Below the pieces are notes generated by a model, which was not told the DNA's origin, searched no databases, and was given only the letters and a program-made list of their open reading frames with translations. From Phytoactinopolyspora alkaliphila (GTDB taxonomy: Bacteria > Actinomycetota > Actinomycetes > Jiangellales > Jiangellaceae), in the NCBI RefSeq assembly GCF_010550695.1, contig NZ_JAAGOB010000001.1, positions 310,001 through 374,000 on the forward strand: a stretch of 64,000 bases of DNA, written 5' to 3'. Shown one piece after another: positions 1 through 64,000 of this stretch. Position 1 is the first letter of the stretch; each line of letters opens with the position of its first letter. A program made the translations under genes and the position numbers.

Positions 1-858
1 CACTCCAACATCGTGCCGTGGCAACTCGCCGCCCGGCGTACCGGCGCGACGCTGCGGTGGTTCGGGCTCACCGAGGACGGCCGGCTGGACATCGCGGGAC
101 TCCGGGAGCTGATCAACCCGCGCACCAAGATCGTCTCGCTGGTGCACCAGTCCAACATCCTCGGGACGGTCAATCCGGTCGCCCACGTCGTCGAGCGTGC
201 CCGCGAGGTCGGCGCGCTCGTGCTGCTGGACGGGGCTCAGTCTGTTCCGCACATGCCGGTGGACGTGACCGAGCTGGGCGTCGACCTGCTGGCGTTCACC
301 GGGCACAAGCTCTGCGGACCGACCGGCATCGGAGTCCTGTGGGGGCGCGGCGAGGTCCTCGACGGGTTGCCGCCGTTCCTGGGCGGCGGCGAGATGATCG
401 AGACCGTGGCGATGGACGGCTCCACCTTCGCCCCGATTCCGCACAAGTTCGAGGCGGGCACGCCGCCCATCGCTCAGGCCGTGGGTCTGGGTGCGGCGGT
501 CGACTATCTGACCGGCCTGGGGATGACGAGCGTGCGCGAGCACGACCGCGCGATCACGGCATATGCGCTGGACCGCCTGCACGGCGTGGACGGGGTGAGC
601 GTCATCGGGCCGGATTCGATGGTGGACCGCGGTGCCACGGTCTCGTTCACGGTCGACGGCATCCACCCCCACGACGTCGGGCAGGTGCTCGACGAGCAGG
701 GGGTGGCCGTCCGGGTGGGGCACCACTGCGCGCGCCCGGTGTGCGTGCGCTACGGAATACCGGCGACCACTCGAGCGTCGTTCTACCTGTACACGACCAA
801 TGCCGAAATCGACGCGCTCGTGGACGGCATCGAACAGGTGAAGAGGTTCTTCGGGTGA
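1..858 (+). CDS. sufS: Cysteine desulfurase SufS, 3' part (5' end outside window)
   Basis: PLP enzyme that takes sulfur from L-cysteine and passes it to SufU for Fe-S cluster assembly in the cytosol. The reading frame is open from base 1 and begins in the SufS stretch HSNIVPWQ, so the true start lies upstream; a GTG at 13 is only an internal codon. The PLP-binding lysine is in FTGHKLCGPTG (codon 307-309) and the catalytic cysteine is in RVGHHCARPVC (codon 727-729) near the C-terminus, as expected for group II desulfurases. The stop overlaps the GTG start of sufU, so the two are translationally coupled. Assignment is firm; only the missing N-terminus limits it. Confidence 0.95.
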   Translation, partial: HSNIVPWQLAARRTGATLRWFGLTEDGRLDIAGLRELINPRTKIVSLVHQSNILGTVNPVAHVVERAREVGALVLLDGAQSVPHMPVDVTELGVDLLAFTGHKLCGPTGIGVLWGRGEVLDGLPPFLGGGEMIETVAMDGSTFAPIPHKFEAGTPPIAQAVGLGAAVDYLTGLGMTSVREHDRAITAYALDRLHGVDGVSVIGPDSMVDRGATVSFTVDGIHPHDVGQVLDEQGVAVRVGHHCARPVCVRYGIPATTRASFYLYTTNAEIDALVDGIEQVKRFFG

Positions 859-1295
859 GCGAGTCCCTGTACCAGGAGATCATCCTGGACCATTACAAGA
901 ACCCGCACGGGCGCGGGCTGCGGGAGCCGTTCGACGCCGAGGCTCATCACGTCAATCCCACGTGCGGTGACGAGATCACGGTCCGGGTGGCCTTGGACGG
1001 TGAGAAGGTGGCCGACGTCTCCTTCGACGGCCAGGGCTGCTCCATCAGCCAGGCTTCGGCGAGTGTCCTGCACGAGTTGCTCACGGGTGGCACGGTGAGC
1101 CGGGCACGCGATGTCGAGGCCGCGTTCGTCGAGCTGATGCAGGGTAAGGGACAGGTGGAGCCGGACGAGGACGTGCTCGGTGACGGCATCGCCTTCGCCG
1201 GCGTGGCCCGCTACCCGGCACGCGTGAAATGCGCCCTGCTGTCCTGGATGGCGTTCAAGGATGCGGTGAACCGAGCACAGGCTGAGGAGTTGTGA
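855..1295 (+). CDS. sufU: SufU zinc-dependent sulfurtransferase / Fe-S assembly protein
   Basis: A 146-residue NifU_N/IscU-fold protein. It begins MSESLYQEIILDHYKNP at a GTG overlapping the sufS stop. The three conserved cysteines of SufU are visible in NPTCGD, GQGCSIS and RVKCALL; with the Asp of CGD they form the zinc site that accepts persulfide sulfur from SufS. The insert between the second and third cysteines, longer than in IscU, is typical of Gram-positive SufU. It lies between sufS and a DUF59 gene, the usual actinobacterial order, with overlaps on both sides. Confidence 0.94.
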   Translation: MSESLYQEIILDHYKNPHGRGLREPFDAEAHHVNPTCGDEITVRVALDGEKVADVSFDGQGCSISQASASVLHELLTGGTVSRARDVEAAFVELMQGKGQVEPDEDVLGDGIAFAGVARYPARVKCALLSWMAFKDAVNRAQAEEL

Positions 1296-1297
1296 GT

Positions 1298-1615
1298 ATG
1301 ACGACCACTGTCGACTTAGAGGATCTGAAAGAGGCGTTGCGTGACGTCGTCGACCCCGAGCTGGGGATCAACGTCGTCGACCTCGGTCTCATCTACGGGG
1401 TCAGTGTCGACGACGACGGTGTCGCCACAATCGACATGACGTTGACCAGCGCGGCATGTCCGCTGACCGATGTGATCGAAGAGCAGGCGAATTCCGCCAC
1501 CGAGGGACTGGTCAACGGGCTCAAGATCAACTGGGTCTGGATGCCGCCCTGGGGACCGGACAAGATCACCGACGAGGGGCGGGAACAGCTACGCGCCCTG
1601 GGCTTCAACGTATGA
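1298..1615 (+). CDS. sufT: SufT-like MIP18/DUF59 Fe-S assembly factor
   Basis: A small (105-residue) DUF59 protein with the family motif DPELGINVVDLGLIY near residues 20-35 and a cysteine in LTSAACPLTD, the position linked to Fe-S maturation in relatives. The ATG at 1298 is preferred because GAGGAG at 1284-1289 lies 8 bases upstream; a GTG at 1292 overlapping the sufU stop is the alternative and adds two residues. As the third gene after sufS-sufU it matches the mycobacterial SufT position. The biochemical role (target-specific cluster delivery) is known only broadly for the family. Confidence 0.88.
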   Translation: MTTTVDLEDLKEALRDVVDPELGINVVDLGLIYGVSVDDDGVATIDMTLTSAACPLTDVIEEQANSATEGLVNGLKINWVWMPPWGPDKITDEGREQLRALGFNV

Positions 1616-2220
1616 GCCAGGCCCCGTCCGCCGTGGTCTTCGACTTCGGCGGAGTGCTCGTCGACTGGAACCCTCGGTATCTCTACCGCAAGCTGCTGTC
1701 GAACGACGCCGAGGTCGAGCGCTTCCTGAGCGAGGTGACGACCCCGGAGTGGAACCTCGAGCAGGACCGGGGCCGGCCGTGGTCCGAGGCGGTGGCCACG
1801 CTCACTGCCCAGTTTCCTGAGCACCGTGAGCTGATCGTGGCCTACCACGAGCGCTGGGCGGAGACGATAGGTGGCCAGATCGACGGCACGGTTCAAATTC
1901 TGACCGAGCTGCGGGACGCCGGTGTGGCGTTGTACGGACTCACCAACTGGTCGGCGGAGACGTTCCCGATCGCCAGAGAGCGTTTCGAGTGGCTGTCCTG
2001 GTTCAAGGGAATCGTGGTGTCGGGCGAGGAAGGCCTCGTCAAGCCGGACCCACGCATCTACCGGGTGCTGGAGGAGCGCTACGGGGTGGATCTGGGGCGT
2101 GCGGTGTACATCGACGACAGCCCGCGCAACGTGGTGGCCGCGAGCGAGCTTGGCATGACGGCGCTGCACTTCACCAGCCCGGAGGAACTCCGGCACGCGC
2201 TCGGTGACCTACTCCCATGA
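1612..2220 (+). CDS. HAD-superfamily hydrolase (IA, haloacid dehalogenase-like)
   Basis: A 202-residue HAD hydrolase starting MSQAPSAVVFDFGGVLVDW, whose ATG overlaps the sufT stop (ATGA). HAD motif I is DFGGVLVDW, with the nucleophile Asp11 and the second acid replaced by Gly/Val as in many 'variant 3' proteins; motif II is LTNWS, motif III KPDPRIY and motif IV YIDDSPRNV. The cap is an alpha-helical C1 type. Relatives include haloacid dehalogenase-like enzymes and sugar or nucleotide phosphatases (YihX-like). The substrate cannot be told. It is probably cotranscribed with the suf genes and is followed by a hairpin that starts within its stop codon. Confidence 0.85.
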   Translation: MSQAPSAVVFDFGGVLVDWNPRYLYRKLLSNDAEVERFLSEVTTPEWNLEQDRGRPWSEAVATLTAQFPEHRELIVAYHERWAETIGGQIDGTVQILTELRDAGVALYGLTNWSAETFPIARERFEWLSWFKGIVVSGEEGLVKPDPRIYRVLEERYGVDLGRAVYIDDSPRNVVAASELGMTALHFTSPEELRHALGDLLP

Positions 2221-2258
2221 TCCTCAACGGCCACCGGATGGCCAGCCATTGAGGATCA
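2218..2258 (+). terminator. Cruciform-type hairpin at the end of the suf/HAD operon
   Basis: A 10-bp perfect inverted repeat (TGATCCTCAA at 2218-2227, TTGAGGATCA at 2249-2258) encloses a smaller GGCCA/TGGCC hairpin at 2229-2243. The left arm includes the TGA stop of the HAD gene. There is no long T-run, as is common for terminators in high-GC actinomycetes. It separates the HAD gene from def. Confidence 0.6.
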
Positions 2259-2297
2259 CGGACGGCGTGGTGGACGGACGAAAGGAAAGGTACTTCC

Positions 2298-2843
2298 ATG
2301 GCGGTGCAGCCGATCCGGCTGTTCGGTGATCCGGTTCTGCGAACCAAGGCAGAGCCGGTGCTCACGTTCGACAAAGAGCTGCGTAGGCTGGTCAGGGATC
2401 TGACCGAGACCATGTTGGACGCCGGCGGCGCCGGCCTGGCAGCGCCGCAGCTCGGGGTGTCGCTGCGGGTCTTCACCTACGACGTTGACGGCATCGTCGG
2501 GCACCTGATCAATCCGGACCTCGAACTCTCCGAGGAGGAGCAGTACGGCCCCGAAGGCTGCTTGTCCATTCCAGGTCTAGAGATCGACTGCCGCCGAGCC
2601 TTTGGCGTGGTGGCCAAAGGGTTCAACGAGTACGGCGATCCGGTGACCATCGAGGGCACGGAGCTGCTGGCTCGGGCGATCCAGCACGAGACGGATCATC
2701 TGGACGGCATCCTGTTCATCGACCGTCTGGACCGCGAGGCGCGCAAAGCGGCCATGAAGGCGATCCGTGAGGCCGAATGGGCCGGACAGCCACCACCCGA
2801 GGTCAAGATCTCGCCCCACCCCACCTTTGGCCGCGCAACCTGA
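2298..2843 (+). CDS. def: Peptide deformylase
   Basis: Removes the N-formyl group from nascent proteins in the cytosol. At 181 residues it has the three PDF motifs: GAGLAAPQ (residues 45-51), EGCLSIPG with the metal ligand Cys88, and QHETDHLDG with metal ligands His130 and His134 and catalytic Glu131. The start ATG has a purine-rich site AAGGAAAGG 7 bases upstream. It stands alone between two non-coding stretches rather than beside fmt, which lies 35 kb away in this window. Confidence 0.97.
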   Translation: MAVQPIRLFGDPVLRTKAEPVLTFDKELRRLVRDLTETMLDAGGAGLAAPQLGVSLRVFTYDVDGIVGHLINPDLELSEEEQYGPEGCLSIPGLEIDCRRAFGVVAKGFNEYGDPVTIEGTELLARAIQHETDHLDGILFIDRLDREARKAAMKAIREAEWAGQPPPEVKISPHPTFGRAT

Positions 2844-2997
2844 GAATGACCCTCCCGGATCCCCTCAAGCGCCCAGCGTGACCAGCGTCGATATTCGATT
2901 TTCCGCGCCTGTGCGCATGAGTGCATCTTGGACACCCGCCCCACCAGCATGATTCTTTAGTTCGGTCTTGCAGGATCGATCAACGAGAAGCGGTGCT

Positions 2998-3987
2998 ATG
3001 GGTACGACATCGGTAGACAGAAGCGGCAAGGTGGGGCGTCGTGGCTTGCTCGGCGCGGCCGCGGGGATCGGACTCGGGCTTGGTGTACCCGGCGGTTCGG
3101 TCACGGCGAAGGAAGGAGCGAGCAGGCGCACCGGCGCGGCGGGGATGACATTGCGCTGGTGGGGAAACAACAGCTGGGAGATCCGGATCGCGGTCGGCGA
3201 AGGCGAGCGGACGATCTTGATCGACCCGTGGCTGACCAGGTTCCACACCCGAACGTACGCCCCTGAGGGTGCTGATCCGCGGACCCCGATCTCGGTGGAC
3301 ACGGCACTCATCGATCGATACGTCGACAGCGGCGAACTGCGCGCCGACCATATCCTGGTGACACACGGACACTACGATCACATCACCGACGTGCCGTACC
3401 TTGCACGGCGGACCGGCGCGACCGTGATGGGCACCGAGACACACCTCAATCTCATGCGGGCGATGGGCGCGCCGGAGGACCAGCTCGCGATCGCCACGGG
3501 TGGGGAGTACTTGTCCTTCGACGGCTACAGCATCCGGGCGCTGCGGTCGTTGCACTCAGCGACCGGGCCGCGCGCGCAAGTGGCCTTTGCCGGTACCCGC
3601 CCCGCGGTTCCACCCGCGGAGCCACGGGTGATCGAGGACCTTGTCGAGGGCGGCACACTTGCATTCCAGGTGAGCACGGACGACGGATTCAGCGTCGTCA
3701 ACCTCGGCGGCTCGAACTATGTGGAGGCGGAGCTGGCGGGCTCGCGACCGGACATCGTCATGATCCCACCGGGTGGCGCGAGTGTGCACAAGTACGTGCG
3801 CCGGCTTCTCGATATTCTCGATCGCCCGCGATACGTGATACCGACTCACTGGGACGACTTCGACTATCCGCTGGACGAGCCGGCGCGAGACTGGGGCGGC
3901 TTGACGGGCCTGCGCCAGGCGGTCGAGGCGGCGAGCCCGCGTAGCAGGTTCACCGTTCTCGACCACCTGGAGAGCCGGACGTGGTGA
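2998..3987 (+). CDS. Tat-exported MBL-fold metallo-hydrolase
   Basis: A 329-residue protein with an N-terminal Tat-like signal (twin arginine in KVGRRGLLGAAAG, then a short hydrophobic stretch), followed by a metallo-beta-lactamase fold. The metal motif THGHYDHITD and downstream histidines in RSLHS and IPTHWDD are visible. Relatives are UlaG/NAPE-PLD-like hydrolases of unknown substrate. The ATG at 2998 is chosen since it gives the compact signal peptide; a TTG at 2968 would add ten unlikely residues. It is convergent with the NCS2 permease only 3 bases away. Function in the neighbouring catabolic region is possible but not shown. Confidence 0.78.
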   Translation: MGTTSVDRSGKVGRRGLLGAAAGIGLGLGVPGGSVTAKEGASRRTGAAGMTLRWWGNNSWEIRIAVGEGERTILIDPWLTRFHTRTYAPEGADPRTPISVDTALIDRYVDSGELRADHILVTHGHYDHITDVPYLARRTGATVMGTETHLNLMRAMGAPEDQLAIATGGEYLSFDGYSIRALRSLHSATGPRAQVAFAGTRPAVPPAEPRVIEDLVEGGTLAFQVSTDDGFSVVNLGGSNYVEAELAGSRPDIVMIPPGGASVHKYVRRLLDILDRPRYVIPTHWDDFDYPLDEPARDWGGLTGLRQAVEAASPRSRFTVLDHLESRTW

Positions 3988-3990
3988 CCC

Positions 3991-5433
3991 TCAGCTCTCG
4001 CTGGTAGGCCGCTCTCCGACGGGGCCTTGCGTCTCCGCGGCGCTGACGAGGCCGCGCTCCTCGTCGGTGCCGGGGATGACGTTGTCCAGGATCAGCCCCA
4101 GGATGGCCGCGACGGCCATGCCGGTGCTGCCGACGGTGGTGATGGCGTCGCCCAGCCACTCCGCCCACGAGATGTGGATCTCGACGTTCTCGAAGTAGGC
4201 CGGCACGGACAGGCCCATGAACAGGATGAAGCCGATGATCAGCAGATTCCGCTGGCTGGTCAGGTCTGCGCGCGTGAGGTTCGAGATACCGATCGCCGCG
4301 ATCAGGCCGAACAGTGTGCAGTAGAGGCCACCGACGATCGGGGTGGGAATCGTGGCGATGACAGCGCCGAACTTGGCGCCCAATCCGAGGATGATCAGCA
4401 GACCGGCGGCGACATAGGTGACCCGGCGACTGGCCACCTTGGTTAGGGCCACCAGGCCGATGTTCTCCGTGTAGCTGGTGGATGCGAACCCACCGAACAG
4501 GCCGGTGGCGAAGCACCCGACGCCCTCCGCGCCGATCCCGCGGTTGATCTGCTTCTCCGTCGGGTCCTGTCCGACGGCGCGGCCGATCGCGTGGTAGTCA
4601 CCGAAGGATTCGATCATCGATGCCAGGTAGCCGGCCAGCACCGCGAGCACGAAGCCGAGAGTGAACTGCGGCCAGCCCCACGGCAGGAAGATGCCGCCGT
4701 CCTCGATGGCGAGGTTGCGTATCCACGGAGCGTCGCCGACCGCGGAGAAGCTGACGTATGCGGGGTTGTCCTCACCGATTGCGCCCGTGACGCTGAGCAC
4801 CCACGCCGTGGCGTACGCGAGGACGACGGCCAGCAGGATGGGGAACAGCGAGAAGAAACGTACCCGCGGAGCCAGGATCAAGGAGAATCCCAGCGCGGCG
4901 GCGATGGTCAGTCCGCCGATCCACCAGTTCTGAGCGGCATTGGGGGCGCCGATCTCGAACAGGGCCAGACCGATCAGCGCGATCACCGGCCCGATCACCA
5001 CCGGGCTGATGAATCGGCGAATCTTGCCGAACAGGCCGGTATAGCCGATCACCATCTCCAGCACGGCGCCGGCGATGATCGCGCCGGCGATGTATTGCAT
5101 GGTGACCTGACCGCCCTGCGCGGCGGTAGCCGCGATGATGGCGAAGAACGGCCCCAGGAAGGCGAACGAGACGCCTTGGATGATGGGCAGCCGAGTGCCG
5201 AAGCGGACCTGGATGAACGTCGCGACACCGGAGCAGATCATCACCGAGCTGACCAGGATGGCGAGCTGATCGGGCGACATGCCCATAGGTTCGGCGAGAA
5301 TCAACGGAACGGCGACGGTGGCGCCGAACATGGTGAGGACATGCTGGATCCCCAGTCCCAGGCTGGCCATCGGCTTGGGTACATCGTCGAGACCGTAATT
5401 CAGGTCGACCGGCTTGCTCGAGGTGGTGCTCAT
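3991..5433 (-). CDS. NCS2-family nucleobase permease (uracil/xanthine type)
   Basis: A 480-residue integral membrane protein of the NCS2 (nucleobase/ascorbate) family, about 14 hydrophobic segments. The N-terminus YGLDDVPKP...LGIQHVL is typical, as are the TM3 region IQVRFGTRLPIIQGVSFAFLGP and the TM8-TM10 region with ESFGDYHAIGRAVG and GGFASTSYTENIG, where substrate-binding Glu and Asp residues lie in UraA/UapA relatives. Likely a proton symporter for uracil, xanthine or uric acid; sequence alone does not decide which. It starts the catabolic region that contains PucR, a Mo hydroxylase and a barbiturase, so import of the heterocyclic substrate is the natural role. Confidence 0.88.
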   Translation of the reverse strand: MSTTSSKPVDLNYGLDDVPKPMASLGLGIQHVLTMFGATVAVPLILAEPMGMSPDQLAILVSSVMICSGVATFIQVRFGTRLPIIQGVSFAFLGPFFAIIAATAAQGGQVTMQYIAGAIIAGAVLEMVIGYTGLFGKIRRFISPVVIGPVIALIGLALFEIGAPNAAQNWWIGGLTIAAALGFSLILAPRVRFFSLFPILLAVVLAYATAWVLSVTGAIGEDNPAYVSFSAVGDAPWIRNLAIEDGGIFLPWGWPQFTLGFVLAVLAGYLASMIESFGDYHAIGRAVGQDPTEKQINRGIGAEGVGCFATGLFGGFASTSYTENIGLVALTKVASRRVTYVAAGLLIILGLGAKFGAVIATIPTPIVGGLYCTLFGLIAAIGISNLTRADLTSQRNLLIIGFILFMGLSVPAYFENVEIHISWAEWLGDAITTVGSTGMAVAAILGLILDNVIPGTDEERGLVSAAETQGPVGERPTSES

Positions 5434-5578
5434 AACCCCTCCTTGTTCGCGTGAGCACCGGCAGCGGCCGATGCTCGCTCGGGTTGTTCACGCACGCCCC
5501 GCCGGTGGAGCCGGAGTGTCCGCACTCCTGGCTACTGGAAGCTACACGGCCGTTGTGGTCTCGGTCACGTGGTGACGT
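5434..5578. promoter_or_regulatory. Upstream region of the permease gene with short inverted repeats
   Basis: The 145-base gap between the MFS stop and the permease start holds two short inverted repeats: GGAGTG-TCCG-CACTCC at 5513-5528 and GTCAC-GTG-GTGAC at 5564-5576. Either could be an operator, or the second a weak terminator for the MFS gene. No confident -10/-35 pair was seen. Confidence 0.3.
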
Positions 5579-6841
5579 TCACGACATCGACCGGGGTTCT
5601 CCTGGCAGGTTTCGCCATAGTGGCGAGCGTCGCAAGGCCAGTGCGACGACGACGCTGGTGAGTGTCCCGCCGATGCCCGCGACCACGAACGTGGCCGGCG
5701 CCGACGTGGCATCGAGCAGAAGGCCACCGCCGACGTACGAGAGCCCGGCGGCGATGCCGACGGCGCCGTAGAGGTTGGCGAACACCCGTCCCAGCATCCC
5801 GGCCGGCATGAGCCTGGGCAGCAGTGTGTTGGTCGCGACGTCCATGGCGGCGATGCCGGCGCCGCGCACGGTCTGCACGACGAATGCGGCGCTGACCGCC
5901 CACACCACGCCGGTCAGGAGATTGCCCAAGCTGCTGACACCGAACCCGATGATCAGCAGGGCGGCCATGGACATCCGCGCGCTGAACCTGGCGAGGACCG
6001 CGTATCCGGCGAACAGGCCGATGGCTACGGCTGCCAGTAGCAGGCCGACGCCGCTCTCACCGGCATCGAAGGTGTCCGTGGCCAGGAGGACGAGCGCGAC
6101 GTCGTCGATTCCGTTGAATGCCACCACCACGCAGAAGCCGAGCACGATGATGCGCACCGGGCGGGTCTTCCAGATGAAGGCCAGCCCGGCCCTGGTGTCC
6201 GAGAACAGCGACGCGGGAGGGTCGTCGTCGCGCGCTGGAGGTATCCGCGGGACCGTGATCAGCAGTAACGCGGCGAGGACGAACGTCGCGGCGTCGGCGA
6301 GCAGGACACCCCGCACACCGAGGAACGGGAGCAGTGCGGCAGCGAGGAGCGGACCGAGCACCTCGCCAGCGTTGGTACCGAGGCCGATGGTGGAGTTCGC
6401 CGCCGGTAGATCGCGCCCGGTTACGAGGGTGGCCACCGCCGCCCTGGACGCGGGCAGGAATACGTGACCTGTCATCGCCCGAAGCGCCACCAAGGAAAGC
6501 AACAGCGGGAGCGGCGGAAGCGAGAGAGCGATACCCACCATGAGCGCTGCCTGGGCCAGCTCGCAGATGATCATGACCCGCTTCCGGTCGAAGCGGTCGC
6601 AGACGGCGCCGGCCAGGGGACTGATCACCCCCGGCATGAGGTCACCGGCCAGCAGCAGGAGGGATACCGCGATGGCTTGCCCGGTGGTGTCGGCGACGTG
6701 CAGCATCAGCGCGACCAGACTCAATGAGTCCCCGGTGAAGGACACGACTCGCGCGGTGAACAGGGAGCGGAACGGGGCGTGGTGGCGTAGCAGCTGCCAC
6801 GCTCCATGGCCTTCGCGTGCTGTGGTGTCCTGCGGGGGCAT
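5579..6841 (-). CDS. MFS transporter (DHA3-like)
   Basis: A 420-residue major facilitator with about 12 hydrophobic segments. The loop motif between TM2 and TM3, GAVCDRFDRKRVMI, is the MFS motif A. Similarity is to the MefA/DHA3 group of macrolide or drug exporters rather than sugar or nucleobase importers. The frame stays open to 6976, but the residues before MPPQDTT are low-complexity and unlike the family, so the ATG at 6841 is preferred; the start is uncertain. It is transcribed away from the MoxR ATPase gene and lies upstream of the permease on the same strand. Substrate unknown; it may export an intermediate of the catabolic region. Confidence 0.75.
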   Translation of the reverse strand: MPPQDTTAREGHGAWQLLRHHAPFRSLFTARVVSFTGDSLSLVALMLHVADTTGQAIAVSLLLLAGDLMPGVISPLAGAVCDRFDRKRVMIICELAQAALMVGIALSLPPLPLLLSLVALRAMTGHVFLPASRAAVATLVTGRDLPAANSTIGLGTNAGEVLGPLLAAALLPFLGVRGVLLADAATFVLAALLLITVPRIPPARDDDPPASLFSDTRAGLAFIWKTRPVRIIVLGFCVVVAFNGIDDVALVLLATDTFDAGESGVGLLLAAVAIGLFAGYAVLARFSARMSMAALLIIGFGVSSLGNLLTGVVWAVSAAFVVQTVRGAGIAAMDVATNTLLPRLMPAGMLGRVFANLYGAVGIAAGLSYVGGGLLLDATSAPATFVVAGIGGTLTSVVVALALRRSPLWRNLPGEPRSMS

Positions 6842-6987
6842 GCCGTCCGTCCGGAGTGTGGGGCTGGCCGACGCTCGCCCGTGTGGACCTCGACGATGGT
6901 CGTCGACCTGGCCGGCGACGCGCAACTGGTTTTGCCGATGAGCAGCTGAAGCGCTGCTGAATGACTCGAATGACATAGCGTTGGCTC

Positions 6988-7887
6988 ATGACGGATCGCG
7001 CGGACCCGGCCGGCCTCGGTGGTCTCGAATCGCCCGGCGCGCTGGCCGGACGGCTGGACGAGGCGGGTTACCTGGCCGACGACGGCCTGGCGACCGCGGC
7101 GTTCCTCGCCATGCGGATGCGCCGGCCGCTGTTTCTGGAAGGCGAGGCCGGCGTCGGGAAGACCTCCCTGGCGCATGCTCTGTCGATGGTGCTTGGCGCA
7201 CCGTTGATCCGCCTGCAGTGCTACGAGGGCGTCGACGCCGCGCAGGCCTTGTACGACTGGGATTTCCCGCGTCAGCTGCTGCATCTTCGTGCCGCGGAGG
7301 CAGCGGGCATCACCGACGTGGACCGGCTCGAGCACGAGCTCTACGATCGTCGGTTCCTGCTGGCGAGGCCCCTGCTGCGGGCGCTGGAGGAGGACCCGTG
7401 CGTGCTCCTGATCGATGAGATCGACCGCGCCGACGACGAGTTCGAGGCGTTTCTGCTGGAAGTGCTCTCCGACTTCACCATCTCCATCCCCGAGGTGGGA
7501 ACAGTGCGGGCGGAGACCCCGCCGGTGGTCGTCGTCACCAGCAACCGCACCCGCGAGGTGCACGACGCGCTCAAGCGCCGCTGTCTCTACCACTGGCTCG
7601 CCCACCCCACGCCGGAGCGGGAGATCGCGGTCATCAAGCGCCGCTTTCCCGGGGTGGATGATCAGCTGGCCCGGTCGGTGGCCCAGGCCGTGGAGAAGAT
7701 GCGCGCGGCCGACCTGCTCAAGCCGCCCGGACTGGCGGAGTCCATCGACTGGGTGGCAGCGTTGTCGGCTCTCGGGGCGCGGCAGCTCGACGCGGACCTT
7801 GCCGTCCGCACGCTGGGCGCTGTACTCAAGTATCAGGAGGACACTGAACGGGTACTGCCGGAGGTCGCCGACTTCGTCGGAAGGTGA
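6988..7887 (+). CDS. coxD: MoxR/CoxD-type AAA ATPase for Mo-hydroxylase maturation
   Basis: A 299-residue AAA+ ATPase with Walker A GEAGVGKTS (residues 52-60), Walker B VLLIDEIDRAD, sensor 1 VTSNRTREVHDALKRRC and the DWDFPRQLLHLRAAEA segment typical of CoxD-like MoxR ATPases. In CO dehydrogenase systems CoxD works with CoxE to build the sulfurated Cu-Mo active site; in other members of the molybdenum hydroxylase family a similar maturation role is inferred. It overlaps coxE by four bases (GTGA), followed by xdhC and mocA, a maturation operon for the CoxMSL enzyme encoded 9 kb downstream. Confidence 0.88.
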   Translation: MTDRADPAGLGGLESPGALAGRLDEAGYLADDGLATAAFLAMRMRRPLFLEGEAGVGKTSLAHALSMVLGAPLIRLQCYEGVDAAQALYDWDFPRQLLHLRAAEAAGITDVDRLEHELYDRRFLLARPLLRALEEDPCVLLIDEIDRADDEFEAFLLEVLSDFTISIPEVGTVRAETPPVVVVTSNRTREVHDALKRRCLYHWLAHPTPEREIAVIKRRFPGVDDQLARSVAQAVEKMRAADLLKPPGLAESIDWVAALSALGARQLDADLAVRTLGAVLKYQEDTERVLPEVADFVGR

Positions 7888-9005
7888 GCGTGGGCATGGA
7901 TGTGCTCCAGGCCGTGGTCGAGTTCGCGGGACGGCTCAGGAAAGCCGGGGTCGTCGTGCCGCCCACGCGCGTGCACGTGATGATCCGCGCGCTCGACGAA
8001 CTCGGGGCGGCCTCGCTCGAGTCCGTGTACTGGTCCGGACGGGTCACCCTGTGCGCGTCGCCGGAGGACGTTGAACGCTACGACCGGGTCTTTGCCGCCT
8101 TCTTTGCGGGGGCGCAGGAGAGCCGCCCGGCGCGGACTCGCGTGGAGCCGTCGTACCGGCTGGTGGCCGTGCCCGCCGACGCGCGGGAGCCGGGAACGGG
8201 AGAAGCCGACGGCTCAACGCCGCACCGGGTGGCGACGGCGAGCCGGATGGAGGTCCTGCGGCACCGCGACGTGTCCGGCCTGAGTCGTTCGGAACGTGCG
8301 GAGGTCCATCGCTTCATCGGCGCGCTGACACCTGGAGCGGGTGAACGGATCACCCGCCGGATGCACGCAGCCGCGTCCGGGCGGGTGGACCCTCGTCGCA
8401 CGGTGCGGGCGATGCTGCGGCACGGGGGCGAGATCGCCGAGGTGGCGCATCGCCGCAGGTCCGTACGGCACCGGCGCCTGGTGTTCGTCATCGACGTGAG
8501 CGGTTCGATGGCTCCGTACGCCGACACCCTGATCCGGTTCGCGCACGCGGCCTGCCGCACCCGGCCGGGCACGGAGGTATTCACGGTCGGCACCCGGCTC
8601 ACTCGGATCAGCCGGGAGTTGCGCCGGCGGGACGCCGCCGCGGCCCTGGCCGGAGCGTCGGCGGAGATCGCGGACTGGAGCGGCGGCACCCGGCTCGGTG
8701 CCGAGCTCAAGGAGTTCCTCGATCGCTGGGGACAGCGCGGGACGGCCCGGGGCGCCGTCGTGGTCATCGCGAGTGACGGCTGGGAACGTGGTGACCCAGG
8801 CTTGCTCGGTGACCAGATGGCGCGGTTGAGCCGGCTCGCCCGGCGAGTCGTGTGGGTCAACCCGCATCGCGGACGTGCCGGATACGCGCCGCTGACCGGC
8901 GGGATGCGTGCGGCGCTGCCGCACGTGGACCGCTTGGTGGCGGGACATTCTCTCGGCGCGATGGAAGAGCTCGCGCAACTCCTGGATGGTGGACGTTATG
9001 CGTGA
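7884..9005 (+). CDS. coxE: CoxE-type VWA-domain protein
   Basis: A 373-residue VWA-containing CoxE-family protein. The N-terminal alpha-helical region (about 1-190) is followed by a VWA domain with the MIDAS motif VFVIDVSGSM near residue 205 and GGTRLG further on. CoxE partners the MoxR ATPase CoxD in maturation of molybdenum hydroxylases. The start is a GTG within the coxD stop; an ATG four codons later is an alternative. The 3' end overlaps xdhC by eight bases. Confidence 0.87.
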   Translation: MSVGMDVLQAVVEFAGRLRKAGVVVPPTRVHVMIRALDELGAASLESVYWSGRVTLCASPEDVERYDRVFAAFFAGAQESRPARTRVEPSYRLVAVPADAREPGTGEADGSTPHRVATASRMEVLRHRDVSGLSRSERAEVHRFIGALTPGAGERITRRMHAAASGRVDPRRTVRAMLRHGGEIAEVAHRRRSVRHRRLVFVIDVSGSMAPYADTLIRFAHAACRTRPGTEVFTVGTRLTRISRELRRRDAAAALAGASAEIADWSGGTRLGAELKEFLDRWGQRGTARGAVVVIASDGWERGDPGLLGDQMARLSRLARRVVWVNPHRGRAGYAPLTGGMRAALPHVDRLVAGHSLGAMEELAQLLDGGRYA

Positions 9006-10161
9006 GGTGATGAACGACCTGGTCGCTTCGCTCGACCGAGGGGGCCGGGCCGGCCTGGTGACCGTGGTGGCCACATTCAAGTCCGCGCCTCGGCCGGCCG
9101 GGGCGTCCATGGTGGTGACGGATACCGGGGAGGCTGTGGGGAGCGTGTCCGGTGGCTGCATCGAGGCTGCGGTGTTCGAGCTGGCCCGCGAGGTGATCGA
9201 CGGCAGGCCACCCACCATGCAGCGCTACGGTGTCAGCGACGACGACGCGTTCGCCGTGGGACTGACCTGCGGTGGCATCATCGACGTCTTCGTCGAGCCA
9301 GTCGACGTGCGGACCCACCCGGACCTGCCAGCGCTCGCGGCGAGCGTTCAGGCGGGCGAGCCGGTGGCGGTGGCGACCGTCGTGGACGGTCCCGGACCGG
9401 TGGGATCGCATCTCGTGGTGTGGCCGGACCGCGCATCCGGCACGCTCGGCGGCGCCCGGCTCGACGACGCCGTCGCCGACGACGCACGCGGCATGCTGGA
9501 CCAGGCCGCGACCGGCGTGCGGCGCTACGGTCCCGACGGTGAGCGGCGGATGGACGAGCTGGCGGTCTTCATCCAGTCCTTCGCGCCCAAGCCGCTGATG
9601 CTGGTGTTCGGGGCGATCGACTTCGCCGCCGCCGTGGTGCGGATCGGCAAGTTCCTGGGCTACCACGTGACCGTCTGTGACGCCCGGCCGGTGTTCGCTA
9701 CCGAACGCAGATTTCCGGACGCCGACGAGGTGGTGGTCGCGTGGCCACACGATTACCTGGCCGGCGCGGGAGTCGACCGGCGAACGGTGATTTGCGTCCT
9801 GACGCACGACCCGAAATTCGACGTGCCTCTGCTGGAAGTGGCCCTGCGAACCCCGGCCGCCTACATCGGGGTGATGGGTTCCCGCCGCACCCACGAGGAT
9901 CGGGTGTCGCGGCTCGTAGCGCGCGGCGTGAGCGAGGAGGAGCTGTCCCGGATGTCCTCGCCGGTGGGCTTGGACATCGGTGCGCGGACGCCGGAGGAGA
10001 CAGCGGTGTCGGTGGCGGCGGAGATCATCGCCGCCCGGTGGGGCGGGACTGGGCGGCCGCTGAGCGAGCTGTCCGGCCCGATCCACCACGACCGCCCACA
10101 CGACGACGATTCTCGCACGCAGGCACTGCCGGAGAGTTCGTCAGCAGGCGGTGCGATGTGA
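8998..10161 (+). CDS. XdhC/CoxF-family Mo-cofactor insertion protein
   Basis: A 387-residue XdhC-family protein. The N-terminal XdhC/CoxI domain has the motif VGSVSGGCIEAAVFE (about residues 45-60) with the conserved cysteine. The C-terminal Rossmann-like domain starts at VFGAIDFAAAV and includes THDPKFD and VMGSRRTHEDR. XdhC proteins bind molybdenum cofactor, promote its sulfuration and insert it into xanthine-dehydrogenase-type enzymes. The ATG at 8998 overlaps the coxE end by eight bases and removes 30 junk residues of a longer open frame. It belongs with coxD, coxE and mocA. Confidence 0.9.
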   Translation: MREVMNDLVASLDRGGRAGLVTVVATFKSAPRPAGASMVVTDTGEAVGSVSGGCIEAAVFELAREVIDGRPPTMQRYGVSDDDAFAVGLTCGGIIDVFVEPVDVRTHPDLPALAASVQAGEPVAVATVVDGPGPVGSHLVVWPDRASGTLGGARLDDAVADDARGMLDQAATGVRRYGPDGERRMDELAVFIQSFAPKPLMLVFGAIDFAAAVVRIGKFLGYHVTVCDARPVFATERRFPDADEVVVAWPHDYLAGAGVDRRTVICVLTHDPKFDVPLLEVALRTPAAYIGVMGSRRTHEDRVSRLVARGVSEEELSRMSSPVGLDIGARTPEETAVSVAAEIIAARWGGTGRPLSELSGPIHHDRPHDDDSRTQALPESSSAGGAM

Positions 10162-10193
10162 CGGCGCGGTGTGGTCGCAACCCTATTCGTGTC

Positions 10194-10253
10194 CCTTTGC
10201 AATGCGCACACATACGCATCGGCACCGGTGCGTATGTGTGCGCATTGCAAAGG
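10194..10253. repeat. 60-bp perfect-arm palindrome between xdhC and mocA
   Basis: Two 25-bp arms are exact reverse complements: 10194-10218 (starts CCTTTGCAATGCG) and 10229-10253 (ends CGCATTGCAAAGG), around a 10-base loop TCGGCACCGG. It fills the gap between xdhC (stop 10161) and mocA (start 10283) in the same direction. As RNA it would form a very stable stem. It could attenuate or insulate mocA, act as a processing site, or be a dispersed palindromic element; no T-run follows. Confidence 0.9.
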
Positions 10254-10282
10254 AGTACACAAGAGGTTCGGGGAGCCGGGCA

Positions 10283-10873
10283 ATGAGCTCTGCGCGTACG
10301 GCCGGGCTGGTCCTGGCCGCAGGGGAGGGGCGCCGCTTCGGCGGACCTAAAGCGGTGGCGCGGATCGGTGGCGAGCGACTGGTCGATGTCGCTGTGCGCC
10401 TGCTCGTGGAGGGCGGATGTACCCCGATCGTGGTCGTCGAGGGCGCGGTGCGGCTCCCCGCGGCCGACTTCTCGGTGCCGGCGCCGGTCCATGTGGTGCA
10501 CAACCCGGATTGGTCATCGGGGATGGGATCGTCGCTGCGCGCAGGACTGAACGTCCTGGGAACGGAGCCGGTCAGCGCGGTGGTGATCACCCTCGTCGAT
10601 CAGCCCTGGCTGGGACCGGAGGCGGTTCGCCGCCTGCGCGCGGCGCATGCGGGCGGCGCGTTCGCAGCGGTGGCCACCTACGGCGGCGAACGCGGAAACC
10701 CGGTGATGCTGGCCCGGACGGTATGGGGGGAGGCCGCCGAGCTGGCCACGGGCGACACCGGCGCACGCAGCTGGCTGCGTGCTCATCCCGAGCTCGTCAC
10801 CCCGGTGCCCTGTGACGGCACCGGTGAGCCCTGGGACGTCGACTACCCTGACGATCTCAGTGGTGGCACCTGA
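10283..10873 (+). CDS. mocA: MocA-like molybdenum cofactor cytidylyltransferase (NTP transferase)
   Basis: A 196-residue MobA-like nucleotidyltransferase. The N-terminal nucleotide-binding motif LAAGEGRRFGGPKA and the acidic motif VITLVDQPWL are clear. Family members add CMP (MocA) or GMP (MobA) to molybdenum cofactor; those beside XdhC and CoxMSL genes usually make the MCD form used by xanthine/CO dehydrogenase-type enzymes. GGGGAG at 10269-10274 lies 8 bases before the ATG. It is separated from xdhC by a large palindrome, and its 3' end overlaps the convergent allG by 31 bases. Confidence 0.87.
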   Translation: MSSARTAGLVLAAGEGRRFGGPKAVARIGGERLVDVAVRLLVEGGCTPIVVVEGAVRLPAADFSVPAPVHVVHNPDWSSGMGSSLRAGLNVLGTEPVSAVVITLVDQPWLGPEAVRRLRAAHAGGAFAAVATYGGERGNPVMLARTVWGEAAELATGDTGARSWLRAHPELVTPVPCDGTGEPWDVDYPDDLSGGT

Positions 10874-12279
10874 CCGTCACCGGCGAGCTCGGCGAGGGCA
10901 TCGAGCGCGGCGGTGAAGCACTCGGCCGGCGGCTGCACCAAGCCGGCGCCCACCTGTCCGGTGCCGGCCACACGTCCCGCCATGCCGGTATTGATTTGCG
11001 GCAGGATGCCGGTGCGAGCCACCAGGGTGACGTCGATACCGGTGGGAGCGCCGCGGAACTCCAGGATGGGCAGGGCATACGCGGGATTCTCGCCAGCGGT
11101 GATCTCGTACATGAGCCTGCTGGTACGCAGGGCGTCCGGCACCGTGCCACCCACGAAACGCACGATGGCCGGGGCCGACGCCATGGCGAACCCGCCGATG
11201 CCCATCGTCTCGCAGATCGCGGAGTCGCCGATGTCGGGATTCGCGTCCTGCGGACCGTACGAGCCGAGGAACAGGCCGTCGGGGGTGTTGGCCGGCGCGG
11301 TGAACCAGCGCCGCCCGCAGCCTGCCACCTGAATGCCGAAGTCCGTGCCGTTCCTGGCCATCACCGTCACCAGGCTCGAGCCCTCAATGCCGGTCGCGGC
11401 GCCGGTCTGCAGCTTGCCGGCCGGCATCACCAGATTGAGGAAGAAGTGATCATTGCCGGAGACGAAGCGTACGACCTCGGCGACCTTGGCCGACGGCTCA
11501 CCGCTGTCGATCAGGTCCGGCAGCAGCTCGCGCAGCAACATCAGGGTTCCGGCCCGGTTGCGGTTGTGACCCTCGTCGCCCATCTGCACCATCTGCGCGA
11601 CGATCCCCTTGATGTCGACCCGGCCGCGTCTGCGCACGGCCATCCGCAGGAGCGGACCGAGTACGTCGCTCATCCAGCGCAGGCGATCGATGACGTCTGG
11701 GGAGTAGGCGCCGTAGCGCAGAACCTTGCCGAGCCCTTCGTTGAGCGAACACCAGGCCGTACCGTCGTTGGCCTCGTCACGCAACTCGAACACCCACATC
11801 GACGGGGACACCACCCCCGCCATCGGGCCCACTGCGCCGCGATCGTGGCACGGCATGAGCGAGACTCCCGTGCCGGACGACAGCCGGGACTCGGCCTCCT
11901 CCGGCGTTCCAGCCAGGCCCTCGAAGATCATGGCGCCGACCAGCGCACCACGCAGGGGCCCCGACGCGTGATCCCAGTCCACGGGCGGTCCGGCATGCAA
12001 AAACTCGCCTGGTTCGAGGCCGAGTGCTGCACTCGCCGGCCGCACGTCGACCAGTTCGGCGGTGGAGGCCAGCATGCGCGCGAGCGCTTCGGCGTTCGCC
12101 GGGGCACGCCGCTCATCCGCCATGACGTGAGCCAAGGCTGTCTCGGTGCCGGGAATCGGCGGGCGCCAGTCCACCGTGTCTACCGGTATCGCTTGCGAGC
12201 TCAGCGTCGTCGCGAAGAGCTCGACACCGGCCGTGGCGACGTAGGGCTCGGTCTCGAGCAGGTCACTGAGCGGTGTCAT
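10843..12279 (-). CDS. allG: AllG/YlbE-like DUF1116 subunit of a carbamoyltransferase
   Basis: A 478-residue DUF1116 protein, the family of E. coli YlbE/AllG. Conserved-looking stretches include LMPCHDRGAVGPMAGV, NEGLGKVLRYGAY, GDEGHNRNRAGT and ARNGTDFGIQVAG. In E. coli AllF, AllG and AllH together form oxamate carbamoyltransferase, which converts oxalurate and phosphate to oxamate and carbamoyl phosphate at the end of anaerobic allantoin use. It is the last gene of allH-allF-allG, overlapping allF by 17 bases. The true substrate here is unknown; see the findings for ureidomalonate as an alternative. Confidence 0.85.
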   Translation of the reverse strand: MTPLSDLLETEPYVATAGVELFATTLSSQAIPVDTVDWRPPIPGTETALAHVMADERRAPANAEALARMLASTAELVDVRPASAALGLEPGEFLHAGPPVDWDHASGPLRGALVGAMIFEGLAGTPEEAESRLSSGTGVSLMPCHDRGAVGPMAGVVSPSMWVFELRDEANDGTAWCSLNEGLGKVLRYGAYSPDVIDRLRWMSDVLGPLLRMAVRRRGRVDIKGIVAQMVQMGDEGHNRNRAGTLMLLRELLPDLIDSGEPSAKVAEVVRFVSGNDHFFLNLVMPAGKLQTGAATGIEGSSLVTVMARNGTDFGIQVAGCGRRWFTAPANTPDGLFLGSYGPQDANPDIGDSAICETMGIGGFAMASAPAIVRFVGGTVPDALRTSRLMYEITAGENPAYALPILEFRGAPTGIDVTLVARTGILPQINTGMAGRVAGTGQVGAGLVQPPAECFTAALDALAELAGDGQVPPLRSSG

Positions 12280-13768
12280 GCCCCTCCTTCAGGAGACTGA
12301 CCGCGTGCCGGGCGGCGGCCGCATTGGACAGATGGACGGCGGCGCCGGCCTCGGCGAGGCGTTCGGCCTGCTGATCCAGTCCCTGGGGATCGGCGGCGGT
12401 ACCGACGAGCGAGACCAAGACGGCCAGCTCCCGCTTCTCCGCCCGGGCGCGGTGCCTGGCTTGCTCGATCGCCGGTGCGAGTTCCGCGGCCGGATCGGGA
12501 TGCGCCCCGTGCCCCAGCACGACGTCGAGCATCAAGACGCCGCACGAGGCGTCGGCGGCCTCGGCGAGGATTCGCTCCGCGCGCAGCGAGCCGTCGATCA
12601 TCGGGTGCGCCCGGCCCTGGGTGAGCGCGTCGTCGCCGAAGTCGATCATGGCGTGACCGTCGGTGCGCAGGTCGGTGGGCAACGCCCACTCCGGCCGCAG
12701 GGGGATGTTCGACCGGACCGGCCCGAGTGCTTCGGCGGCGATGATCATCGCCTCGTCACACAGCGTGCCTCCGGAGAACAACCCGCGCAAGTGGCCCCCG
12801 GCCGGCATGGTGGCTGGACCCGTCGGCGGCGCCCAGGACCGGGGCTCGGCCCAGGTGCCGCCGAGAGCTTCGACGACGAGGCGAGCGGCAGCGGTCAGAT
12901 CCGGCTGCGCTTCACCGAGCAGAGCGAACCGCACCGGCTTGCCGAGCCTAGACGCATGGGCGCGGATCTCTTCGGCCACCCGTGGAGCGGGTGGTTTGCC
13001 GACGACGACGATCTGCTCCGTCGCGTGGTCGGCGGCTAGCAGATCCATCGAGGTGAGCGTGGAGATGCCACCGACGTCGTCGGCCATGTCGCGTCCGCCG
13101 ACCCCGAGACAGTGGCTGATACCGACTCCCGCACCGTCGAGGAGGCTCATCAGGTGCTGCGCACCCGTCCCGGACGCGGCCACGATGCCCACCGGTCCTG
13201 GCCGGACCACATTGGCGAAGCCGAAACCGACGCCACCCAGCACCGCCGTGCCGCAGTCCGGGCCCATCACCAGTGTTCCTCGCCGCCCGGCGGCAAGCTT
13301 GAGCTGGATCTCCCGCTCCAGCGGCACGTTGTCGGAGAAGACGATCACCGGCAGGTCGTGGTCGACGGCGTCCATCGCCTCGGTGAAGGCGTGCTGCCCG
13401 GGGGTGGAGATGAACGCGATGGTGACCGGCGACCGTCGCGCCGCGGAACCCACGGTGCGCGGCGCGGGTGCGTCTCCGAAGCCGGACGCGGGCGCCTGTG
13501 CCCGGGCGTTCAAGGCCGCGTCGACGGCGGCCCGGGCTCGGCCGATGGCGTCGTCGTCGTCCGCGTCGATCGCGATGAGCAGGTCGTTGGGGCCGGCCGA
13601 CTCGGGTTCGGCGAAGCCCATGCCCGTCAGTACGTCCAGATTCAACCCGGTGGCCATCGCCACCAGGGCGGACCGGACCCCGGTCTCCTTCTGTACGGAT
13701 GCGCTGACCTGCATCAGGCTGACGGAGTCGTGGTAGACGCCGGCTCGGATGTCCAGGATCCGGGTCAT
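12263..13768 (-). CDS. allF: AllF/FdrA-like acyl-CoA-synthetase-fold subunit of a carbamoyltransferase
   Basis: A 501-residue FdrA-family protein starting MTRILDIRAGVYHDSVSLM. It resembles succinyl-CoA synthetase alpha: a Rossmann region with VIVFSDNVPLEREIQLK, the FdrA hallmark VMGPDCGTAVLGG, GIVAASGTGAQ and the C-terminal MLDVVLGHGAHPDP. The frame is open upstream to 14284, but that part is antisense to the real allH frame; the ATG at 13768 overlaps the allH stop by four bases. It is paired with AllG and AllH and, elsewhere in the region, with carbamate kinase. Likely the phosphate-using core subunit releasing carbamoyl phosphate from a ureido acid. Confidence 0.88.
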   Translation of the reverse strand: MTRILDIRAGVYHDSVSLMQVSASVQKETGVRSALVAMATGLNLDVLTGMGFAEPESAGPNDLLIAIDADDDDAIGRARAAVDAALNARAQAPASGFGDAPAPRTVGSAARRSPVTIAFISTPGQHAFTEAMDAVDHDLPVIVFSDNVPLEREIQLKLAAGRRGTLVMGPDCGTAVLGGVGFGFANVVRPGPVGIVAASGTGAQHLMSLLDGAGVGISHCLGVGGRDMADDVGGISTLTSMDLLAADHATEQIVVVGKPPAPRVAEEIRAHASRLGKPVRFALLGEAQPDLTAAARLVVEALGGTWAEPRSWAPPTGPATMPAGGHLRGLFSGGTLCDEAMIIAAEALGPVRSNIPLRPEWALPTDLRTDGHAMIDFGDDALTQGRAHPMIDGSLRAERILAEAADASCGVLMLDVVLGHGAHPDPAAELAPAIEQARHRARAEKRELAVLVSLVGTAADPQGLDQQAERLAEAGAAVHLSNAAAARHAVSLLKEGHDTAQ

Positions 13769-14664
13769 GACTGGCTCCGGCTCGTGGTGACTGTGACGGA
13801 TCCTGTGACGGGCCGGCGCGGCGCCGGTACCGCGCCGGCGGCCAGTGAGGCGGGCCCGGCCAGAGCGCCGAGGACACCCGCGCACAGCCCGGCGCCTGAC
13901 GTGTGCCCGATCGTCAGCAGCTGACGCCGGGCACCGAGCAGATCCGTCCCGGGCGCGCCGAGCGCGTCGAGAAACGCGCTCAGCTCCGGGACACAGCGGC
14001 CGTGGGCAGCGTAGGCGAGCAGGCCCGCGGACACCGCGGTGGTGCGTTCGAAGGGACGGGCACGAGTGATCTCCGCCGCCAGCCGGTCCGCGGCGGGACG
14101 GTGCACCGCGCGCAGAGCCACCAGAGCGCCGGCGAGGACGTCGTCGCCCTGCGGCGTCAACCCGGGACCGAGGCCGAGCAGGCCCCGAACCGCCTCGTCG
14201 AGCCGCAGAGCGCGTGAGTGCAACGCGCCGGCCAGAGCAGCCGCCGCGTCGAGGACCTCCGGACCGAGGACGGGTGCGGCGCACGTGGCCGACCGGGCGA
14301 GTGCCACTCTGCTCTCAGCGACGCGTGGCAACCGGACCGCCCACCAGCGCGACGCCCCTACGACGATGCCGGGCAGCGTGACCCGGCCGTTCCCCACGGT
14401 CGCCGGAGCACCTGTGTCCGCTGCCGGAACCGGACCGGGGAGCACCATCGCGCACGGCAGCCTCGCTGCCGATCTGCTGGTCAGGCAGACGAGGCCGGGC
14501 TCAACGGCGTGGACGGACATGGCCACCATCTCGCGGGTGGCCGCGACCACGGTGGCGGCGCGCAACGGGCCGTCGACGAGCGCGGCGATAGCCATACTGC
14601 TGGCGGCGCGCAGCGTGTGGACTTCCGCGGAGCGCACCGCCGCAGTCGGTGTCGAGACTGGCAT
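13765..14664 (-). CDS. allH: AllH/YlbF-like DUF2877 subunit of a carbamoyltransferase
   Basis: A 299-residue DUF2877 protein, shown by the motif GLGPGLTPQGDDVLAG in the middle and HTSGAGLCAGVLGAL near the C-terminus. The ATG at 14664 has a strong site: GGAGG (minus strand) at 14672-14676, 7 bases upstream. A much longer open frame continues to 16638, but it is antisense to pucR and is not coding. It is the first gene of the minus-strand operon allH-allF-allG, diverging from pucR across 72 bases, which suggests PucR control. Role as third subunit of oxamate-type carbamoyltransferase is by family. Confidence 0.84.
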   Translation of the reverse strand: MPVSTPTAAVRSAEVHTLRAASSMAIAALVDGPLRAATVVAATREMVAMSVHAVEPGLVCLTSRSAARLPCAMVLPGPVPAADTGAPATVGNGRVTLPGIVVGASRWWAVRLPRVAESRVALARSATCAAPVLGPEVLDAAAALAGALHSRALRLDEAVRGLLGLGPGLTPQGDDVLAGALVALRAVHRPAADRLAAEITRARPFERTTAVSAGLLAYAAHGRCVPELSAFLDALGAPGTDLLGARRQLLTIGHTSGAGLCAGVLGALAGPASLAAGAVPAPRRPVTGSVTVTTSRSQS

Positions 14665-14689
14665 CCCATCGCCTCCGTCATCTACCCGC

Positions 14690-14705
14690 AACAGATGGGG
14701 CTGTT
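14690..14705. promoter_or_regulatory. Inverted repeat in the allH-pucR divergent gap
   Basis: The sequence AACAG-ATGGGG-CTGTT is an exact inverted repeat with a 6-base spacer in the middle of the 72-base gap between the divergent allH and pucR starts. A PucR-type or other regulator could bind here and control both. The repeat is short, so chance is possible. Confidence 0.35.
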
Positions 14706-14736
14706 TTGAACGTAATGGCGACGCTACGGTCTCTGC

Positions 14737-16452
14737 ATGGAAATACTTGCCAACGATGAGGCCCAGACTTCGCCGGAGTTGCCAGGCCGGCCGGGTGAGC
14801 CACGTCCGGAGCACGCCATGCCGGGTCTGACCGTGGGCGAAGCCATGGAGATGACGACGCTGGCCGGCGCGCGCCTGCTGGCCGGTGCCGGTGGCCTGGA
14901 CCGGATCGTGCGGCGGGCCAACATCATGGAGGTGCCGGACATCCTGCCGTGGGTCAAGCCCCACGAGCTGCTGCTCACCACCGGCTATCCGCTGCGCAAC
15001 ACGCCACAGGGCCTGCCCGGGCTGGTCACCGACCTGAACGCGCGTGGACTGGCGGCGATGGGGGTGAAGCTGCACCGGTACCTCGACAGCCTCCCGGAGC
15101 AGATGATCGCTGAGGCCGACCGGCTCGACCTGCCGCTGCTCTTGCTTCCCGACGCGATCGGGTTCGACGACATCCTCAACCAGGTGCTCACCGGCGTACT
15201 CCACATACAGGCGAGTGAGCTCGAGCGCTCCTGGGAGATCCACCACGCGCTGCTCTCCGTCGTCCTGGAAGGCGGCGGCCTCAACGAGCTGGCCGTGAAG
15301 ACGTCCGCCGTGCTCGGTGCGCCGGTCTTCGTGACCACGGCGGACGGGCGTGTACTCGCTGAAGGTGGTAGGGCCGACGAGCTGGACGCCTGGCGGACGA
15401 GCGCGTGCTTCGACGAGACCGGCCGGTTCCGGACCGAGTATGAGCCGGGGGGAGCACACACGCACCCGGACGTACCCGGATCCCACGCGATGGTGCCGAT
15501 CGTGGCCGGACGCGTCGACCACGGCCGCATCGTGGCATTCTCGGCCGACCGCAAGGTCGGCGACGGCGACGTCAACGTGCTCGAGCGGGCGGCCACGGTG
15601 GCGGCGCTGGCGGTGAACAAGCAGCTCGCGGTGACCGCGGTAGAAGGCAAATACCGGGGTGACTTCCTGCGCGACGTGCTGGCGGGACGGGCCGGTGACC
15701 GGGACAGGATCGTCGCACACTGCCAAACCCTGGGTTGGGACATCGACCGGCCCCTGGTGGTGGTCGTCGCCGAGCTCGATCCCGGACACGGCGCCGCTCC
15801 CGCCAGCGGGCTGGAGCTGCGTCCGGTGCAGGAGCGGTTCACGGTGGCGTGGCAGAGCGTCGTTGCCCGGCGGGACAGCCGAACTCCGGTGGTGGGCTTC
15901 GCCCAGGAGGTGGTGGCGCTGCTGCCTGTGCCGCCGTCGGGCGACGTGGACGGCCTGGTCCGTGACGTCGTCCGGCAGGTGTCGGGTGACGGAGGCGGCG
16001 GCCGCCGGGCCTTCTCCACCGGCGTCAGCCGTGCGGTGGACGGCCCGGACCGCCTGCCCGGCGCGTATGAGCAGGCACGGCGGGCGGTACAGGTGGGCCG
16101 GCAGATCAACGGGACCGGCGGCGTCGCGCACTTCGACGCTCTTCGGTCGTTTCGGCTGATCAGCCTGGTCGGGGACCACGTCGAGCTGCGCGGCTTCGTC
16201 GACGAGACCCTGCACGAGCTGGCGAACGACGGCGATGCCGAAATGGCGGACCTCCGGCACACGCTGAAGGTGCTGCTCGACGCCAACCTGAACGTCGCCG
16301 AGGCGGCTCGCACGCTGCATTTCCACTACAACACTCTCCGGTACCGGATCAGCAAGCTGGAGCGAATCCTGGGTCCGTTCACCACCGATCCCGAGCTCCG
16401 TCTCGACCTGGCGCTGGCACTCAAAGTGCTGCAGATGCGCGGCCTGCGATGA
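14737..16452 (+). CDS. pucR: PucR-family transcriptional regulator
   Basis: A 571-residue regulator with the N-terminal PucR purine-catabolism domain (starting near LTVGEAMEMTTLAGA, about residues 30-150), a middle GGDEF-like/CdaR domain and a C-terminal PucR helix-turn-helix with LDANLNVAEAARTLHFHYNTLRYRISKLE. The longest start is the ATG at 14737, which lacks a clear ribosome site; an ATG at 14818 has GGAG upstream and would start just before the domain, so it may be the true one. PucR relatives activate purine, allantoin or GABA catabolic genes. It sits between the divergent all operon and the Mo-hydroxylase operon and is the best candidate regulator for both. Confidence 0.9.
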   Translation: MEILANDEAQTSPELPGRPGEPRPEHAMPGLTVGEAMEMTTLAGARLLAGAGGLDRIVRRANIMEVPDILPWVKPHELLLTTGYPLRNTPQGLPGLVTDLNARGLAAMGVKLHRYLDSLPEQMIAEADRLDLPLLLLPDAIGFDDILNQVLTGVLHIQASELERSWEIHHALLSVVLEGGGLNELAVKTSAVLGAPVFVTTADGRVLAEGGRADELDAWRTSACFDETGRFRTEYEPGGAHTHPDVPGSHAMVPIVAGRVDHGRIVAFSADRKVGDGDVNVLERAATVAALAVNKQLAVTAVEGKYRGDFLRDVLAGRAGDRDRIVAHCQTLGWDIDRPLVVVVAELDPGHGAAPASGLELRPVQERFTVAWQSVVARRDSRTPVVGFAQEVVALLPVPPSGDVDGLVRDVVRQVSGDGGGGRRAFSTGVSRAVDGPDRLPGAYEQARRAVQVGRQINGTGGVAHFDALRSFRLISLVGDHVELRGFVDETLHELANDGDAEMADLRHTLKVLLDANLNVAEAARTLHFHYNTLRYRISKLERILGPFTTDPELRLDLALALKVLQMRGLR

Positions 16453-16618
16453 GGTGGCGAATCGCGCTCCGCACAGGTTGCCGATGATCGGGCCGCGTCG
16501 TCGGCAGATCATGCCCATGCGGGCGTAGGGTCGATTCACTAGTTTTCCTGCATCGGCGGGTCCGCGATCATTCGGCGCCCATCGAGACGCACGAGACACG
16601 TACCAGGAAGCGGGCGAT

Positions 16619-17530
16619 GTGAAACCACCAGGGTTCATCTACCACCGGCCCGAGACCGTCGAGGATGCCCTCGGCGTCCTCGCCGACGTGGGCCCTGACG
16701 CGAAGGTGCTGGCCGGTGGGCAGAGCCTCGTGCCGATGATGAACATGCGCCTGGCCGCCCCGTCGCACCTGGTCGATGTCAACCGGCTCGCCGACCTCGC
16801 ATACGTGCGGGTCGGCACGGCAGCGGACGGCGGCCGGGAAGTGGCCGTCGGGGCCCTCGCGCGCCATGCGGACGTCGAACGGGACGAGGCGGCACGAGCC
16901 GAGCTTCCGCTGTTGGCACAGGCGTTGCGTTACGTCGCCCACCCCACCATCCGCAACCGGGGGACGACCGTGGGCAGCCTCGTGCACGCGGACCCGTCCG
17001 GTGAGATGACCGCCGTGCTCGCACTGCTCGGCGGGTCGGTGGAGCTGCGCACCGCGACGGCGAGCCGCACGGTACCCGCCGGTGAGTTCTTCGTTGGCCC
17101 GCTCGAATCGTGCGCGCGGGCGGGTGAGCTGGCCACGCGTGCCGTGTTTCCCGTTCCCGCGGGCCGGACCGGGTCCAGCTGGCACGAGGTGGCGAGGCGC
17201 AACGGCGACTACGCGGTCTGCGGCGTAGGCGCCCTGGTGACCCTCGACGACGTAGGCCGGGTTGCCGGAGCGCGGGTCGCGTACATATCTGTGGGCCCGG
17301 TGCCGGAGGTCCTGTCTGTGGCCGATGTCGTAGAACAGGCCCCGGTGGACGCGGCCGACTGGGTGGCGGCCGGCCGGTACGCCGCAGACAGGCTTGAGCC
17401 CGAAAGTGACATCCATGCCACCGGCGAGTACCGCCGCCACCTGGCCGGAGTGCTCACGGCACGTGCCCTGCGCGAGGCCAGCGCCCGAGCCGCGCGGCTC
17501 GAGGAAACGATCTTGGAGGGCAGCAGGTGA
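16619..17530 (+). CDS. coxM: Mo-hydroxylase FAD-binding subunit (CoxM-like)
   Basis: A 303-residue medium subunit of the xanthine/CO dehydrogenase family. The FAD motifs AGGQSLVPMMNMRLA (about residues 31-45) and TIRNRGTTVGSLVHADPS are both clear. It passes electrons from the 2Fe-2S subunit to FAD. The start is a GTG with AGGAAG upstream. It overlaps coxS by four bases (GTGA), so the three structural subunits are coupled. The 166-base gap upstream, after pucR, probably carries the operon promoter. Confidence 0.92.
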   Translation: MKPPGFIYHRPETVEDALGVLADVGPDAKVLAGGQSLVPMMNMRLAAPSHLVDVNRLADLAYVRVGTAADGGREVAVGALARHADVERDEAARAELPLLAQALRYVAHPTIRNRGTTVGSLVHADPSGEMTAVLALLGGSVELRTATASRTVPAGEFFVGPLESCARAGELATRAVFPVPAGRTGSSWHEVARRNGDYAVCGVGALVTLDDVGRVAGARVAYISVGPVPEVLSVADVVEQAPVDAADWVAAGRYAADRLEPESDIHATGEYRRHLAGVLTARALREASARAARLEETILEGSR

Positions 17531-18045
17531 CGGACACCGACGCGGCTGAGCGCAACCATCCGGTGACGATGCTCGTCAACGGCGTGCACAGATCGGCCGA
17601 GATCCCGGCCCGCCGGCTGCTGTCCGACTTCCTGCGCCACGACCTCGGCCTCACTGGCACCCATGTCGGATGTGAGCACGGCGTGTGCGGGGCGTGCACG
17701 GTACTCGTGGACGGCCGGCCGATCAGATCCTGCCTGCAGTTCGCAGTGACGCTCGACGGCGCGCAGGTCACCACCATCGAGGGATGCACCCGCGCGGACG
17801 GAGAACTCGGCTCGGTCCAGCAGGCGTTCCAGGACTGCCACGGCCTCCAGTGCGGCTTCTGCACACCGGGCTTCGTCACCACGATCACGGCGTTCCTCGA
17901 CGAGAACCCCGACCCGACGGAGGACGAGGCACGGGAGGCTATCGCCGGGAACCTGTGCCGGTGCACGGGTTATCAGAACATCGTCGCTTCCGTCCTGAGG
18001 GCCGCTGAGCTCGCGAACGGATCCGCCGGGCAGGAGAGCACGTGA
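17527..18045 (+). CDS. coxS: Mo-hydroxylase 2x[2Fe-2S] subunit (CoxS-like)
   Basis: A 172-residue iron-sulfur subunit. The N-terminal plant-ferredoxin-type cluster is held by Cys49, Cys54, Cys57 and Cys69 (in GCEHGVCGACTVLVDG and SCLQF). The C-terminal four-helix domain carries the second cluster through Cys109, Cys112, Cys144 and Cys146 (CGFCTPGF, LCRCTGY). It relays electrons between the Mo site and FAD. It has four-base overlaps with both neighbours. The length is slightly above CoxS of CO dehydrogenase. Confidence 0.95.
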   Translation: MTDTDAAERNHPVTMLVNGVHRSAEIPARRLLSDFLRHDLGLTGTHVGCEHGVCGACTVLVDGRPIRSCLQFAVTLDGAQVTTIEGCTRADGELGSVQQAFQDCHGLQCGFCTPGFVTTITAFLDENPDPTEDEAREAIAGNLCRCTGYQNIVASVLRAAELANGSAGQEST

Positions 18046-20510
18046 GCGGCACCAGAGTCTTCGGCGAACCGATCGCGCGGCGAGAGGATCCCCGGCTGCT
18101 GAGCGGTCATGGCCGCTACGTCGACGACATCGGCCAGGGCGCGCTGGAGGTCGCGTTCGTCCGCAGTCCGCACGCCCATGCCCGGATCGCCGGCATCGAC
18201 GTGACCGACGCGCTCGACGTCGAGGGGCTGGCGGCCATCTACACCCACGAGGATCTGACGGGCAGGATGGCTGAGCCTTTGCCCCTGCTCATCCCGCACG
18301 CCGCGCTGACCCACGGACGCACCCAGTTCGCTCTGGCGAAGGACGAGGTGAACCACGTCGGCGAGCCGATCGTGATGGTGGTGGCGAGGGACCGCTACGT
18401 CGCCGAGGACGCCTGCGACCGGATCCGGGTGGAGTACGAGTTTCTGCCGCCGGTGGTGGGTATCGAGGCGGCGCGCGCCGCTGAGCATCTGGTCCACGAC
18501 GACGTCCCGGGTAACGTGGCCGCTCACATGGTGCAGGAGGTGGGCGACGCGCCGGCCGCCATCGCCGCCGCGCCGAACGTCGTCACACTCGAGCTGGAGA
18601 TCGAGCGCAGCGCGTCGATGCCGCTGGAAGGCAAGGGCGTGCACGCCCGGTGGGACGCCGACGACCGCAGCCTGCGTGTCTACACATCCACTCAGGCGTC
18701 CACGTCGGTGCGGGCGGCGATCGCGGCGAAGCTTGAGCTCGCGGTGGACAGGGTGGATGTCGTGGCGCCGGACGTCGGCGGCGGCTTCGGCGTCAAGATC
18801 GTGCATCCGTGGCCGGAAGAGCTGCTGATCCCGTGGACCGCGATCCGGCTCGGGCACGAGGTCAAGTGGACCGAGGACCGCCGGGAGCATTTCGTCTCCA
18901 GCGCGCACGAGCGGGGCCAAGTCCAGCGGATCCGGGCCGGGTTCGACGACGACGGCCGGCTCCTGGGTTTCGAGATCGTGCTGTGGCACGACAACGGCGC
19001 GTACACCCCGTACGGCATCATCGTGCCGATCGTCACCACCACGCAGCTGCTCGGCCCCTACAAGCCGGGCGCCTACCGGGCGGAGTTCTACAGCCTCTAC
19101 ACCAACACGCTCATCGTCACCCCGTATCGCGGTGCCGGCCGTCCGCAGGGCTGCTTCGCCATGGAACGGACCATGGACGCCATCGCCGAACGCCTCGGCC
19201 TGGACCGCACCGTCGTTCGGGAGCGAAACTTCATCCAGCCCGACGAGATGCCCTACGACCACGGGCTGATCTTCCAGGACGGCCGGCCGTTGATCTACGA
19301 CTCCGGGGATTACCCCGCCGCTCTGGAGAAGCTGAAGAAGCTCGTGGGGTGGGACGAGTTCGAGGAGTACCGGGCCGCCGCCCGCGCCGAGGGCCGTCGG
19401 GTCGGTATCGGTATGGCCTGCTACGTGGAAGGCACCGGCGTCGGCCCCTACGAGGGCGGCTTCGTCCGGGTGGAGCCCGACGGCACCGTCGTCGTCGCCA
19501 CCGGGCTCACCACTCAGGGTCAGGGCCATCAGACCGTCTTCGCGCAAGTGGTCGCGGAGGAGCTGGGCGTGCCGATCGACCGCGTGGTGGTCACCACGGG
19601 CGACACCCGGCGGTTCAAGTACGCCGTCGGCACGTTCGCGTCGCGGGCGGCTGTGATGAGCGGCAACGCGGTGGCGCTGGCTGCGCGCAAGGTCCGGGAG
19701 AAGGCGCTGCGTGTGGCAGGCGAGGCGCTGGAGGCCGATCCGCGCGATCTGGAGATCGTCGACGGCATGGTGCAGGTGAAGGGGACGCCGGGGGCGGATA
19801 TTCCGTTGTCCACGGTCGCCGTGCTCTCCAATCCGCTGCGCTACGCCTTCGACGAGGAAGCCAAGCGTGCCACCCAGTTCTCCGCGCCTGCTGATCCGGA
19901 CAAGCCGCCGGTCGCCGACGACGACGAGCCCGGCCTGGAGGGCACCGACTACTACTCGCCCCCGCGGTCCACGTTCGCCAACGGCATGCACGCCGCGATC
20001 GTGGAGACCGACCCCGAGACCGCCGAGATCACCATCCTGCGTTACTGCGTGGTGCACGATTGCGGCACGCTGATCAATCCGCGGATCGTCGAGGGTCAGA
20101 TCCACGGCGGGGTGGCGCAGGGCGTCGGCGGTGCCTTGTACGAGCGGATGGTCTACGACGAGGCAGGACAGTTGCAGAACGCATCGTTCATGGACTTCCT
20201 GATGCCGTATGCGACGGAGGTGCCGGTGATAGAGACCGATCACCTGGAGACGCCGTCCCCGCTGAACCCGCTCGGCCTCAAGGGCGCCGGCGAGGCCGGA
20301 GTGATCCCAGGCTCCGCGGTCCTGGCCTCCGCCATCGAGGACGCCGAGGGCTTCCGGATCTCGCGGATGCCCATCTCTCCGTCGGAGTTGCATCACCTGC
20401 GCGAATCGCAGCCCCCTCCTGGCTCAGGGTTGCGCGATACCGGCCGAACTGGGTCGGTACCCGCTACCGGGGGCCAGGAAGCGACGAACGAGGAGGTAAC
20501 CGGGACATGA
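18042..20510 (+). CDS. Molybdopterin-binding catalytic subunit of a Mo hydroxylase (CoxL-like, not CODH)
   Basis: An 822-residue large subunit beginning FGEPIARREDPRLLSGHGRYVDD, with the molybdopterin motif DVGGGFGVK (about residue 248) and the catalytic Glu in GLKGAGEAGVIPGSA near the C-terminus. The active-site loop reads TPYRGAGRPQG (about residue 361). True CO dehydrogenases have AYxCSFR there with the Cu-ligand cysteine, so this is a form-II-like hydroxylase acting on an N-heterocycle or similar substrate. Oxidation of uracil to barbiturate or xanthine to urate would fit the neighbours. It overlaps coxS and coxG by four bases each. Confidence 0.92.
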   Translation: MSGTRVFGEPIARREDPRLLSGHGRYVDDIGQGALEVAFVRSPHAHARIAGIDVTDALDVEGLAAIYTHEDLTGRMAEPLPLLIPHAALTHGRTQFALAKDEVNHVGEPIVMVVARDRYVAEDACDRIRVEYEFLPPVVGIEAARAAEHLVHDDVPGNVAAHMVQEVGDAPAAIAAAPNVVTLELEIERSASMPLEGKGVHARWDADDRSLRVYTSTQASTSVRAAIAAKLELAVDRVDVVAPDVGGGFGVKIVHPWPEELLIPWTAIRLGHEVKWTEDRREHFVSSAHERGQVQRIRAGFDDDGRLLGFEIVLWHDNGAYTPYGIIVPIVTTTQLLGPYKPGAYRAEFYSLYTNTLIVTPYRGAGRPQGCFAMERTMDAIAERLGLDRTVVRERNFIQPDEMPYDHGLIFQDGRPLIYDSGDYPAALEKLKKLVGWDEFEEYRAAARAEGRRVGIGMACYVEGTGVGPYEGGFVRVEPDGTVVVATGLTTQGQGHQTVFAQVVAEELGVPIDRVVVTTGDTRRFKYAVGTFASRAAVMSGNAVALAARKVREKALRVAGEALEADPRDLEIVDGMVQVKGTPGADIPLSTVAVLSNPLRYAFDEEAKRATQFSAPADPDKPPVADDDEPGLEGTDYYSPPRSTFANGMHAAIVETDPETAEITILRYCVVHDCGTLINPRIVEGQIHGGVAQGVGGALYERMVYDEAGQLQNASFMDFLMPYATEVPVIETDHLETPSPLNPLGLKGAGEAGVIPGSAVLASAIEDAEGFRISRMPISPSELHHLRESQPPPGSGLRDTGRTGSVPATGGQEATNEEVTGT

Positions 20511-21232
20511 AGATCACCGGTTCGGCTGTCCTGCACGCGCCGCGCGACGACGTATGGCGCGCTCTGAACGATCCCGCCGTGCTGGTCAGGACCATTCCCG
20601 GGTGCCTACGGCTGGAGGAGACCGGGCCGGACACGTATGCGATGACGGTTGCCGCGGGCGTCGGCACGGTGAAGGGCACTTATGCCGGCCAGGTGCGGTT
20701 GAGCGACCAGCAGGTGCCCGCGTCGTTCGTCTTGCGCGCCTCGGGTGCCGGGGCTCCGGGTACGGTGAGCGCCGACGTCGCGGTGACCCTCAGCGAGAAC
20801 GGCGACGGCGAGACACGCCTGGACTACGACGCCGACGCGATCGTCGGGGGCATGGTGGGCGGCGTGGGACAGCGGATGCTGACCGGCGTGGCGAAGAAGA
20901 CCGCGGGTGAGTTCTTCGCCGCCGTCGACGACGTCCTGACCGGCGCCGCTGCCGTGCCGCACGCGGCGGAGGGCACCGCGGGCGAACCGGGTGCGGCGGG
21001 TGAGCCCGGCGCGGCGGTGGAGCCCGGACAGCCTGGGGCGGTGGGGACTGAACAAGCAGGCACGGCCGCGGGGCCAGGCCGCCCGGGCGTGTACGTCGCA
21101 CCCGCTGCGGCGTCCCGTTCAGGTTTCGGGCTCGCGTCGTCGGATTACGGCAAGGGAGTGCTGACGGGTGCGGCTATCGCGCTGGCCGGGGTGCTCGTCG
21201 GCGGCTGGATCGCCGGGCGGCGACGCGGGTGA
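20507..21232 (+). CDS. coxG: CoxG-like SRPBCC membrane-anchored protein
   Basis: A 241-residue protein with an SRPBCC/CoxG domain (residues 1-150, starting MKITGSAVLHAPRDDVWRAL), a Gly/Ala/Glu/Pro-rich linker with repeated GEPGAA units, and a C-terminal transmembrane helix ending in GWIAGRRRG. CoxG proteins are thought to anchor the Mo hydroxylase to the membrane. The ATG overlaps the coxL stop, and GAGGAGGT lies 9 bases upstream. The tail-anchored form supports a membrane-associated electron-transfer complex. Confidence 0.88.
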   Translation: MKITGSAVLHAPRDDVWRALNDPAVLVRTIPGCLRLEETGPDTYAMTVAAGVGTVKGTYAGQVRLSDQQVPASFVLRASGAGAPGTVSADVAVTLSENGDGETRLDYDADAIVGGMVGGVGQRMLTGVAKKTAGEFFAAVDDVLTGAAAVPHAAEGTAGEPGAAGEPGAAVEPGQPGAVGTEQAGTAAGPGRPGVYVAPAAASRSGFGLASSDYGKGVLTGAAIALAGVLVGGWIAGRRRG

Positions 21233-21250
21233 CGCTGGACAACCGCTGAC

Positions 21251-21416
21251 GATCAGATGACAGAGCCACCGTTCTCGGTGCTGTTGATCCACCTGATCGT
21301 TTGCTGTCCACATGGTGAGAACGGAACAGGTGACCTACCGTGGGGGAAAGACCAGGTTACGGTCACCTGATCCATTCCACGTGAGCGATCAGGTGACACA
21401 TCGACGATCAGGTGAC
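21251..21416. promoter_or_regulatory. Array of GATCAGGTGAC repeats upstream of the amidase gene
   Basis: The 209-base gap between coxG and the nitrilase gene holds at least six copies of one motif. GATCAGATGAC is at 21251-21261, ACCTGATC (reverse) at 21291-21298, CAGGTGAC at 21327-21334, GTCACCTGATC (reverse) at 21362-21372, GATCAGGTGAC at 21387-21397 and again at 21406-21416. The last two are direct repeats 19 bases apart, next to the start codon. This is the layout of a multi-site operator. The binding protein is not known; no copies were noticed in other gaps. Confidence 0.7.
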
Positions 21417-21441
21417 CAAACAGCAGGACGGGGAGACGACG

Positions 21442-22350
21442 ATGCGGGCATTCACGGCGGCTGCGGTGCAGATACGGCCGCGCCCGGACGCGCTGAGTAT
21501 CGACAGCATCAAGGCGAACATCGAGCACGCGCTGGACTACGCCGAACGGTGCGCCGAGAGCACAGGCGCCGAGCTCGTGGTGCTTCCGGAGTCGGTGACC
21601 ACGGGTTTCACCCCGGGCGGGCTCTCGCCGGAGGTGCTCTGGGACGTGATGGACGTGGTCCCGGGCGCGATGACCGAGCCGTTCCAGGACCTGGCTCGCC
21701 GGCTCGGCATCCACCTCGTCTGGGGCACCTACGAGCGTGGTGAGCGGCGGGGTGTCGTCTACAACTCGTCGCTGCTGGCCGGGCCCGACGGCGCGATCCT
21801 CGGTGTGTACCGCAAGACGCATCCGTTCTGCACCGAGCTACGTGACCGGGGTGGGTGGGTGACGCCCGGCCACGATCCATGCGTGGTGGACACTGACCTC
21901 GGCCGGATCGGGATGATCATCTGTTTCGACGGGGACTATCCCGAGCTCTCCAGGATCACCGCGGTGCGCGGCGCGGAGGTCATCGTGCGCCCGTCGGCGC
22001 TGTTGCGTTCCGCCGACCTGTGGGAGCTGACCAACCGCGCCCGCGCGTACGACAACCACGTGTTCGTCGTCGGGGCGAACTGCACCGGAACCGACCCGGC
22101 CGGAGTCATGTACTTCGGCAATTCGATGATCGTGACGCCCACGGCCGACGTCGTGGCGCGGGCCGCCAGCCACGAGTGCTGGGTGTCCGCACGGCTGGAT
22201 CCGGACGAGGCTATGCGCTCGCTGACGCCGGGATCGAATGTCGAGCACCGCTTCGACCACCTCGCGGACCGCAATCTCGAACTCGTCCGCCGCTACGCCA
22301 ACGACCTGACTCGGGAAGCACGCACCACGTTCCCGCACGCGGGCGCCTGA
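21442..22350 (+). CDS. Nitrilase-superfamily carbon-nitrogen hydrolase (amidase)
   Basis: A 302-residue CN-hydrolase. The Glu-Lys-Cys triad is visible in VVLPESVTTG, GVYRKTHPF and IICFDGDYPE. Such enzymes hydrolyse amides, carbamoyl groups or nitriles; the substrate cannot be read from sequence. The ATG at 21442 has GGGAG nearby; an in-frame GTG at 21412 lies inside the last operator repeat and is less likely. It follows an array of GATCAGGTGAC repeats, so it is probably tightly regulated. In the proposed pathway it could hydrolyse an amide such as malonamate. Confidence 0.88.
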   Translation: MRAFTAAAVQIRPRPDALSIDSIKANIEHALDYAERCAESTGAELVVLPESVTTGFTPGGLSPEVLWDVMDVVPGAMTEPFQDLARRLGIHLVWGTYERGERRGVVYNSSLLAGPDGAILGVYRKTHPFCTELRDRGGWVTPGHDPCVVDTDLGRIGMIICFDGDYPELSRITAVRGAEVIVRPSALLRSADLWELTNRARAYDNHVFVVGANCTGTDPAGVMYFGNSMIVTPTADVVARAASHECWVSARLDPDEAMRSLTPGSNVEHRFDHLADRNLELVRRYANDLTREARTTFPHAGA

Positions 22351-22360
22351 CGCTTGCCCA

Positions 22361-22995
22361 TTACCGGCCGTCGAGAGCGAGCCGGATCGCCAGGCCGCCG
22401 AAGATGGCGGCCGCGGCCCGGTCGAGCCACCGGCGGACTCCGGCGCGGCTGAATATCCGCTCGGACAGTGCTCCGGCGAGTATGCCGGTGGAGCTGTCGA
22501 TGATCAGGCCGATGGCGATCAGCGTGGCGCCCAATGCCGCGATCTGCACGCCCAGTGGCCAGCTTCCGGCCCCCGTGGTCACGAACTGCGGAAGGAACGC
22601 GAGATAGAACAGGACCACCTTCGGGTTCGCCACGTTGGTCAGCAGCGCCATGACGTAGATCCTGCGGATGGGCCGCCGCTCGGCGGAGAGCGGCACGCTC
22701 ATCGGGTCACGCCGGCTGGATCGTAGCGCCGCGATGGCCAGATAGACGAGGAACGCCGCGCCCACCACGCGCACCACGGTCAGTGCCTCGGGCGCGGCCT
22801 GGAACAGCTGACCGAGCCCGAAGGCGGCGGCGGCCGTGTGTACCGCGAGGCCGCTGGACATACCCAGGGCGGCCACCACTCCTGCTCTGCGGCCACCACC
22901 GATGGCGTTGGCCACGATGAACATCATGTCCGCCCCGGAGCCAGAGCGAGCAGTGCCGCCGCGACGGCAAACGCGGTGAACAGCGAGAACTCCAT
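22361..22995 (-). pseudogene. LysE/RhtB-family exporter with a frameshift
   Basis: The gene starts at ATG 22995 with MEFSLFTAFAVAAALLALAPG and then runs into a stop at 22924-22926. The rest of the LysE domain (MMFIVANAIGG to the C-terminus, ending at 22361) is intact in the next frame. LysE proteins have PGPDM at this point; the sequence reads CCGGGGCGGACATG, one C short of CCGGGGCCGGACATG. A single-base deletion near 22934-22940 therefore explains the break. It would be a six-helix amino-acid or metabolite exporter. Either a recent pseudogene or a sequencing error. Confidence 0.8.
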
Positions 22996-23139
22996 CGTGA
23001 CCCTGACCCTTCGAAAGACCCTTATCGAAACTCTCGCGACGCCGCGTTCATTCCTGCCGCAAGCAAAAACCACCAGGAAGCGGACAGAACACGTAGCCTG
23101 GAACTTGCGTAGATCGGCACGGGGGAAGGAGCCGGAAGC

Positions 23140-24372
23140 GTGACGGATCAGTTCGAACTCGTCGTCGGCGACGCCGTCCTGAGGGGGCGGCCCGGGCGGC
23201 ACAGCATCGGCATCAACGGCGGCCGGATCGCAGCCGTCGAGCAGAACCCCCTGAGCGGCCGGGTAGAGGTCGACGCGGCGGGCAACCTGGTCACCGAGTC
23301 GTTCGTCAACGCCCACCTGCATCTGTGCAAGGCGTACACCCTCGACCGGGTGGGCGACGCCGCACTCGACGCCTACACCAGTGGGTCGATGGGCGCGGCG
23401 ATGACCTCCATCGAGCTCGCCTCGGCGGTCAAGGAACAGTACGACGAGAGCTGGATCGAGCCGAACGCCCGCCGGGCGGTCTTCGAGGCCATACGCCACG
23501 GCGTCCGGCACATCCTGGCTTTCGCCGACGTCGACACGAAGGCACAGCTGACCGGCATCAAGCCGCTGCTGCGGTTGCGCGACGAGTTCCGTGGCGTCGT
23601 CGACCTGCAGGTCGTGGCGTTCCCTCAGGACGGCCTCCTGCGCGATCCCGGCGCCGAGGAGCTGGTGGCCGAGGCGGTCGAGCTGGGAGCGGACGTCGTC
23701 GGAGGAATTCCGTGGATCGAGTACAGCGACGATGACGCCTACGAGCATGTCCGGCGGATGTGTGCGCTGGCGGCCGAGCACGGCCGTAAGGTGGCGATGC
23801 TCGTGGACGACGCCGGTGACCCCGCACTGCGGACCACCGAGATGCTGGCCTCGGAGATGCTGCGCCAGGGCCTCGCCGGACGCGGGATCGCCAACCACGC
23901 CCGCGCGGTCGGCACGTACGCCGAGCCGTCGGTGCGCAGGCTCGCCGGCCTGGCGAGATGGGCCGGCCTGGGGTTCGTCAGCGACCCGCACACCGGTCCG
24001 GTACGGCTGCCGGCTTTCCAGATGGCCGACCTCGGCGTCTCGGTGGCACTCGGGCAGGACGACATCGAGGACGCCTACTATCCCTTCGGACGGAACAACA
24101 TGCTCGAAGTGGCGTTCCTCGCGGCGCACGCTCTGGAAGCCGTCACCACGTCCGGGATGGACCGGGTGTTCGACATGGTGACCACCACGGCGGCGGACGT
24201 CCTGAGTGTGGACGGCCACCGGCTCGTCGTCGGCGGGCCCGCGGACCTGGTGGTGCTCGACGGCGGGTCGGTGCGGGAGGCGCTCAACCGGCACAACCCG
24301 CCCCGATTCGTCATCGCCGGTGGCCGCGTCGTCGCCGTCAGCTCGAACTCAACGGCCTTCCACCTGCCGTAG
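23140..24372 (+). CDS. Cytosine-deaminase-like amidohydrolase with altered metal site
   Basis: A 410-residue amidohydrolase-superfamily protein most like cytosine deaminase: HLHL (His59, His61), GQDDIEDAYYPFGRNNML (Asp307, compare GHDDVFDPWYPLG in CodA) and a late strand domain ending VIAGGRVVA. Where CodA has VHCDE, this protein has VAMLVDD (residues 218-224), so the third histidine ligand and the catalytic Glu are not obvious; His253 in ANHARAV is kept. It may act on a different substrate, bind metal differently or be non-enzymatic. The GTG start has AAGGAG upstream. Its neighbours fit pyrimidine or related heterocycle use. Confidence 0.75.
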   Translation: MTDQFELVVGDAVLRGRPGRHSIGINGGRIAAVEQNPLSGRVEVDAAGNLVTESFVNAHLHLCKAYTLDRVGDAALDAYTSGSMGAAMTSIELASAVKEQYDESWIEPNARRAVFEAIRHGVRHILAFADVDTKAQLTGIKPLLRLRDEFRGVVDLQVVAFPQDGLLRDPGAEELVAEAVELGADVVGGIPWIEYSDDDAYEHVRRMCALAAEHGRKVAMLVDDAGDPALRTTEMLASEMLRQGLAGRGIANHARAVGTYAEPSVRRLAGLARWAGLGFVSDPHTGPVRLPAFQMADLGVSVALGQDDIEDAYYPFGRNNMLEVAFLAAHALEAVTTSGMDRVFDMVTTTAADVLSVDGHRLVVGGPADLVVLDGGSVREALNRHNPPRFVIAGGRVVAVSSNSTAFHLP

Positions 24373-24380
24373 AGCTCGTG

Positions 24381-24404
24381 CACGGGTTCACGGGTTCACG
24401 GGTT
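24381..24404. repeat. Three tandem copies of CACGGGTT
   Basis: Exactly three copies of the 8-mer CACGGGTT lie between the cytosine-deaminase-like gene and the convergent MerR gene, running over the MerR stop codon (24396-24398). Probably a slippage product; it may alter the MerR C-terminus between strains. Confidence 0.7.
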
Positions 24405-25205
24405 CCGGACCGGCCAGACGATCTTGGTCTGGTACTTGGCCGGATCCTTCACCTCGGTGGGGTCGTTGAGATAGACGTCGTACGGTGGCCCGGCGGTGAC
24501 CAGGCCGTTCCGGTCGATCCAGACCTCGACCTCGCGGTAGGCCATGCCGAGCTCGTCGTATGGGCCGACATGTACCGCGACCGCGGCCCGGCCGCCGTCG
24601 AGGCGCCGACCGGTGAGACCATCGGGAACGTCGGAGCCCGGTGGAACCGGAATGCGCGCCTGCACAGTCCACGCGTCGTCCTGCATGTCCAGGTACGCGA
24701 GCTGCGGGGCCGCGAGCGGGCGGACACCTGCGGTTTCGAGCGCGCCGAAGGCGCGCTGGCAGGCACGGGACATGTCGGCATTGATGGATTCGGGCGAAGT
24801 GGTGAACGTGATCCCGATGACGTCGGCCGGTTCGATGTCCTGGAGGGTGATGTCGTAGGCCATGACGGCTCCTTTCCGGATGAAGGTCTCGACACGCTTG
24901 AGCATGTGCCGATCCCGGTCGATGCGCTCCTCGAGCGCCGCCCGGTGCTCGTCGAGGCGAGCGCGTACCTGATCCGGGTCGGACTCGGTCACGATCGCCT
25001 TGATCTGCGCGAGCGGCATGTCGAGGGAGCGCAGGATGGCGATGGCACGGGCAGCCGGGGCTTGGTCCGCGGTGTAGTAGCGGTAACCGCTGACCGGGTC
25101 CACGTACGCCGGATGCAGCAAGCCGGTCTCGTCGTACAACCGCAGCGCCTTGATGCTCAGCCAGCAGATGCGTGAGAACCGCCCGATGCTCAGCAGCTCG
25201 TCCAT
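24396..25205 (-). CDS. MerR regulator with GyrI-like effector domain
   Basis: A 269-residue regulator. The N-terminal MerR HTH (LLSIGRFSRICWLSIKALRLYDETG, then VSGYRYYTADQ) is followed by a dimerisation coiled coil (about 75-115) and a GyrI-like small-molecule-binding domain (YDITLQDIEPADVIGITF to the end). This is the BltR/BmrR-type layout that senses drugs or metabolites. The ATG at 25205 has GGAGG five bases upstream; the frame is open further back without a ribosome site. Upstream lies a promoter with the 19-bp spacer expected for MerR control, so it is probably autoregulated. Confidence 0.88.
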   Translation of the reverse strand: MDELLSIGRFSRICWLSIKALRLYDETGLLHPAYVDPVSGYRYYTADQAPAARAIAILRSLDMPLAQIKAIVTESDPDQVRARLDEHRAALEERIDRDRHMLKRVETFIRKGAVMAYDITLQDIEPADVIGITFTTSPESINADMSRACQRAFGALETAGVRPLAAPQLAYLDMQDDAWTVQARIPVPPGSDVPDGLTGRRLDGGRAAVAVHVGPYDELGMAYREVEVWIDRNGLVTAGPPYDVYLNDPTEVKDPAKYQTKIVWPVRNP

Positions 25206-25228
25206 CGTCACCTCCCTGTCGGATGTGG

Positions 25229-25259
25229 AGCCTGGTGTCTTCCCCAGGGGAAGAGTCAA
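25229..25259 (-). promoter_or_regulatory. MerR-type promoter with 19-bp spacer and palindromic operator
   Basis: Read on the minus strand, TTGACT (25254-25259) serves as -35 and CAGGCT (25229-25234) as -10, separated by exactly 19 bases. The spacer holds most of the 17-bp palindrome TCTTCCCC-A-GGGGAAGA at 25238-25254. Overlong 19-bp spacers with a central palindrome are the signature of MerR-activated promoters. It lies just upstream of the MerR/GyrI-like gene, indicating autoregulation. Confidence 0.75.
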
Positions 25260-25412
25260 GGCCAGCATGGAGCGGCCCGTCAATCCGTTCCCGTCAGTGT
25301 GTGGCCAATGATGCGCAGCTACCGTTGGCAGGTGTTGCCGAGGCATTGGGCAAGATCTGCCGGTTGAATCGCGGCATGGACGCCGGGACTCGTCCCGGAG
25401 GAGGGAGCCCGC

Positions 25413-27485
25413 ATGCCGCCGAACATCCGCGTGGGCATCGACACCGGCGGAACGTTCACCGACGTCGTCGCCGTCGAGGAGGAGACCGGCCGGCTGGTCA
25501 CCACGAAGACGCCGTCCACGCCCGCCGACCCCGCCGACGGCTTCCTCACCGGCCTGCGCAAGGCGCTGGATGCGCTCGCGGCGGACACGACGTCGATCTC
25601 GGCGGTGTCGCACGGCACCACGGTGGCGACGAACAAGCTCCTGGAAGGCAAGGTCGAGGACCTCGGCTTCATTACCACCGAGGGCTACGAGCACATGCTG
25701 GAGATCGCCCGCCAGTCCGTTCCCGACGGCTACGGCAACAGCTACTTCTGGGTCAAGCCACCCCGGATCGTTCCGGCTGACCGGGTGCGGACCGTGCGCG
25801 GCCGGCTGGCGTTCGACGGAACGGAGATCCGCCCGTTCGACGAGGACGACGCGGTGGCCGCAGCCCGGTTCTTCCGCGATCGGGGAATCCGCGCCATCGG
25901 GGTCTCATTCCTGCACAGCTACGCCGCCCCGGAACATGAGTTGCGGATGCGTGCGGTGCTGACACGCGAACACCCCGAGGCGACGGTCTCCATCTCCTCC
26001 GACGTGCTACGTGAATACCGCGAGTACGAGCGCAGCGTCACCACGCTGGTCGACGCCGCTGTGAAGCCGAGCATCCGCGGATACGTCGAGAACATCCGGC
26101 GCCGCCTGGACGGCATGACGGATGCGGGGCGCAGCGTGCCGTTCTACGTGATGAAGTCCAACGGCGGCGTCCTGTCCGGTGAGGAAGTGATCGAACAGCC
26201 GATCACCACCGTGCTCTCGGGACCGGCGGCCGGCGCCCTGGGAGCGGCGGTGGTCGCGCGGGCCGCCGGTCACGCCGACGTGCTGACGCTGGACGGTGGG
26301 GGAACCTCCACGGACGTGACCGTCGTCGTCGGCGGACAGCCGGCTCTGACCACGGAAGGAACGGTCGGCGCCTACCCGAGCAAGATCCCGATGATCGACG
26401 TCGTCACCGTCGGCGCGGGTGGTGGCTCCATCGCGTGGCTCAGCCCCGAGGGCACGCTCAAGGTCGGCCCGCAGTCGGCGGGCGCCGATCCGGGGCCGCT
26501 CTGTTACGGCACCGGGGGAGCGGAGCCGACCATCACCGACGCTCATCTGGTGCTCGGCCGGATCCCGCCGCATCTGCTCGGCGGCGAGATCGCGCTCGAC
26601 GGCGAGGCGGCGCGGTCCGGCCTGGCCGTGCTGGCGGGCCGGCTCCAGCTCGACCTGGAGAGGTGTGCGTCCGGCATGCTGGAGATCTCCGCCTGGAACC
26701 AGGCCAACGCCCTGCGCCAGATCACCGTGAAGCGCGGGCTCGACGTCCGTGACTTCACCCTGGTGACGTTCGGGGGCTCCGGTTCCCTGCTGGCCTGCCG
26801 CCTCATGGACATCCTGGGGCTCAACGCCGTCCTGGTGCCCTTGAACCCGGGCAACCTGTCCGCGTACGGGCTGCTCACCGTCGACGTCCGCAACGACTAT
26901 GTGCGGACCGCCGTCGCCCGGCACGCCACCCTCGATGTGGCTGACATGGCGAAGATCCTCGAATCCTTGCGAGCGGAGGCCGACGATGCGCTCAGCCGCG
27001 AAGGATTCCCGACCGCGGAGCGGCGGTTCGTGCGCACGGCCGATCTGCGCTACTTCGGCCAGGCGTACGAGGTTCGGGTGGAACTGCCGGACGGCCCGGT
27101 GACGGGGAGCCTCGTCGACGCCGTGGCGGCGGCCTTCCACGCCGAGCACCGTCGGCTCTACGGCTACGACTTCCGGGACGATCCGCGCCAGGAGGTCGAA
27201 TGGGTCAACCTCAGGGTCACCGGCATCGGCCCGATCCGCAGGCCGGAGATGGTCGAGCTGCCGCCTGGCGACGGAGCACGGGCCGCCAGCCGTCGCCCGG
27301 TCTACTTCGGCGGGTGGACCGACACCCCCGTGTTCGACCGGGCCGTGCTCGGCGCTGGGGACGTCGTCACCGGCCCGGCGGTGGTGGAGGAGTTCGGCTC
27401 CACCATCCCGATCCACCCGCAGTTCCGGGCACAGGTGGACCGCTTCGGCAACCTGGCGATCACACGAACGGGGGCGATGACGTGA
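25413..27485 (+). CDS. hyuA: Hydantoinase A/oxoprolinase-family subunit (HyuA)
   Basis: A 690-residue HyuA-family protein. The actin-like ATP-binding motifs are RVGIDTGGTFTDVVAV at the N-terminus, SHGTTVATNKLLEGK, and LDGGGTSTDVTVVVGG in the middle. Family members are ATP-dependent amidohydrolases (N-methylhydantoinase, 5-oxoprolinase, caprolactamase) or carboxylases (acetone, acetophenone). The ATG has GGAGGAGGGAG upstream. It overlaps hyuB by four bases, forming an A-B pair that opens a lactam or cyclic ureide or carboxylates a ketone. The substrate is unknown; the neighbours favour a hydantoin-like ring. Confidence 0.88.
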   Translation: MPPNIRVGIDTGGTFTDVVAVEEETGRLVTTKTPSTPADPADGFLTGLRKALDALAADTTSISAVSHGTTVATNKLLEGKVEDLGFITTEGYEHMLEIARQSVPDGYGNSYFWVKPPRIVPADRVRTVRGRLAFDGTEIRPFDEDDAVAAARFFRDRGIRAIGVSFLHSYAAPEHELRMRAVLTREHPEATVSISSDVLREYREYERSVTTLVDAAVKPSIRGYVENIRRRLDGMTDAGRSVPFYVMKSNGGVLSGEEVIEQPITTVLSGPAAGALGAAVVARAAGHADVLTLDGGGTSTDVTVVVGGQPALTTEGTVGAYPSKIPMIDVVTVGAGGGSIAWLSPEGTLKVGPQSAGADPGPLCYGTGGAEPTITDAHLVLGRIPPHLLGGEIALDGEAARSGLAVLAGRLQLDLERCASGMLEISAWNQANALRQITVKRGLDVRDFTLVTFGGSGSLLACRLMDILGLNAVLVPLNPGNLSAYGLLTVDVRNDYVRTAVARHATLDVADMAKILESLRAEADDALSREGFPTAERRFVRTADLRYFGQAYEVRVELPDGPVTGSLVDAVAAAFHAEHRRLYGYDFRDDPRQEVEWVNLRVTGIGPIRRPEMVELPPGDGARAASRRPVYFGGWTDTPVFDRAVLGAGDVVTGPAVVEEFGSTIPIHPQFRAQVDRFGNLAITRTGAMT

Positions 27486-29377
27486 CGAGCGAGACCTTCC
27501 GCCTCACCGAGGGCGTCGAGGCGGACCCGATCCTGGTGGAGATCGTCGAGGGCTATCTGGCGTCGGTGGAGATGGAGGTCGAGACCGCCATCGGGCGCAC
27601 GTCCCGCTCGCCGATGATCCGCGACGCCCACGACTACCGCGCCGGTATTCACGACCGTAACCTGCGCAAGCTGACCGGTCGCTCGTACTCAGCCCTGGTG
27701 CATCCGGTGGCCCGGGACTACCCTCCCGCGACGATGAAGCCGGGCGACGTGTTCTTCCACAACGACGTCTATCTGTCCGAGGGCGGCATCGGGCACCTCC
27801 CCGACCTGTGTGTGACGGCGCCGGTGTTCGCCCGGGGCGAGGCCGGCGTCGAAACGGTCGTCGCGTTCGTACAGGCCTTCGGCCACCACGACGACATCGG
27901 CGGATCGGTGCCGGGCTCGATGCCGTCGCGAGCGACGAGCGTCTTCGAGGAGGGCCTGATGGTCCCTCCGATCAAGCTGTGGGACGAGGGCGTGCCGAAC
28001 GAGGCCGCACTGAAGATCATGACCCGCAACTCCCGGATGCCGGACTCACTGGCTGCGGACCTTGACGCGGAATGCGCTGCCTGCCTGATGGGAGCACGCC
28101 GGCTGGCCGAGCTGTTCGAGCGCTACGGCAAGCCGGCCGTCGAGGCGTGCTTCGACGCGATCCTGGACAAGACCACCGACACCTTCCGCCGCGAGGTCCT
28201 CTCCCAGATCCCCGCCGGCACCTACGTCTGGGAGGACTACGCCGAGCACGACGGCGTTGACGAGCCGAAGCTGCACACCCAGCGGATCACGTTGACCAAG
28301 ACCGACGACGCCGGCGGCAAGCTGACCGTCGATTTCACCGGCACCGGGCCGCAGGCCAAGGGACCGATCAACCATGCCGGCGACTACGCCGACGGCGTCT
28401 TCCTGAAGAAGTGGCTGGCACCCATCCTGCGCAACCTGGCCGGCTCCCCGGAGCGGATGGCCGAGCTGGACGTGAACGAGGGGATCGTGCCGCTGATCGA
28501 GATGCGCTTCCCACCGCCGGGGACGCTGCTGACGCCGGTCTTTCCCGCGCCCACCAATGCGCGAACGTTCGTCATCCTGCGCATGCTCGGCGTGCTGGCC
28601 GGCGTCGTGGCCAAAGCGGTCGACGGGCGGATGCCGGCCGACCAGGAGACCATCCGCTACACCGGAGTCTACGGCGAGGACACCGACGGCCGGCCGTATC
28701 TGATGCGGGAGGTGCTGGGCGGTGGCTCGGGCGGGCGGTACTACGCCGACGGCGAGGACACCATCCACGTGGTGCCGGACTCGCGGAACCTGCCGAGCGA
28801 GTTCAGCGAATCCCGTTTCCCTTTCGTGGTGGAGCGCCTCGGCCTGGCCATCGACTCCGGCGGCGCGGGCCGCTTCCGCGGGGGGCTCGGCTACGAGAAG
28901 CACATCCGCATGCTCCGCGACGCGCACTTCATGTCCATCGCGGATCGCTCTATCCTGTCCTGCTGGGGTATTCGCGGCGGGAAGGCCGGGCGGCCGTTCG
29001 AGGTGACGATCGACCCTGGAGGGCCGCGTGAACGCGGCGTCGATGCGCTGGCCGACGCCGAGCCCGTCTTCGCAGGAGAGGTGATCCGGATCCGCACCAC
29101 TGGCGGTGGCGGATGGGGTGATCCGCTGGAGCGCCCGTACACCGACGTGCTGCGTGACGTCAGGTGGCGCAAGGTCTCGGTCGAGGGTGCGGAGACCGAC
29201 TACGGCGTCGTCGTCCGTGGATCCGCCGACGAGCCGGTTGTCGACGAGGCGGCCAGTGACGCCCTGCGGAGCGCCGTCCGAGAGCGGCGCACCGGCGACG
29301 AGCCGTTCTTCGACCGCGGTCCGGGCTACGCTCGCCTCTCCGGAGGGCAGCCGGCGGCCGACGTGGACTGGCTGTGA
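27482..29377 (+). CDS. hyuB: Hydantoinase B/oxoprolinase-family subunit (HyuB)
   Basis: A 631-residue HyuB-family subunit, starting at a GTG inside the hyuA stop. Typical segments are DPILVEIVEGYLASV, GDVFFHNDVYLSEGGIGHLPD, FVQAFGHHDDIGGSVPGSM and GSGGRYYADGEDTIH, and the C-terminal RIRTTGGGGWGDPLERP. It forms the catalytic metal-binding half of the complex with HyuA. No separate gamma subunit as in acetone carboxylase follows, which favours amidohydrolase over carboxylase. A 42-base gap separates it from the CoA-transferase gene, so they may share a transcript. Confidence 0.88.
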   Translation: MTSETFRLTEGVEADPILVEIVEGYLASVEMEVETAIGRTSRSPMIRDAHDYRAGIHDRNLRKLTGRSYSALVHPVARDYPPATMKPGDVFFHNDVYLSEGGIGHLPDLCVTAPVFARGEAGVETVVAFVQAFGHHDDIGGSVPGSMPSRATSVFEEGLMVPPIKLWDEGVPNEAALKIMTRNSRMPDSLAADLDAECAACLMGARRLAELFERYGKPAVEACFDAILDKTTDTFRREVLSQIPAGTYVWEDYAEHDGVDEPKLHTQRITLTKTDDAGGKLTVDFTGTGPQAKGPINHAGDYADGVFLKKWLAPILRNLAGSPERMAELDVNEGIVPLIEMRFPPPGTLLTPVFPAPTNARTFVILRMLGVLAGVVAKAVDGRMPADQETIRYTGVYGEDTDGRPYLMREVLGGGSGGRYYADGEDTIHVVPDSRNLPSEFSESRFPFVVERLGLAIDSGGAGRFRGGLGYEKHIRMLRDAHFMSIADRSILSCWGIRGGKAGRPFEVTIDPGGPRERGVDALADAEPVFAGEVIRIRTTGGGGWGDPLERPYTDVLRDVRWRKVSVEGAETDYGVVVRGSADEPVVDEAASDALRSAVRERRTGDEPFFDRGPGYARLSGGQPAADVDWL

Positions 29378-29419
29378 CGGTAGGAGCGACCTCGAGAAGG
29401 CGAGAAAGGTTGTGGGTTG

Positions 29420-30595
29420 ATGAGTGAGGACGGGCCACTGTCCGGGTATGTGGTCGTTGATCTGTCGCGAGCGCTGGCCGGCCCACACGCCGGGATGATG
29501 CTCGGCGACATGGGGGCCAGGGTGATCAAGCTCGAGACGCCGGAGCGCGGCGACGAGTCGCGCGGTTGGGGCCCCCCGTTCGTCGGCCCCGAGGACCGGC
29601 GGGTGTCGACGTATTACCTGTCCTGCAACCGCAACAAGGAATCCGTGACGGCCGACCTGAAGAGCGACGACGGCCGGGAGTTTCTCACTCGCCTGGTCCG
29701 GCGCGCGGACGTGCTGGTGGAGAACTTCCGCACCGGGGTGCTGGACCGGCTCGGCTTCGGCGTGGAGCGCCTGCACGAGATCAATCCCCGGCTGGTCATT
29801 CTCTCCATCACCGGTTTCGGGCACGACGGCCCGGAGGGTGGCCGGGCCGGTTATGACCAGATCGCCCAGGGCGAGGCCGGGCTGATGAGCATCACCGGTG
29901 AGCCTGGGCATCCCACCAAGGTGGGCGTGCCGATCGCGGATCTCCTGGCCGGCATGTACGGCGTCAGCGGGGTGCTGGCTGCCCTGCTGGAGCGGGAACG
30001 GACCGGCCGCGGCCGCGTGGTGCGGACGTCGTTGCTCGCCTCCGTCGTCGGGGTGCATGCGTTCCAGGGCACCCGCTGGACGGTGGGCGGTGAAGTGCCC
30101 GGCGCCACCGGGAACCATCATGCGTCCATCGCACCGTACGGGTTGTTCAACGCCGCCGACGGCGCCTTGCAGGTGGCCGTGGGCAGCGAGACCCAATGGC
30201 GGGCGTTCGCCGCCGTCGTCGGGCTGGATCCCGATGATCCCCGGTTCGCCACCAACTCCGACCGGGTCGGCAACCGTCCCGCGCTCATCGAGGAGGTCGA
30301 GGGAGCCTTCGCCGCCGCGTCCGCCGGCCACTGGCTGATGGAGCTCGGCAAGGCCGGCATCGCCAGCGGCAAGGTCCGCGGCATCGACGAGGTCTACGAG
30401 TGGGACCAGACACGGTCGCAGGGGTTGCTCGTCGACGTCGACCATCCGGTGCTGGGCCCGCTGGCACTGCCCGGCCCGGCCGTGCGCTTCGACGGCTCCG
30501 GGCCGCGCACGCACGTCGCACCGCCACTGCTCGGTGAGAACGACGACGACGTGCGCCGGTGGCTCGACGAACTGGACGCTGCGGACGGCGCATGA
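29420..30595 (+). CDS. CaiB/BaiF (class III) CoA-transferase
   Basis: A 391-residue family III CoA-transferase. The N-terminal GYVVVDLSRALAGPHAGMMLGDMGARVIK and the catalytic aspartate region GRAGYDQIAQGEAG (Asp146) are typical. Such enzymes move CoA between a dicarboxylic or carboxylic acid and an acyl-CoA. The ATG at 29420 is preferred over the adjacent TTG. It overlaps the carboxyltransferase gene by four bases, so the two act on the same metabolite; activation of malonate or a related acid to its CoA ester followed by decarboxylation is an attractive model. Confidence 0.88.
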   Translation: MSEDGPLSGYVVVDLSRALAGPHAGMMLGDMGARVIKLETPERGDESRGWGPPFVGPEDRRVSTYYLSCNRNKESVTADLKSDDGREFLTRLVRRADVLVENFRTGVLDRLGFGVERLHEINPRLVILSITGFGHDGPEGGRAGYDQIAQGEAGLMSITGEPGHPTKVGVPIADLLAGMYGVSGVLAALLERERTGRGRVVRTSLLASVVGVHAFQGTRWTVGGEVPGATGNHHASIAPYGLFNAADGALQVAVGSETQWRAFAAVVGLDPDDPRFATNSDRVGNRPALIEEVEGAFAAASAGHWLMELGKAGIASGKVRGIDEVYEWDQTRSQGLLVDVDHPVLGPLALPGPAVRFDGSGPRTHVAPPLLGENDDDVRRWLDELDAADGA

Positions 30596-32079
30596 CCCGT
30601 CGCAGCGCCCTCGAGCTGATCGAGCTCGTCCTGGACGGCGGCTCATTCATCCGCTGGGATGAGGAGACGGTGGACGTCGGCGCCACCGGCTCGTACGCGG
30701 ACGACCTCGCCGCCGCGCGGGCCCGCACCGGCCTGGACGAGGCCGTCATCACCGGTGAGGGCAGGCTGAACGGCAGGCGCGTGGCGGTGGCGGCATGTGA
30801 GTTCGGCTTTCTCGGCGGATCGATCGGGGTGGCGGCGGCCGAGCGGCTGACCGCCGGCGTGGAGCGGGCCACGGCGCAGGGGCTGCCTCTGCTGGCGGCG
30901 CCCGTCTCGGGCGGCACCCGGATGCAGGAGGGCACGGTGGCCTTCGTGCAGATGGTGAAGATCACGGCGGCCATCGCGGCGCACCGGGCCGCCGGTTTGC
31001 CGTTCCTGGTCTACCTGCGCCATCCCACCACCGGCGGAGTGCTCGCGTCGTGGGGTTCGCTCGGGCACGTCACCGTGGGCGAGCCTGGTGCGCTGATCGG
31101 CTTCCTCGGCCCGCGCGTCTACGAGGCGCTGTACGGGCGGGCGTTCCCGGAGGGCGTGCAGGTGGCGGAGAATCTCTATGCGCACGGGTTGCTCGACGCC
31201 GTGCTGCCCGCGGAGGAGCTTGCCGGGATCGCGGATCGGGCGCTCACCGTTCTGATGGCACCACGAGACGGGTTGCCGGCCGTGTCTGAGCTGCCGAAGG
31301 AGCCCCTCGCCGACGTCCCCGCGTGGGAGTCCGTGACCCGGTCCCGGCGGCCGGAGCGGCCCGGTGTGCGCCGCCTGCTGCGGGTCGCGGCGACGGACGT
31401 GGTCACGCTCAACGGCACCGGGCAGGGGGAGCAGGATCCCGGACTGCTCCTCGCGTTGGCGCGTTTCGGGGGTGCGCCGTGCGTGTTTCTGGGTCAAGAC
31501 CGGCGTGGCCAGGCCTTGGCAGGACCGATGGGCCCCGGCGCGCTGCGGGAGGCTCGCCGCGGAATGCGCCTGGCCGGTGAGCTCGGCCTACCTCTGGTCA
31601 CCGTGATCGACACGCCCGGCGCCGCGTTGTCGAAGGCCGCCGAGGAAGGCGGCATGGCCGGGGAGATCGCCCGGTGCCTCGCCGAACTCGTGACGCTGGA
31701 CGCGCCGACACTGTGCCTCCTGCTCGGTGAGGGCAGCGGCGGCGGCGCCTTGGCCCTGATGCCCGCTGACCGGGTGGTGGCGGCGCAGCACGCGTGGCTG
31801 TCACCGCTGCCGCCGGAGGGCGCCAGCGCCATCATGTACCGGACTACGGAGCGGGCCGCCGATGTGGCGGCATCCCAGGGCGTGCGTTCACTGGACCTGC
31901 TGCGCGACAGCATCGTCGACCGGATCATCGCCGAGCACGACGACGCCGCCGACGAGCCGGACGATTTCTGCCGTCGTACCGGCCTTGTTCTGCAGTTCGA
32001 GCTGGTGCGGCTGCTGGAGGGCGATCCGGCCCGGCGGAGCGCGGCGAGGCATCGTCGTTATCGCTTGCTGGGCGTGTGA
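30592..32079 (+). CDS. Fused beta-alpha acyl-CoA carboxyltransferase-like protein
   Basis: A 495-residue protein with two crotonase-fold carboxyltransferase halves. The first (about 20-240) is AccD-like with GGSIGVAAAERLT and PVSGGTRMQEG; the second (about 280-490) is AccA-like with PGAALSKAAEEGGMAGEIA and GEGSGGGALALM. The AccD zinc ribbon is absent, and no biotin carboxylase or biotin carrier gene is nearby. It could be the carboxyltransferase part of a split acyl-CoA carboxylase, or, like MdcD-MdcE, act in decarboxylating malonyl groups. Coupling to a CoA-transferase favours the second idea. The 3' end overlaps the convergent SIP gene by 22 bases. Confidence 0.82.
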   Translation: MTRRSALELIELVLDGGSFIRWDEETVDVGATGSYADDLAAARARTGLDEAVITGEGRLNGRRVAVAACEFGFLGGSIGVAAAERLTAGVERATAQGLPLLAAPVSGGTRMQEGTVAFVQMVKITAAIAAHRAAGLPFLVYLRHPTTGGVLASWGSLGHVTVGEPGALIGFLGPRVYEALYGRAFPEGVQVAENLYAHGLLDAVLPAEELAGIADRALTVLMAPRDGLPAVSELPKEPLADVPAWESVTRSRRPERPGVRRLLRVAATDVVTLNGTGQGEQDPGLLLALARFGGAPCVFLGQDRRGQALAGPMGPGALREARRGMRLAGELGLPLVTVIDTPGAALSKAAEEGGMAGEIARCLAELVTLDAPTLCLLLGEGSGGGALALMPADRVVAAQHAWLSPLPPEGASAIMYRTTERAADVAASQGVRSLDLLRDSIVDRIIAEHDDAADEPDDFCRRTGLVLQFELVRLLEGDPARRSAARHRRYRLLGV

Positions 32080-32936
32080 TCGGCGAGGCGCTGACGAGCG
32101 TCGGCCAGGTCCTGTTCAGTCGGCGCGTCGTCTTGGCTGAGAGTGAGCCGCCAGTATCCGGTGAAGTCGATGGAGCTCTTGGCGACTCCGCGGTCGTCGA
32201 CGAGGTGCCGGCGTAACGCTCGGACCGAGCCGGCCTCACCGGCCAGCCAGGCGAATACAGATCCGGCGGGAAATCGGGCGCCGCGCACCGCGTCGACCAG
32301 GACGAGACCCGCGGGCCGGCCCGACCTGTGCAGCCAGTGCAGACTGACGTCGCCGCGGGTGCTCAGCGCCAGCTCGCCGGCGGCGTCCTCGACCTCGATG
32401 TAGGCCTCGGCGCGAGTGCCCTCGGGCAGTGCTTCGAGGATGGTCGCCATCGCCGGCAGGGCGGTCTCGTCTCCTGCCATCAGAAGCCAGTCGGCTCCGG
32501 TGATCGACGTGAGGAGTGGGACGGGGCGGGCATACTCCGCGGCAGGGCCGAACATCGCCAGCGTGTCGCCGGGGCGTGCCGAACGAGCCCAGCTGGCGGC
32601 CGGCCCGGCGTCACCGTGCAGGACGACGTCGACGTCGATCTCTTGGCTCTGCGGCCGGTGTGCGCGGATGGTGAAACTGCGCATCCACGGCCGTTCCTCC
32701 TCCGGCAGGGCGAGGAACGCTTGATACCAGCGCATCACGTCGCCGTCGGGTTCGGGGTCGGGTAGGCGCGGGGTGGTCTGGCCCGGGCGAGGAAAGTAGA
32801 GCTTGATCTGCTGGTCGGGGCCGCTGGTGGCCAGGTCGGTGAGATGCTCTCCGGTGAACGTGATGCGCGCCATCCGGGGCGTGAGGCGCTCGACGCGGAC
32901 GGCATGGATGTATCGGATCGGCAGGCGCGTGTGCAT
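32058..32936 (-). CDS. Siderophore-interacting (ferric-siderophore reductase) protein
   Basis: A 292-residue ViuB/SIP-family flavin reductase. The FAD domain includes MARITFTGEHL and the motif RSFTIRAHR (R-x-Y/F-T), and the NAD(P)H domain includes LMAGDETALPAMATILE and FAWLAGEAGSVRALRRHL, all family hallmarks. It releases iron from siderophores in the cytosol by reduction. Divergent from the tandem MerR gene with a 150-base gap holding inverted repeats. It seems unrelated to the surrounding catabolic genes. Confidence 0.92.
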   Translation of the reverse strand: MHTRLPIRYIHAVRVERLTPRMARITFTGEHLTDLATSGPDQQIKLYFPRPGQTTPRLPDPEPDGDVMRWYQAFLALPEEERPWMRSFTIRAHRPQSQEIDVDVVLHGDAGPAASWARSARPGDTLAMFGPAAEYARPVPLLTSITGADWLLMAGDETALPAMATILEALPEGTRAEAYIEVEDAAGELALSTRGDVSLHWLHRSGRPAGLVLVDAVRGARFPAGSVFAWLAGEAGSVRALRRHLVDDRGVAKSSIDFTGYWRLTLSQDDAPTEQDLADARQRLADHTPSKR

Positions 32937-32972
32937 GGTGAGACTCCGCTCTGGGATGTGTGAACGTATCGA

Positions 32973-33006
32973 TTCAATTGTTTCATTGAAGTCCTTATTG
33001 GGACTT
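32973..33006. promoter_or_regulatory. Two adjacent inverted repeats in the SIP-MerR divergent gap
   Basis: TTCAAT-N6-ATTGAA (32973-32990) is followed, with a 2-base overlap, by AAGTCC-TTATTG-GGACTT (32989-33006). Both are exact 6-bp arms with 6-base spacers in an AT-rich patch. They are candidate operators for the dual-HTH MerR protein or an iron regulator; a canonical iron box was not seen. Confidence 0.45.
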
Positions 33007-33086
33007 GTTCAGCCGTTGGTGCTGGTTAGGCATCGAGGAGGTCCACCAAAGTCTCAACCACGTGGGCAAGGCGTAGGGTAGGCCCC

Positions 33087-33860
33087 GTGGCCATTGGCGC
33101 TCGCGACGAGGACGCGTCCGCACGACGGTGGCGTATCACCGATCTGGCGCGTTCGGCCGGGGTGTCCACTCAGCAGATCCGTAACTATGCCGAGGACGGG
33201 CTTCTGCCCGCGGTGGCCCGGACGGACAGTGGCTACCGCGTCTTCACCGCGCGGCACGCCGACGCCCTGGTGATGTTGCGGGAGATGATCGACGGCCACG
33301 GCTGGGGGCATGCGCCGGCCATCGTGCGGGCGGTGCACCGGGGCGACCTGGAAACCGCACTGGACGCCCTCGACCACAGCCATGCGGAGCTGTCCCGGGA
33401 GCGTGAGCACGTCCGGATGGTGCTCGGTGCGTTCGAGACCGTGGTGGCGAAGCGTCCGGACACGAAGCCCATCCCGCGCGGGAACCTGCGGATCGGCGAG
33501 GTGTCCACTGTCGTGGGCGTGCGCACGTCCGCACTGCGATTCTGGGAGCGGCGCGGGCTGTTGCGGCCGTCGCGGGAGGCGGGCACCGGGTATCGGGTGT
33601 TCTCGGACGAGGAGCGGAGGATGGCACATGTGGTGGCGCTGCTGCGCCGGGGCGGCTATCCGTTCCCGGTGGTGGAGTCGGTGCTCGGTGAGTTGCGCTC
33701 CACCGGCAACCCGGAGCGCGTCCGGCACGAGCTGGCCGCTCGGCAGCGCGAGCTTCACCGGCGTAGTGTCCGGCGATTACGTGCCTCGTCGGCGTTGTAC
33801 CAGTACCTCGACCAGTATGCGGCCCTTCCCGGCGGGCCCGCACCGGCGGGCGCGGAGTAG
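33087..33860 (+). CDS. Transcriptional regulator with two MerR helix-turn-helix domains
   Basis: A 257-residue protein carrying two complete MerR-type winged-helix domains. The first is WRITDLARSAGVSTQQIRNY with SGYRVFTARHAD (about residues 15-65); the second is LRIGEVSTVVGVRTSALRFWERRGLL with TGYRVFSDEERR (about residues 133-185). A helical linker (about 70-120) could dimerise. It has no obvious effector domain or metal-binding cysteines. The start is a GTG at 33087. It is divergent from the SIP gene and upstream of carbamate kinase, so it may control either. Confidence 0.85.
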   Translation: MAIGARDEDASARRWRITDLARSAGVSTQQIRNYAEDGLLPAVARTDSGYRVFTARHADALVMLREMIDGHGWGHAPAIVRAVHRGDLETALDALDHSHAELSREREHVRMVLGAFETVVAKRPDTKPIPRGNLRIGEVSTVVGVRTSALRFWERRGLLRPSREAGTGYRVFSDEERRMAHVVALLRRGGYPFPVVESVLGELRSTGNPERVRHELAARQRELHRRSVRRLRASSALYQYLDQYAALPGGPAPAGAE

Positions 33861-33996
33861 GCGATTGCTGCTGAAAGTCGCGCACTGATTGGGCGAAGGT
33901 CACCATCGTTGCCAGGCCGTGGTTGTCCTTAAGCTCGTCACACCGGATGGCCGATTCCGGCGTGGGTCATGCGCACCGGGGACGGGAGGTGGCGGC

Positions 33997-34935
33997 GTGC
34001 GGGTTCTGATCGCTCTGGGAGGCAACGCCATGACCTCCTCGGATGGCACCGCCCGGCCCGAGGATCAGATCGCCGCCGTGAACTCCGCCATGAACCCGGT
34101 GGCCGACCTGGTGGCGGCCGGCCATCAGGTGATCCTCACCCACGGCAACGGCCCACAGGTAGGCAATCTGCTGGTCAAGAACGAGCTCGCCGCGCCAGTG
34201 GTGCCTCCGGTCCCGCTGGACTGGTGCGGTGCCCAGACTCAGGGAACCATCGGGTTCATCGTGGTCAACGCCCTCGAGTGCGCGCTCGCCGCACGCGGAG
34301 TGGAACGGGGGATCGTCGCCGTGGTCACCCGGACCCGAGTCAGCGCGGACGATCCCGGCTTGCGCACACCCACGAAGCCGATCGGCCGGTTTCTCCCGCG
34401 TGACGAGGCCCAGCCGCTGATCGACCACGGCCAGGTCTGGCAGGACCGTGGCGAGCGCGGGTGGCGCCGGGTGGTGGCAAGTCCGGAGCCGGTGGAGATT
34501 CTCGACGCCACGGCCGTGTCCACCCTGATGACCGCGGGGTTCGTCGTCGTCGCCAATGGGGGAGGCGGCATCCCGGTGGTACGCGAAGCCGACGGCAGCA
34601 TCCGAGGCGTCGAGGCCGTCATCGACAAAGACCTCGGCGCGGCATTGCTGGGCCGTACGGTGGCCGTCGACGTGCTCGTGATCGCGACGGATGTCGAAGC
34701 CGCCGTCCTCGATTTCGGCACACCGGATGCCCGCCCGGTCGGCCGGGTGGACGTCGCCACCATGCGGACCTACGCCGCGCAGGGACACTTCGCCGGCGGC
34801 AGCATGGGGCCGAAGGTGGAAGCCTGCTGCCGGTTCGTCGAACAGGGCGGACAGCGCGCCGTCATCACCTCGCTCGGTGGCATCGCGCGGGCGGTACGAG
34901 GCGACGTGGGCACGGTGGTGGTCGCAGCACCCTGA
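33997..34935 (+). CDS. arcC: Carbamate kinase
   Basis: Makes ATP from carbamoyl phosphate and ADP (or the reverse). At 312 residues it has the amino-acid-kinase motifs RVLIALGGNAM at the N-terminus, ILTHGNGPQVGNLL, VVANGGGGIPVV, AVIDKDLGAALL and GSMGPKVEACCRFVE. The GTG at 33997 has GGGAGGT upstream and removes 36 non-homologous residues from a longer frame. No arginine deiminase or ornithine carbamoyltransferase gene is nearby; the likely source of carbamoyl phosphate is the AllFGH complex 20 kb upstream. It is followed after 61 bases by the barbiturase-family gene. Confidence 0.95.
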   Translation: MRVLIALGGNAMTSSDGTARPEDQIAAVNSAMNPVADLVAAGHQVILTHGNGPQVGNLLVKNELAAPVVPPVPLDWCGAQTQGTIGFIVVNALECALAARGVERGIVAVVTRTRVSADDPGLRTPTKPIGRFLPRDEAQPLIDHGQVWQDRGERGWRRVVASPEPVEILDATAVSTLMTAGFVVVANGGGGIPVVREADGSIRGVEAVIDKDLGAALLGRTVAVDVLVIATDVEAAVLDFGTPDARPVGRVDVATMRTYAAQGHFAGGSMGPKVEACCRFVEQGGQRAVITSLGGIARAVRGDVGTVVVAAP

Positions 34936-34996
34936 CACCTGTTACCGACCGACCGACAGCATGACAATGTTCCGCTAGCACGAAAGGTGGCCGGGG

Positions 34997-36133
34997 ATGC
35001 CTGAGCCGATTGAAGTCCGCAAGGTTGCCATCTCGCACGTCAGTGATGCGTCGGGGCTGACCGAGCTCATCGATGCCGGAGTGATCGAAGCCGATCGGGT
35101 GATCGCTGTGATCGGCAAGACGGAGGGCAACGGCGGGGTGAACGACTACACCCGGATCATCGCGGACCGTGCGTTCCGGGAGGTGCTGATGGACAAGGGA
35201 ACCCGGACCGCCGACGAGGTCAAGCAGGTTCCCATCGTCTGGTCCGGCGGCACCGACGGCGTGATCAGCCCGCACGCCACCGTCTTCGCCACCGTCCCGC
35301 CCGAGCGGGCCGAGCAGACCGACGAACCGCGGCTCACGGTGGGGTTCGCTATGAGCGACGTGCTGCTGCCGGAAGAGATCGGCCGCCGCGGCATGATCGA
35401 GAAGGTGGCCGCCGCGGTCAAGGTCGCCATGGACCGGGCGGGCATCTCCGATCCTGCCGACGTGCACTACGTCCAGACCAAGACACCGCTGCTGACCATC
35501 CACACCATCCGAGACGCGAAGGCGCGCGGCAAGACGGTCTGGACCGAACACACCCATGAGTCGATGGATCTGTCCAACGGCTGCACAGCCCTGGGCATCG
35601 CGGTGGCGCTAGGCGAAATCGAGATGCCCGAGGACGCCGACGTCATGCACGACCGAAGCCTGTACTCGGCCGTCGCGTCCTGCTCGTCCGGGGTTGAACT
35701 GGACCAGGCGCAGGTGGTGGTGGTCGGCAACGCTCGCGGCGTCGGTGGCCGGTACCGGATCGGGCACGCGGTGATGAACGACGCGCTCGACGCGGACGGC
35801 ATCTGGGCAGCGATCCGGGAGGCAGGCCTCGAGCTTCCCGAGCGTCCGAACCCGGGCGATCTCGGGGGCCGGCTGGTCAACGTCTTCCTCAAGTGCGAGG
35901 TGAGTCAGGACGGCGTCGTGCGCGGGCGGCGCAACGCCATGCTCGACGACTCCGACGTGCACTGGCACCGGCAGATCAAGGCGGCCGTCGGGGGTGTGGC
36001 CTCCGCGGTCACCGGTGATCCGGCCGTGTTCGTCTCGGTGTCAGCGGCGCACCAGGGACCTGACGGTGGCGGGCCGGTGGCGGCCATCGTGGATCTCGGT
36101 CCAGACCCCACGGGCTACGACTACCGCCCCTGA
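34997..36133 (+). CDS. Ring-opening amidohydrolase (barbiturase / cyanuric acid hydrolase family)
   Basis: A 378-residue member of the AtzD/TrzD/barbiturase family, built of three similar domains. Each Ser-Lys pair is visible: Lys41 (VIGKTEGNG) with Ser83 (WSGGTDG), Lys162 (QTKTPLL) with the Ser228-231 cluster (SCSSGVE), and Lys299 (FLKCEV) with Ser347-349 ([14 protein letters not shown]). Family enzymes open barbituric or cyanuric acid. No biuret or allophanate hydrolase genes are in the window, while a Mo hydroxylase, nucleobase permease and carbamoyltransferase are, which favours barbiturate. GAAAGG precedes the ATG. A palindromic element follows ten bases after the stop. Confidence 0.92.
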
Positions 36134-36143
36134 ACCCCTCCTA

Positions 36144-36229
36144 AATGATCATGTAAACCATATTTGTTCGTGCTTCACCAGGCCTGCAGGCCTGGTGAAG
36201 CACGAACAAACATGGTTTACATGATCATT
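36144..36229. repeat. 86-bp near-perfect palindrome, copy A
   Basis: Two 43-base halves (36144-36186 and 36187-36229) are reverse complements except for one pair (A36162/C36211), with no loop and centre CCTGCAGG. It lies between the convergent barbiturase and F420-oxidoreductase genes. A second copy with the same ends and centre is at 45405-45490. Likely a bidirectional terminator or a dispersed palindromic element. Its AT-rich ends (AATGATCATGTAAACCAT) stand out in this genome. Confidence 0.95.
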
Positions 36230-36238
36230 CGGAAAGAG

Positions 36239-37204
36239 TCACAGACGGCGCAGCTCGGGGAGCAGCTCCTTCTCGGCCCAGTCGAGGAAGGGCTGCTGCT
36301 CTTCGTGGCCCACCTGCACCAGCGCCACGTGGGTGAAGCCCGCCTCGGTATAGGCCTTGACCGCCTCCACGACGGGCTCGACGTCCGGGCCGCACGGCAC
36401 CATCTCCGCCACGTCGTCCGGACGGACGTGATCGGTGTGTGCCGCGAAGTTGACCGGCCCCGGCAGTTCGGCCATCACCTTCCAGCCGCCGACAGCCCAG
36501 CGCATCAGCCGGTGCGCGCGCTCCTTGGCGGCGTCCGCGTCGCGGTCGAAGGAGACCGGCAGCTGCCCGTAGACGGGCCGGCCCTCGCCGCCGGCGGCCA
36601 CGAACGCGTTCACCACGTCCGGCTGCGGCTCGTTGATCACAAGCGCGTCGCCGTACTCGGCCGCGATCTCGGCGGAGCGGGGACCGGAGGCCGCCACGCC
36701 GATCGGCACCGTGCTCTCCGGCATGTCGTAGAGCTTCGCGGAGTCCACGTTGAAGAACTCGCCGTGATACGTGAGGTATTCGCCCTGCAGCAGGAGACTG
36801 ATGATCTCCAGAGCCTCGTCGAACATCCGGTGGCGGGTGTCCGCGGGCGGCCAGCCTTGGCCAATCACGTGCTCGTTGAGGTTTTCCCCGGCGCCGAGCC
36901 CGAGTGTGAATCGCCCGTCGCTCAGAACGCCCACGGTGGCGGCCTTCTGTGCCACCACCGCCGGGTGATACCGCATGATGGGACACGTCACGTAGGTCAT
37001 CAGCGGGATGCGCTCGGTCACGTAGGCGATGGCTCCGAGGACCGACCATGTGTACGGGGAGTGACCCTGCTCCTCTAGCCACGGGAAGTAATGGTCGGAG
37101 ATCACGGAGTAGTCGAAACCGGCTCGCTCGGCCGAGAGCGCGTCGTCGACCAGCTGCTTCGCGGGTATCTGCTCACACATGGTGGTGTAGCCGATCTGTA
37201 CCAT
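36239..37204 (-). CDS. F420-dependent LLM-class oxidoreductase
   Basis: A 321-residue luciferase-like (TIM-barrel) oxidoreductase of the group related to F420-dependent glucose-6-phosphate dehydrogenase. Segments EQGHSPYTWSVLGAIA, MRYHPAVVAQKAATVG and RFTLGLGAGENLNEHV are typical of F420-using members. The substrate is unknown. It stands alone, convergent with the barbiturase gene across an 86-bp palindrome. Presence of this family agrees with an F420-making actinomycete. Confidence 0.88.
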   Translation of the reverse strand: MVQIGYTTMCEQIPAKQLVDDALSAERAGFDYSVISDHYFPWLEEQGHSPYTWSVLGAIAYVTERIPLMTYVTCPIMRYHPAVVAQKAATVGVLSDGRFTLGLGAGENLNEHVIGQGWPPADTRHRMFDEALEIISLLLQGEYLTYHGEFFNVDSAKLYDMPESTVPIGVAASGPRSAEIAAEYGDALVINEPQPDVVNAFVAAGGEGRPVYGQLPVSFDRDADAAKERAHRLMRWAVGGWKVMAELPGPVNFAAHTDHVRPDDVAEMVPCGPDVEPVVEAVKAYTEAGFTHVALVQVGHEEQQPFLDWAEKELLPELRRL

Positions 37205-37336
37205 TCCCGCCCGTTACCCGATGCCGCACCGTCCATGTCCCGGTGCGTGACACCAGGTTCCGGCGGCCGGATATCGTGGGCTCTGCGGTCCGCTCGAATG
37301 CTCCGCGTCACCACTGTCGATCTGAGGCTGGACTGA

Positions 37337-38281
37337 ATGCGTGTTCTCTTCGCCGGTACGCCGGAGGTTGCCGTACCGGTGCTGCGTGCTGTTCTTGCGT
37401 CGCATCACGAGGTCGTCGCCGTCCTCACTAGGCCCGACGCACCCGCGGGCCGCGGCCGGAAGCTGACCCCCAGCCCGGTGGCGGCCCTGGCGCAGGACGC
37501 AGGCATCGAGGTGCTGAAGCCGGCCAAACCACGCGACGCTGATTTCCTGGACCGGCTGGCGGAGCTCGCGCCGGACTGCGCGCCGATCGTGGCATACGGG
37601 GGCCTGATTCCGCGCGCCGCCCTGGACATCCCCGAGCACGGCTGGGTCAACCTGCACTTCTCCCTCCTTCCCTCCTGGCGGGGCGCAGCCCCGGTCCAGC
37701 ACGCGGTGATGGCCGGCGACGACGTCACGGGTGCCTGCACCTTCCGGCTGGAGGAGGGGCTCGACACCGGGCCCGTCTTCGGCCTCGTGACCGAGGAGAT
37801 CCGGCCCACCGACACCAGCGGGGATCTGCTGGCCCGCCTGGCGGAGTCGGGTGCGAAGCTGATGGTGCGCACCCTCGACGGCATCGAGGACGGTTCCCTT
37901 CGAGCGGAGCCGCAGCCGGCAGAGGGTGTGTCGCTGGCCCCCAAGCTGACCGTGGAGGACGCCCGGGTGAACTGGCATGCACCGGCGCTGCGGGTGGACC
38001 GCCTGGTGCGGGCCTGCACCCCCGCGCCGGGAGCGTGGACGACGTTCCGCGGTGAGCGGCTGAAGGTCGGCCCGGTGCGGCTGGAGCGCGGCCGGGACAG
38101 TATCACGCCGGGCGAGATCGTGGTCGAGAAGTCAGGCGTGCGCGTAGGCACCGGGAGCTTCGCCGTGGTGCTGGGCGAGGTCAAGCCGCAGGGCAAGCGC
38201 GCCATGCCGGCCACCGACTGGGCCCGAGGTGTCCGTCCGGAACCCGGCGAGCGCGTAGGTGCAGAGGAGGATGCCGGATGA
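37337..38281 (+). CDS. fmt: Methionyl-tRNA formyltransferase
   Basis: Formylates initiator Met-tRNA using 10-formyl-THF. At 314 residues it starts [18 protein letters not shown] and has the catalytic region [20 protein letters not shown], with the Asn and His of the active site, and [10 protein letters not shown] carrying the Asp. The C-terminal domain with [16 protein letters not shown] binds tRNA. Its end is followed closely by rsmB, the usual fmt-rsmB pair. Confidence 0.97.
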
Positions 38282-38312
38282 GTGGGCACCGCCAGCACCG
38301 GTGGTCGAGCGC

Positions 38313-39740
38313 ATGACACCGCCGGAGAAGCCTTCCCGCAGGCGGCACCAAAGCGGCGGCCAGCGGCGTAGCCGTGAACCCGCCAGCCGGCCCACGGCCG
38401 ATCCCGCCCGGGTGGCGGCGTTCGACGCCGTGCGCGCGGTGAGCGGGGAGGACGCCTACGCGAACCTGGTGCTCCCCGAGCTGCTGCAGAGCCGGAGGCT
38501 GAACGCGCGTGACGCCGCCTTCGCCACCGAGCTCACCTACGGAACGCTGCGGTTCACCGGCACGTACGACGTGATCATCGGTGCCAATGTGGACCGCCCT
38601 CTGGGCGAGCTGGACCCACCCGTTCTGGACGCCCTGCGGCTGGGAGCGCACCAGACGCTGTCGATGCGGGTGCCCCCGCATGCCGCTGTGTCCACCACAG
38701 TCGATCTTGTCCGTGGGCAGATCGGCGAGGGCGCCGCCCGGTTCGCCAACGCGGTCATGCGCAGAGTCGGTGAGCGCGACCTGGACGCTTGGACGGCCGA
38801 GCTCGCTCCCTCACGGGAGAAGGATGTGGTCGGTCACCTCGCGTTCCGGCACGGCCACCCGCCGTGGATCGTGCGGGCACTCAGGGACGCGCTGCCCGGC
38901 GGCGGCGACGACGCCCTGGAGGCATGCCTGGCCGCCGACAACGAGCCGGCGCCGGTGGCGCTGGCGGTCCGGCCCGGCCGCGGTGAGGTCGAGGAGCTCG
39001 TCGAAGCCGGTGCACAGCCTGCCCGGTGGTCGCGATACGGCGCCATTCTGCCGTCGGGTGATCCTGGACGGATCGCCGCTGTGCGCGCCGGTCGCGCCGG
39101 GGTGCAGGACGAAGGCAGCCAGCTGGTGGCCTTAGCGCTTGCCGATGCTCCACTCGACGGGCCGGACGAGCGGTGGCTCGACATGTGCGCCGGGCCGGGC
39201 GGCAAAGCGGCCCTCCTCGCGGGCCTGGCAACGGAGCGCGACGCCCGGCTGCTCGCGGTGGACCAGCACGAGCATCGTGCCCGGCTGGTGGAACAGGCGC
39301 TGCGGGGTGATTCCGGCGAACACGAGGTCCTCGTCGCGGACGCGACGGACGGGCCGTGGCCGGAGGCCGACTTCGACCGGGTACTGCTCGACGCGCCGTG
39401 TTCTGGGCTCGGCGCCCTGCGGCGGCGGCCCGAAGCCCGCTGGCGTCGGCAGCCGTCGGACATCGCGGAGCTGCGTCCCCTGCAGACCGAGCTTCTGCGC
39501 GCCGCGGTCCGGTCGGTGCGTCCGGGCGGGCTGGTCGCCTACGTCACCTGCACGCCGCACCTGGCCGAGACCGCGACCGTGGTCGATGACGTGATACGCA
39601 AGAGCGGCGAGCTCGAGCGGATCGACGCCCGGCCCTACCTGTCCGGCGTACCGGATCTGGGCGACGGCCCGGACGTCCAGTTCTGGCCGCACGTGCACGG
39701 GACCGATGCGATGTACCTGGCTCTTCTGCGCCGCCGCTGA
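38313..39740 (+). CDS. rsmB: 16S rRNA m5C967 methyltransferase RsmB
   Basis: A 475-residue RsmB/Sun protein: a basic low-complexity N-terminus, a NusB-like RNA-binding domain (about 35-165) and a SAM-dependent m5C methyltransferase domain. The SAM motif is [16 protein letters not shown], and the two catalytic cysteines are in [19 protein letters not shown] and [13 protein letters not shown]. The ATG at 38313 lies 31 bases after fmt; earlier in-frame starts would overlap fmt. Methylates C967 (E. coli numbering) of 16S rRNA. Confidence 0.94.
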
Positions 39741-39795
39741 GCGGAACCGGATCCGCGCTGCGGGTTGCCACGCGCAACCTCTACGCTGGGTGCTC

Positions 39796-40467
39796 GTGGG
39801 CATCCAGATCGCACCGAGCATCCTTTCCGCCGACTTCGCCAACCTGGAGTCGGAGATCCAGCGGATCCACGGTGCCGATCTGGTGCACGTTGACGTCATG
39901 GACAACCACTTCGTGCCGAACCTGACCCTGGGGCTGCCGGTGGTGGAGGCCATCCTTCAGCGCACCGAGCTGCCGGTGGACTGCCACCTGATGATCGAGG
40001 ATCCGGATCGCTGGGCGCCCGCCTACGCGGAAGCCGGCGCGCACAACGTCACGTTCCACGCCGAGGCGGCAGCGGCGCCGATCCGGCTGGCCCGGGAGAT
40101 CCGGGGTCAAGGCGCGCGTGCCGGGGTGGGTCTGAAGCCGGCCACTCCGGTAGAGCCGTTCGAGGATCTGCTCGCCGAGATCGACATGTTGCTGGTCATG
40201 ACGGTGGAGCCGGGCTTCGGCGGACAGCGGTTCCTCGACATCTGCCTGCCCAAGATCCGGCGCGCGCGGGAGATGGTGTCGAAGTCCGGTCTGGATGTGT
40301 GGATCCAGATCGACGGGGGAGTGTCGAAAGACACGATCGAGCGCTGCGCAGACGCCGGTGCGGACGTCTTCGTCGCCGGTTCGGCTGTCTACGGCGCCGA
40401 CGACGCCGCTGCCGCCGTGGAAGAGCTGCGCCGCCTGGCTAGCGAGGCGGCGGACCCCGGGAGTTGA
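39796..40467 (+). CDS. rpe: Ribulose-phosphate 3-epimerase
   Basis: A 223-residue TIM-barrel epimerase of the pentose phosphate pathway starting [18 protein letters not shown]. Metal-binding and catalytic segments are [17 protein letters not shown] (the usual DGHFVPN has Asn for Gly), [21 protein letters not shown] and [13 protein letters not shown] at 39796 is preferred, with another GTG two codons earlier. Lying just before the riboflavin operon is usual in actinobacteria and makes sense, as ribulose 5-phosphate is the precursor used by RibBA. Confidence 0.96.
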
Positions 40468-40572
40468 TTACGTCCACTCCCGCGTCTCGGTGCGGAAGCG
40501 CGTATGCGATGTCTCACGTCCACGGTGGGAAGAAGTTCGGGCGCGGTGGAGTTACACTCCCAATAGAACAAC

Positions 40573-40706
40573 GTGTGCTCCGGGGTCGGTGAAATTCCGA
40601 GCCGGCGGTGACAGTCCGCGACCCGGCTGCCGTCAAGACGAGGTGGCCGGTTGAACCGGTGGAATTCCGGTACCGACGGTGAAAGTCCGGATGGGAGGCA
40701 GCACAC
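40573..40706 (+). ncRNA. FMN riboswitch (RFN element)
   Basis: The classic conserved parts are present in order. P1 is GTGTGCT (40573-40579) pairing AGCACAC (40700-40706), followed by GGGTCGGTGAAATTCCG, GGCGGTGACAGTCCGCGACC, CCGGTGGAATTCCGGTACC and GACGGTGAAAGTCCGGATGG. It sits in the 357-base gap between rpe and ribD. It binds FMN and shuts off the downstream rib genes. A TACACT at 40553-40558 may be the -10 element of its own promoter. Confidence 0.96.
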
Positions 40707-40786
40707 ACGGGTATCGCCGCATCCCGGCGCGCCATGAGCGCGCCGTCGTGAGCGGCGACGCTCGAGTCGCCTAGGCGACCAACGCC

Positions 40787-40825
40787 CCGGAGCGCTCGTG
40801 ACGACGAGTCGAGGAGGCGCTCCGG
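40787..40825 (+). promoter_or_regulatory. Stem enclosing the ribD Shine-Dalgarno: riboswitch expression platform
   Basis: CCGGAGCGC (40787-40795) pairs exactly with GCGCTCCGG (40817-40825). The loop holds GAGGAG of the ribosome site (40811-40816), and the last paired base is the G of the ribD GTG start. When formed, the stem would hide the start region, the expected translational off-state of an actinobacterial FMN riboswitch. Confidence 0.65.
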
Positions 40826-41883
40826 TGGCCAGCCAGGCCGAACATGTGGCAATGCGCCGCGCCGTCGAGCTCTCGGCCCGTGCCCTCGACACCACGCCTC
40901 CCAATCCCGATGTCGGCTGCGTGATCCTCGGCCCGGACGGGACCGTCGCCGGTGAGGGCTGGCACGAGCGTCCCGGCGGCCCGCACGCGGAGGTCGTCGC
41001 CCTCCGCGCCGCCGGTTCCCGGGCGAGAGGCGGAACGGCCCTGGTCACCTTGGAACCGTGCAGCCATGCGGGACGCACGGGGCCCTGCACGTCGGCGCTG
41101 GCCGACGCCGGCATCGCCCGCGTCGTGTACGCCGTGGCCGACCCGAACCCGGTGGCGGCGGGTGGCGCAGGCGTGTTGCGCGCTCACGGCGTCGACGTCG
41201 AGGCAGGGCTCCTGGCGGATGACGCAGCGGCTGTCAACGCACGCTGGCTGACCCCTTTCCGCACCGGCCGCCCGTTCGTCACGTGGAAGTACGCGGCCAC
41301 CCTCGACGGGCGCAGCGCCGCCCGGGACGGTTCCAGTCGATGGATCACCGGCCCCGAATCCCGGGCCGAAGTGCACCGGCTGCGCGCCGCTGTCGACACC
41401 GTCGTCGTCGGCGCCGGCACGGTGGTCGCCGACGATCCTCACCTGGCGGCACGCAGCGACGGCGAGACTCTGCCGTACCAGACGCAACCCCTGCGCGTCG
41501 TCGTCGACTCCACCGAGCGCACCCCGGCCGGAGCGCGGGTGCGCGACGCTTCGGCACCCACGTGGATCGCTACCGCCGACGAGGTCGGCGCGGACCCGGA
41601 CGGCAAGGTGGACCTGGCGAAGCTCCTCACGGCCCTCTACGAGCAGGGACGCCGATACGTCCTGCTGGAAGGCGGGCCCGTGCTGGCTGGCGCCTTCTGG
41701 CAGGCCGGCCTCGTCGATCGGGTAGTCGGCTACGTCGCTCCGGCGCTTCTGGGCGCCGGTCCGCATGCCCTCGGCGAAGCGGGCGTCGGCGCCATCGCGG
41801 CTGCCATCCGCTTGGACGTCACCGACGTCGCCACAGTCGGCGACGACATCCGCATCACCGCTGTACCGAGAAAGAAGGTCTGA
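40825..41883 (+). CDS. ribD: Bifunctional diaminohydroxyphosphoribosylaminopyrimidine deaminase / reductase
   Basis: Second and third steps of riboflavin synthesis. The N-terminal deaminase domain has zinc ligands in GGPHAEVVALRAAG and LEPCSHAGRTGPCTSAL; the C-terminal reductase domain has VTWKYAATLDGRSAARDGSSRWITG and LLEGGPVLAGAF. The GTG at 40825 is chosen since GAGGAGG (40811-40817) lies 7 bases upstream; a GTG at 40798 is open but lacks a site. At 352 residues it has the usual length. First gene of the riboswitch-controlled operon. Confidence 0.95.
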   Translation: MASQAEHVAMRRAVELSARALDTTPPNPDVGCVILGPDGTVAGEGWHERPGGPHAEVVALRAAGSRARGGTALVTLEPCSHAGRTGPCTSALADAGIARVVYAVADPNPVAAGGAGVLRAHGVDVEAGLLADDAAAVNARWLTPFRTGRPFVTWKYAATLDGRSAARDGSSRWITGPESRAEVHRLRAAVDTVVVGAGTVVADDPHLAARSDGETLPYQTQPLRVVVDSTERTPAGARVRDASAPTWIATADEVGADPDGKVDLAKLLTALYEQGRRYVLLEGGPVLAGAFWQAGLVDRVVGYVAPALLGAGPHALGEAGVGAIAAAIRLDVTDVATVGDDIRITAVPRKKV

Positions 41884-41887
41884 GCCC

Positions 41888-42481
41888 ATGTTCACCGGAA
41901 TCGTCGAGGAACTCGGCAGGGTCGTGAAGCTGGAGGCCACCGAGGAGTCGGCCCAGCTGACCCTGCGCGGGCCTCTGGTCACCTCCGACGCCGTGCACGG
42001 CGCGTCCATCGCGGTCAATGGGGTGTGCCTGACCGTGGTCGAGGTCGACGCCGGCACGTTCACCGTCGACGTCATGCGGGAGACCCTCGACCGCTCGGCG
42101 CTCGCGCACCTCGACCCCCAGGACCCGGTCAACCTGGAGCGGGCGGTCAAGGTATCCGACCGGCTGGGCGGCCACATCGTTCAGGGCCACGTCGACGCCG
42201 TGGGCGTGGTGCTGAGTCGTGAATCCGGCGACCGGTGGGACGTCGTGCGGATCAGCCTGCCGCCGGCCGTGAGCCGGTACGTCGTCGAGAAGGGATCGAT
42301 CGCGGTGGACGGCGTATCGCTTACCGTCTCCAAGGTCGGCGACGACTGGTTCGAGGTGAGCCTGATCCCGACGACGCTCGAGCTCACCACGCTCGGCCGC
42401 CGCAAGGCCGGCGACGAAGTCAACCTCGAGGTCGATGTCGTGGCCAAATACGTCGAACGACTCACGGGAGCGCGGGTATGA
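41888..42481 (+). CDS. ribE: Riboflavin synthase alpha subunit
   Basis: A 197-residue protein starting [12 protein letters not shown] with two lumazine-binding repeats; the second begins [13 protein letters not shown]. It dismutates two 6,7-dimethyl-8-ribityllumazine molecules to riboflavin. Signature segments [12 protein letters not shown] and [12 protein letters not shown] mark the two repeats. Four bases separate it from ribD, and it overlaps ribBA by four bases. Confidence 0.96.
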
Positions 42482-43716
42482 CCAACGTCCAGCTGGACAC
42501 CGTCGAGCGGGCGATCAAGGAGATCGCCGCCGGGCGGGCCGTCGTCGTCGTCGATGACGAGGACCGTGAGAACGAGGGCGACCTGATCTTCGCGGCGTCG
42601 CGGGCCACTCCCGAGCTGATGGGCTTCACCATCCGGCACACGTCCGGGGTCATCTGCGTGCCGATGCCCGGTGCCGAACTGGACCGGTTGAAGCTCCCAC
42701 CGATGACCGCGGTGAACGAGGACCGCAAGCGCACCGCCTTCGCGATCTCCGTGGATGCCCGGGACGGGGTCACCACCGGGATCTCGGCCGCGGATCGGGC
42801 GCATACGGTACGGGTGCTGGCCGACTCCGCCACCGAGGCGTACGAGCTGACCCGCCCGGGGCACATCTTCCCGCTGCGCGCGATGGAGGGCGGCGTTCTG
42901 CGCCGTCCCGGCCATACCGAGGCGGCCGTCGACCTCGCCGAGCTGGCAGGACTGTCGCCGGCGGGGGTTCTCTGCGAGCTCGTCCACGACGACGGATCGA
43001 TGATGCGCGCGCCGGCGCTGCGCGAGTTCGCCGACGAGCACGGACTGGCGATGATCTCCATCGCCGACCTGATCCGGTACCGCCGCCGTACCGGTCGCCA
43101 GGTCGAGCGCGTTGCCACCACGCGGCTACCCACCGAGCACGGCGTCTTCACCGCGCACGGATACCGTGACCTGGTCGCCGACAACGAGCACGTTGCCCTG
43201 GTGATGGGGGACCTGTCCGGCGAGGCGCCGGTGCTCGCGCGGCTGCATTCGGAGTGTCTCACTGGCGATGCGTTCGGCTCGCTGCGCTGTGACTGCGGGC
43301 CGCAGCTGCAGGCGGCGATGGCCACGGTGAGCCAGGCGGGTCGTGGAGTCATCGTCTACATGCGCGGCCACGAGGGCCGGGGCATCGGGCTCGCGCACAA
43401 GCTGCAGGCGTACGAGCTGCAGGACAACGGGCATGACACGGTGGACGCCAACATCGAGCTCGGACTGCCCGCCGATGCGCGCGACTACGGCACCGGGGCA
43501 CAGATCCTCGCCGACCTCGGGGTCGAGTCCATCGCGCTGATGACCAACAACCCGGCGAAGCTGACTGGGATCGAGGGTTACGGGGTGACCGTGGCCCGGC
43601 AGGTGCCGTTGCCGGTGATGTCACATCCGGAGAACGTGCGGTACCTGCGGACCAAACGTGACCGCCTGGGCCACATGCTGCCCGGGCTCGACGACGCTGA
43701 AGGGATGACCACGTGA
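42478..43716 (+). CDS. ribBA: Bifunctional DHBP synthase / GTP cyclohydrolase II
   Basis: A 412-residue fusion that makes both precursors of riboflavin. The N-terminal 3,4-dihydroxy-2-butanone-4-phosphate synthase has [19 protein letters not shown] and the later [13 protein letters not shown]. The C-terminal GTP cyclohydrolase II has the zinc site [18 protein letters not shown] (three cysteines) and [10 protein letters not shown]. Both domains look intact. It overlaps ribE and ribH by four bases each. Confidence 0.97.
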
Positions 43717-44183
43717 GTGGAGAAGGCGCACCACGGATCCAGGTGGACGGACGAGGGCTGCGGGTGGCCGTGGTGGCCGCCCAGTGGCACCAGACCGTGA
43801 TGGACGGCTTGGTGAACGGCTCGCTGGCGGCGCTCAAGGAGGCCGGGGTGGACGAGCCGCTCGTCCTGCGGGTCCCGGGCTCGTTCGAGCTCCCGGTGGC
43901 GGCGGCGCGGCTGGCGAAGTCCGGATACGACGCCGTGATCGCGCTGGGCGTCGTGATTCGCGGCGGCACTCCGCATTTCGACTATGTCTGCCAGGCCGCC
44001 ACCGACGGGCTCACCCGGGTGTCGGTGGACACCGGCGTTCCGGTGGGATTCGGCGTGCTCACTTGCGACAACGAGGAGCAGGCGCTGGACCGGGCCGGCT
44101 TGGAAGGGTCCCGTGAGGACAAGGGCCGGGAGGCGGCGGAGGCTGCCGTGGCGACGGCGCGGACTCTCGCCGGCCTCGGCTGA
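43713..44183 (+). CDS. ribH: 6,7-dimethyl-8-ribityllumazine synthase
   Basis: A 156-residue lumazine synthase with the segments [41 protein letters not shown] (active-site His) and [20 protein letters not shown]. It joins the RibA-derived pyrimidine and DHBP, and is likely an icosahedral or pentameric assembly. The start is a GTG overlapping the ribBA stop. Last gene of the rib set; hisE follows after 74 bases. Confidence 0.97.
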
Positions 44184-44257
44184 GCCGCCTCCGCTGCTTG
44201 TCTCACCAGCCGGGTGATGGTCGGCGACGACTCGACCGTCCCGTACGATGTGGCCAC

Positions 44258-44521
44258 GTGAAGAGCTTCGAAGGCCTGTGGGCCGAGCTGACCGCGAAGG
44301 TGGAGTCCGAAGCGCCCGATTCGGGCACGGTCCAGGCGGTGAACCGCGGGGTCCATCATGTCGGCAAAAAAGTGGTGGAAGAGGCGGCCGAAGCATGGAT
44401 GGCCGCTGAACACGAGAGCGCCGAGCGAGCCGCCGAAGAGATCTCCCAGCTGCTGTATCACGTGCAGGTGCTGATGCTCGCCCGCGGCATCAGCCTCGAC
44501 GACGTCTACGCGAAGCTTTGA
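44258..44521 (+). CDS. hisE: Phosphoribosyl-ATP diphosphatase
   Basis: An 87-residue HisE protein with the MazG-like fold, seen in [23 protein letters not shown] and the C-terminal [18 protein letters not shown]. Hydrolyses phosphoribosyl-ATP to phosphoribosyl-AMP, step two of histidine synthesis. The GTG at 44258 begins the conserved [10 protein letters not shown]. It lies 15 bases before hisG; this hisE-hisG pair is typical of actinobacteria. Confidence 0.95.
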
Positions 44522-44536
44522 GAGGTCACAGCCACG

Positions 44537-45394
44537 ATGAATGACATATTACGCATCGCCGTGCCGAACAAGGGCGCGCTGGCCGACCCCGCGGCCGAGA
44601 TGCTGCGTGAGGCCGGCTACCGCCAGCGCTCCGACGGTGCGCGGGATCTGGTGCTTCGAGACCCTGAGAACAATGTCGAGTTCTTCTTCCTGCGCCCGCG
44701 GGACATCGCGGTCTATGTCGGCGCGGGAACCCTGGATGTCGGCATCACCGGGCGGGACATGCTCCTCGACTCAGGAGCACCGGTGCGGGAACTGCTGCCG
44801 CTCGGCTTCGCGCGTTCCACCTTCCGCTTCGCAGCGACGCCCGGCACCGCCGACGACCTCAAGGGTTTCGACGGGTTGCGGGTCGCGACGTCGTACTCGG
44901 GCCTGCTGCGGACCTATCTGGCCGAACGTGGAATCGACGCCGAGGTGATCAAGCTTGACGGCGCGGTGGAGACGGCGGTGCAGCTGGGCGTGGCGGATGT
45001 GATCGCGGACGTGGTGGAGACCGGGACGACGCTGCGCCAAGCCGGATTGGAGATCGTCGGCGACCCGATTCTGATCTCCGAGGCTGTGCTGATCACCCGT
45101 CAGGACGGCCAGCCGGCGCCGGGAGCCGAGCAGCTGCTCAGGCGCCTGCAAGGTGTTCTCGTCGCGCGGCGTTACGTGATGATGGACTACGACATCCGCG
45201 CCGAGCGGGTCGAAGAGGCCAGCGCACTCACACCGGGACTGGAATCGCCCACGGTCTCGCCGCTGCACCGCGAAGGCTGGGTGGCGGTGCGCGCCATGGT
45301 GCCGCGAGACCAAGCACAGCGGGTGATGGACGAGCTGTGGGAGATCGGTGCCCGCGCCATCCTGGTGACCGATATCCTGGCCTGCCGCATCTGA
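44537..45394 (+). CDS. hisG: ATP phosphoribosyltransferase (long form)
   Basis: First enzyme of histidine synthesis. At 285 residues it is the long HisG form with a C-terminal ACT-like regulatory domain (about 210-285) that senses histidine. Catalytic-domain segments include [28 protein letters not shown] and [21 protein letters not shown]. An 86-bp palindrome follows ten bases after the stop, separating it from a convergent gene. Confidence 0.97.
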
Positions 45395-45404
45395 GCCCCG
45401 CCCT

Positions 45405-45490
45405 AATGATCATGTAAACCATGTCTTCTCGTGCGACACCGTGCCTGCAGGCCTGGTGAAGCACGAGAAAACATGGTTTACATGATCATT
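45405..45490. repeat. 86-bp palindrome, copy B
   Basis: Two 43-base halves (45405-45447, 45448-45490) are reverse complements with five mismatched pairs. The right half differs from copy A at 36187-36229 at only two of 43 positions, and both changes are matched in the left half, so pairing is kept. It lies between convergent hisG and the PLP-fold gene, again ten bases after the stop codon. Same likely role as copy A. Confidence 0.93.
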
Positions 45491-45520
45491 TGGGGCGAGC
45501 TGCGATGGGGTGAACGCGGG

Positions 45521-46840
45521 TCAGAGGAAGGCCTTGCCGTCGCCCCGGTATGTGGCCGCGGTGTCGACGAGCCGCTCGCCACGCACCAAGTAGTACCGGT
45601 CGAAGCGTTCGGCAAGCTCACCCGCCTTGGCGTGCCGGAACCAGACCAGGTCACCCAAGGCCAGGCTGTCCGCCGTGGCACCGATCAATGGCGTCTGCGT
45701 CTGGCCCACGCCCTCGCCGCGGTCCAGCCGCAGCCCTTCAGGCAGCCACGGCGTAGGCAGCCGGTCGCCGTGCGCGGGGCCGCTGGCGACATAGCCGCCA
45801 CCCGCGACGGTCACCACCCGGGGCCCGGGACGGCGGACCACCGGCAGGGCGAAGAACGCCGCTGGCCGTGGAGTGAAGTCGGCGGCGGTGTCCGTCAGTA
45901 CCGGGCCTAGCAGACCGGATCCGGCGGCGAGCTCGGTGACCGGCGAGTCGGCGGCGGTCCGGCTGATCGACCCGGTGCCGCCACCACTGACGAACTCCAG
46001 CTCGGCGACATCACGCACCGCTTCGACCACCGCGGTGCGGCGACGGGCGACGTCACGTGCCGAACGCTCGCGCAGCCGCCGGTGTACGGCGGTCCGCAGG
46101 CGGCCCCGGCGCGGCTGGCTGTGGGCGTCGGCCAGCTGCGCCTCGTAGGCCTGCAGCCCGACGAGCCGGAATCCCGGCCGCGAGACGACGACCCGGGCGA
46201 GCCTGGCCACGTCGGCGGGCTGGCGCAGCGACGAGCGACGCGGCCCGAACCGGAGCCGGCCGCCCAAGCCCTGCCACGAGCAATCGAGGTCGAGACAGAC
46301 CCGTAGCTCGGCGCGGGCCTCGGGTGCCGCCACGGCGTCGACAAGATCGAGCTGCGCGATGTCGTCGACCATCAGCGTGATGCGCCCGGCGAGGTGCTCG
46401 TCCCCGACGAGGCGGGCCAGCGCCCGGCGATCGGCGCTCGGATACGCCACGACCGCATCGTCGCAGATGCCCGTGCCCGCCAGCCAGATGGCCTCGGCGA
46501 GCGTGAACGTCAGCACGCCCTCGTAGCCGTCCCGGCCGAGCAGATCACGGATGAGGGAGCGGTTGCGAAGGGCAGCGGTGACGACCCGGATCGGCTTGCC
46601 GTGGGCCCGCTGGACCAGGTCGGTGGCGTTGGCGTCCCAGGCGTCCATATCGACGGCGGCGAGCGGGACGTCGGCCCCCGCCGTCGCGGTGTTCAGCCGG
46701 TGTCTCAGGTCGGCTCGGGAGCTGACGATGGGCGGGCCGGCAGCATCCGCCCGGGGTGCGATGTCACGTACCGGAAGGATCTCGGTGCCGGGCCGGGGCG
46801 GGGGCGGCGGCGCCTGGTCGTCTGCGAGCTTGATCTCCAC
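45521..46840 (-). CDS. D-threonine-aldolase / alanine-racemase-fold protein lacking the expected PLP lysine
   Basis: A 439-residue protein of the 'amino acid deaminase/aldolase' (fold-type III PLP) family. Family-like segments are DMDAWDANATDLVQRA, GLQAYEAQLAD, FVSGGGTGSISRTAAD and LVWFRHAKAGELAERFD. In relatives the N-terminal strand reads roughly PIRVASKSVR, with the Schiff-base lysine. Here it is PIRVVTAALR (residues 83-92), with Ala at the lysine place; the codons are GCT GCC. A cysteine often found after HAKAGEL is also Ala. It may be catalytically dead or have a new role. Convergent with hisG. Confidence 0.78.
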   Translation of the reverse strand: MEIKLADDQAPPPPPRPGTEILPVRDIAPRADAAGPPIVSSRADLRHRLNTATAGADVPLAAVDMDAWDANATDLVQRAHGKPIRVVTAALRNRSLIRDLLGRDGYEGVLTFTLAEAIWLAGTGICDDAVVAYPSADRRALARLVGDEHLAGRITLMVDDIAQLDLVDAVAAPEARAELRVCLDLDCSWQGLGGRLRFGPRRSSLRQPADVARLARVVVSRPGFRLVGLQAYEAQLADAHSQPRRGRLRTAVHRRLRERSARDVARRRTAVVEAVRDVAELEFVSGGGTGSISRTAADSPVTELAAGSGLLGPVLTDTAADFTPRPAAFFALPVVRRPGPRVVTVAGGGYVASGPAHGDRLPTPWLPEGLRLDRGEGVGQTQTPLIGATADSLALGDLVWFRHAKAGELAERFDRYYLVRGERLVDTAATYRGDGKAFL

Positions 46841-46990
46841 TCGGAATGCTTATCAGACGGCGGGCGCATAGTCACTACCGCATACGCCCTCAACGGGACG
46901 AAACGTACGACGGGTGCATGTGCCGCACGACGACGACCCACTCCCGGGCGGTATGGGCGAGCCGCCGCGGAGGTCCTAGTCTTGATCACT

Positions 46991-47500
46991 ATGTCGAGAA
47001 CGCTCGTGTTGCTGCGGCACGCCAAGTCAGCCTGGCCCGACGATGTATCCGACCACGAGAGACCACTCAACAAGCGCGGCGAGCGGGATGCCGCGAGCAT
47101 CGGGCGCTGGTTGCGCGATCGCGGCCTCAAGCCCCAGCGGGCGCTCGTCTCCAGCGCCCAGCGCACCCGCGCGACCTTCGACCGGGTGGCCGCCGAGCTG
47201 GAGCCGCCGCCGGAGCTCCACGTGAGCGACGACGCATACGCCGCGGGGGCCGGCGATCTTCTCGACCTCGTCCGCGAGACGCCCGACGACGTGTCTCAGC
47301 TACTGGTGATCGCGCACAACCCGGGCATCGGGACCTTGGCGAGCCTGATCGACGACGAGACGTCCGATGTGCCCGAGCGTTTCCAGATGCGCATGGACTA
47401 CCGGACCTCGGCGTGCGCTGTGTTCGACGTCTACTGTGGCTGGAGCGAGCTTGACCCGGGCCGGGCCCGGCTGGTGACGTTCACGATCCCGGAAGCGTGA
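46991..47500 (+). CDS. SixA-like phosphohistidine phosphatase
   Basis: A 169-residue histidine phosphatase with the catalytic motif LVLLRHAKSAW near the N-terminus, SSAQRTRATFD, and the second active-site His in VIAHNPGIGTL. SixA proteins dephosphorylate phosphohistidine on signalling proteins or act on small phosphates. The ATG at 46991 starts right before the motif. It is convergent with serB, with a 20-base overlap at the 3' ends. Confidence 0.88.
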   Translation: MSRTLVLLRHAKSAWPDDVSDHERPLNKRGERDAASIGRWLRDRGLKPQRALVSSAQRTRATFDRVAAELEPPPELHVSDDAYAAGAGDLLDLVRETPDDVSQLLVIAHNPGIGTLASLIDDETSDVPERFQMRMDYRTSACAVFDVYCGWSELDPGRARLVTFTIPEA

Positions 47501-48713
47501 CCGGCGGAGCGGGCGTGGTGAGGCCGTCGGCGGCGTCGGCTGCTTCCACGTCGCTGCGGCTGATGCCCAGCAGGTACAGCACGGCGTCGAGATACGGGAC
47601 GTTGACTGCGGTGTCCGCCGCATCCTGGACCACCGGCTTGGCGTTGAACGCCACCCCGAGGCCTGCGGCGGCGATCATGTCGAGGTCGTTGGCACCGTCG
47701 CCGATCGCGATGGTCTGTGTCAGGGGGATGTTCTCGGCCTCGGCGAAGCGCCGCAATGCCGCTGCCTTGCCCGCGCGGTCCAGGATGGGACCGACCAGCT
47801 CTCCGGTGAGCCGGCCGTCGACCACCTCCAGCGTGTTGGCCGCGGCGAAGTCCAAGCCGAGATCGGCCGCGAGAGCATCGGTGATCTGGCTGAACCCGCC
47901 ACTGACGATGCCGCAGCGGTAACCGAGCCGTTTGAGTGTCCGTACCAGCGTCCTGGCTCCCGGGGTCAGCCGCACCTCGTCCCGGACTTCTGGCAGCACC
48001 GACTCGGGCAGCCCGGCGAGGAGTCTTACTCGAGCCCGCAGCGACTCGGCGAAGTCGATCTCGCCGCGCATGGCGGCGTCGGTGACCTTGGCCACCTGCT
48101 CCAGAACGCCTGCCCGGACGGCCAGCATCTCCACGACTTCGCCCTGCACGAGGGTGGAGTCGACGTCCATGACCACCAGTCGCTTGGACCGGCGGATCAG
48201 CCCGGACGGCTGAACCGCGACGTCGACGCCGATGCTGAGCGCCTCGGCGGTGAGCTCAGCCTTGAGCCGTTCCGGATCGGCGCCGGACACCTCGAGTTCG
48301 ATGGAGGTGATGGGATAGGACGCCAGCCGCATGATGCGGTCGATGTTCGCGCCGGCGTGGGCGATCCGGCTGGACAGCATCTCGATGGCGTCCGGCCGCA
48401 AGGGGGAACCGAGCACGGTGACGTGGGCGCGCTGGGAAGGCTCGGCCGCGTCGCCCCGTCCCGCGCTGACTTCCGCGTCAAGGTCGAGTGCGGCTGCGAC
48501 CTCTTCGAGGGCAGCGCGCACGTGAGCGTCCGGAGGCTGGGTGATCACCAGCGCCAGCACGAGCTTGCCACGGGCTGTCACCTGTTCGATGTCGAGGACG
48601 TGGACCGGATGCCCGGTCAAAGCCGCGAAGATCTTCGCGGTCAGGCCGGGGCGGTCACGGCCGGTGAAGGTGACGAGCAGGGTGGGAGCCTGGGGTGACG
48701 ACGAAAAGACCAT
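47481..48713 (-). CDS. serB: Phosphoserine phosphatase with N-terminal ACT domains
   Basis: Last step of serine synthesis. A 410-residue protein with two ACT-like domains (about 8-80 and 90-170) and a HAD catalytic domain. Motif I is VVMDVDSTLVQGEVVEML, motif II GIVSGGFSQITD, and motifs III/IV are AAALRRFAE and IAIGDGANDLDMIAAAG. This two-ACT architecture is the mycobacterial SerB2 type. The ATG at 48713 fits the ACT start; the open frame upstream is antisense to nothing useful. It overlaps sixA by 20 bases and follows the hypothetical gene by 13. Confidence 0.94.
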   Translation of the reverse strand: MVFSSSPQAPTLLVTFTGRDRPGLTAKIFAALTGHPVHVLDIEQVTARGKLVLALVITQPPDAHVRAALEEVAAALDLDAEVSAGRGDAAEPSQRAHVTVLGSPLRPDAIEMLSSRIAHAGANIDRIMRLASYPITSIELEVSGADPERLKAELTAEALSIGVDVAVQPSGLIRRSKRLVVMDVDSTLVQGEVVEMLAVRAGVLEQVAKVTDAAMRGEIDFAESLRARVRLLAGLPESVLPEVRDEVRLTPGARTLVRTLKRLGYRCGIVSGGFSQITDALAADLGLDFAAANTLEVVDGRLTGELVGPILDRAGKAAALRRFAEAENIPLTQTIAIGDGANDLDMIAAAGLGVAFNAKPVVQDAADTAVNVPYLDAVLYLLGISRSDVEAADAADGLTTPAPPVTLPGS

Positions 48714-48726
48714 AACGCCGCTCACC

Positions 48727-49479
48727 TTACTGGTCGAGTGAGTTGCACGCGGCCACGAGGGCGTGCCGGGCGGCTCGTTCCAGGGGCGCGAGCACGTCGC
48801 GGCGAGACTGGGCGGCGGCCGCGCTGACCGCTCCGCCGTCGTCGTCGAGAGCGAAGCCGGCAACGGCGAGCAACCGGATGCTGCGCGCGGCCACCATCTG
48901 GGCCCGGGGCGGATATGTGCGGGGCAACGGTTCGGCGATCTGCGACTTGCGGACGTCGTTGAGCAGCGTGGCCACCTCCGGGCGCCACGAGGCCACATCG
49001 AGCGCCGCGAGCGACGATCCCGCGTCGATCAGCGTGCTGGCCAGCTGTTGCTCGGCTTCCGCGAGGGTGGCACCGAGCGGAGGAATCTCGGCCTCGTAGC
49101 ACCGCCAGGTCACCAGGTGGCCTTCGTCGCCCGGCGGACCGAACGCCTGGATCTCGGGCACGAGCGCCAGGCCGGCGCCGTGGGCGAGCACAGCCTCGCC
49201 GGCGTCGATCGCCGCTTCGGTGAGCTGTCTGGGACCGCCCAGACCGGCTGGATCGCCGGGCACCGGCAGCACTACCCGGAAGGAACCGGCGCCGCGGTCC
49301 CGCAGCTTGGACAACGCGGTGACCAGGCTGCTCGTGGTGGCGTCTCCGGGCAGCCCGGCGACGTCGTGCGGCTCGTCGTCGCCGCACACCCGAGTGAGGA
49401 CGTCGTCCATGGAGGACTCGGAGCGCAGCCACGCGTTCGCCCACGCGGCAAGACGGGCAGAACGCGGCATGGTGACCAT
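48727..49479 (-). CDS. Conserved hypothetical protein upstream of serB
   Basis: A 250-residue protein of no recognised domain. It is rich in Ala, Leu and Asp, has no signal peptide or transmembrane segment, and is coded with the same high-GC third-position pattern as its neighbours, so it is a real gene. It lies 13 bases before serB on the same strand and so is likely cotranscribed. Function unknown. Confidence 0.7.
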   Translation of the reverse strand: MVTMPRSARLAAWANAWLRSESSMDDVLTRVCGDDEPHDVAGLPGDATTSSLVTALSKLRDRGAGSFRVVLPVPGDPAGLGGPRQLTEAAIDAGEAVLAHGAGLALVPEIQAFGPPGDEGHLVTWRCYEAEIPPLGATLAEAEQQLASTLIDAGSSLAALDVASWRPEVATLLNDVRKSQIAEPLPRTYPPRAQMVAARSIRLLAVAGFALDDDGGAVSAAAAQSRRDVLAPLERAARHALVAACNSLDQ

Positions 49480-49564
49480 GGCCCAAGCCTAAAGGTCGGC
49501 CCTGGCGCAGCGCCGGGTAAGGTGCGGAGGCGGACCCTATTGAGCTGAAGGAGCGCGCCCTGCC

Positions 49565-50347
49565 ATGTCCGATGTGCTCGAGTTCGCCGATGTGACGCTC
49601 GTCCGATCGGGTAGCCGTCTCCTGGACAGCCTCACCTGGAACGTAGCGGAGGACGAGAGGTGGGTGGTGCTGGGGCCCAACGGCGCCGGGAAGACGACAC
49701 TGCTGCAGATCGCGGCCACCAACATGCACCCCACCAGCGGCAAGGTCTGGGTGCTCGGCGAGCAGCTGGGAGCGGTCGACGTCTTCGAGCTACGCCCGCG
49801 AATCGGGCTGACCAGCGCTGCCCTGGCCGAGCGGATCAGGGGCGACGAGTGGGTTCTGGACGTTGTGCGCACGGCGGCCTACGGCGTCCTGGGCCGGTGG
49901 CGGGAGGCGTACGACGACCTGGACGACTCGCGGGCACTGGAGCTTCTGTACCGGCTCGGCATCTCACACCTCGCGGGGCGCACGTTCGGCACGCTGTCCG
50001 AGGGAGAACGCAAGCGCACCCAGATCGCCCGGGCGATGATGAGCGACCCCGAGCTGCTGCTGCTCGACGAACCGACGGCCGGACTGGACCTCGGCGGCCG
50101 GGAGAGCCTCGTCGCCACACTCGGTCAGATCGCCGCTGATCCGGCGTCTCCGGCCACGGTGCTGGTGACCCATCATGTGGAGGAGATCCCGGCGTCGTTC
50201 ACGCACGTGTTGCTGTTGCGCTCCGGCAAGGCGGTGGCGGCCGGTCCGCTCGGGGAGACCCTGACGGCTGAGAACCTCAGCGCCTGCTTCGGGCTGTCTC
50301 TACAGGTCAGCTACCAGAACGGCAGGTGGAACGCGCGGGGCGCCTGA
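49565..50347 (+). CDS. Stand-alone ABC ATPase (YlmA-like)
   Basis: A 260-residue ABC ATP-binding protein: Walker A GPNGAGKTTLLQ, signature LSEGERKRTQIARAM, Walker B LLLLDEPTAGLD and the switch His in VTHHVEEIP. No permease gene is adjacent, so the transporter partner is elsewhere or the protein has a non-transport role. AAGGAG lies 11 bases before the ATG. Same strand as the NfeD and SPFH genes, with a short gap. Confidence 0.9.
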   Translation: MSDVLEFADVTLVRSGSRLLDSLTWNVAEDERWVVLGPNGAGKTTLLQIAATNMHPTSGKVWVLGEQLGAVDVFELRPRIGLTSAALAERIRGDEWVLDVVRTAAYGVLGRWREAYDDLDDSRALELLYRLGISHLAGRTFGTLSEGERKRTQIARAMMSDPELLLLDEPTAGLDLGGRESLVATLGQIAADPASPATVLVTHHVEEIPASFTHVLLLRSGKAVAAGPLGETLTAENLSACFGLSLQVSYQNGRWNARGA

Positions 50348-50386
50348 GGCAGGACACGGCCGCCCACACCGCGTAGGGTGGGGATC

Positions 50387-50854
50387 ATGCAGGGGTTCTG
50401 GGACTGGCTGGGGGACAACGAGTGGTCGGCCTGGCTCGGGCTGGCCTTCGTCTTCGGGATCGTTGAAACCACCACTCTCGACCTCGTTTTTCTGATGCTG
50501 GCGGCCGGTGCCGCCAGCGGAGCGGTGGCGTCGATCGTCGGCCTGCCGTTCGTCGCGCAGCTGCTGATCGCGATCACGGTGAGTGCGGCGCTCATCGGCG
50601 TGGTGCGGCCCATCGCCAAGCGGCACATGCGTGTGCCGTCGGGCGTGCGGACCGGCGCGGCGGCGCTGATCGGCCAGAGCGGCGTGGTGCTGGAGCGAGT
50701 CGACGGCGACGGCGGCCGGATCAAGCTCGCGGGTGAGGTGTGGACGGCTCGCAGCTACGACGGACGCACCGTCATCGAGGCGGGCCGGCCCGTCGACATC
50801 GCCGAGATCGACGGCGCGACGGCCCTGGTGTTCCCGGGTGACGAACCCGTGTAG
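50387..50854 (+). CDS. NfeD-family membrane protein
   Basis: A 155-residue protein with two or three N-terminal transmembrane helices (about 18-85) and a C-terminal OB-fold NfeD domain with GQSGVVLERVDGDGGRIKL and GEVWTARSYDG. NfeD proteins partner SPFH (stomatin/prohibitin) proteins at membranes; the next gene is such a protein. ATG at 50387 is preferred, with GGGTGGGG upstream; a GTG at 50378 is the alternative. Confidence 0.9.
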   Translation: MQGFWDWLGDNEWSAWLGLAFVFGIVETTTLDLVFLMLAAGAASGAVASIVGLPFVAQLLIAITVSAALIGVVRPIAKRHMRVPSGVRTGAAALIGQSGVVLERVDGDGGRIKLAGEVWTARSYDGRTVIEAGRPVDIAEIDGATALVFPGDEPV

Positions 50855-50926
50855 GTTTGGCCACACCCCGCGCGGCGTGGCTGCGCGCTGGACGGCATCT
50901 TTCGACGCAGACATGAAAGGTCACCC

Positions 50927-52168
50927 ATGGAAGCCGGACAGGCGTTTCTTCTCTTTGTCATCTTCTTGCTGGCTGTCTTCGTCCTGGTCGCGCTCGCCAA
51001 ATCGGTGCGTATCGTGCCGCAGGCGCGAGCCGGCATCGTCGAGCGGCTGGGACGCTATCAGCGCACGTTAAATCCGGGCCTCACCATCGTGGTGCCGTTC
51101 ATCGACCGGGTCCTCCCGCTGATCGACCTGCGTGAGCAAGTGGTCTCGTTCCCGCCGCAGCCGGTGATCACCCAGGACAACCTGGTGGTCTCCATCGACA
51201 CCGTCATCTACTACCAGGTGAACGATCCGAAGGCCGCCACCTATGAGATCGCGAACTACATCCAGGGTATCGAGCAGCTCGCCGTCACCACGCTGCGAAA
51301 CGTCATCGGCGGCATGGACCTTGAGCGGACGCTGACCAGCCGTGAAGAGATCAACAGCGCGCTGCGCGGGGTGCTGGACGAGGCCACGGGCAAGTGGGGC
51401 ATCCGGGTCAACCGAGTGGAGCTCAAGGCGATCGACCCGCCGCCGTCCATCCAGGACTCCATGGAGAAGCAGATGCGCGCCGACCGTGACAAGCGCGCGG
51501 CGATCCTGAACGCCGAGGGTGTCCGGCAGTCGCAGATCCTCACCGCCGAGGGACAGAAGCAGGCCGCGATCCTGTCCGCTGAAGGTGACAAGACCTCGCA
51601 GATCCTGCGGGCCGAGGCGGACAAGCAGGCCCAGATCTTGCGCGCCGACGGTGAGGCCAAGGCCATCGGAGCGGTCTTCAACGCCATCCACAAGGGCCGC
51701 CCGGACCAGAAACTGCTGTCTTACCAGTACCTGCAGATGCTGCCCGAGATCGCGAAGGGCGACGCCAACAAGGTCTGGATCGTCCCCAGCGAGATCGGGG
51801 CGGCGCTGGAAGGGCTGGGCACGGCCGTTGGCAAGTTCGGCAACGCGCTGCCCGGCGGCCCAGGAGCCGCGAACGGCAGCGACGACGGTGAGGACGCCGA
51901 GGGCGTGCCGTCCGCTGGGGTCGCCGACGAGGTGTCCGACGCCGCCGACGTCGCGGCCGCCGAGGGCGAGGCCGCGGTCTCGCGCGCCCAGGACGAGGTG
52001 CGCCAGGCTCTTGAGGCCGCCGAGGCGGCATCCCAGGGTGGCCCGTCGCCCGCCGGAGGCCGGGCGGGAAGCCAGAGCGGTCCCGAGTCCGTCAGCCTGG
52101 CCGGTGGCGAGGCCGGTGCCGGCGCAGCTCCGGCGGCTCCGCCGGTGCCTCCTCCGCCGAACGAATGA
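50927..52168 (+). CDS. SPFH/Band 7 (stomatin-like) protein
   Basis: A 413-residue stomatin/prohibitin-type protein: one N-terminal membrane helix (about 5-25), a Band 7 domain (25-190) with RIVPQARAGIVERLGRYQRTL and VDTVIYYQVNDPKAATYEI, a coiled coil (190-260) with repeated AEG/AEx-KQAxIL units, and an acidic Ala/Gly/Pro-rich tail. It is paired with NfeD upstream, as in many bacteria, for membrane microdomain or quality-control roles. A strong hairpin follows the stop. Confidence 0.93.
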   Translation: MEAGQAFLLFVIFLLAVFVLVALAKSVRIVPQARAGIVERLGRYQRTLNPGLTIVVPFIDRVLPLIDLREQVVSFPPQPVITQDNLVVSIDTVIYYQVNDPKAATYEIANYIQGIEQLAVTTLRNVIGGMDLERTLTSREEINSALRGVLDEATGKWGIRVNRVELKAIDPPPSIQDSMEKQMRADRDKRAAILNAEGVRQSQILTAEGQKQAAILSAEGDKTSQILRAEADKQAQILRADGEAKAIGAVFNAIHKGRPDQKLLSYQYLQMLPEIAKGDANKVWIVPSEIGAALEGLGTAVGKFGNALPGGPGAANGSDDGEDAEGVPSAGVADEVSDAADVAAAEGEAAVSRAQDEVRQALEAAEAASQGGPSPAGGRAGSQSGPESVSLAGGEAGAGAAPAAPPVPPPPNE

Positions 52169-52252
52169 CGTCGCCGGACGAGTGACTTCTTGGCCCATTG
52201 GTCTCGTTGTTACCGTATCGTGAGGCACGCCTTCTGCCTTTGTTGAGAGACT

Positions 52253-52282
52253 GACCTTCCCGGCCTCGTGGCCGGGAAGGTC
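52253..52282 (+). terminator. Hairpin terminator after the SPFH gene
   Basis: A perfect 13-bp stem, GACCTTCCCGGCC (52253-52265) with GGCCGGGAAGGTC (52270-52282), and a TCGT loop, lies 84 bases after the SPFH stop. It is followed by no strong T-run, usual for this GC content. It separates the NfeD/SPFH unit from the ABC system. Confidence 0.75.
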
Positions 52283-52366
52283 GCTCCGCCACTGGGGTCC
52301 CACGGCGAGGGGTGCGTTCAGCACGGCCACGCGCGACGGTTGACGGTACGAACATCGGGAGTGTCC

Positions 52367-55300
52367 GTGCGGGCGGGATGGCTGAGCCGGCGATACCGGC
52401 GCGCGCAACGACCCGTGCTCGCCCTAGTGTTCGTGGTAACTCTCACTGTCTCCGTAAGTGTCACTGTGTTGCTCGGCCAGACACGCTCGGAAGCGACGGA
52501 GAGCCTACGCGAGGTTCTGACGGCCGACGAGACTCCCGCGCCGATGTTGCAGATCTCCGCTCAACGGGCTCAGGACGCGGCCGTGCAGGACACCGCGGTG
52601 AAGGAACAGCTGAGGGCATTGCTCCCCGGCGTCGGCTTCGAGGTCTATCGCAGCTACATCGCGCAACAGCCGGCGCCGATCTCCCGTGGCATGGAGCACG
52701 AGCGTCCGCCGCGCGTGATGCTGAGCGCCTACGACGACGTGGAGCGGCACGTGCGTGTGGTGGACGGAGCCGTGTTCGCCGATTCGTCACGCCAGGACGG
52801 GACCATCGCGGCGCTCGTGCACGCGACCGCGGCGGCCGAGCTGGACCTTGAACCGGGGTCGGCGATCACAATCGGTGACGAGGACACGGGTGCGCGCCTG
52901 GAGGTTGTCGGCACCTGGTTGCCTGATGACCCGAGCTCCGGTTTCTGGCGCGACGAGCTTGAGCGAAGCGGGAGCGAGGACGCGGTGCTCGGGCCGGTGC
53001 TCATCGCGGAACAGGATTTCCCCACCGTCGTCACCCGGTCGACAGCGCGTTGGCGGATGGTGCTCGATCCGGCGGCGACCTCGATCGAGGACGTGGCTGT
53101 GCTAGGAGCCGGACTCCGGGCCGTGCGGCCCAGACTGGGCTCCGACGAGAGGATCACCTCGACCTTCGTCACCGTCGATGGAGAGCTGCCTGACGTCATC
53201 GACGAGTTCGAAACCCAGCTCATGGCTGCCAGAGCGGTGTCGGCGTCAGCGACGGCACTGCTGGTGGCGATGAGCTTCACGGCCACCTGGCTGGTGGCGG
53301 CCTTGTTGATCACCAGCCGTTCGTCGAGCACAGTGCTCCTGCGGGCACGCGGCGCGACCGTTCGTCAGATCGGCGGCTGGGCGGGGATCGAGGCGCTGAT
53401 GGTCTCCGTGCCCGCCGCGGTGGTCGCGATGCCGGTGTCGATCGGTGTGTTGATCTTGCTGGGTTCCGAGCCGAAGCCGCACACGTGGTCGGCTCAGCCG
53501 TGGAACCTGGCCGCGGTAGCAGCCCTCGCAGTGGCGTTCGGCGTCGCTGCGGTGATGACCGGTCTGGCCGTACGGACGGCGGCGAGGTCGCTCCGGGACT
53601 CGGTGGGAGCGCGAACCGCCGGGTCTTCCGGCCGGTGGATCGGCGCGGGGACCGGCGCGCTCGCGGTAGTGGCCGCGGCCGTCGCCGTCTGGCAGCTGCG
53701 CCGGTACCGTTCCCCGATCATCACCGACGCGCGCGGACAGTCCGCCGTCGACCCGCTTGTGGTTCTCGCACCCGCGCTGGCGTTGGTCGCGGGCGGCATG
53801 GTGGCTCTGGCGCTGTTGCCGTTGATCAGCCGGATAGTCGAGCGCCTGGTGGCGTTGGGGCGGGGGCTGGGTTGGGTGTGGCCGGCGTGGCAGGTGAGCC
53901 GGCGAATGCAGAGCTACATAGCCCCCGTGTTGCTGGTGGCCGTTGCGGCCGGAGCGGGAACGCTCGGCATCGCCTACACCACCACATGGGAGCGTCTGCA
54001 GCGCGACCTGGGCGGCATCGAGGCGGGCGCGGATGTCCGTGTCGACGTGCCGGCGCGGGGAGGACGTCTGGACGACGACGCGGCGGGCCGATGGACAGCG
54101 CAGCCGTATCGCGATCTGGCCGGTGTCGCGGCCGTTGCGCCGGTCTGGGCGGGTGACGTGGCGGTGCGCGATGAGGGTCTGACGGTCATATCGGCGCCCG
54201 CAGCGAGCTTCGCTGAGGTCAGTGCAGCCTCGGAGAATGTCGCGGACGCGAGTTGGATCGCTTCGACGCTGGGCGCGCGAACATCCCATCCTCCTGGATT
54301 GACGGTGCCAGAGGACGCCGACGTGCTCGAACTCACGCTGGACGCGGCAGTTCGGCGGGCACCAGACGTGGCCGACGAGTACCTGGATGAATCATCTGAT
54401 CCCGGCGAGGGCCAGGTGGAGCTGAGACTGTGGCTCATCGACCGCGACGGCGCGGTGACATCGGTGGCGACGGAAACCGTCGGTGTGCCGTTCGACGACG
54501 AGGCTGGCATCCACCAGGTCGTGCGCGTCACCATGCCCTCCGGCGTGCGGCCATGGACACTTGCCGCGATGGATCTGACCTTGTCCCCGGCCTCTGGGAT
54601 GCAGCGCTTCGCGTACGGATACGACGTGGCGGTCGCCGGTATCCGAGCTACCGGAGCCGATGGTTCGGCTACTGTCATGTCGCTAGTGGACGTGGCGGAC
54701 TGGGGTGCGGAGCTGCCGGTCAACTCGGCCGTTCCAGCAGCGCTGTCACGAAGCGGTAGCCCGGGCATCGGCGTTTCCACCGGACCGGTGGAGACCAGGG
54801 AACGGACGACCGTCCGGCTGATGCCGGCGGGGCAGGACGAGCCGATACCTGTCGTCTTGTCCGCGGAGGCCAGCCGGGTTCTCGGCCTGAGCGCTGGCGC
54901 CGATCTCGCGTTGCGCATCGCCGGCGTCGACGTCGGCACCCGAGTGGCCGGTACGACGTCGGCGGTGCCCGGCACGCTCGCGTCCATGGCGGCCGTCGTC
55001 GACCTGCCATCGATGATGGCGGCCCTGTTGCGGGAAACTAACCACGTGCCGTCGGCGTCGCAGGTGTGGATCGGCCTGGCCCCGGACAGCGAGCCGGGCA
55101 TGGTGACCACGGCGGTGGCAGCCGTAGCCGGGACGGACGCCCTGGTGACAGCTCGGGACGCGTCCGAGACCCTCATGCCGTACCGGACCGGCATGAGCGG
55201 CGCCGGTGTCTTTGGGATTGCTGCGCTCGCGATGACGGCGCTGATGGCGCTCGGCTGCGCTGCGGCGTGGACGGTGGCGAGGAGACAACGCCACGCTGAT

Positions 55301-55618
55301 GTCACCGCGCTGCGAGCTCTCGGCATGAGCCCGCGAGCGCAAGGGTGGTCGACGGTGGCCGAACAGCTGTGCGTGATCTTCGCCGCGATGGCGGTGGGTG
55401 CGGCGGCCGGCCGGATAGTGGCGGGCTTGGTGGTCGCTCCGATGGCGGGTGCCACGACGCCCCGGTGGCCGGACGGCCTGGAGATGGCGGTCGACGTGGC
55501 CTGGGCGCCTCTACTCGGATACCTGACGACGCTCACGGTGATACTTGCCGTGGTCGCGGTTCGGCACGGTGCGGGAGTGGCCAGTGAGGCCCGGCGTCCG
55601 CCGGAGCGGGCCGAATGA
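52367..55618 (+). CDS. FtsX-type ABC transporter permease, large (10 TM)
   Basis: A 1083-residue permease with about ten hydrophobic segments: one near the N-terminus, a cluster of six (about 290-540), a large extracytoplasmic region (about 560-930) and three at the C-terminus. The FtsX motif SSTVLLRARGATVRQI and its repeat ADVTALRALGMSPRAQ are seen after the helices. The start is uncertain: GTG at 52367 has GGGAG close by, and GTG 52361 is also possible. It works with the next permease and two ATPases as an efflux or lipoprotein-handling complex. Substrate unknown. Confidence 0.85.
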   Translation: MRAGWLSRRYRRAQRPVLALVFVVTLTVSVSVTVLLGQTRSEATESLREVLTADETPAPMLQISAQRAQDAAVQDTAVKEQLRALLPGVGFEVYRSYIAQQPAPISRGMEHERPPRVMLSAYDDVERHVRVVDGAVFADSSRQDGTIAALVHATAAAELDLEPGSAITIGDEDTGARLEVVGTWLPDDPSSGFWRDELERSGSEDAVLGPVLIAEQDFPTVVTRSTARWRMVLDPAATSIEDVAVLGAGLRAVRPRLGSDERITSTFVTVDGELPDVIDEFETQLMAARAVSASATALLVAMSFTATWLVAALLITSRSSSTVLLRARGATVRQIGGWAGIEALMVSVPAAVVAMPVSIGVLILLGSEPKPHTWSAQPWNLAAVAALAVAFGVAAVMTGLAVRTAARSLRDSVGARTAGSSGRWIGAGTGALAVVAAAVAVWQLRRYRSPIITDARGQSAVDPLVVLAPALALVAGGMVALALLPLISRIVERLVALGRGLGWVWPAWQVSRRMQSYIAPVLLVAVAAGAGTLGIAYTTTWERLQRDLGGIEAGADVRVDVPARGGRLDDDAAGRWTAQPYRDLAGVAAVAPVWAGDVAVRDEGLTVISAPAASFAEVSAASENVADASWIASTLGARTSHPPGLTVPEDADVLELTLDAAVRRAPDVADEYLDESSDPGEGQVELRLWLIDRDGAVTSVATETVGVPFDDEAGIHQVVRVTMPSGVRPWTLAAMDLTLSPASGMQRFAYGYDVAVAGIRATGADGSATVMSLVDVADWGAELPVNSAVPAALSRSGSPGIGVSTGPVETRERTTVRLMPAGQDEPIPVVLSAEASRVLGLSAGADLALRIAGVDVGTRVAGTTSAVPGTLASMAAVVDLPSMMAALLRETNHVPSASQVWIGLAPDSEPGMVTTAVAAVAGTDALVTARDASETLMPYRTGMSGAGVFGIAALAMTALMALGCAAAWTVARRQRHADVTALRALGMSPRAQGWSTVAEQLCVIFAAMAVGAAAGRIVAGLVVAPMAGATTPRWPDGLEMAVDVAWAPLLGYLTTLTVILAVVAVRHGAGVASEARRPPERAE

Positions 55619-58398
55619 AAATGCAACTGACGAAACGACACGGCGCTGCCCGGATCCTCATCCGGCAGGCAGTCGCGAGTCGCGGAGCCGGGCTGGTGGT
55701 TATTCTCACCGCCTTACTGGTGGCAGGGATGTTCGCGCTGTGGCCCCGGGTGGAAGAGCGGCTGTTCACCGAAAACGCGCGCGACGCCATGGCCCAGAGT
55801 TCCGCGATGATGCGCGACCTGGTGATGGTAGCGGCCGGTGGGCCGCCCGTCGGAGAGCAGGCGATCGAAGCCGTATTCGACTCGGAGCGTCCGGCATTGA
55901 CCGTCGACGATGTGTGGGGGGCGAGTCAGGAATCCGTGCTGGAGGCCCAGCAGGACATGCCGGGCCTACTGCGCAGGGTGACGGGCGGACCGCGGATGGT
56001 CGCCGCACTGGATCCGGTGACCACACCGTCCGAGCAACCTCATCCAGAGTTCGTCGAGATGAACACCCATCTTCTGGCGGATCCGGATTACGCCGAATCG
56101 GTGTCGTTCGTGGAGGGCACGGCACCGGGCTTCCCTGAGACCACCGCACAAGCCGAGCCTGACGAACACGGCTCTGTCACGAAGCTCGACGTCACAGTCG
56201 AGATCGCGCTTTCGGCCGGCGTGGCGCAACGCTATGCGTGGCAGATCGGGGAGGCACGCACGGTCTACACGCCTCAGGCTGAGGTGCACTTGGAGCTCAC
56301 CGGCGTATTCGAGGCTGTGGACCCGGACGACGGCTACTGGCTGCATGTCTCCTCGGCTCTCGAGCCGCTCGTCGCGCTCACCGATCCCGGTCTGGTGGCC
56401 GACGCTCACGGGTTCATCTCCCCGGAGGCGATTGGGACTGTGTGGTGGATCCTGGGCGGCGGATCGACGCAAGTGACCCGGGTCTGGTTCCCGATCGACG
56501 CATCGACACTGCACGCCAACGAGGTCCCGGCACTGATCGCCGAGCTCCGCGCATTCAACGCGGCAGCACATCCCATGCTTCTGGAGGCGAATCACGTCAG
56601 CGTTCCGGCGTCCAGGTTCGCCACCGGCAGCATCGACATCCTCGAGAACGTCCGCGCTGAGCGGGACTCCGCTGTCGCCTTGACGGCGATGGTGGTCGTC
56701 GGTCCGGCCGCCGTGGGGCTGGCGGTCCTCGCGCTCGCGTCGAAACTGGTTGTCGGGCGTCGACGTCGGATGATCGCCACGATGTCCGCTCGTGGTGCAT
56801 CCGCCGGGCAGCTTCGCGCTGTGCTGGCGGTAGAAGGCGTCCTGCTCGGCCTGGTGCCGACAGTTGCAGCGACGGTCGCGGCGGCGAGACTGGTGGACGA
56901 GCCGGTCGGGAGGGGATGGTGGCTGGTGCCGATCGCCGTGGGCCTGGTGCCGATAGCAATGTTCGTGGGGGCGGTACGGCCTGCTGGAACAACTGCCCGG
57001 CGCTTTGCCGCGGCAGCCCGGCTGCGGGGCTGGGTCCGCCGGACGACGGACGTGCTGGTCGTCGGTTGCGCTGCGGTGGCGGTCATACTGCTGAGGCGAC
57101 GGGGCCTCGATTCGGGCACCGACGTCGACCCCCTGCTCGTAGCGACACCTCTTCTGGTCATGGTGGCCGCGTGCATCGTGGTGCTGCGGGTCTATCCGTT
57201 GGCGTTGCGTGTGCTCGCTCGCAGCCTCGAGCCTTCCGCAGGCACGGTGACGTTCGTCGGATCGGTCCGGTCCGGCCGGGAGCGGGTTGCCGCGGTCCCG
57301 GTGCTCGCCCTTGTGGCCGGCTTGGCAATCGCCGTGTTCACCTCCGTGCTCCTGACCACCATTGAGCGGGGCGCGGAGTCAGCGGCGTGGGCCGACGTCG
57401 GCGCCGATGTGCGCGCGTCCAGCGCCCGGGGGTTCGCGGACGACGCCGTGGAGAGCGCTCTGGGCTTCGCCGGCGTGGACGACGCCGTGGCGGTCACGGA
57501 CGCGGGCACCACCGATCTCTTCCACGGCACCACCACCACGAAGGTGCGCGTGCTCGCCGCCGACACGTCCGCTCTGGCATCGGTGCAGGCCGACGTGCCT
57601 GGCGCGCCGCCGTTGCCGGCGGACCTGAGCGAACTCCGCGACGGTGTGGTCCCGGCAGTGGCGGGAGGAGTCGGGGCCGTCGGCATAGTCGGAGAGGTGG
57701 TAGCAGGCCGGCACGACGAGCGCGTGCCGGTGACGGTTGTGCAACGGGCGTCCGGCCTCCCGGGCCTGTCCCAGGGCGAGCCGTGGCTGCTGGTCGACGT
57801 CTCGGCCTGGGAGAATACCGGCATCTCGCTGGAGCGGCCGAGGATCGTCCTCATGCGGACCAGCGGTGAGGTCGACCAGGCGGCGCTCGCGGCCACCCTG
57901 AACACCAACGGGCCGCTCGTCTCGCCGCCGGAGCACGTGGAGCGGTTTCAAAATAGTGGTCTCGCGGGTGATATAAGGGTGGCGTTCATGGTCTCAGTGG
58001 CGTTCGCGGGTCTGCTTGCGGCCGCATCGATCACCCTGACGCTGATCCTTGGCGCGCCGGCCCGTGGCCGGTTGCTCTCCGTCCTGAGGACCCTCGGCAT
58101 CACCGGCAGGCAGGCGCAAGGCCTGGTGGCCTGGGAGATGGGTCCGGTAGCCCTCCTGGCTTTGCTCTTCGGCGTCGGCCTCGGGGCGGCGGTTCCGGGT
58201 CTGGTGCTCTCGGGTGTGGACCTGCGTCCGTTCACGGGCGGGAGGGAGCAGCCAGGGGTCGAGTTCGATTACGGACTGGTGGCAGCCGCTGTTGGTGCGT
58301 TCATCGTGCTGGTGGCCGTAGTCGTCGGCGTCGCGGCGACTATCAGCGGCCGGCTCCGGCTGGGTGAGGTCCTACGGGTGGGGGAGGATGGAGCATGA
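55615..58398 (+). CDS. FtsX-type ABC transporter permease, second subunit
   Basis: A 927-residue permease related to the preceding one: an N-terminal helix (GLVVILTALLVAGMFALWP), an extracytoplasmic region (about 45-350), several helices (about 350-590), a second soluble region and three C-terminal helices with GRLLSVLRTLGITGRQAQGLV. The ATG overlaps the previous stop (ATGA), and the ATPase gene overlaps its end. Likely heterodimer partner in the exporter. Confidence 0.85.
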   Translation: MKMQLTKRHGAARILIRQAVASRGAGLVVILTALLVAGMFALWPRVEERLFTENARDAMAQSSAMMRDLVMVAAGGPPVGEQAIEAVFDSERPALTVDDVWGASQESVLEAQQDMPGLLRRVTGGPRMVAALDPVTTPSEQPHPEFVEMNTHLLADPDYAESVSFVEGTAPGFPETTAQAEPDEHGSVTKLDVTVEIALSAGVAQRYAWQIGEARTVYTPQAEVHLELTGVFEAVDPDDGYWLHVSSALEPLVALTDPGLVADAHGFISPEAIGTVWWILGGGSTQVTRVWFPIDASTLHANEVPALIAELRAFNAAAHPMLLEANHVSVPASRFATGSIDILENVRAERDSAVALTAMVVVGPAAVGLAVLALASKLVVGRRRRMIATMSARGASAGQLRAVLAVEGVLLGLVPTVAATVAAARLVDEPVGRGWWLVPIAVGLVPIAMFVGAVRPAGTTARRFAAAARLRGWVRRTTDVLVVGCAAVAVILLRRRGLDSGTDVDPLLVATPLLVMVAACIVVLRVYPLALRVLARSLEPSAGTVTFVGSVRSGRERVAAVPVLALVAGLAIAVFTSVLLTTIERGAESAAWADVGADVRASSARGFADDAVESALGFAGVDDAVAVTDAGTTDLFHGTTTTKVRVLAADTSALASVQADVPGAPPLPADLSELRDGVVPAVAGGVGAVGIVGEVVAGRHDERVPVTVVQRASGLPGLSQGEPWLLVDVSAWENTGISLERPRIVLMRTSGEVDQAALAATLNTNGPLVSPPEHVERFQNSGLAGDIRVAFMVSVAFAGLLAAASITLTLILGAPARGRLLSVLRTLGITGRQAQGLVAWEMGPVALLALLFGVGLGAAVPGLVLSGVDLRPFTGGREQPGVEFDYGLVAAAVGAFIVLVAVVVGVAATISGRLRLGEVLRVGEDGA

Positions 58399-59291
58399 CC
58401 GTGACCGGTGAGCGCGCACACATCGAATGTGAGGATCTCGTCCGGATTTTCACTGCCAAGGGTGTGGAGGTTCAGGCGCTGCAAGGTCTCAACTTGCGGG
58501 TGGATCGTTCAGACTTGGTGGCCATCGTGGGTGCCTCAGGCTCAGGCAAGTCGACGCTGCTGAATATTCTCTCCGGATTGGACACGCCGTCGGCGGGATC
58601 GGCACGGGTCGCGGGACACGACCTGCTGTCGATGCGCCGGCGAGAGAGGGCGCGCTACCAGCGGCACGTGGTGGGCTTTGTCTGGCAGCAGACGGCCCGG
58701 AATCTTCTGCCGTACCTGACGGCGGCTGAGAACGTCGCCTTGCCAATGGTGATCGCCCGCCGGTCAGGCCGGTCGGAGCGTGTTGACCACTTGCTCGACG
58801 TGCTGGGCGTGAGTCACACGAAAGACCGCCGGCCGGCCGAGCTCTCCGGAGGCGAGCAGCAGCGGATCTCCATCGCGGTCGCGTTGGCCAACGAGCCTGA
58901 GGTGATTCTCGCGGACGAGCCGACCGGTGAGCTGGACGAGCAGACCTCGGGCAACGTGTTCGAGGCGATCCGGCACGTCAACGTCGAACTGGGTGTCACC
59001 GTCGTGGTGGTCACCCATGACCCGCTGGTCTCGGAGCATGTTCGCCGTACCGTGCAGATCCGGGACGGCCGCACATCGACTGAGGTGGTGCGCCGTTCCG
59101 AGGTCGACGAGCACGGTGCCGAACAGCATCATGTCGAGGAGTTCGCGGTCCTGGACCGGGTAGGGCGTCTGCAATTGCCGGACGACTTCGTCCGTGCTCT
59201 CGATCTGCGGGAGCGGGTCCGGCTGCGGCTCGAACAGGACCACGTCGGGATCTGGCCCGACGGCTCGAGGAGGAACGGCGATGACGGCTGA
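58395..59291 (+). CDS. MacB/LolD-type ABC ATPase with C-terminal AbrB-like extension
   Basis: A 298-residue ATPase: Walker A GASGSGKSTLLN (about 50-61), Q-loop VWQQTARNLLPYLT, signature LSGGEQQRISIAVAL, Walker B VILADEPTGELD and switch His THDP. After the ATPase domain is an extra segment (about 240-290) with FAVLDRVGRLQLPDDFVRAL and LRERVRLRLEQDHVGIWPD, which resembles an AbrB/SpoVT swapped-hairpin unit. The extension may mediate dimerisation or regulation. It overlaps the second ATPase gene by 11 bases. Confidence 0.9.
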   Translation: MTVTGERAHIECEDLVRIFTAKGVEVQALQGLNLRVDRSDLVAIVGASGSGKSTLLNILSGLDTPSAGSARVAGHDLLSMRRRERARYQRHVVGFVWQQTARNLLPYLTAAENVALPMVIARRSGRSERVDHLLDVLGVSHTKDRRPAELSGGEQQRISIAVALANEPEVILADEPTGELDEQTSGNVFEAIRHVNVELGVTVVVVTHDPLVSEHVRRTVQIRDGRTSTEVVRRSEVDEHGAEQHHVEEFAVLDRVGRLQLPDDFVRALDLRERVRLRLEQDHVGIWPDGSRRNGDDG

Positions 59292-59994
59292 GCCGCTGCT
59301 GCAAGCGCGCCGCGTGCACCGGACGTACGGGGCAGGCGCGACCGAGGTACGCGCGTGCCAGGACGTGAGTTTCGATATCATGGCCGGCGAGCTGGTGGCG
59401 GTCAAGGGGCCTTCCGGCTCCGGCAAGACCACCCTGCTCAATGTGCTCGGGGGTTTGGACAAGCCCACGTCCGGCGCCGTGTTCCTGGGCGGCAACGAGC
59501 TCTCGGCGATGTCTGAGAGCCAACTGGTGAGCATCCGCAGACGGCAGATCGGCTACATCTTTCAGTCGTTCGGGCTCGTGTCGATCCTGTCCGCCGCGGA
59601 GAACATCGAAGTTCCGTTGCGCCTGCTCGGGTATGCCGCCAAGCGGCGACGCGAACGGGTCAGCGACCTTCTGGATCGGGTCGGCCTTGCCGAACATGCC
59701 AACCAGCGTCCGCACGAGCTTTCCGGAGGGCAGCAGCAGCGAGTAGCGATCGCACGGGCACTGGCGGGTCAGCCGGAACTGCTGATCGCCGACGAGCCTA
59801 CGGGCCAGCTCGACTCGAACACCGCACGTTCGATCATGGAACTGATTCGCGGCCTGGTGAACCGGCAGGGCCTGACCGTGATCGTGGCGACGCACGATCC
59901 GGCGCTGGTTGACCTTGCGGACCGGGTACTGGAGCTGCACGACGGGCGGCTGGTTGTCGCGGAGTCGGCGGAGGCCGACAGTGCGCCTGCATGA
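59281..59994 (+). CDS. MacB/LolD-type ABC ATPase
   Basis: A 237-residue ATPase without extension: Walker A GPSGSGKTTLLN, Q-loop IFQSFGLVSILSAAENIEVPLRLLG in the LolD/MacB style, signature LSGGQQQRVAIARAL, Walker B LLIADEPTGQLD and THDP. Together with the preceding ATPase it would form a heterodimeric motor for the two FtsX permeases. It overlaps the methyltransferase gene by 14 bases. Confidence 0.93.
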   Translation: MTAEPLLQARRVHRTYGAGATEVRACQDVSFDIMAGELVAVKGPSGSGKTTLLNVLGGLDKPTSGAVFLGGNELSAMSESQLVSIRRRQIGYIFQSFGLVSILSAAENIEVPLRLLGYAAKRRRERVSDLLDRVGLAEHANQRPHELSGGQQQRVAIARALAGQPELLIADEPTGQLDSNTARSIMELIRGLVNRQGLTVIVATHDPALVDLADRVLELHDGRLVVAESAEADSAPA

Positions 59995-60880
59995 GGTTCA
60001 CGAGGCGGGCGACCCCCGGCTTGCCGACTACGTATCGCTACGCGACGTGCAGTTGCGGACTTCGCTGGAGAGCCGACACGGCCTGTTCCTCGCCGAGGGC
60101 GAGAAAGTGATCCGGCGCGCCGTGGCCGCCGGGTTCGCGGTGCGATCTTTGCTGATGGCGCCCCGCTGGGTCGATGCCCTCTCTGACGTGCTCGCCTCGG
60201 TGGGCGACGACGTGCCGTGCTTCGTCGCCCCCGAGCCGCTGATCGAACAGATCACCGGCTTCCATGTGCACCGGGGTGCGCTCGCGTCACTGCATCGGCT
60301 GCCATTGCCGCCGGTGGAACACGTGGTCGACGCGGCCCGGCGCGTCGTCGTTCTCGAGGACCTCGTGGATCACACCAACGTGGAGTATCCCAGCATGCGC
60401 GGCGACTCTCCGCCTGCGAGCAAGCCGCGGCGATCACGGATCGCTGTGCTCGAGAATTTGGTGGACCACGCGAACGTGGGCAGCGCGTTCCGGAATGCTG
60501 CGGCTCTGGGTGTTGACGCGGTCCTCGTGACGCCAGCGTGTGCCGACCCGCTCTATCGCCGGGCGGTCAAGACGAGCATGGGGAACGTCTTTAACGTCCC
60601 CTGGACACGCACTGGCAAGATGCCTGAGACGCTCGACCTGCTCCGGGCTCACGGCTACACAACGGTCGCTCTCACGCTCTCGGAGGACTCGATCACCCTC
60701 GACGAGCTCGTCGGGCGAGACTTGCCGGCCCTTGCTCTCGTGCTCGGTACCGAAGGGGCAGGAGTGGACCCTCGGACGGCGAGGCAGGTGGACCTTCGTG
60801 TCAGGATCCCGATGGAGGCCGGCGTTGACTCGCTGAACGTCGCGGCAGCGACTGCGGTGACGTTCTACGCGACGAGATAG
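59981..60880 (+). CDS. SpoU-family rRNA/tRNA 2'-O-methyltransferase with duplicated core segment
   Basis: A 299-residue SpoU (SPOUT) methyltransferase: N-terminal substrate-binding domain (about 1-115) and C-terminal knotted domain with LVLGTEGAGVDP and IPMEAGVDSLNVAAATAV. The first catalytic-domain strand is present twice: RVVVLEDLVDHTNV (residues 121-134) and RIAVLENLVDHANV (153-166), separated by an odd PSMRGDSPPASKPRR linker. Relatives have it once, running into GAIFRNAAALG. The second copy leads into the real domain. Methylates ribose 2'-OH of rRNA or tRNA. Starts at GTG 59981 inside the ABC gene. Confidence 0.88.
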   Translation: MRLHEVHEAGDPRLADYVSLRDVQLRTSLESRHGLFLAEGEKVIRRAVAAGFAVRSLLMAPRWVDALSDVLASVGDDVPCFVAPEPLIEQITGFHVHRGALASLHRLPLPPVEHVVDAARRVVVLEDLVDHTNVEYPSMRGDSPPASKPRRSRIAVLENLVDHANVGSAFRNAAALGVDAVLVTPACADPLYRRAVKTSMGNVFNVPWTRTGKMPETLDLLRAHGYTTVALTLSEDSITLDELVGRDLPALALVLGTEGAGVDPRTARQVDLRVRIPMEAGVDSLNVAAATAVTFYATR

Positions 60881-60936
60881 GGGCTGTATCAGGAATCGCC
60901 CCTGGCAGGTGTTCGGCGCGTCCAGCCGCGCGCCCG

Positions 60937-61614
60937 TCAGGCGGTACGAGCGCGATTGGAAGAGAACGCTGCCAATGCGGCCATGAACAAGTAAGCGAAT
61001 CCTGCTACCCAGCGTTGGCTGCGCCAAACGCCCGGTCGCATCATGAACAAGCGGCGAAGGCGCGCCCCGAGAAGGCCGTAGCAGCCATCGAACACCAGCG
61101 CGATAAGTGCGAATATGCCTCCAAGCAGAAGCATCTGTAGTTGGATGCTTCCATGAGCGCTACTGGTGAACTGCGGTAGAAACGCAAAAAAGAAGAGCGC
61201 GTCCTTTGGGTTGGAAATGCTTACCAGCGTGCCGCGTCCGACCTCACCGAACACACCGGCCCCGGGTTTCCGCCGCGCTCCGTCTGATGGTGGCTGCGCG
61301 TGTTGTTCGTTAGTGGCGAGATCAGTCATGGGTGTCAGCAGGCGACGGCTGCCAAGGTAGACGAGGTAAGCGACACCACAGATCTTGAACACGACGAAGA
61401 GTGTCTCCGATGCCGCAAGCACGGCTGTCAGACCCATGGCTGCGCCTGTAGCCAACAGTAGGCATCCGATGGCCAGCCCTCCTGCTGCTGAGAGACCCGC
61501 GTTCCTGCCGCGCTCAACACCGACGGTTGTCGAGTAGAGCATTGCAGGGCCTGGGATGAGCATGAAGCCGCAGGTCGTCGCGATGAACGCGAGCAGTACA
61601 TCTGTGGGGATCAT
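60937..61614 (-). CDS. LysE/RhtB-family exporter
   Basis: A 225-residue membrane protein with about six helices. The N-terminal signature is GFMLIPGPAMLYSTTVGVERG, followed by GGLAIGCLLLATGAAMGL and SISNPKDALFFFAFLPQF. It exports amino acids or related metabolites. The ATG at 61614 has AAGGAG upstream on the minus strand. It is intact, unlike the frameshifted relative at 22361-22995. Confidence 0.9.
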   Translation of the reverse strand: MIPTDVLLAFIATTCGFMLIPGPAMLYSTTVGVERGRNAGLSAAGGLAIGCLLLATGAAMGLTAVLAASETLFVVFKICGVAYLVYLGSRRLLTPMTDLATNEQHAQPPSDGARRKPGAGVFGEVGRGTLVSISNPKDALFFFAFLPQFTSSAHGSIQLQMLLLGGIFALIALVFDGCYGLLGARLRRLFMMRPGVWRSQRWVAGFAYLFMAALAAFSSNRARTA

Positions 61615-61691
61615 TGCCCGCCCTTCTCCTTCGCCCGACACAGGCCCAGGGGATCATACTGGTCATCGTCAAGCAGGCAGAAGCCGGGCAA

Positions 61692-61856
61692 TCAGGCGAC
61701 GGCGTGCAGCTGGGCGGAGTCCGCGACTGGGCTCGGTTCGACGATATAGGCGGCGGTGCAGTCGCGGCAGATGTACTCGGTAGGCATGGCCTGCGGGACC
61801 GAGTCGAGTGCGGTGTCGTGGCCACAGTCCATGCACCAGCTGATCACAGTACTCAT
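61692..61856 (-). CDS. Small zinc-ribbon protein
   Basis: A 54-residue protein with two CxxC pairs (WCMDCGH and YICRDC) that would bind one zinc. The ATG at 61856 has the very strong site AAGGAGG 8 bases upstream on the minus strand, so it is a real gene even though short. It lies between the LysE gene and the divergent Ku gene. No homologue with known function is recognised; DNA- or protein-binding zinc ribbons are possible. Confidence 0.75.
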   Translation of the reverse strand: MSTVISWCMDCGHDTALDSVPQAMPTEYICRDCTAAYIVEPSPVADSAQLHAVA

Positions 61857-62021
61857 TGGCGCATCCTCCTTCCGGAGTTCTTCATCTCCACAGTGGCATC
61901 TGGCTGGGCAGATCAGTGGAAGGCGCGCCGATGAGTTCTGGGCACGGCGCGGGTCATACTGGCAGGGCGAGAATAATCGCGGCATCATCAGCGGTACGGA
62001 TCGATGAGAACGGGGAGACGG

Positions 62022-62870
62022 ATGCAAACGGTATGGCGAGGCTCGATCTCCTTCGGGCTGGTGTCGATCCCGGTACGGCTGGTGTCCGCCACGGAGGAGA
62101 AAGACGTCAGCTTCCGGCAGGTGCATGCCACCGACGGCGGGCGGATCCGCTATCGCCGGTTCTGCGAGAAGGACGGCGACGAGGTCGCCTACGCCGACAT
62201 CGCGAAGGGATACGAGCTGCCCGACGGCGAGATGGTGGTGCTGACCAGCGACGACCTAGCGGACCTCCCCGTGGCTTCGAGCCGGGCCGTGGACGTGCTC
62301 GGCTTCGTGCCGTTCTCACAGATCGACCCGACGGCGCTGTCACGGGCCTACTACGTCGAGCCCACCGGAGACACCAAGCCGTATGTCCTGCTGCGTGACG
62401 CGCTCGAGGAGTCTGGCCGGGTAGGCGTCGTCAAGGTGGCATTGCGCAACCGGGAGCGCCTCGCCGTGCTCCGCTCACACGAGGGCGTGCTGGTGGTGCA
62501 GACCATGCTGTGGCCGGACGAGATCCGCCGTGCCGAGTTCGGCTTCCTCTCCGAGGATGTGCAGGTGCGCAAACAGGAGATGGCCATGGCCGAGTCCTAC
62601 ATCGAGACACTGGCCGGCGACTTCGATCCGGACGAGTACACCGACGAGTACCGCGAGGCGGTGCTCGAACTGGTGGCCGCGCGCAGTGCAGGCGTCGAGC
62701 CGGCGCAGCCCGCCGAGGAGCCAACCGAGGACAAGGTGGTCGACCTCATGGAGGCGCTGCGGCGCAGCGTCGAGCAGGCCAAGGACTCGAAGAAGGCGTC
62801 GGCCAAGGACGCGCCGGCGAAAAAGGCGGCGGCGAAGAAGACGTCGGCGAAGAGCAAGAAGTCCGCTTGA
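62022..62870 (+). CDS. ku: Bacterial Ku, non-homologous end joining
   Basis: A 282-residue Ku homodimer subunit that binds DNA ends. The start MQTVWRGSISFGLVSIPVRL is typical; then the core beta-barrel with FCEKDGDEVAYADIAKGYEL and GVLVVQTMLWPDEIRRAEFG. The C-terminal tail is lysine-rich (AKKAAAKKTSAKSKK), as in actinobacterial Ku with a basic DNA-binding extension. The ATG at 62022 is preferred with GGGGAG upstream; an ATG at 62004 adds six residues. No ligase D gene is inside the window. Confidence 0.95.
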   Translation: MQTVWRGSISFGLVSIPVRLVSATEEKDVSFRQVHATDGGRIRYRRFCEKDGDEVAYADIAKGYELPDGEMVVLTSDDLADLPVASSRAVDVLGFVPFSQIDPTALSRAYYVEPTGDTKPYVLLRDALEESGRVGVVKVALRNRERLAVLRSHEGVLVVQTMLWPDEIRRAEFGFLSEDVQVRKQEMAMAESYIETLAGDFDPDEYTDEYREAVLELVAARSAGVEPAQPAEEPTEDKVVDLMEALRRSVEQAKDSKKASAKDAPAKKAAAKKTSAKSKKSA

Positions 62871-62880
62871 GTGCTGCGTT

Positions 62881-62924
62881 GCGTCCTGCAGCTTGAGCGC
62901 CACGGGCCACACTCTGCAGGACGC
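62881..62924. terminator. Bidirectional hairpin between ku and the NUDIX gene
   Basis: GCGTCCTGCAG (62881-62891) and CTGCAGGACGC (62914-62924) are exact 11-base inverted repeats around a 22-base loop, between convergent genes. It could terminate transcription from both sides. Confidence 0.6.
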
Positions 62925-62937
62925 AGTGGCGGGTGGA

Positions 62938-63843
62938 TCACGGAAAGAGTCGAGTGAGTGTCCCCGGGCCGATGGTCGCCGCGCCGGCCCGTTCCGCTCG
63001 GCTGCGAAGCTCCCGGTCGGCGGTGACGACGACGACGTGGTCCTGCGGACGAGCGGTCACGGCGGCCGCGGCGACTTCGACGACCGTGTCGTCCCCGTGT
63101 CCGGGTGCGCGTTTCACGGAGACCGAGACGGGGACACCGCGATCTCCGTCGGAGTCCGCCCCGCCGTCCGGCGCGTCGAGGCCGCGGGCGGCGCCTTCGA
63201 CCACCAGATGCACGTCCGGCCACCAGAGCGTGGCCGGCAGCCCGAGGTCGGAGGCGGGCAGGGGAGGGGACAGTGCCAGTTGATCCCGTAGCCTGGCCGC
63301 CGCGCCGGCCCGGTCTCGCCACCACCCGTCGGGGCGCGACCCGACGACGTTGGCACCGTCGACCACCAGGACCAGCCGACGTGGCAGTTGATCCCGGATG
63401 GAGGGCCACAGGGCACCGAAGGACGGGTGCAGGGGGAGCGCGTCTACCTGGTCGACGGGTATCCAGGTGATCGCCAGGCTCTCCGGATCGCTGGCGTAGG
63501 CGTCGAACGGCGTGGAGGCGGCGGCCACGACAGTCGTGTAGGACCAGGTGCCGTGGTCTTCGATCCAGGCGTGGCTGGGTCGCACGAGCTCCGGCGGCAC
63601 GGCCGCCTCCTCGTGGGCTTCGCGGACGGCCGCATCGAGCGCCGCTTCACCGGACGCTCTCGCACCTCCCGGCACCCCCCACGTTCCGCCGTGGTGACTC
63701 CACTCGGCTCGATGTTGCAACAGGACGCCGCGCGCGGGATCGACGAGCAGGAGGCCGGCAGAGCCGAACAGGCCCCAGTGCCGGTGCCCGCAAGAACACT
63801 CGATCCAGCCGTCGCCGTCGGTGCGGTGCCTGAGAGGACTCAT
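62938..63843 (-). CDS. NUDIX hydrolase fused to an NYN/PIN-like domain
   Basis: A 301-residue two-domain protein. The N-terminal NUDIX domain (about 1-135) has the box G-x5-E-x7-REAHEEAAV within GGARASGEAALDAAVREAHEE, with a CSCGHRHWG stretch before it. The C-terminal half (about 150-300) starts RLVLVVDGANVVGSRPDGWW and ends DHVVVVTADRELRSRAERAGA, typical of NYN/PIN-like nuclease folds. The pairing suggests clean-up of nucleotides plus RNA cleavage. The ATG at 63843 is preferred; the frame runs on upstream over the divergent gene. Confidence 0.85.
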   Translation of the reverse strand: MSPLRHRTDGDGWIECSCGHRHWGLFGSAGLLLVDPARGVLLQHRAEWSHHGGTWGVPGGARASGEAALDAAVREAHEEAAVPPELVRPSHAWIEDHGTWSYTTVVAAASTPFDAYASDPESLAITWIPVDQVDALPLHPSFGALWPSIRDQLPRRLVLVVDGANVVGSRPDGWWRDRAGAAARLRDQLALSPPLPASDLGLPATLWWPDVHLVVEGAARGLDAPDGGADSDGDRGVPVSVSVKRAPGHGDDTVVEVAAAAVTARPQDHVVVVTADRELRSRAERAGAATIGPGTLTRLFP

Positions 63844-63868
63844 CGACACCCAGCGTAGGGTGAGCGCC

Positions 63869-64000
63869 GTGATCAGTCTCAATGAGGTGGGCGGTGCCGC
63901 CGAGCACACGCTCCGGCATGGTGACCAGACAGCTGTCGTCGTGGAGGCGGGAGGCGGGTTGCGTACCTACTCCGTGGCGGGTGTGGACGTGGTGGCGGGC
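63869..64000 (+). CDS. Aldose 1-epimerase-like protein, 5' part (runs off window)
   Basis: The first 44 residues of a galactose-mutarotase-fold protein. The stretch LRHGDQTAVVVEAGGGLRTY and then GVDVVAG match the N-terminus of aldose 1-epimerases. The start is GTG 63869 or GTG 63860, three codons earlier. It is divergent from the NUDIX-NYN gene. The rest lies outside the window. Confidence 0.7.
   Translation, partial: MISLNEVGGAAEHTLRHGDQTAVVVEAGGGLRTYSVAGVDVVAG

Follow-up and report, generated by a model that had tools for sequence, protein, structure and literature searches.

The target protein, a single-copy fold-type III PLP-family protein of Phytoactinopolyspora alkaliphila, lacks the Schiff-base lysine of its family and has an alanine, Ala89, in its place. 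Its gene lies in a stretch of 64,000 nucleotides (contig NZ_JAAGOB010000001.1, positions 310,001 to 374,000), which is referred to here as the window. Ala89 is shared by six species of one clade. What is new here is that this clade retains 35 of the 42 columns that are invariant in Lys-bearing relatives, with losses centred on the PLP pocket, and that two neighbour genes are missing from it. We hold, with moderate confidence, that the target is a clade-specific pseudoenzyme that was kept after its pathway was lost.

The target was the only match to its own sequence in the 5.5-Mb genome, and the genome-wide search found no Lys-bearing copy of its family there. A Pfam search with the protein returned nothing at E 0.1. 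Its score against PF01168 (Ala_racemase_N) was below the gathering cut-off of 24.1, which a Streptomyces relative passed with 48.9. A Lys-bearing orthologue of the Jiangella group also fell short (23.8), and the missing lysine is therefore not the reason for the target's failure. The match to NCBIfam NF045642 (3-hydroxy-D-aspartate aldolase BhcC) was weak, at 47.1 bits against an equivalog cut-off of 690; the Lys-bearing orthologue L088 scored 38.3 bits. By phmmer, the PDB matches were Alcaligenes D-threonine aldolase (AxDTA; 4v15) and BhcC (6qkb), with 20-23% identity to the target. An AlphaFold2 model of the target (mean pLDDT 85.9) was compared with the PDB, and the best matches were again BhcC and D-threonine aldolases, at Z 35-36 over ~350 residues with an rmsd of 2.4-2.7 Å. 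These matches assign the model to the fold of the D-threonine aldolase / D-serine dehydratase group (barrel plus beta-domain, fold-type III). The target shares with AxDTA and BhcC this whole predicted fold and the equivalents of Arg157, Thr233, Gly251 and Ser252. In contrast to both, it has neither the Schiff-base lysine nor an equivalent of the base His193, and its putative metal-site segment, HAKAGE, differs. We call the Lys-bearing actinobacterial orthologues the HAKAGE family; their RefSeq name is presumably 'amino acid deaminase/aldolase'. By its conserved columns (35 of 42 kept) and its locus the target belongs to this family, but it has lost the invariant K89.

Relatives were taken from the best 80 of 573 named genomes and from searches of further genomes. 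Of the 158 aligned loci, L002 and L003 were excluded because they duplicate L082 and L085. All 150 family rows from outside the clade, six of which contain an in-frame stop or an N read as X, have Lys at column 89, and all six clade species have Ala. A profile of 40 sequences aligned with 4v15 paired column 89 with Lys59 of AxDTA, which is described as the PLP-binding Schiff-base residue in PMC4401734. The structural register agreed. When the model was cut to begin at residue 81 and superposed, residue 81 paired with residue 51 of 4v15, which places 89 on 59 on the assumption of eight gap-free residues; the profile alignment with 4v15 is gap-free there. In the same cut model, residue 81 corresponded to residue 31 of alanine racemase (1sft/1bd0), 37 of chicken D-serine dehydratase (3anu) and 35 of the Delftia dehydratase (3wqc). 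These pairings put residue 89 at positions 39, 45 and 43, respectively, which we take to be the Schiff-base lysines of these enzymes. The Schiff-base lysine is thus absent from the target, as the first-pass annotation had claimed from the sequence of the window (Table 1).

The codons at this site had been described as clear (GCT GCC), leaving no room for a frameshift, and they are as stated: residue 90 (GCC, 46573-46571 on the minus strand) is also Ala. A sequencing error or frameshift behind Ala89 was ruled out by the agreement of six species, among which the Ala89 codon varies between GCT, GCC and GCG. Lys82, which the annotation had named as the residue that might occupy the active site instead, lies outside column 89 and is not conserved, being Thr and Arg in two clade members. 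Lys436 was likewise rejected as a catalytic candidate; it is present in six of six clade species but in only 35 of 150 relatives, and adjoins the C-terminus. Judged by titles and the opening lines of abstracts, searches of open-licence literature yielded no natural Lys-less homologue of this group.

Table 1. Features of the target gene, with window coordinates. AxDTA equivalents follow the profile alignment with 4v15, and their pocket roles PMC4401734.
Feature	Position	Strand	Observation
Lys-less fold-type III PLP-family protein, CDS	45521..46840	(-)	439 aa, GTG start
V-T-A-A (residues 87-90)	46571..46582	(-)	Relatives mostly A-S-K-S; 87, 89 and 90 are V, A and A in 6/6 clade species
Ala89 codon GCT, Schiff-base lysine column (AxDTA Lys59)	46574..46576	(-)	Placed by alignment, profile and structural register
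Arg202, AxDTA Arg157 equivalent (PLP O3' / substrate carboxylate)	46235..46237	(-)	Kept in 6/6 clade species
Tyr232, AxDTA Tyr187 equivalent (PLP stacking)	46145..46147	(-)	Clade Tyr in 4, Phe in 2; others Tyr in 150/150
Asp238, AxDTA His193 equivalent (base)	46127..46129	(-)	Gly in 150/150 relatives; clade D, A, E, D, N, V
PLP-phosphate loop SGGGTGS (285-291)	45968..45988	(-)	Intact here except N285S; Gly290 lost in 2/6 clade species
Gly307-Ser308, AxDTA Gly251 and Ser252 equivalents (PLP phosphate)	45917..45922	(-)	Kept in 6/6 clade species
Thr316, AxDTA Tyr260 equivalent (PLP phosphate)	45893..45895	(-)	Phe in 150/150 relatives; clade Thr/Leu
Gln380-Thr381	45698..45703	(-)	Relatives Glu (150/150) and Val/Ala; Q-T in 6/6 clade species
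Lys405 of HAKAGE	45626..45628	(-)	Only other family-invariant lysine (150/150 relatives); kept in 6/6 clade species

The seven invariant columns lost in the clade are K89, Y232, G238, N285, G290, F316 and E380. Four of them (K89, Y232, G238 and F316) fall on the seven invariant PLP-pocket columns (Fisher p 0.009), the pocket set being ten active-site positions, with the unmappable metal ligands omitted, taken from the excerpt of PMC4401734 after the loss of K89 was known; of the ten, 112, 289 and 305 were dropped as not family-invariant. Each of seven control groups of at least four rows was compared with the 42-48 columns that are invariant in all other rows; the groups had lost 0, 1, 1, 2, 2, 2 and 6 of these, and no pocket column was among the losses. 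Six of 48 were lost in a group of 22 rows from two named families and one unnamed family. The number of losses in the clade is therefore not exceptional in itself, and it is their location that is unusual. Five switched columns are identical in all six clade species (V87, A89, A90, Q380 and T381). The annotation had described the target as of full length with its glycine-rich PLP-phosphate segment kept; this is true of the target itself, but two clade members have changed the invariant Gly290.

A class-level search found a match at E 0.001 in 201 of 393 genomes. Within the Jiangellaceae the gene is present in 20 of 22 genomes, six with Ala89 and 14 with Lys89. The six are those of the window's genus (G000-G004) and one sister genus (G005), and their species include Phytoactinopolyspora halotolerans (G002) and P. 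halophila (G005); the other 14 gene-bearing Jiangellaceae have no Ala89. A search for orthologues with the same change, which the annotation had proposed, was thus successful within one clade. In a tree of 48 of the 158 rows, built without columns 86-91, the clade was monophyletic with an SH-aLRT support of 100. As in the window, hisG and sixA flank the target in each of the 19 Jiangellaceae loci fetched, and the 16 loci that extend far enough have serB beyond sixA. These gene names were read from the sequence, and sixA has a Pfam His_Phos_1 match. The target is 64-66% identical to the other Jiangellaceae orthologues, with which it shares the locus. The same flanks and a monophyletic clade point to one locus with vertical descent and, most simply, a single loss of the lysine.

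All 14 Lys-bearing Jiangellaceae have a P-loop kinase-like gene after the target, in the same orientation, with 48-213 nt between the matched ends (1237 in G011). It also follows the target in 11 of 12 f26 loci (L110 and L203-L212), at a distance of 29-152 nt and, once, 482; in the twelfth, L222, an FAD oxidase stands in its stead. The copy at L122 matches NCBIfam NF005115 ('hypothetical protein'). The kinase-like gene and the Lys-bearing target form a conserved pair. In the clade, searches with the kinase-like gene gave no match at E 0.001 in six of six genomes.

An FAD-linked oxidoreductase (NCBIfam TIGR01679, 416 bits; Pfam ALO) flanks the target in other families, at 31 of the 129 loci examined for neighbours, many of which carry short flanks only. 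The kinase-like gene occurs at 25 of the 129, comprising the 14 of the sister group and the 11 of f26. Neither gene is universal, and a family-wide operon partner was therefore rejected. FAD-linked lactone-oxidase-like genes, in line or on the opposite strand, were noted near the Lys-bearing target at L213-L215, at L217-L222 and in Micromonosporaceae (e.g. L052), hinting at a pathway in common with the target. All 14 Lys-bearing Jiangellaceae have a match to the FAD oxidase elsewhere in the genome (44-49% identity, E 1.2e-94 or better), near full length in 13 and cut at a contig end in one. In a tree of the FAD oxidases, four of these copies grouped with the target-adjacent genes, and the best matches of four clade genomes fell into a different paralogue group with a support of 100. 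The best matches of the two remaining clade genomes, G003 and G004, were weaker (E 6e-14 and 2e-13). The apparent absence of the FAD-oxidase orthologue from the clade is thus supported but with gaps, four of the six clade genomes having been placed in the tree. As far as these searches show, two genes that are positionally tied to the Lys-bearing enzyme are missing where the lysine is missing, in one clade.

We read the target from these results as a probable pseudoenzyme. Its ancestor would have been an actinobacterial PLP enzyme with the D-threonine-aldolase/D-serine-dehydratase fold. K89A, together with A87V, S90A, E380Q and V381T, would have arisen once, on the stem of Phytoactinopolyspora and its sister genus, and the PLP-dependent pathway would have been given up on that stem together with the kinase-like and oxidase genes. 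Purifying selection would have held the scaffold, several PLP-pocket positions would have been freed, and the aldolase-like protein would have been retained for a different role in which the internal aldimine is not needed. We infer that the target no longer forms an internal aldimine or runs the ancestral reaction. Least certainly, it may still serve as a dimeric binding or regulatory protein, whether for a partner protein or for a small ligand whose phosphate or carboxylate is held by Arg202, Gly307 and Ser308; AxDTA is a dimer, and dimers of the fold family share active sites (excerpt of PMC4401734). The data allow the earlier suggestion of 'a sensor or a non-PLP enzyme' as one of several options, but they favour a retained, non-catalytic pseudoenzyme.

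Several observations count against the pseudoenzyme interpretation. The pocket still has Arg202, Gly307, Ser308 and an aromatic side chain at 232, four of the six species also retain Gly290 of the phosphate loop, and PLP may therefore still bind. Lys405, which is the chief reservation, and most of HAKAGE are intact, and a pure structural relic need not keep them. The five uniformly switched columns can also be read as new chemistry. Moreover, all the evidence from the clade amounts to one evolutionary event, and the two gene losses stand without a base rate.

An unlikely alternative is that PLP is still held in the target, either by an aldimine with Lys405 or non-covalently, and that catalysis is altered but ongoing. 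Only columns 89 and 405 are lysine in at least 95% of the family, and the second of these survives throughout the clade. By sequence, HAKAGE lies near the His347/Asp349 metal-ligand segment of D-threonine aldolase, and the excerpt of PMC4401734 places the metal of AxDTA ~5 Å from the PLP aldehyde and reports ~60% of the PLP in AxDTA crystals as non-covalent. Lys-less PMP enzymes exist in another fold, namely ColD and E1, in which His is used (excerpt of PMC8987622). However, PLP-pocket columns are among those on which constraint was lost. Gly290 of the phosphate loop has changed in two species, and none of the six retains Phe316. The register of Lys405 against the metal ligands is also ambiguous by two residues: a global profile alignment with PF14031 proteins leaves this ambiguity between the HAKAGE segment and the His-x-Asp/Cys metal site, and the cut model, whose C-terminal part is poorly predicted and mostly unaligned, does not align there. 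The annotation had further pointed to an Ala in place of the usual Cys in HAKAGEL. This is literally true but uninformative: at that column (410), the 150 Lys-bearing relatives have Cys in 106, Ala in 23 and Ser in 13, so that 36 of them have Ala or Ser.

Slightly less probable again is a role as a PLP-aldimine binding protein, in which the target would trap a stable external aldimine of PLP and an amino acid and would act as a sensor, carrier or buffer. The phosphate and carboxylate contacts Arg202, Gly307 and Ser308, kept in all six species, favour this role. PLPBP (YggS/PipY) differs from the target in being a single domain, and it retains its lysine, which speaks against this role for the target. 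The changes at Phe316 and Gly290 may weaken the phosphate cup, and the flanking hisG and His_Phos_1 phosphatase genes give no hint of PLP handling. PLPBP provides a precedent as a PLP binder of the same fold type with no known enzymatic activity (excerpt of PMC9605639).

A functionless relic in slow decay would account for the missing partner genes and for a protein that evolves faster than its neighbours. In codon models, however, the omega of the target was 0.035 in the clade and 0.033 in the sister group, and hisG likewise gave 0.035 and 0.033; these values are approximate because synonymous sites are near saturation. Clade differences were concentrated at third codon positions (0.475 on average) compared with first (0.183) and second (0.135) positions. 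All six clade ORFs are intact with pairwise identities of at least 68%. In a simulation, a given pair stayed free of stops with a probability of 0.05, which is weak alone. In addition, the clade retains most of the invariant columns, and Ala89 was kept through synonymous drift. An omega like that of hisG, the third-position excess and the drift at Ala89 are not pseudogene-like, and decay is improbable, being already disfavoured by these selection estimates. The ratio of clade to sister protein tree length was 1.9 for the target, compared with 0.8-1.28 among seven neighbouring genes; for four of these, the sister group was represented by 11 rows instead of 14. The target also had the longest stem (0.38, compared with 0.04-0.22 for the same neighbours); in a rooted tree the stems were 0.21 for the clade and 0.14 for the sister group, and part of the long stem therefore lies on the sister side. 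By these estimates the reading frame is under purifying selection, yet the protein evolves faster than its neighbours.

A regulatory subunit of an active paralogue, in the manner of AdoMetDC prozyme or PDX1.2 (PMC5201418 and PMC6829848), is very improbable. It would be allowed by the shared active sites of dimers in this fold family and by the one D-serine-dehydratase-like protein of PF14031 in the genome, which has an HGK motif. However, the genome has no Lys-bearing member of the target's own family, and the PF14031 protein, at 17% identity when the profiles are aligned globally, is of another family. All 14 Lys-bearing sister genomes have PF14031 proteins as well.

The pseudoenzyme interpretation thus describes a protein in which a catalytic residue is lost and sequence constraint is retained. 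It has parallels in other systems. Antizyme inhibitor, a homologue of the PLP enzyme ornithine decarboxylase, has no decarboxylase activity of its own and works through binding (excerpt of PMC3084279); unlike the target, which has no same-family paralogue, it is eukaryotic and coexists with an active paralogue. The 3-dehydratases ColD and E1 show that the catalytic lysine can be naturally replaced in a PLP-type fold (PMC8987622, as above), but theirs is the aminotransferase fold with His as the replacement base, whereas the target has Ala and no acid-base group at this position. A further comparison is with the Lys-bearing orthologues, which differ in the invariant K89 and, in several lineages, in a kinase-like or FAD-oxidase neighbour that is lacking in the clade. 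The target represents a clean natural loss of a PLP-type cofactor lysine, at the same locus in six species and without a second family copy, and the Lys-bearing orthologues in sister genera allow direct comparison. It bears on what a former enzyme does after its pathway is lost and on whether fold type III works without the lysine. The pocket losses and the missing neighbours also hint at the pathway of the Lys-bearing actinobacterial family.

Further observations concern the surroundings of the target. A conserved 250-aa ORF without a Pfam match at E 0.01 (48727-49479) adjoins serB; of the 19 family loci fetched, 16 contain it and three end before reaching it. A MOSC-domain gene separates hisG from the target in all of these 19 loci but is missing from this position in the window, where the gap between the two genes is 126 bases (45395-45520). 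This gap contains a near-perfect palindrome of ~84 bases (45406-45489), which as single-stranded DNA folds with a z of -11.9. Its 18-base arm, with at most one mismatch, occurs 131 times in the genome (67 forward, 64 reverse; control 0) and 0 times in 21 family relatives, and several copies of the palindrome lie near contig starts. The palindrome has the look of a species-specific dispersed palindromic element that was amplified recently.
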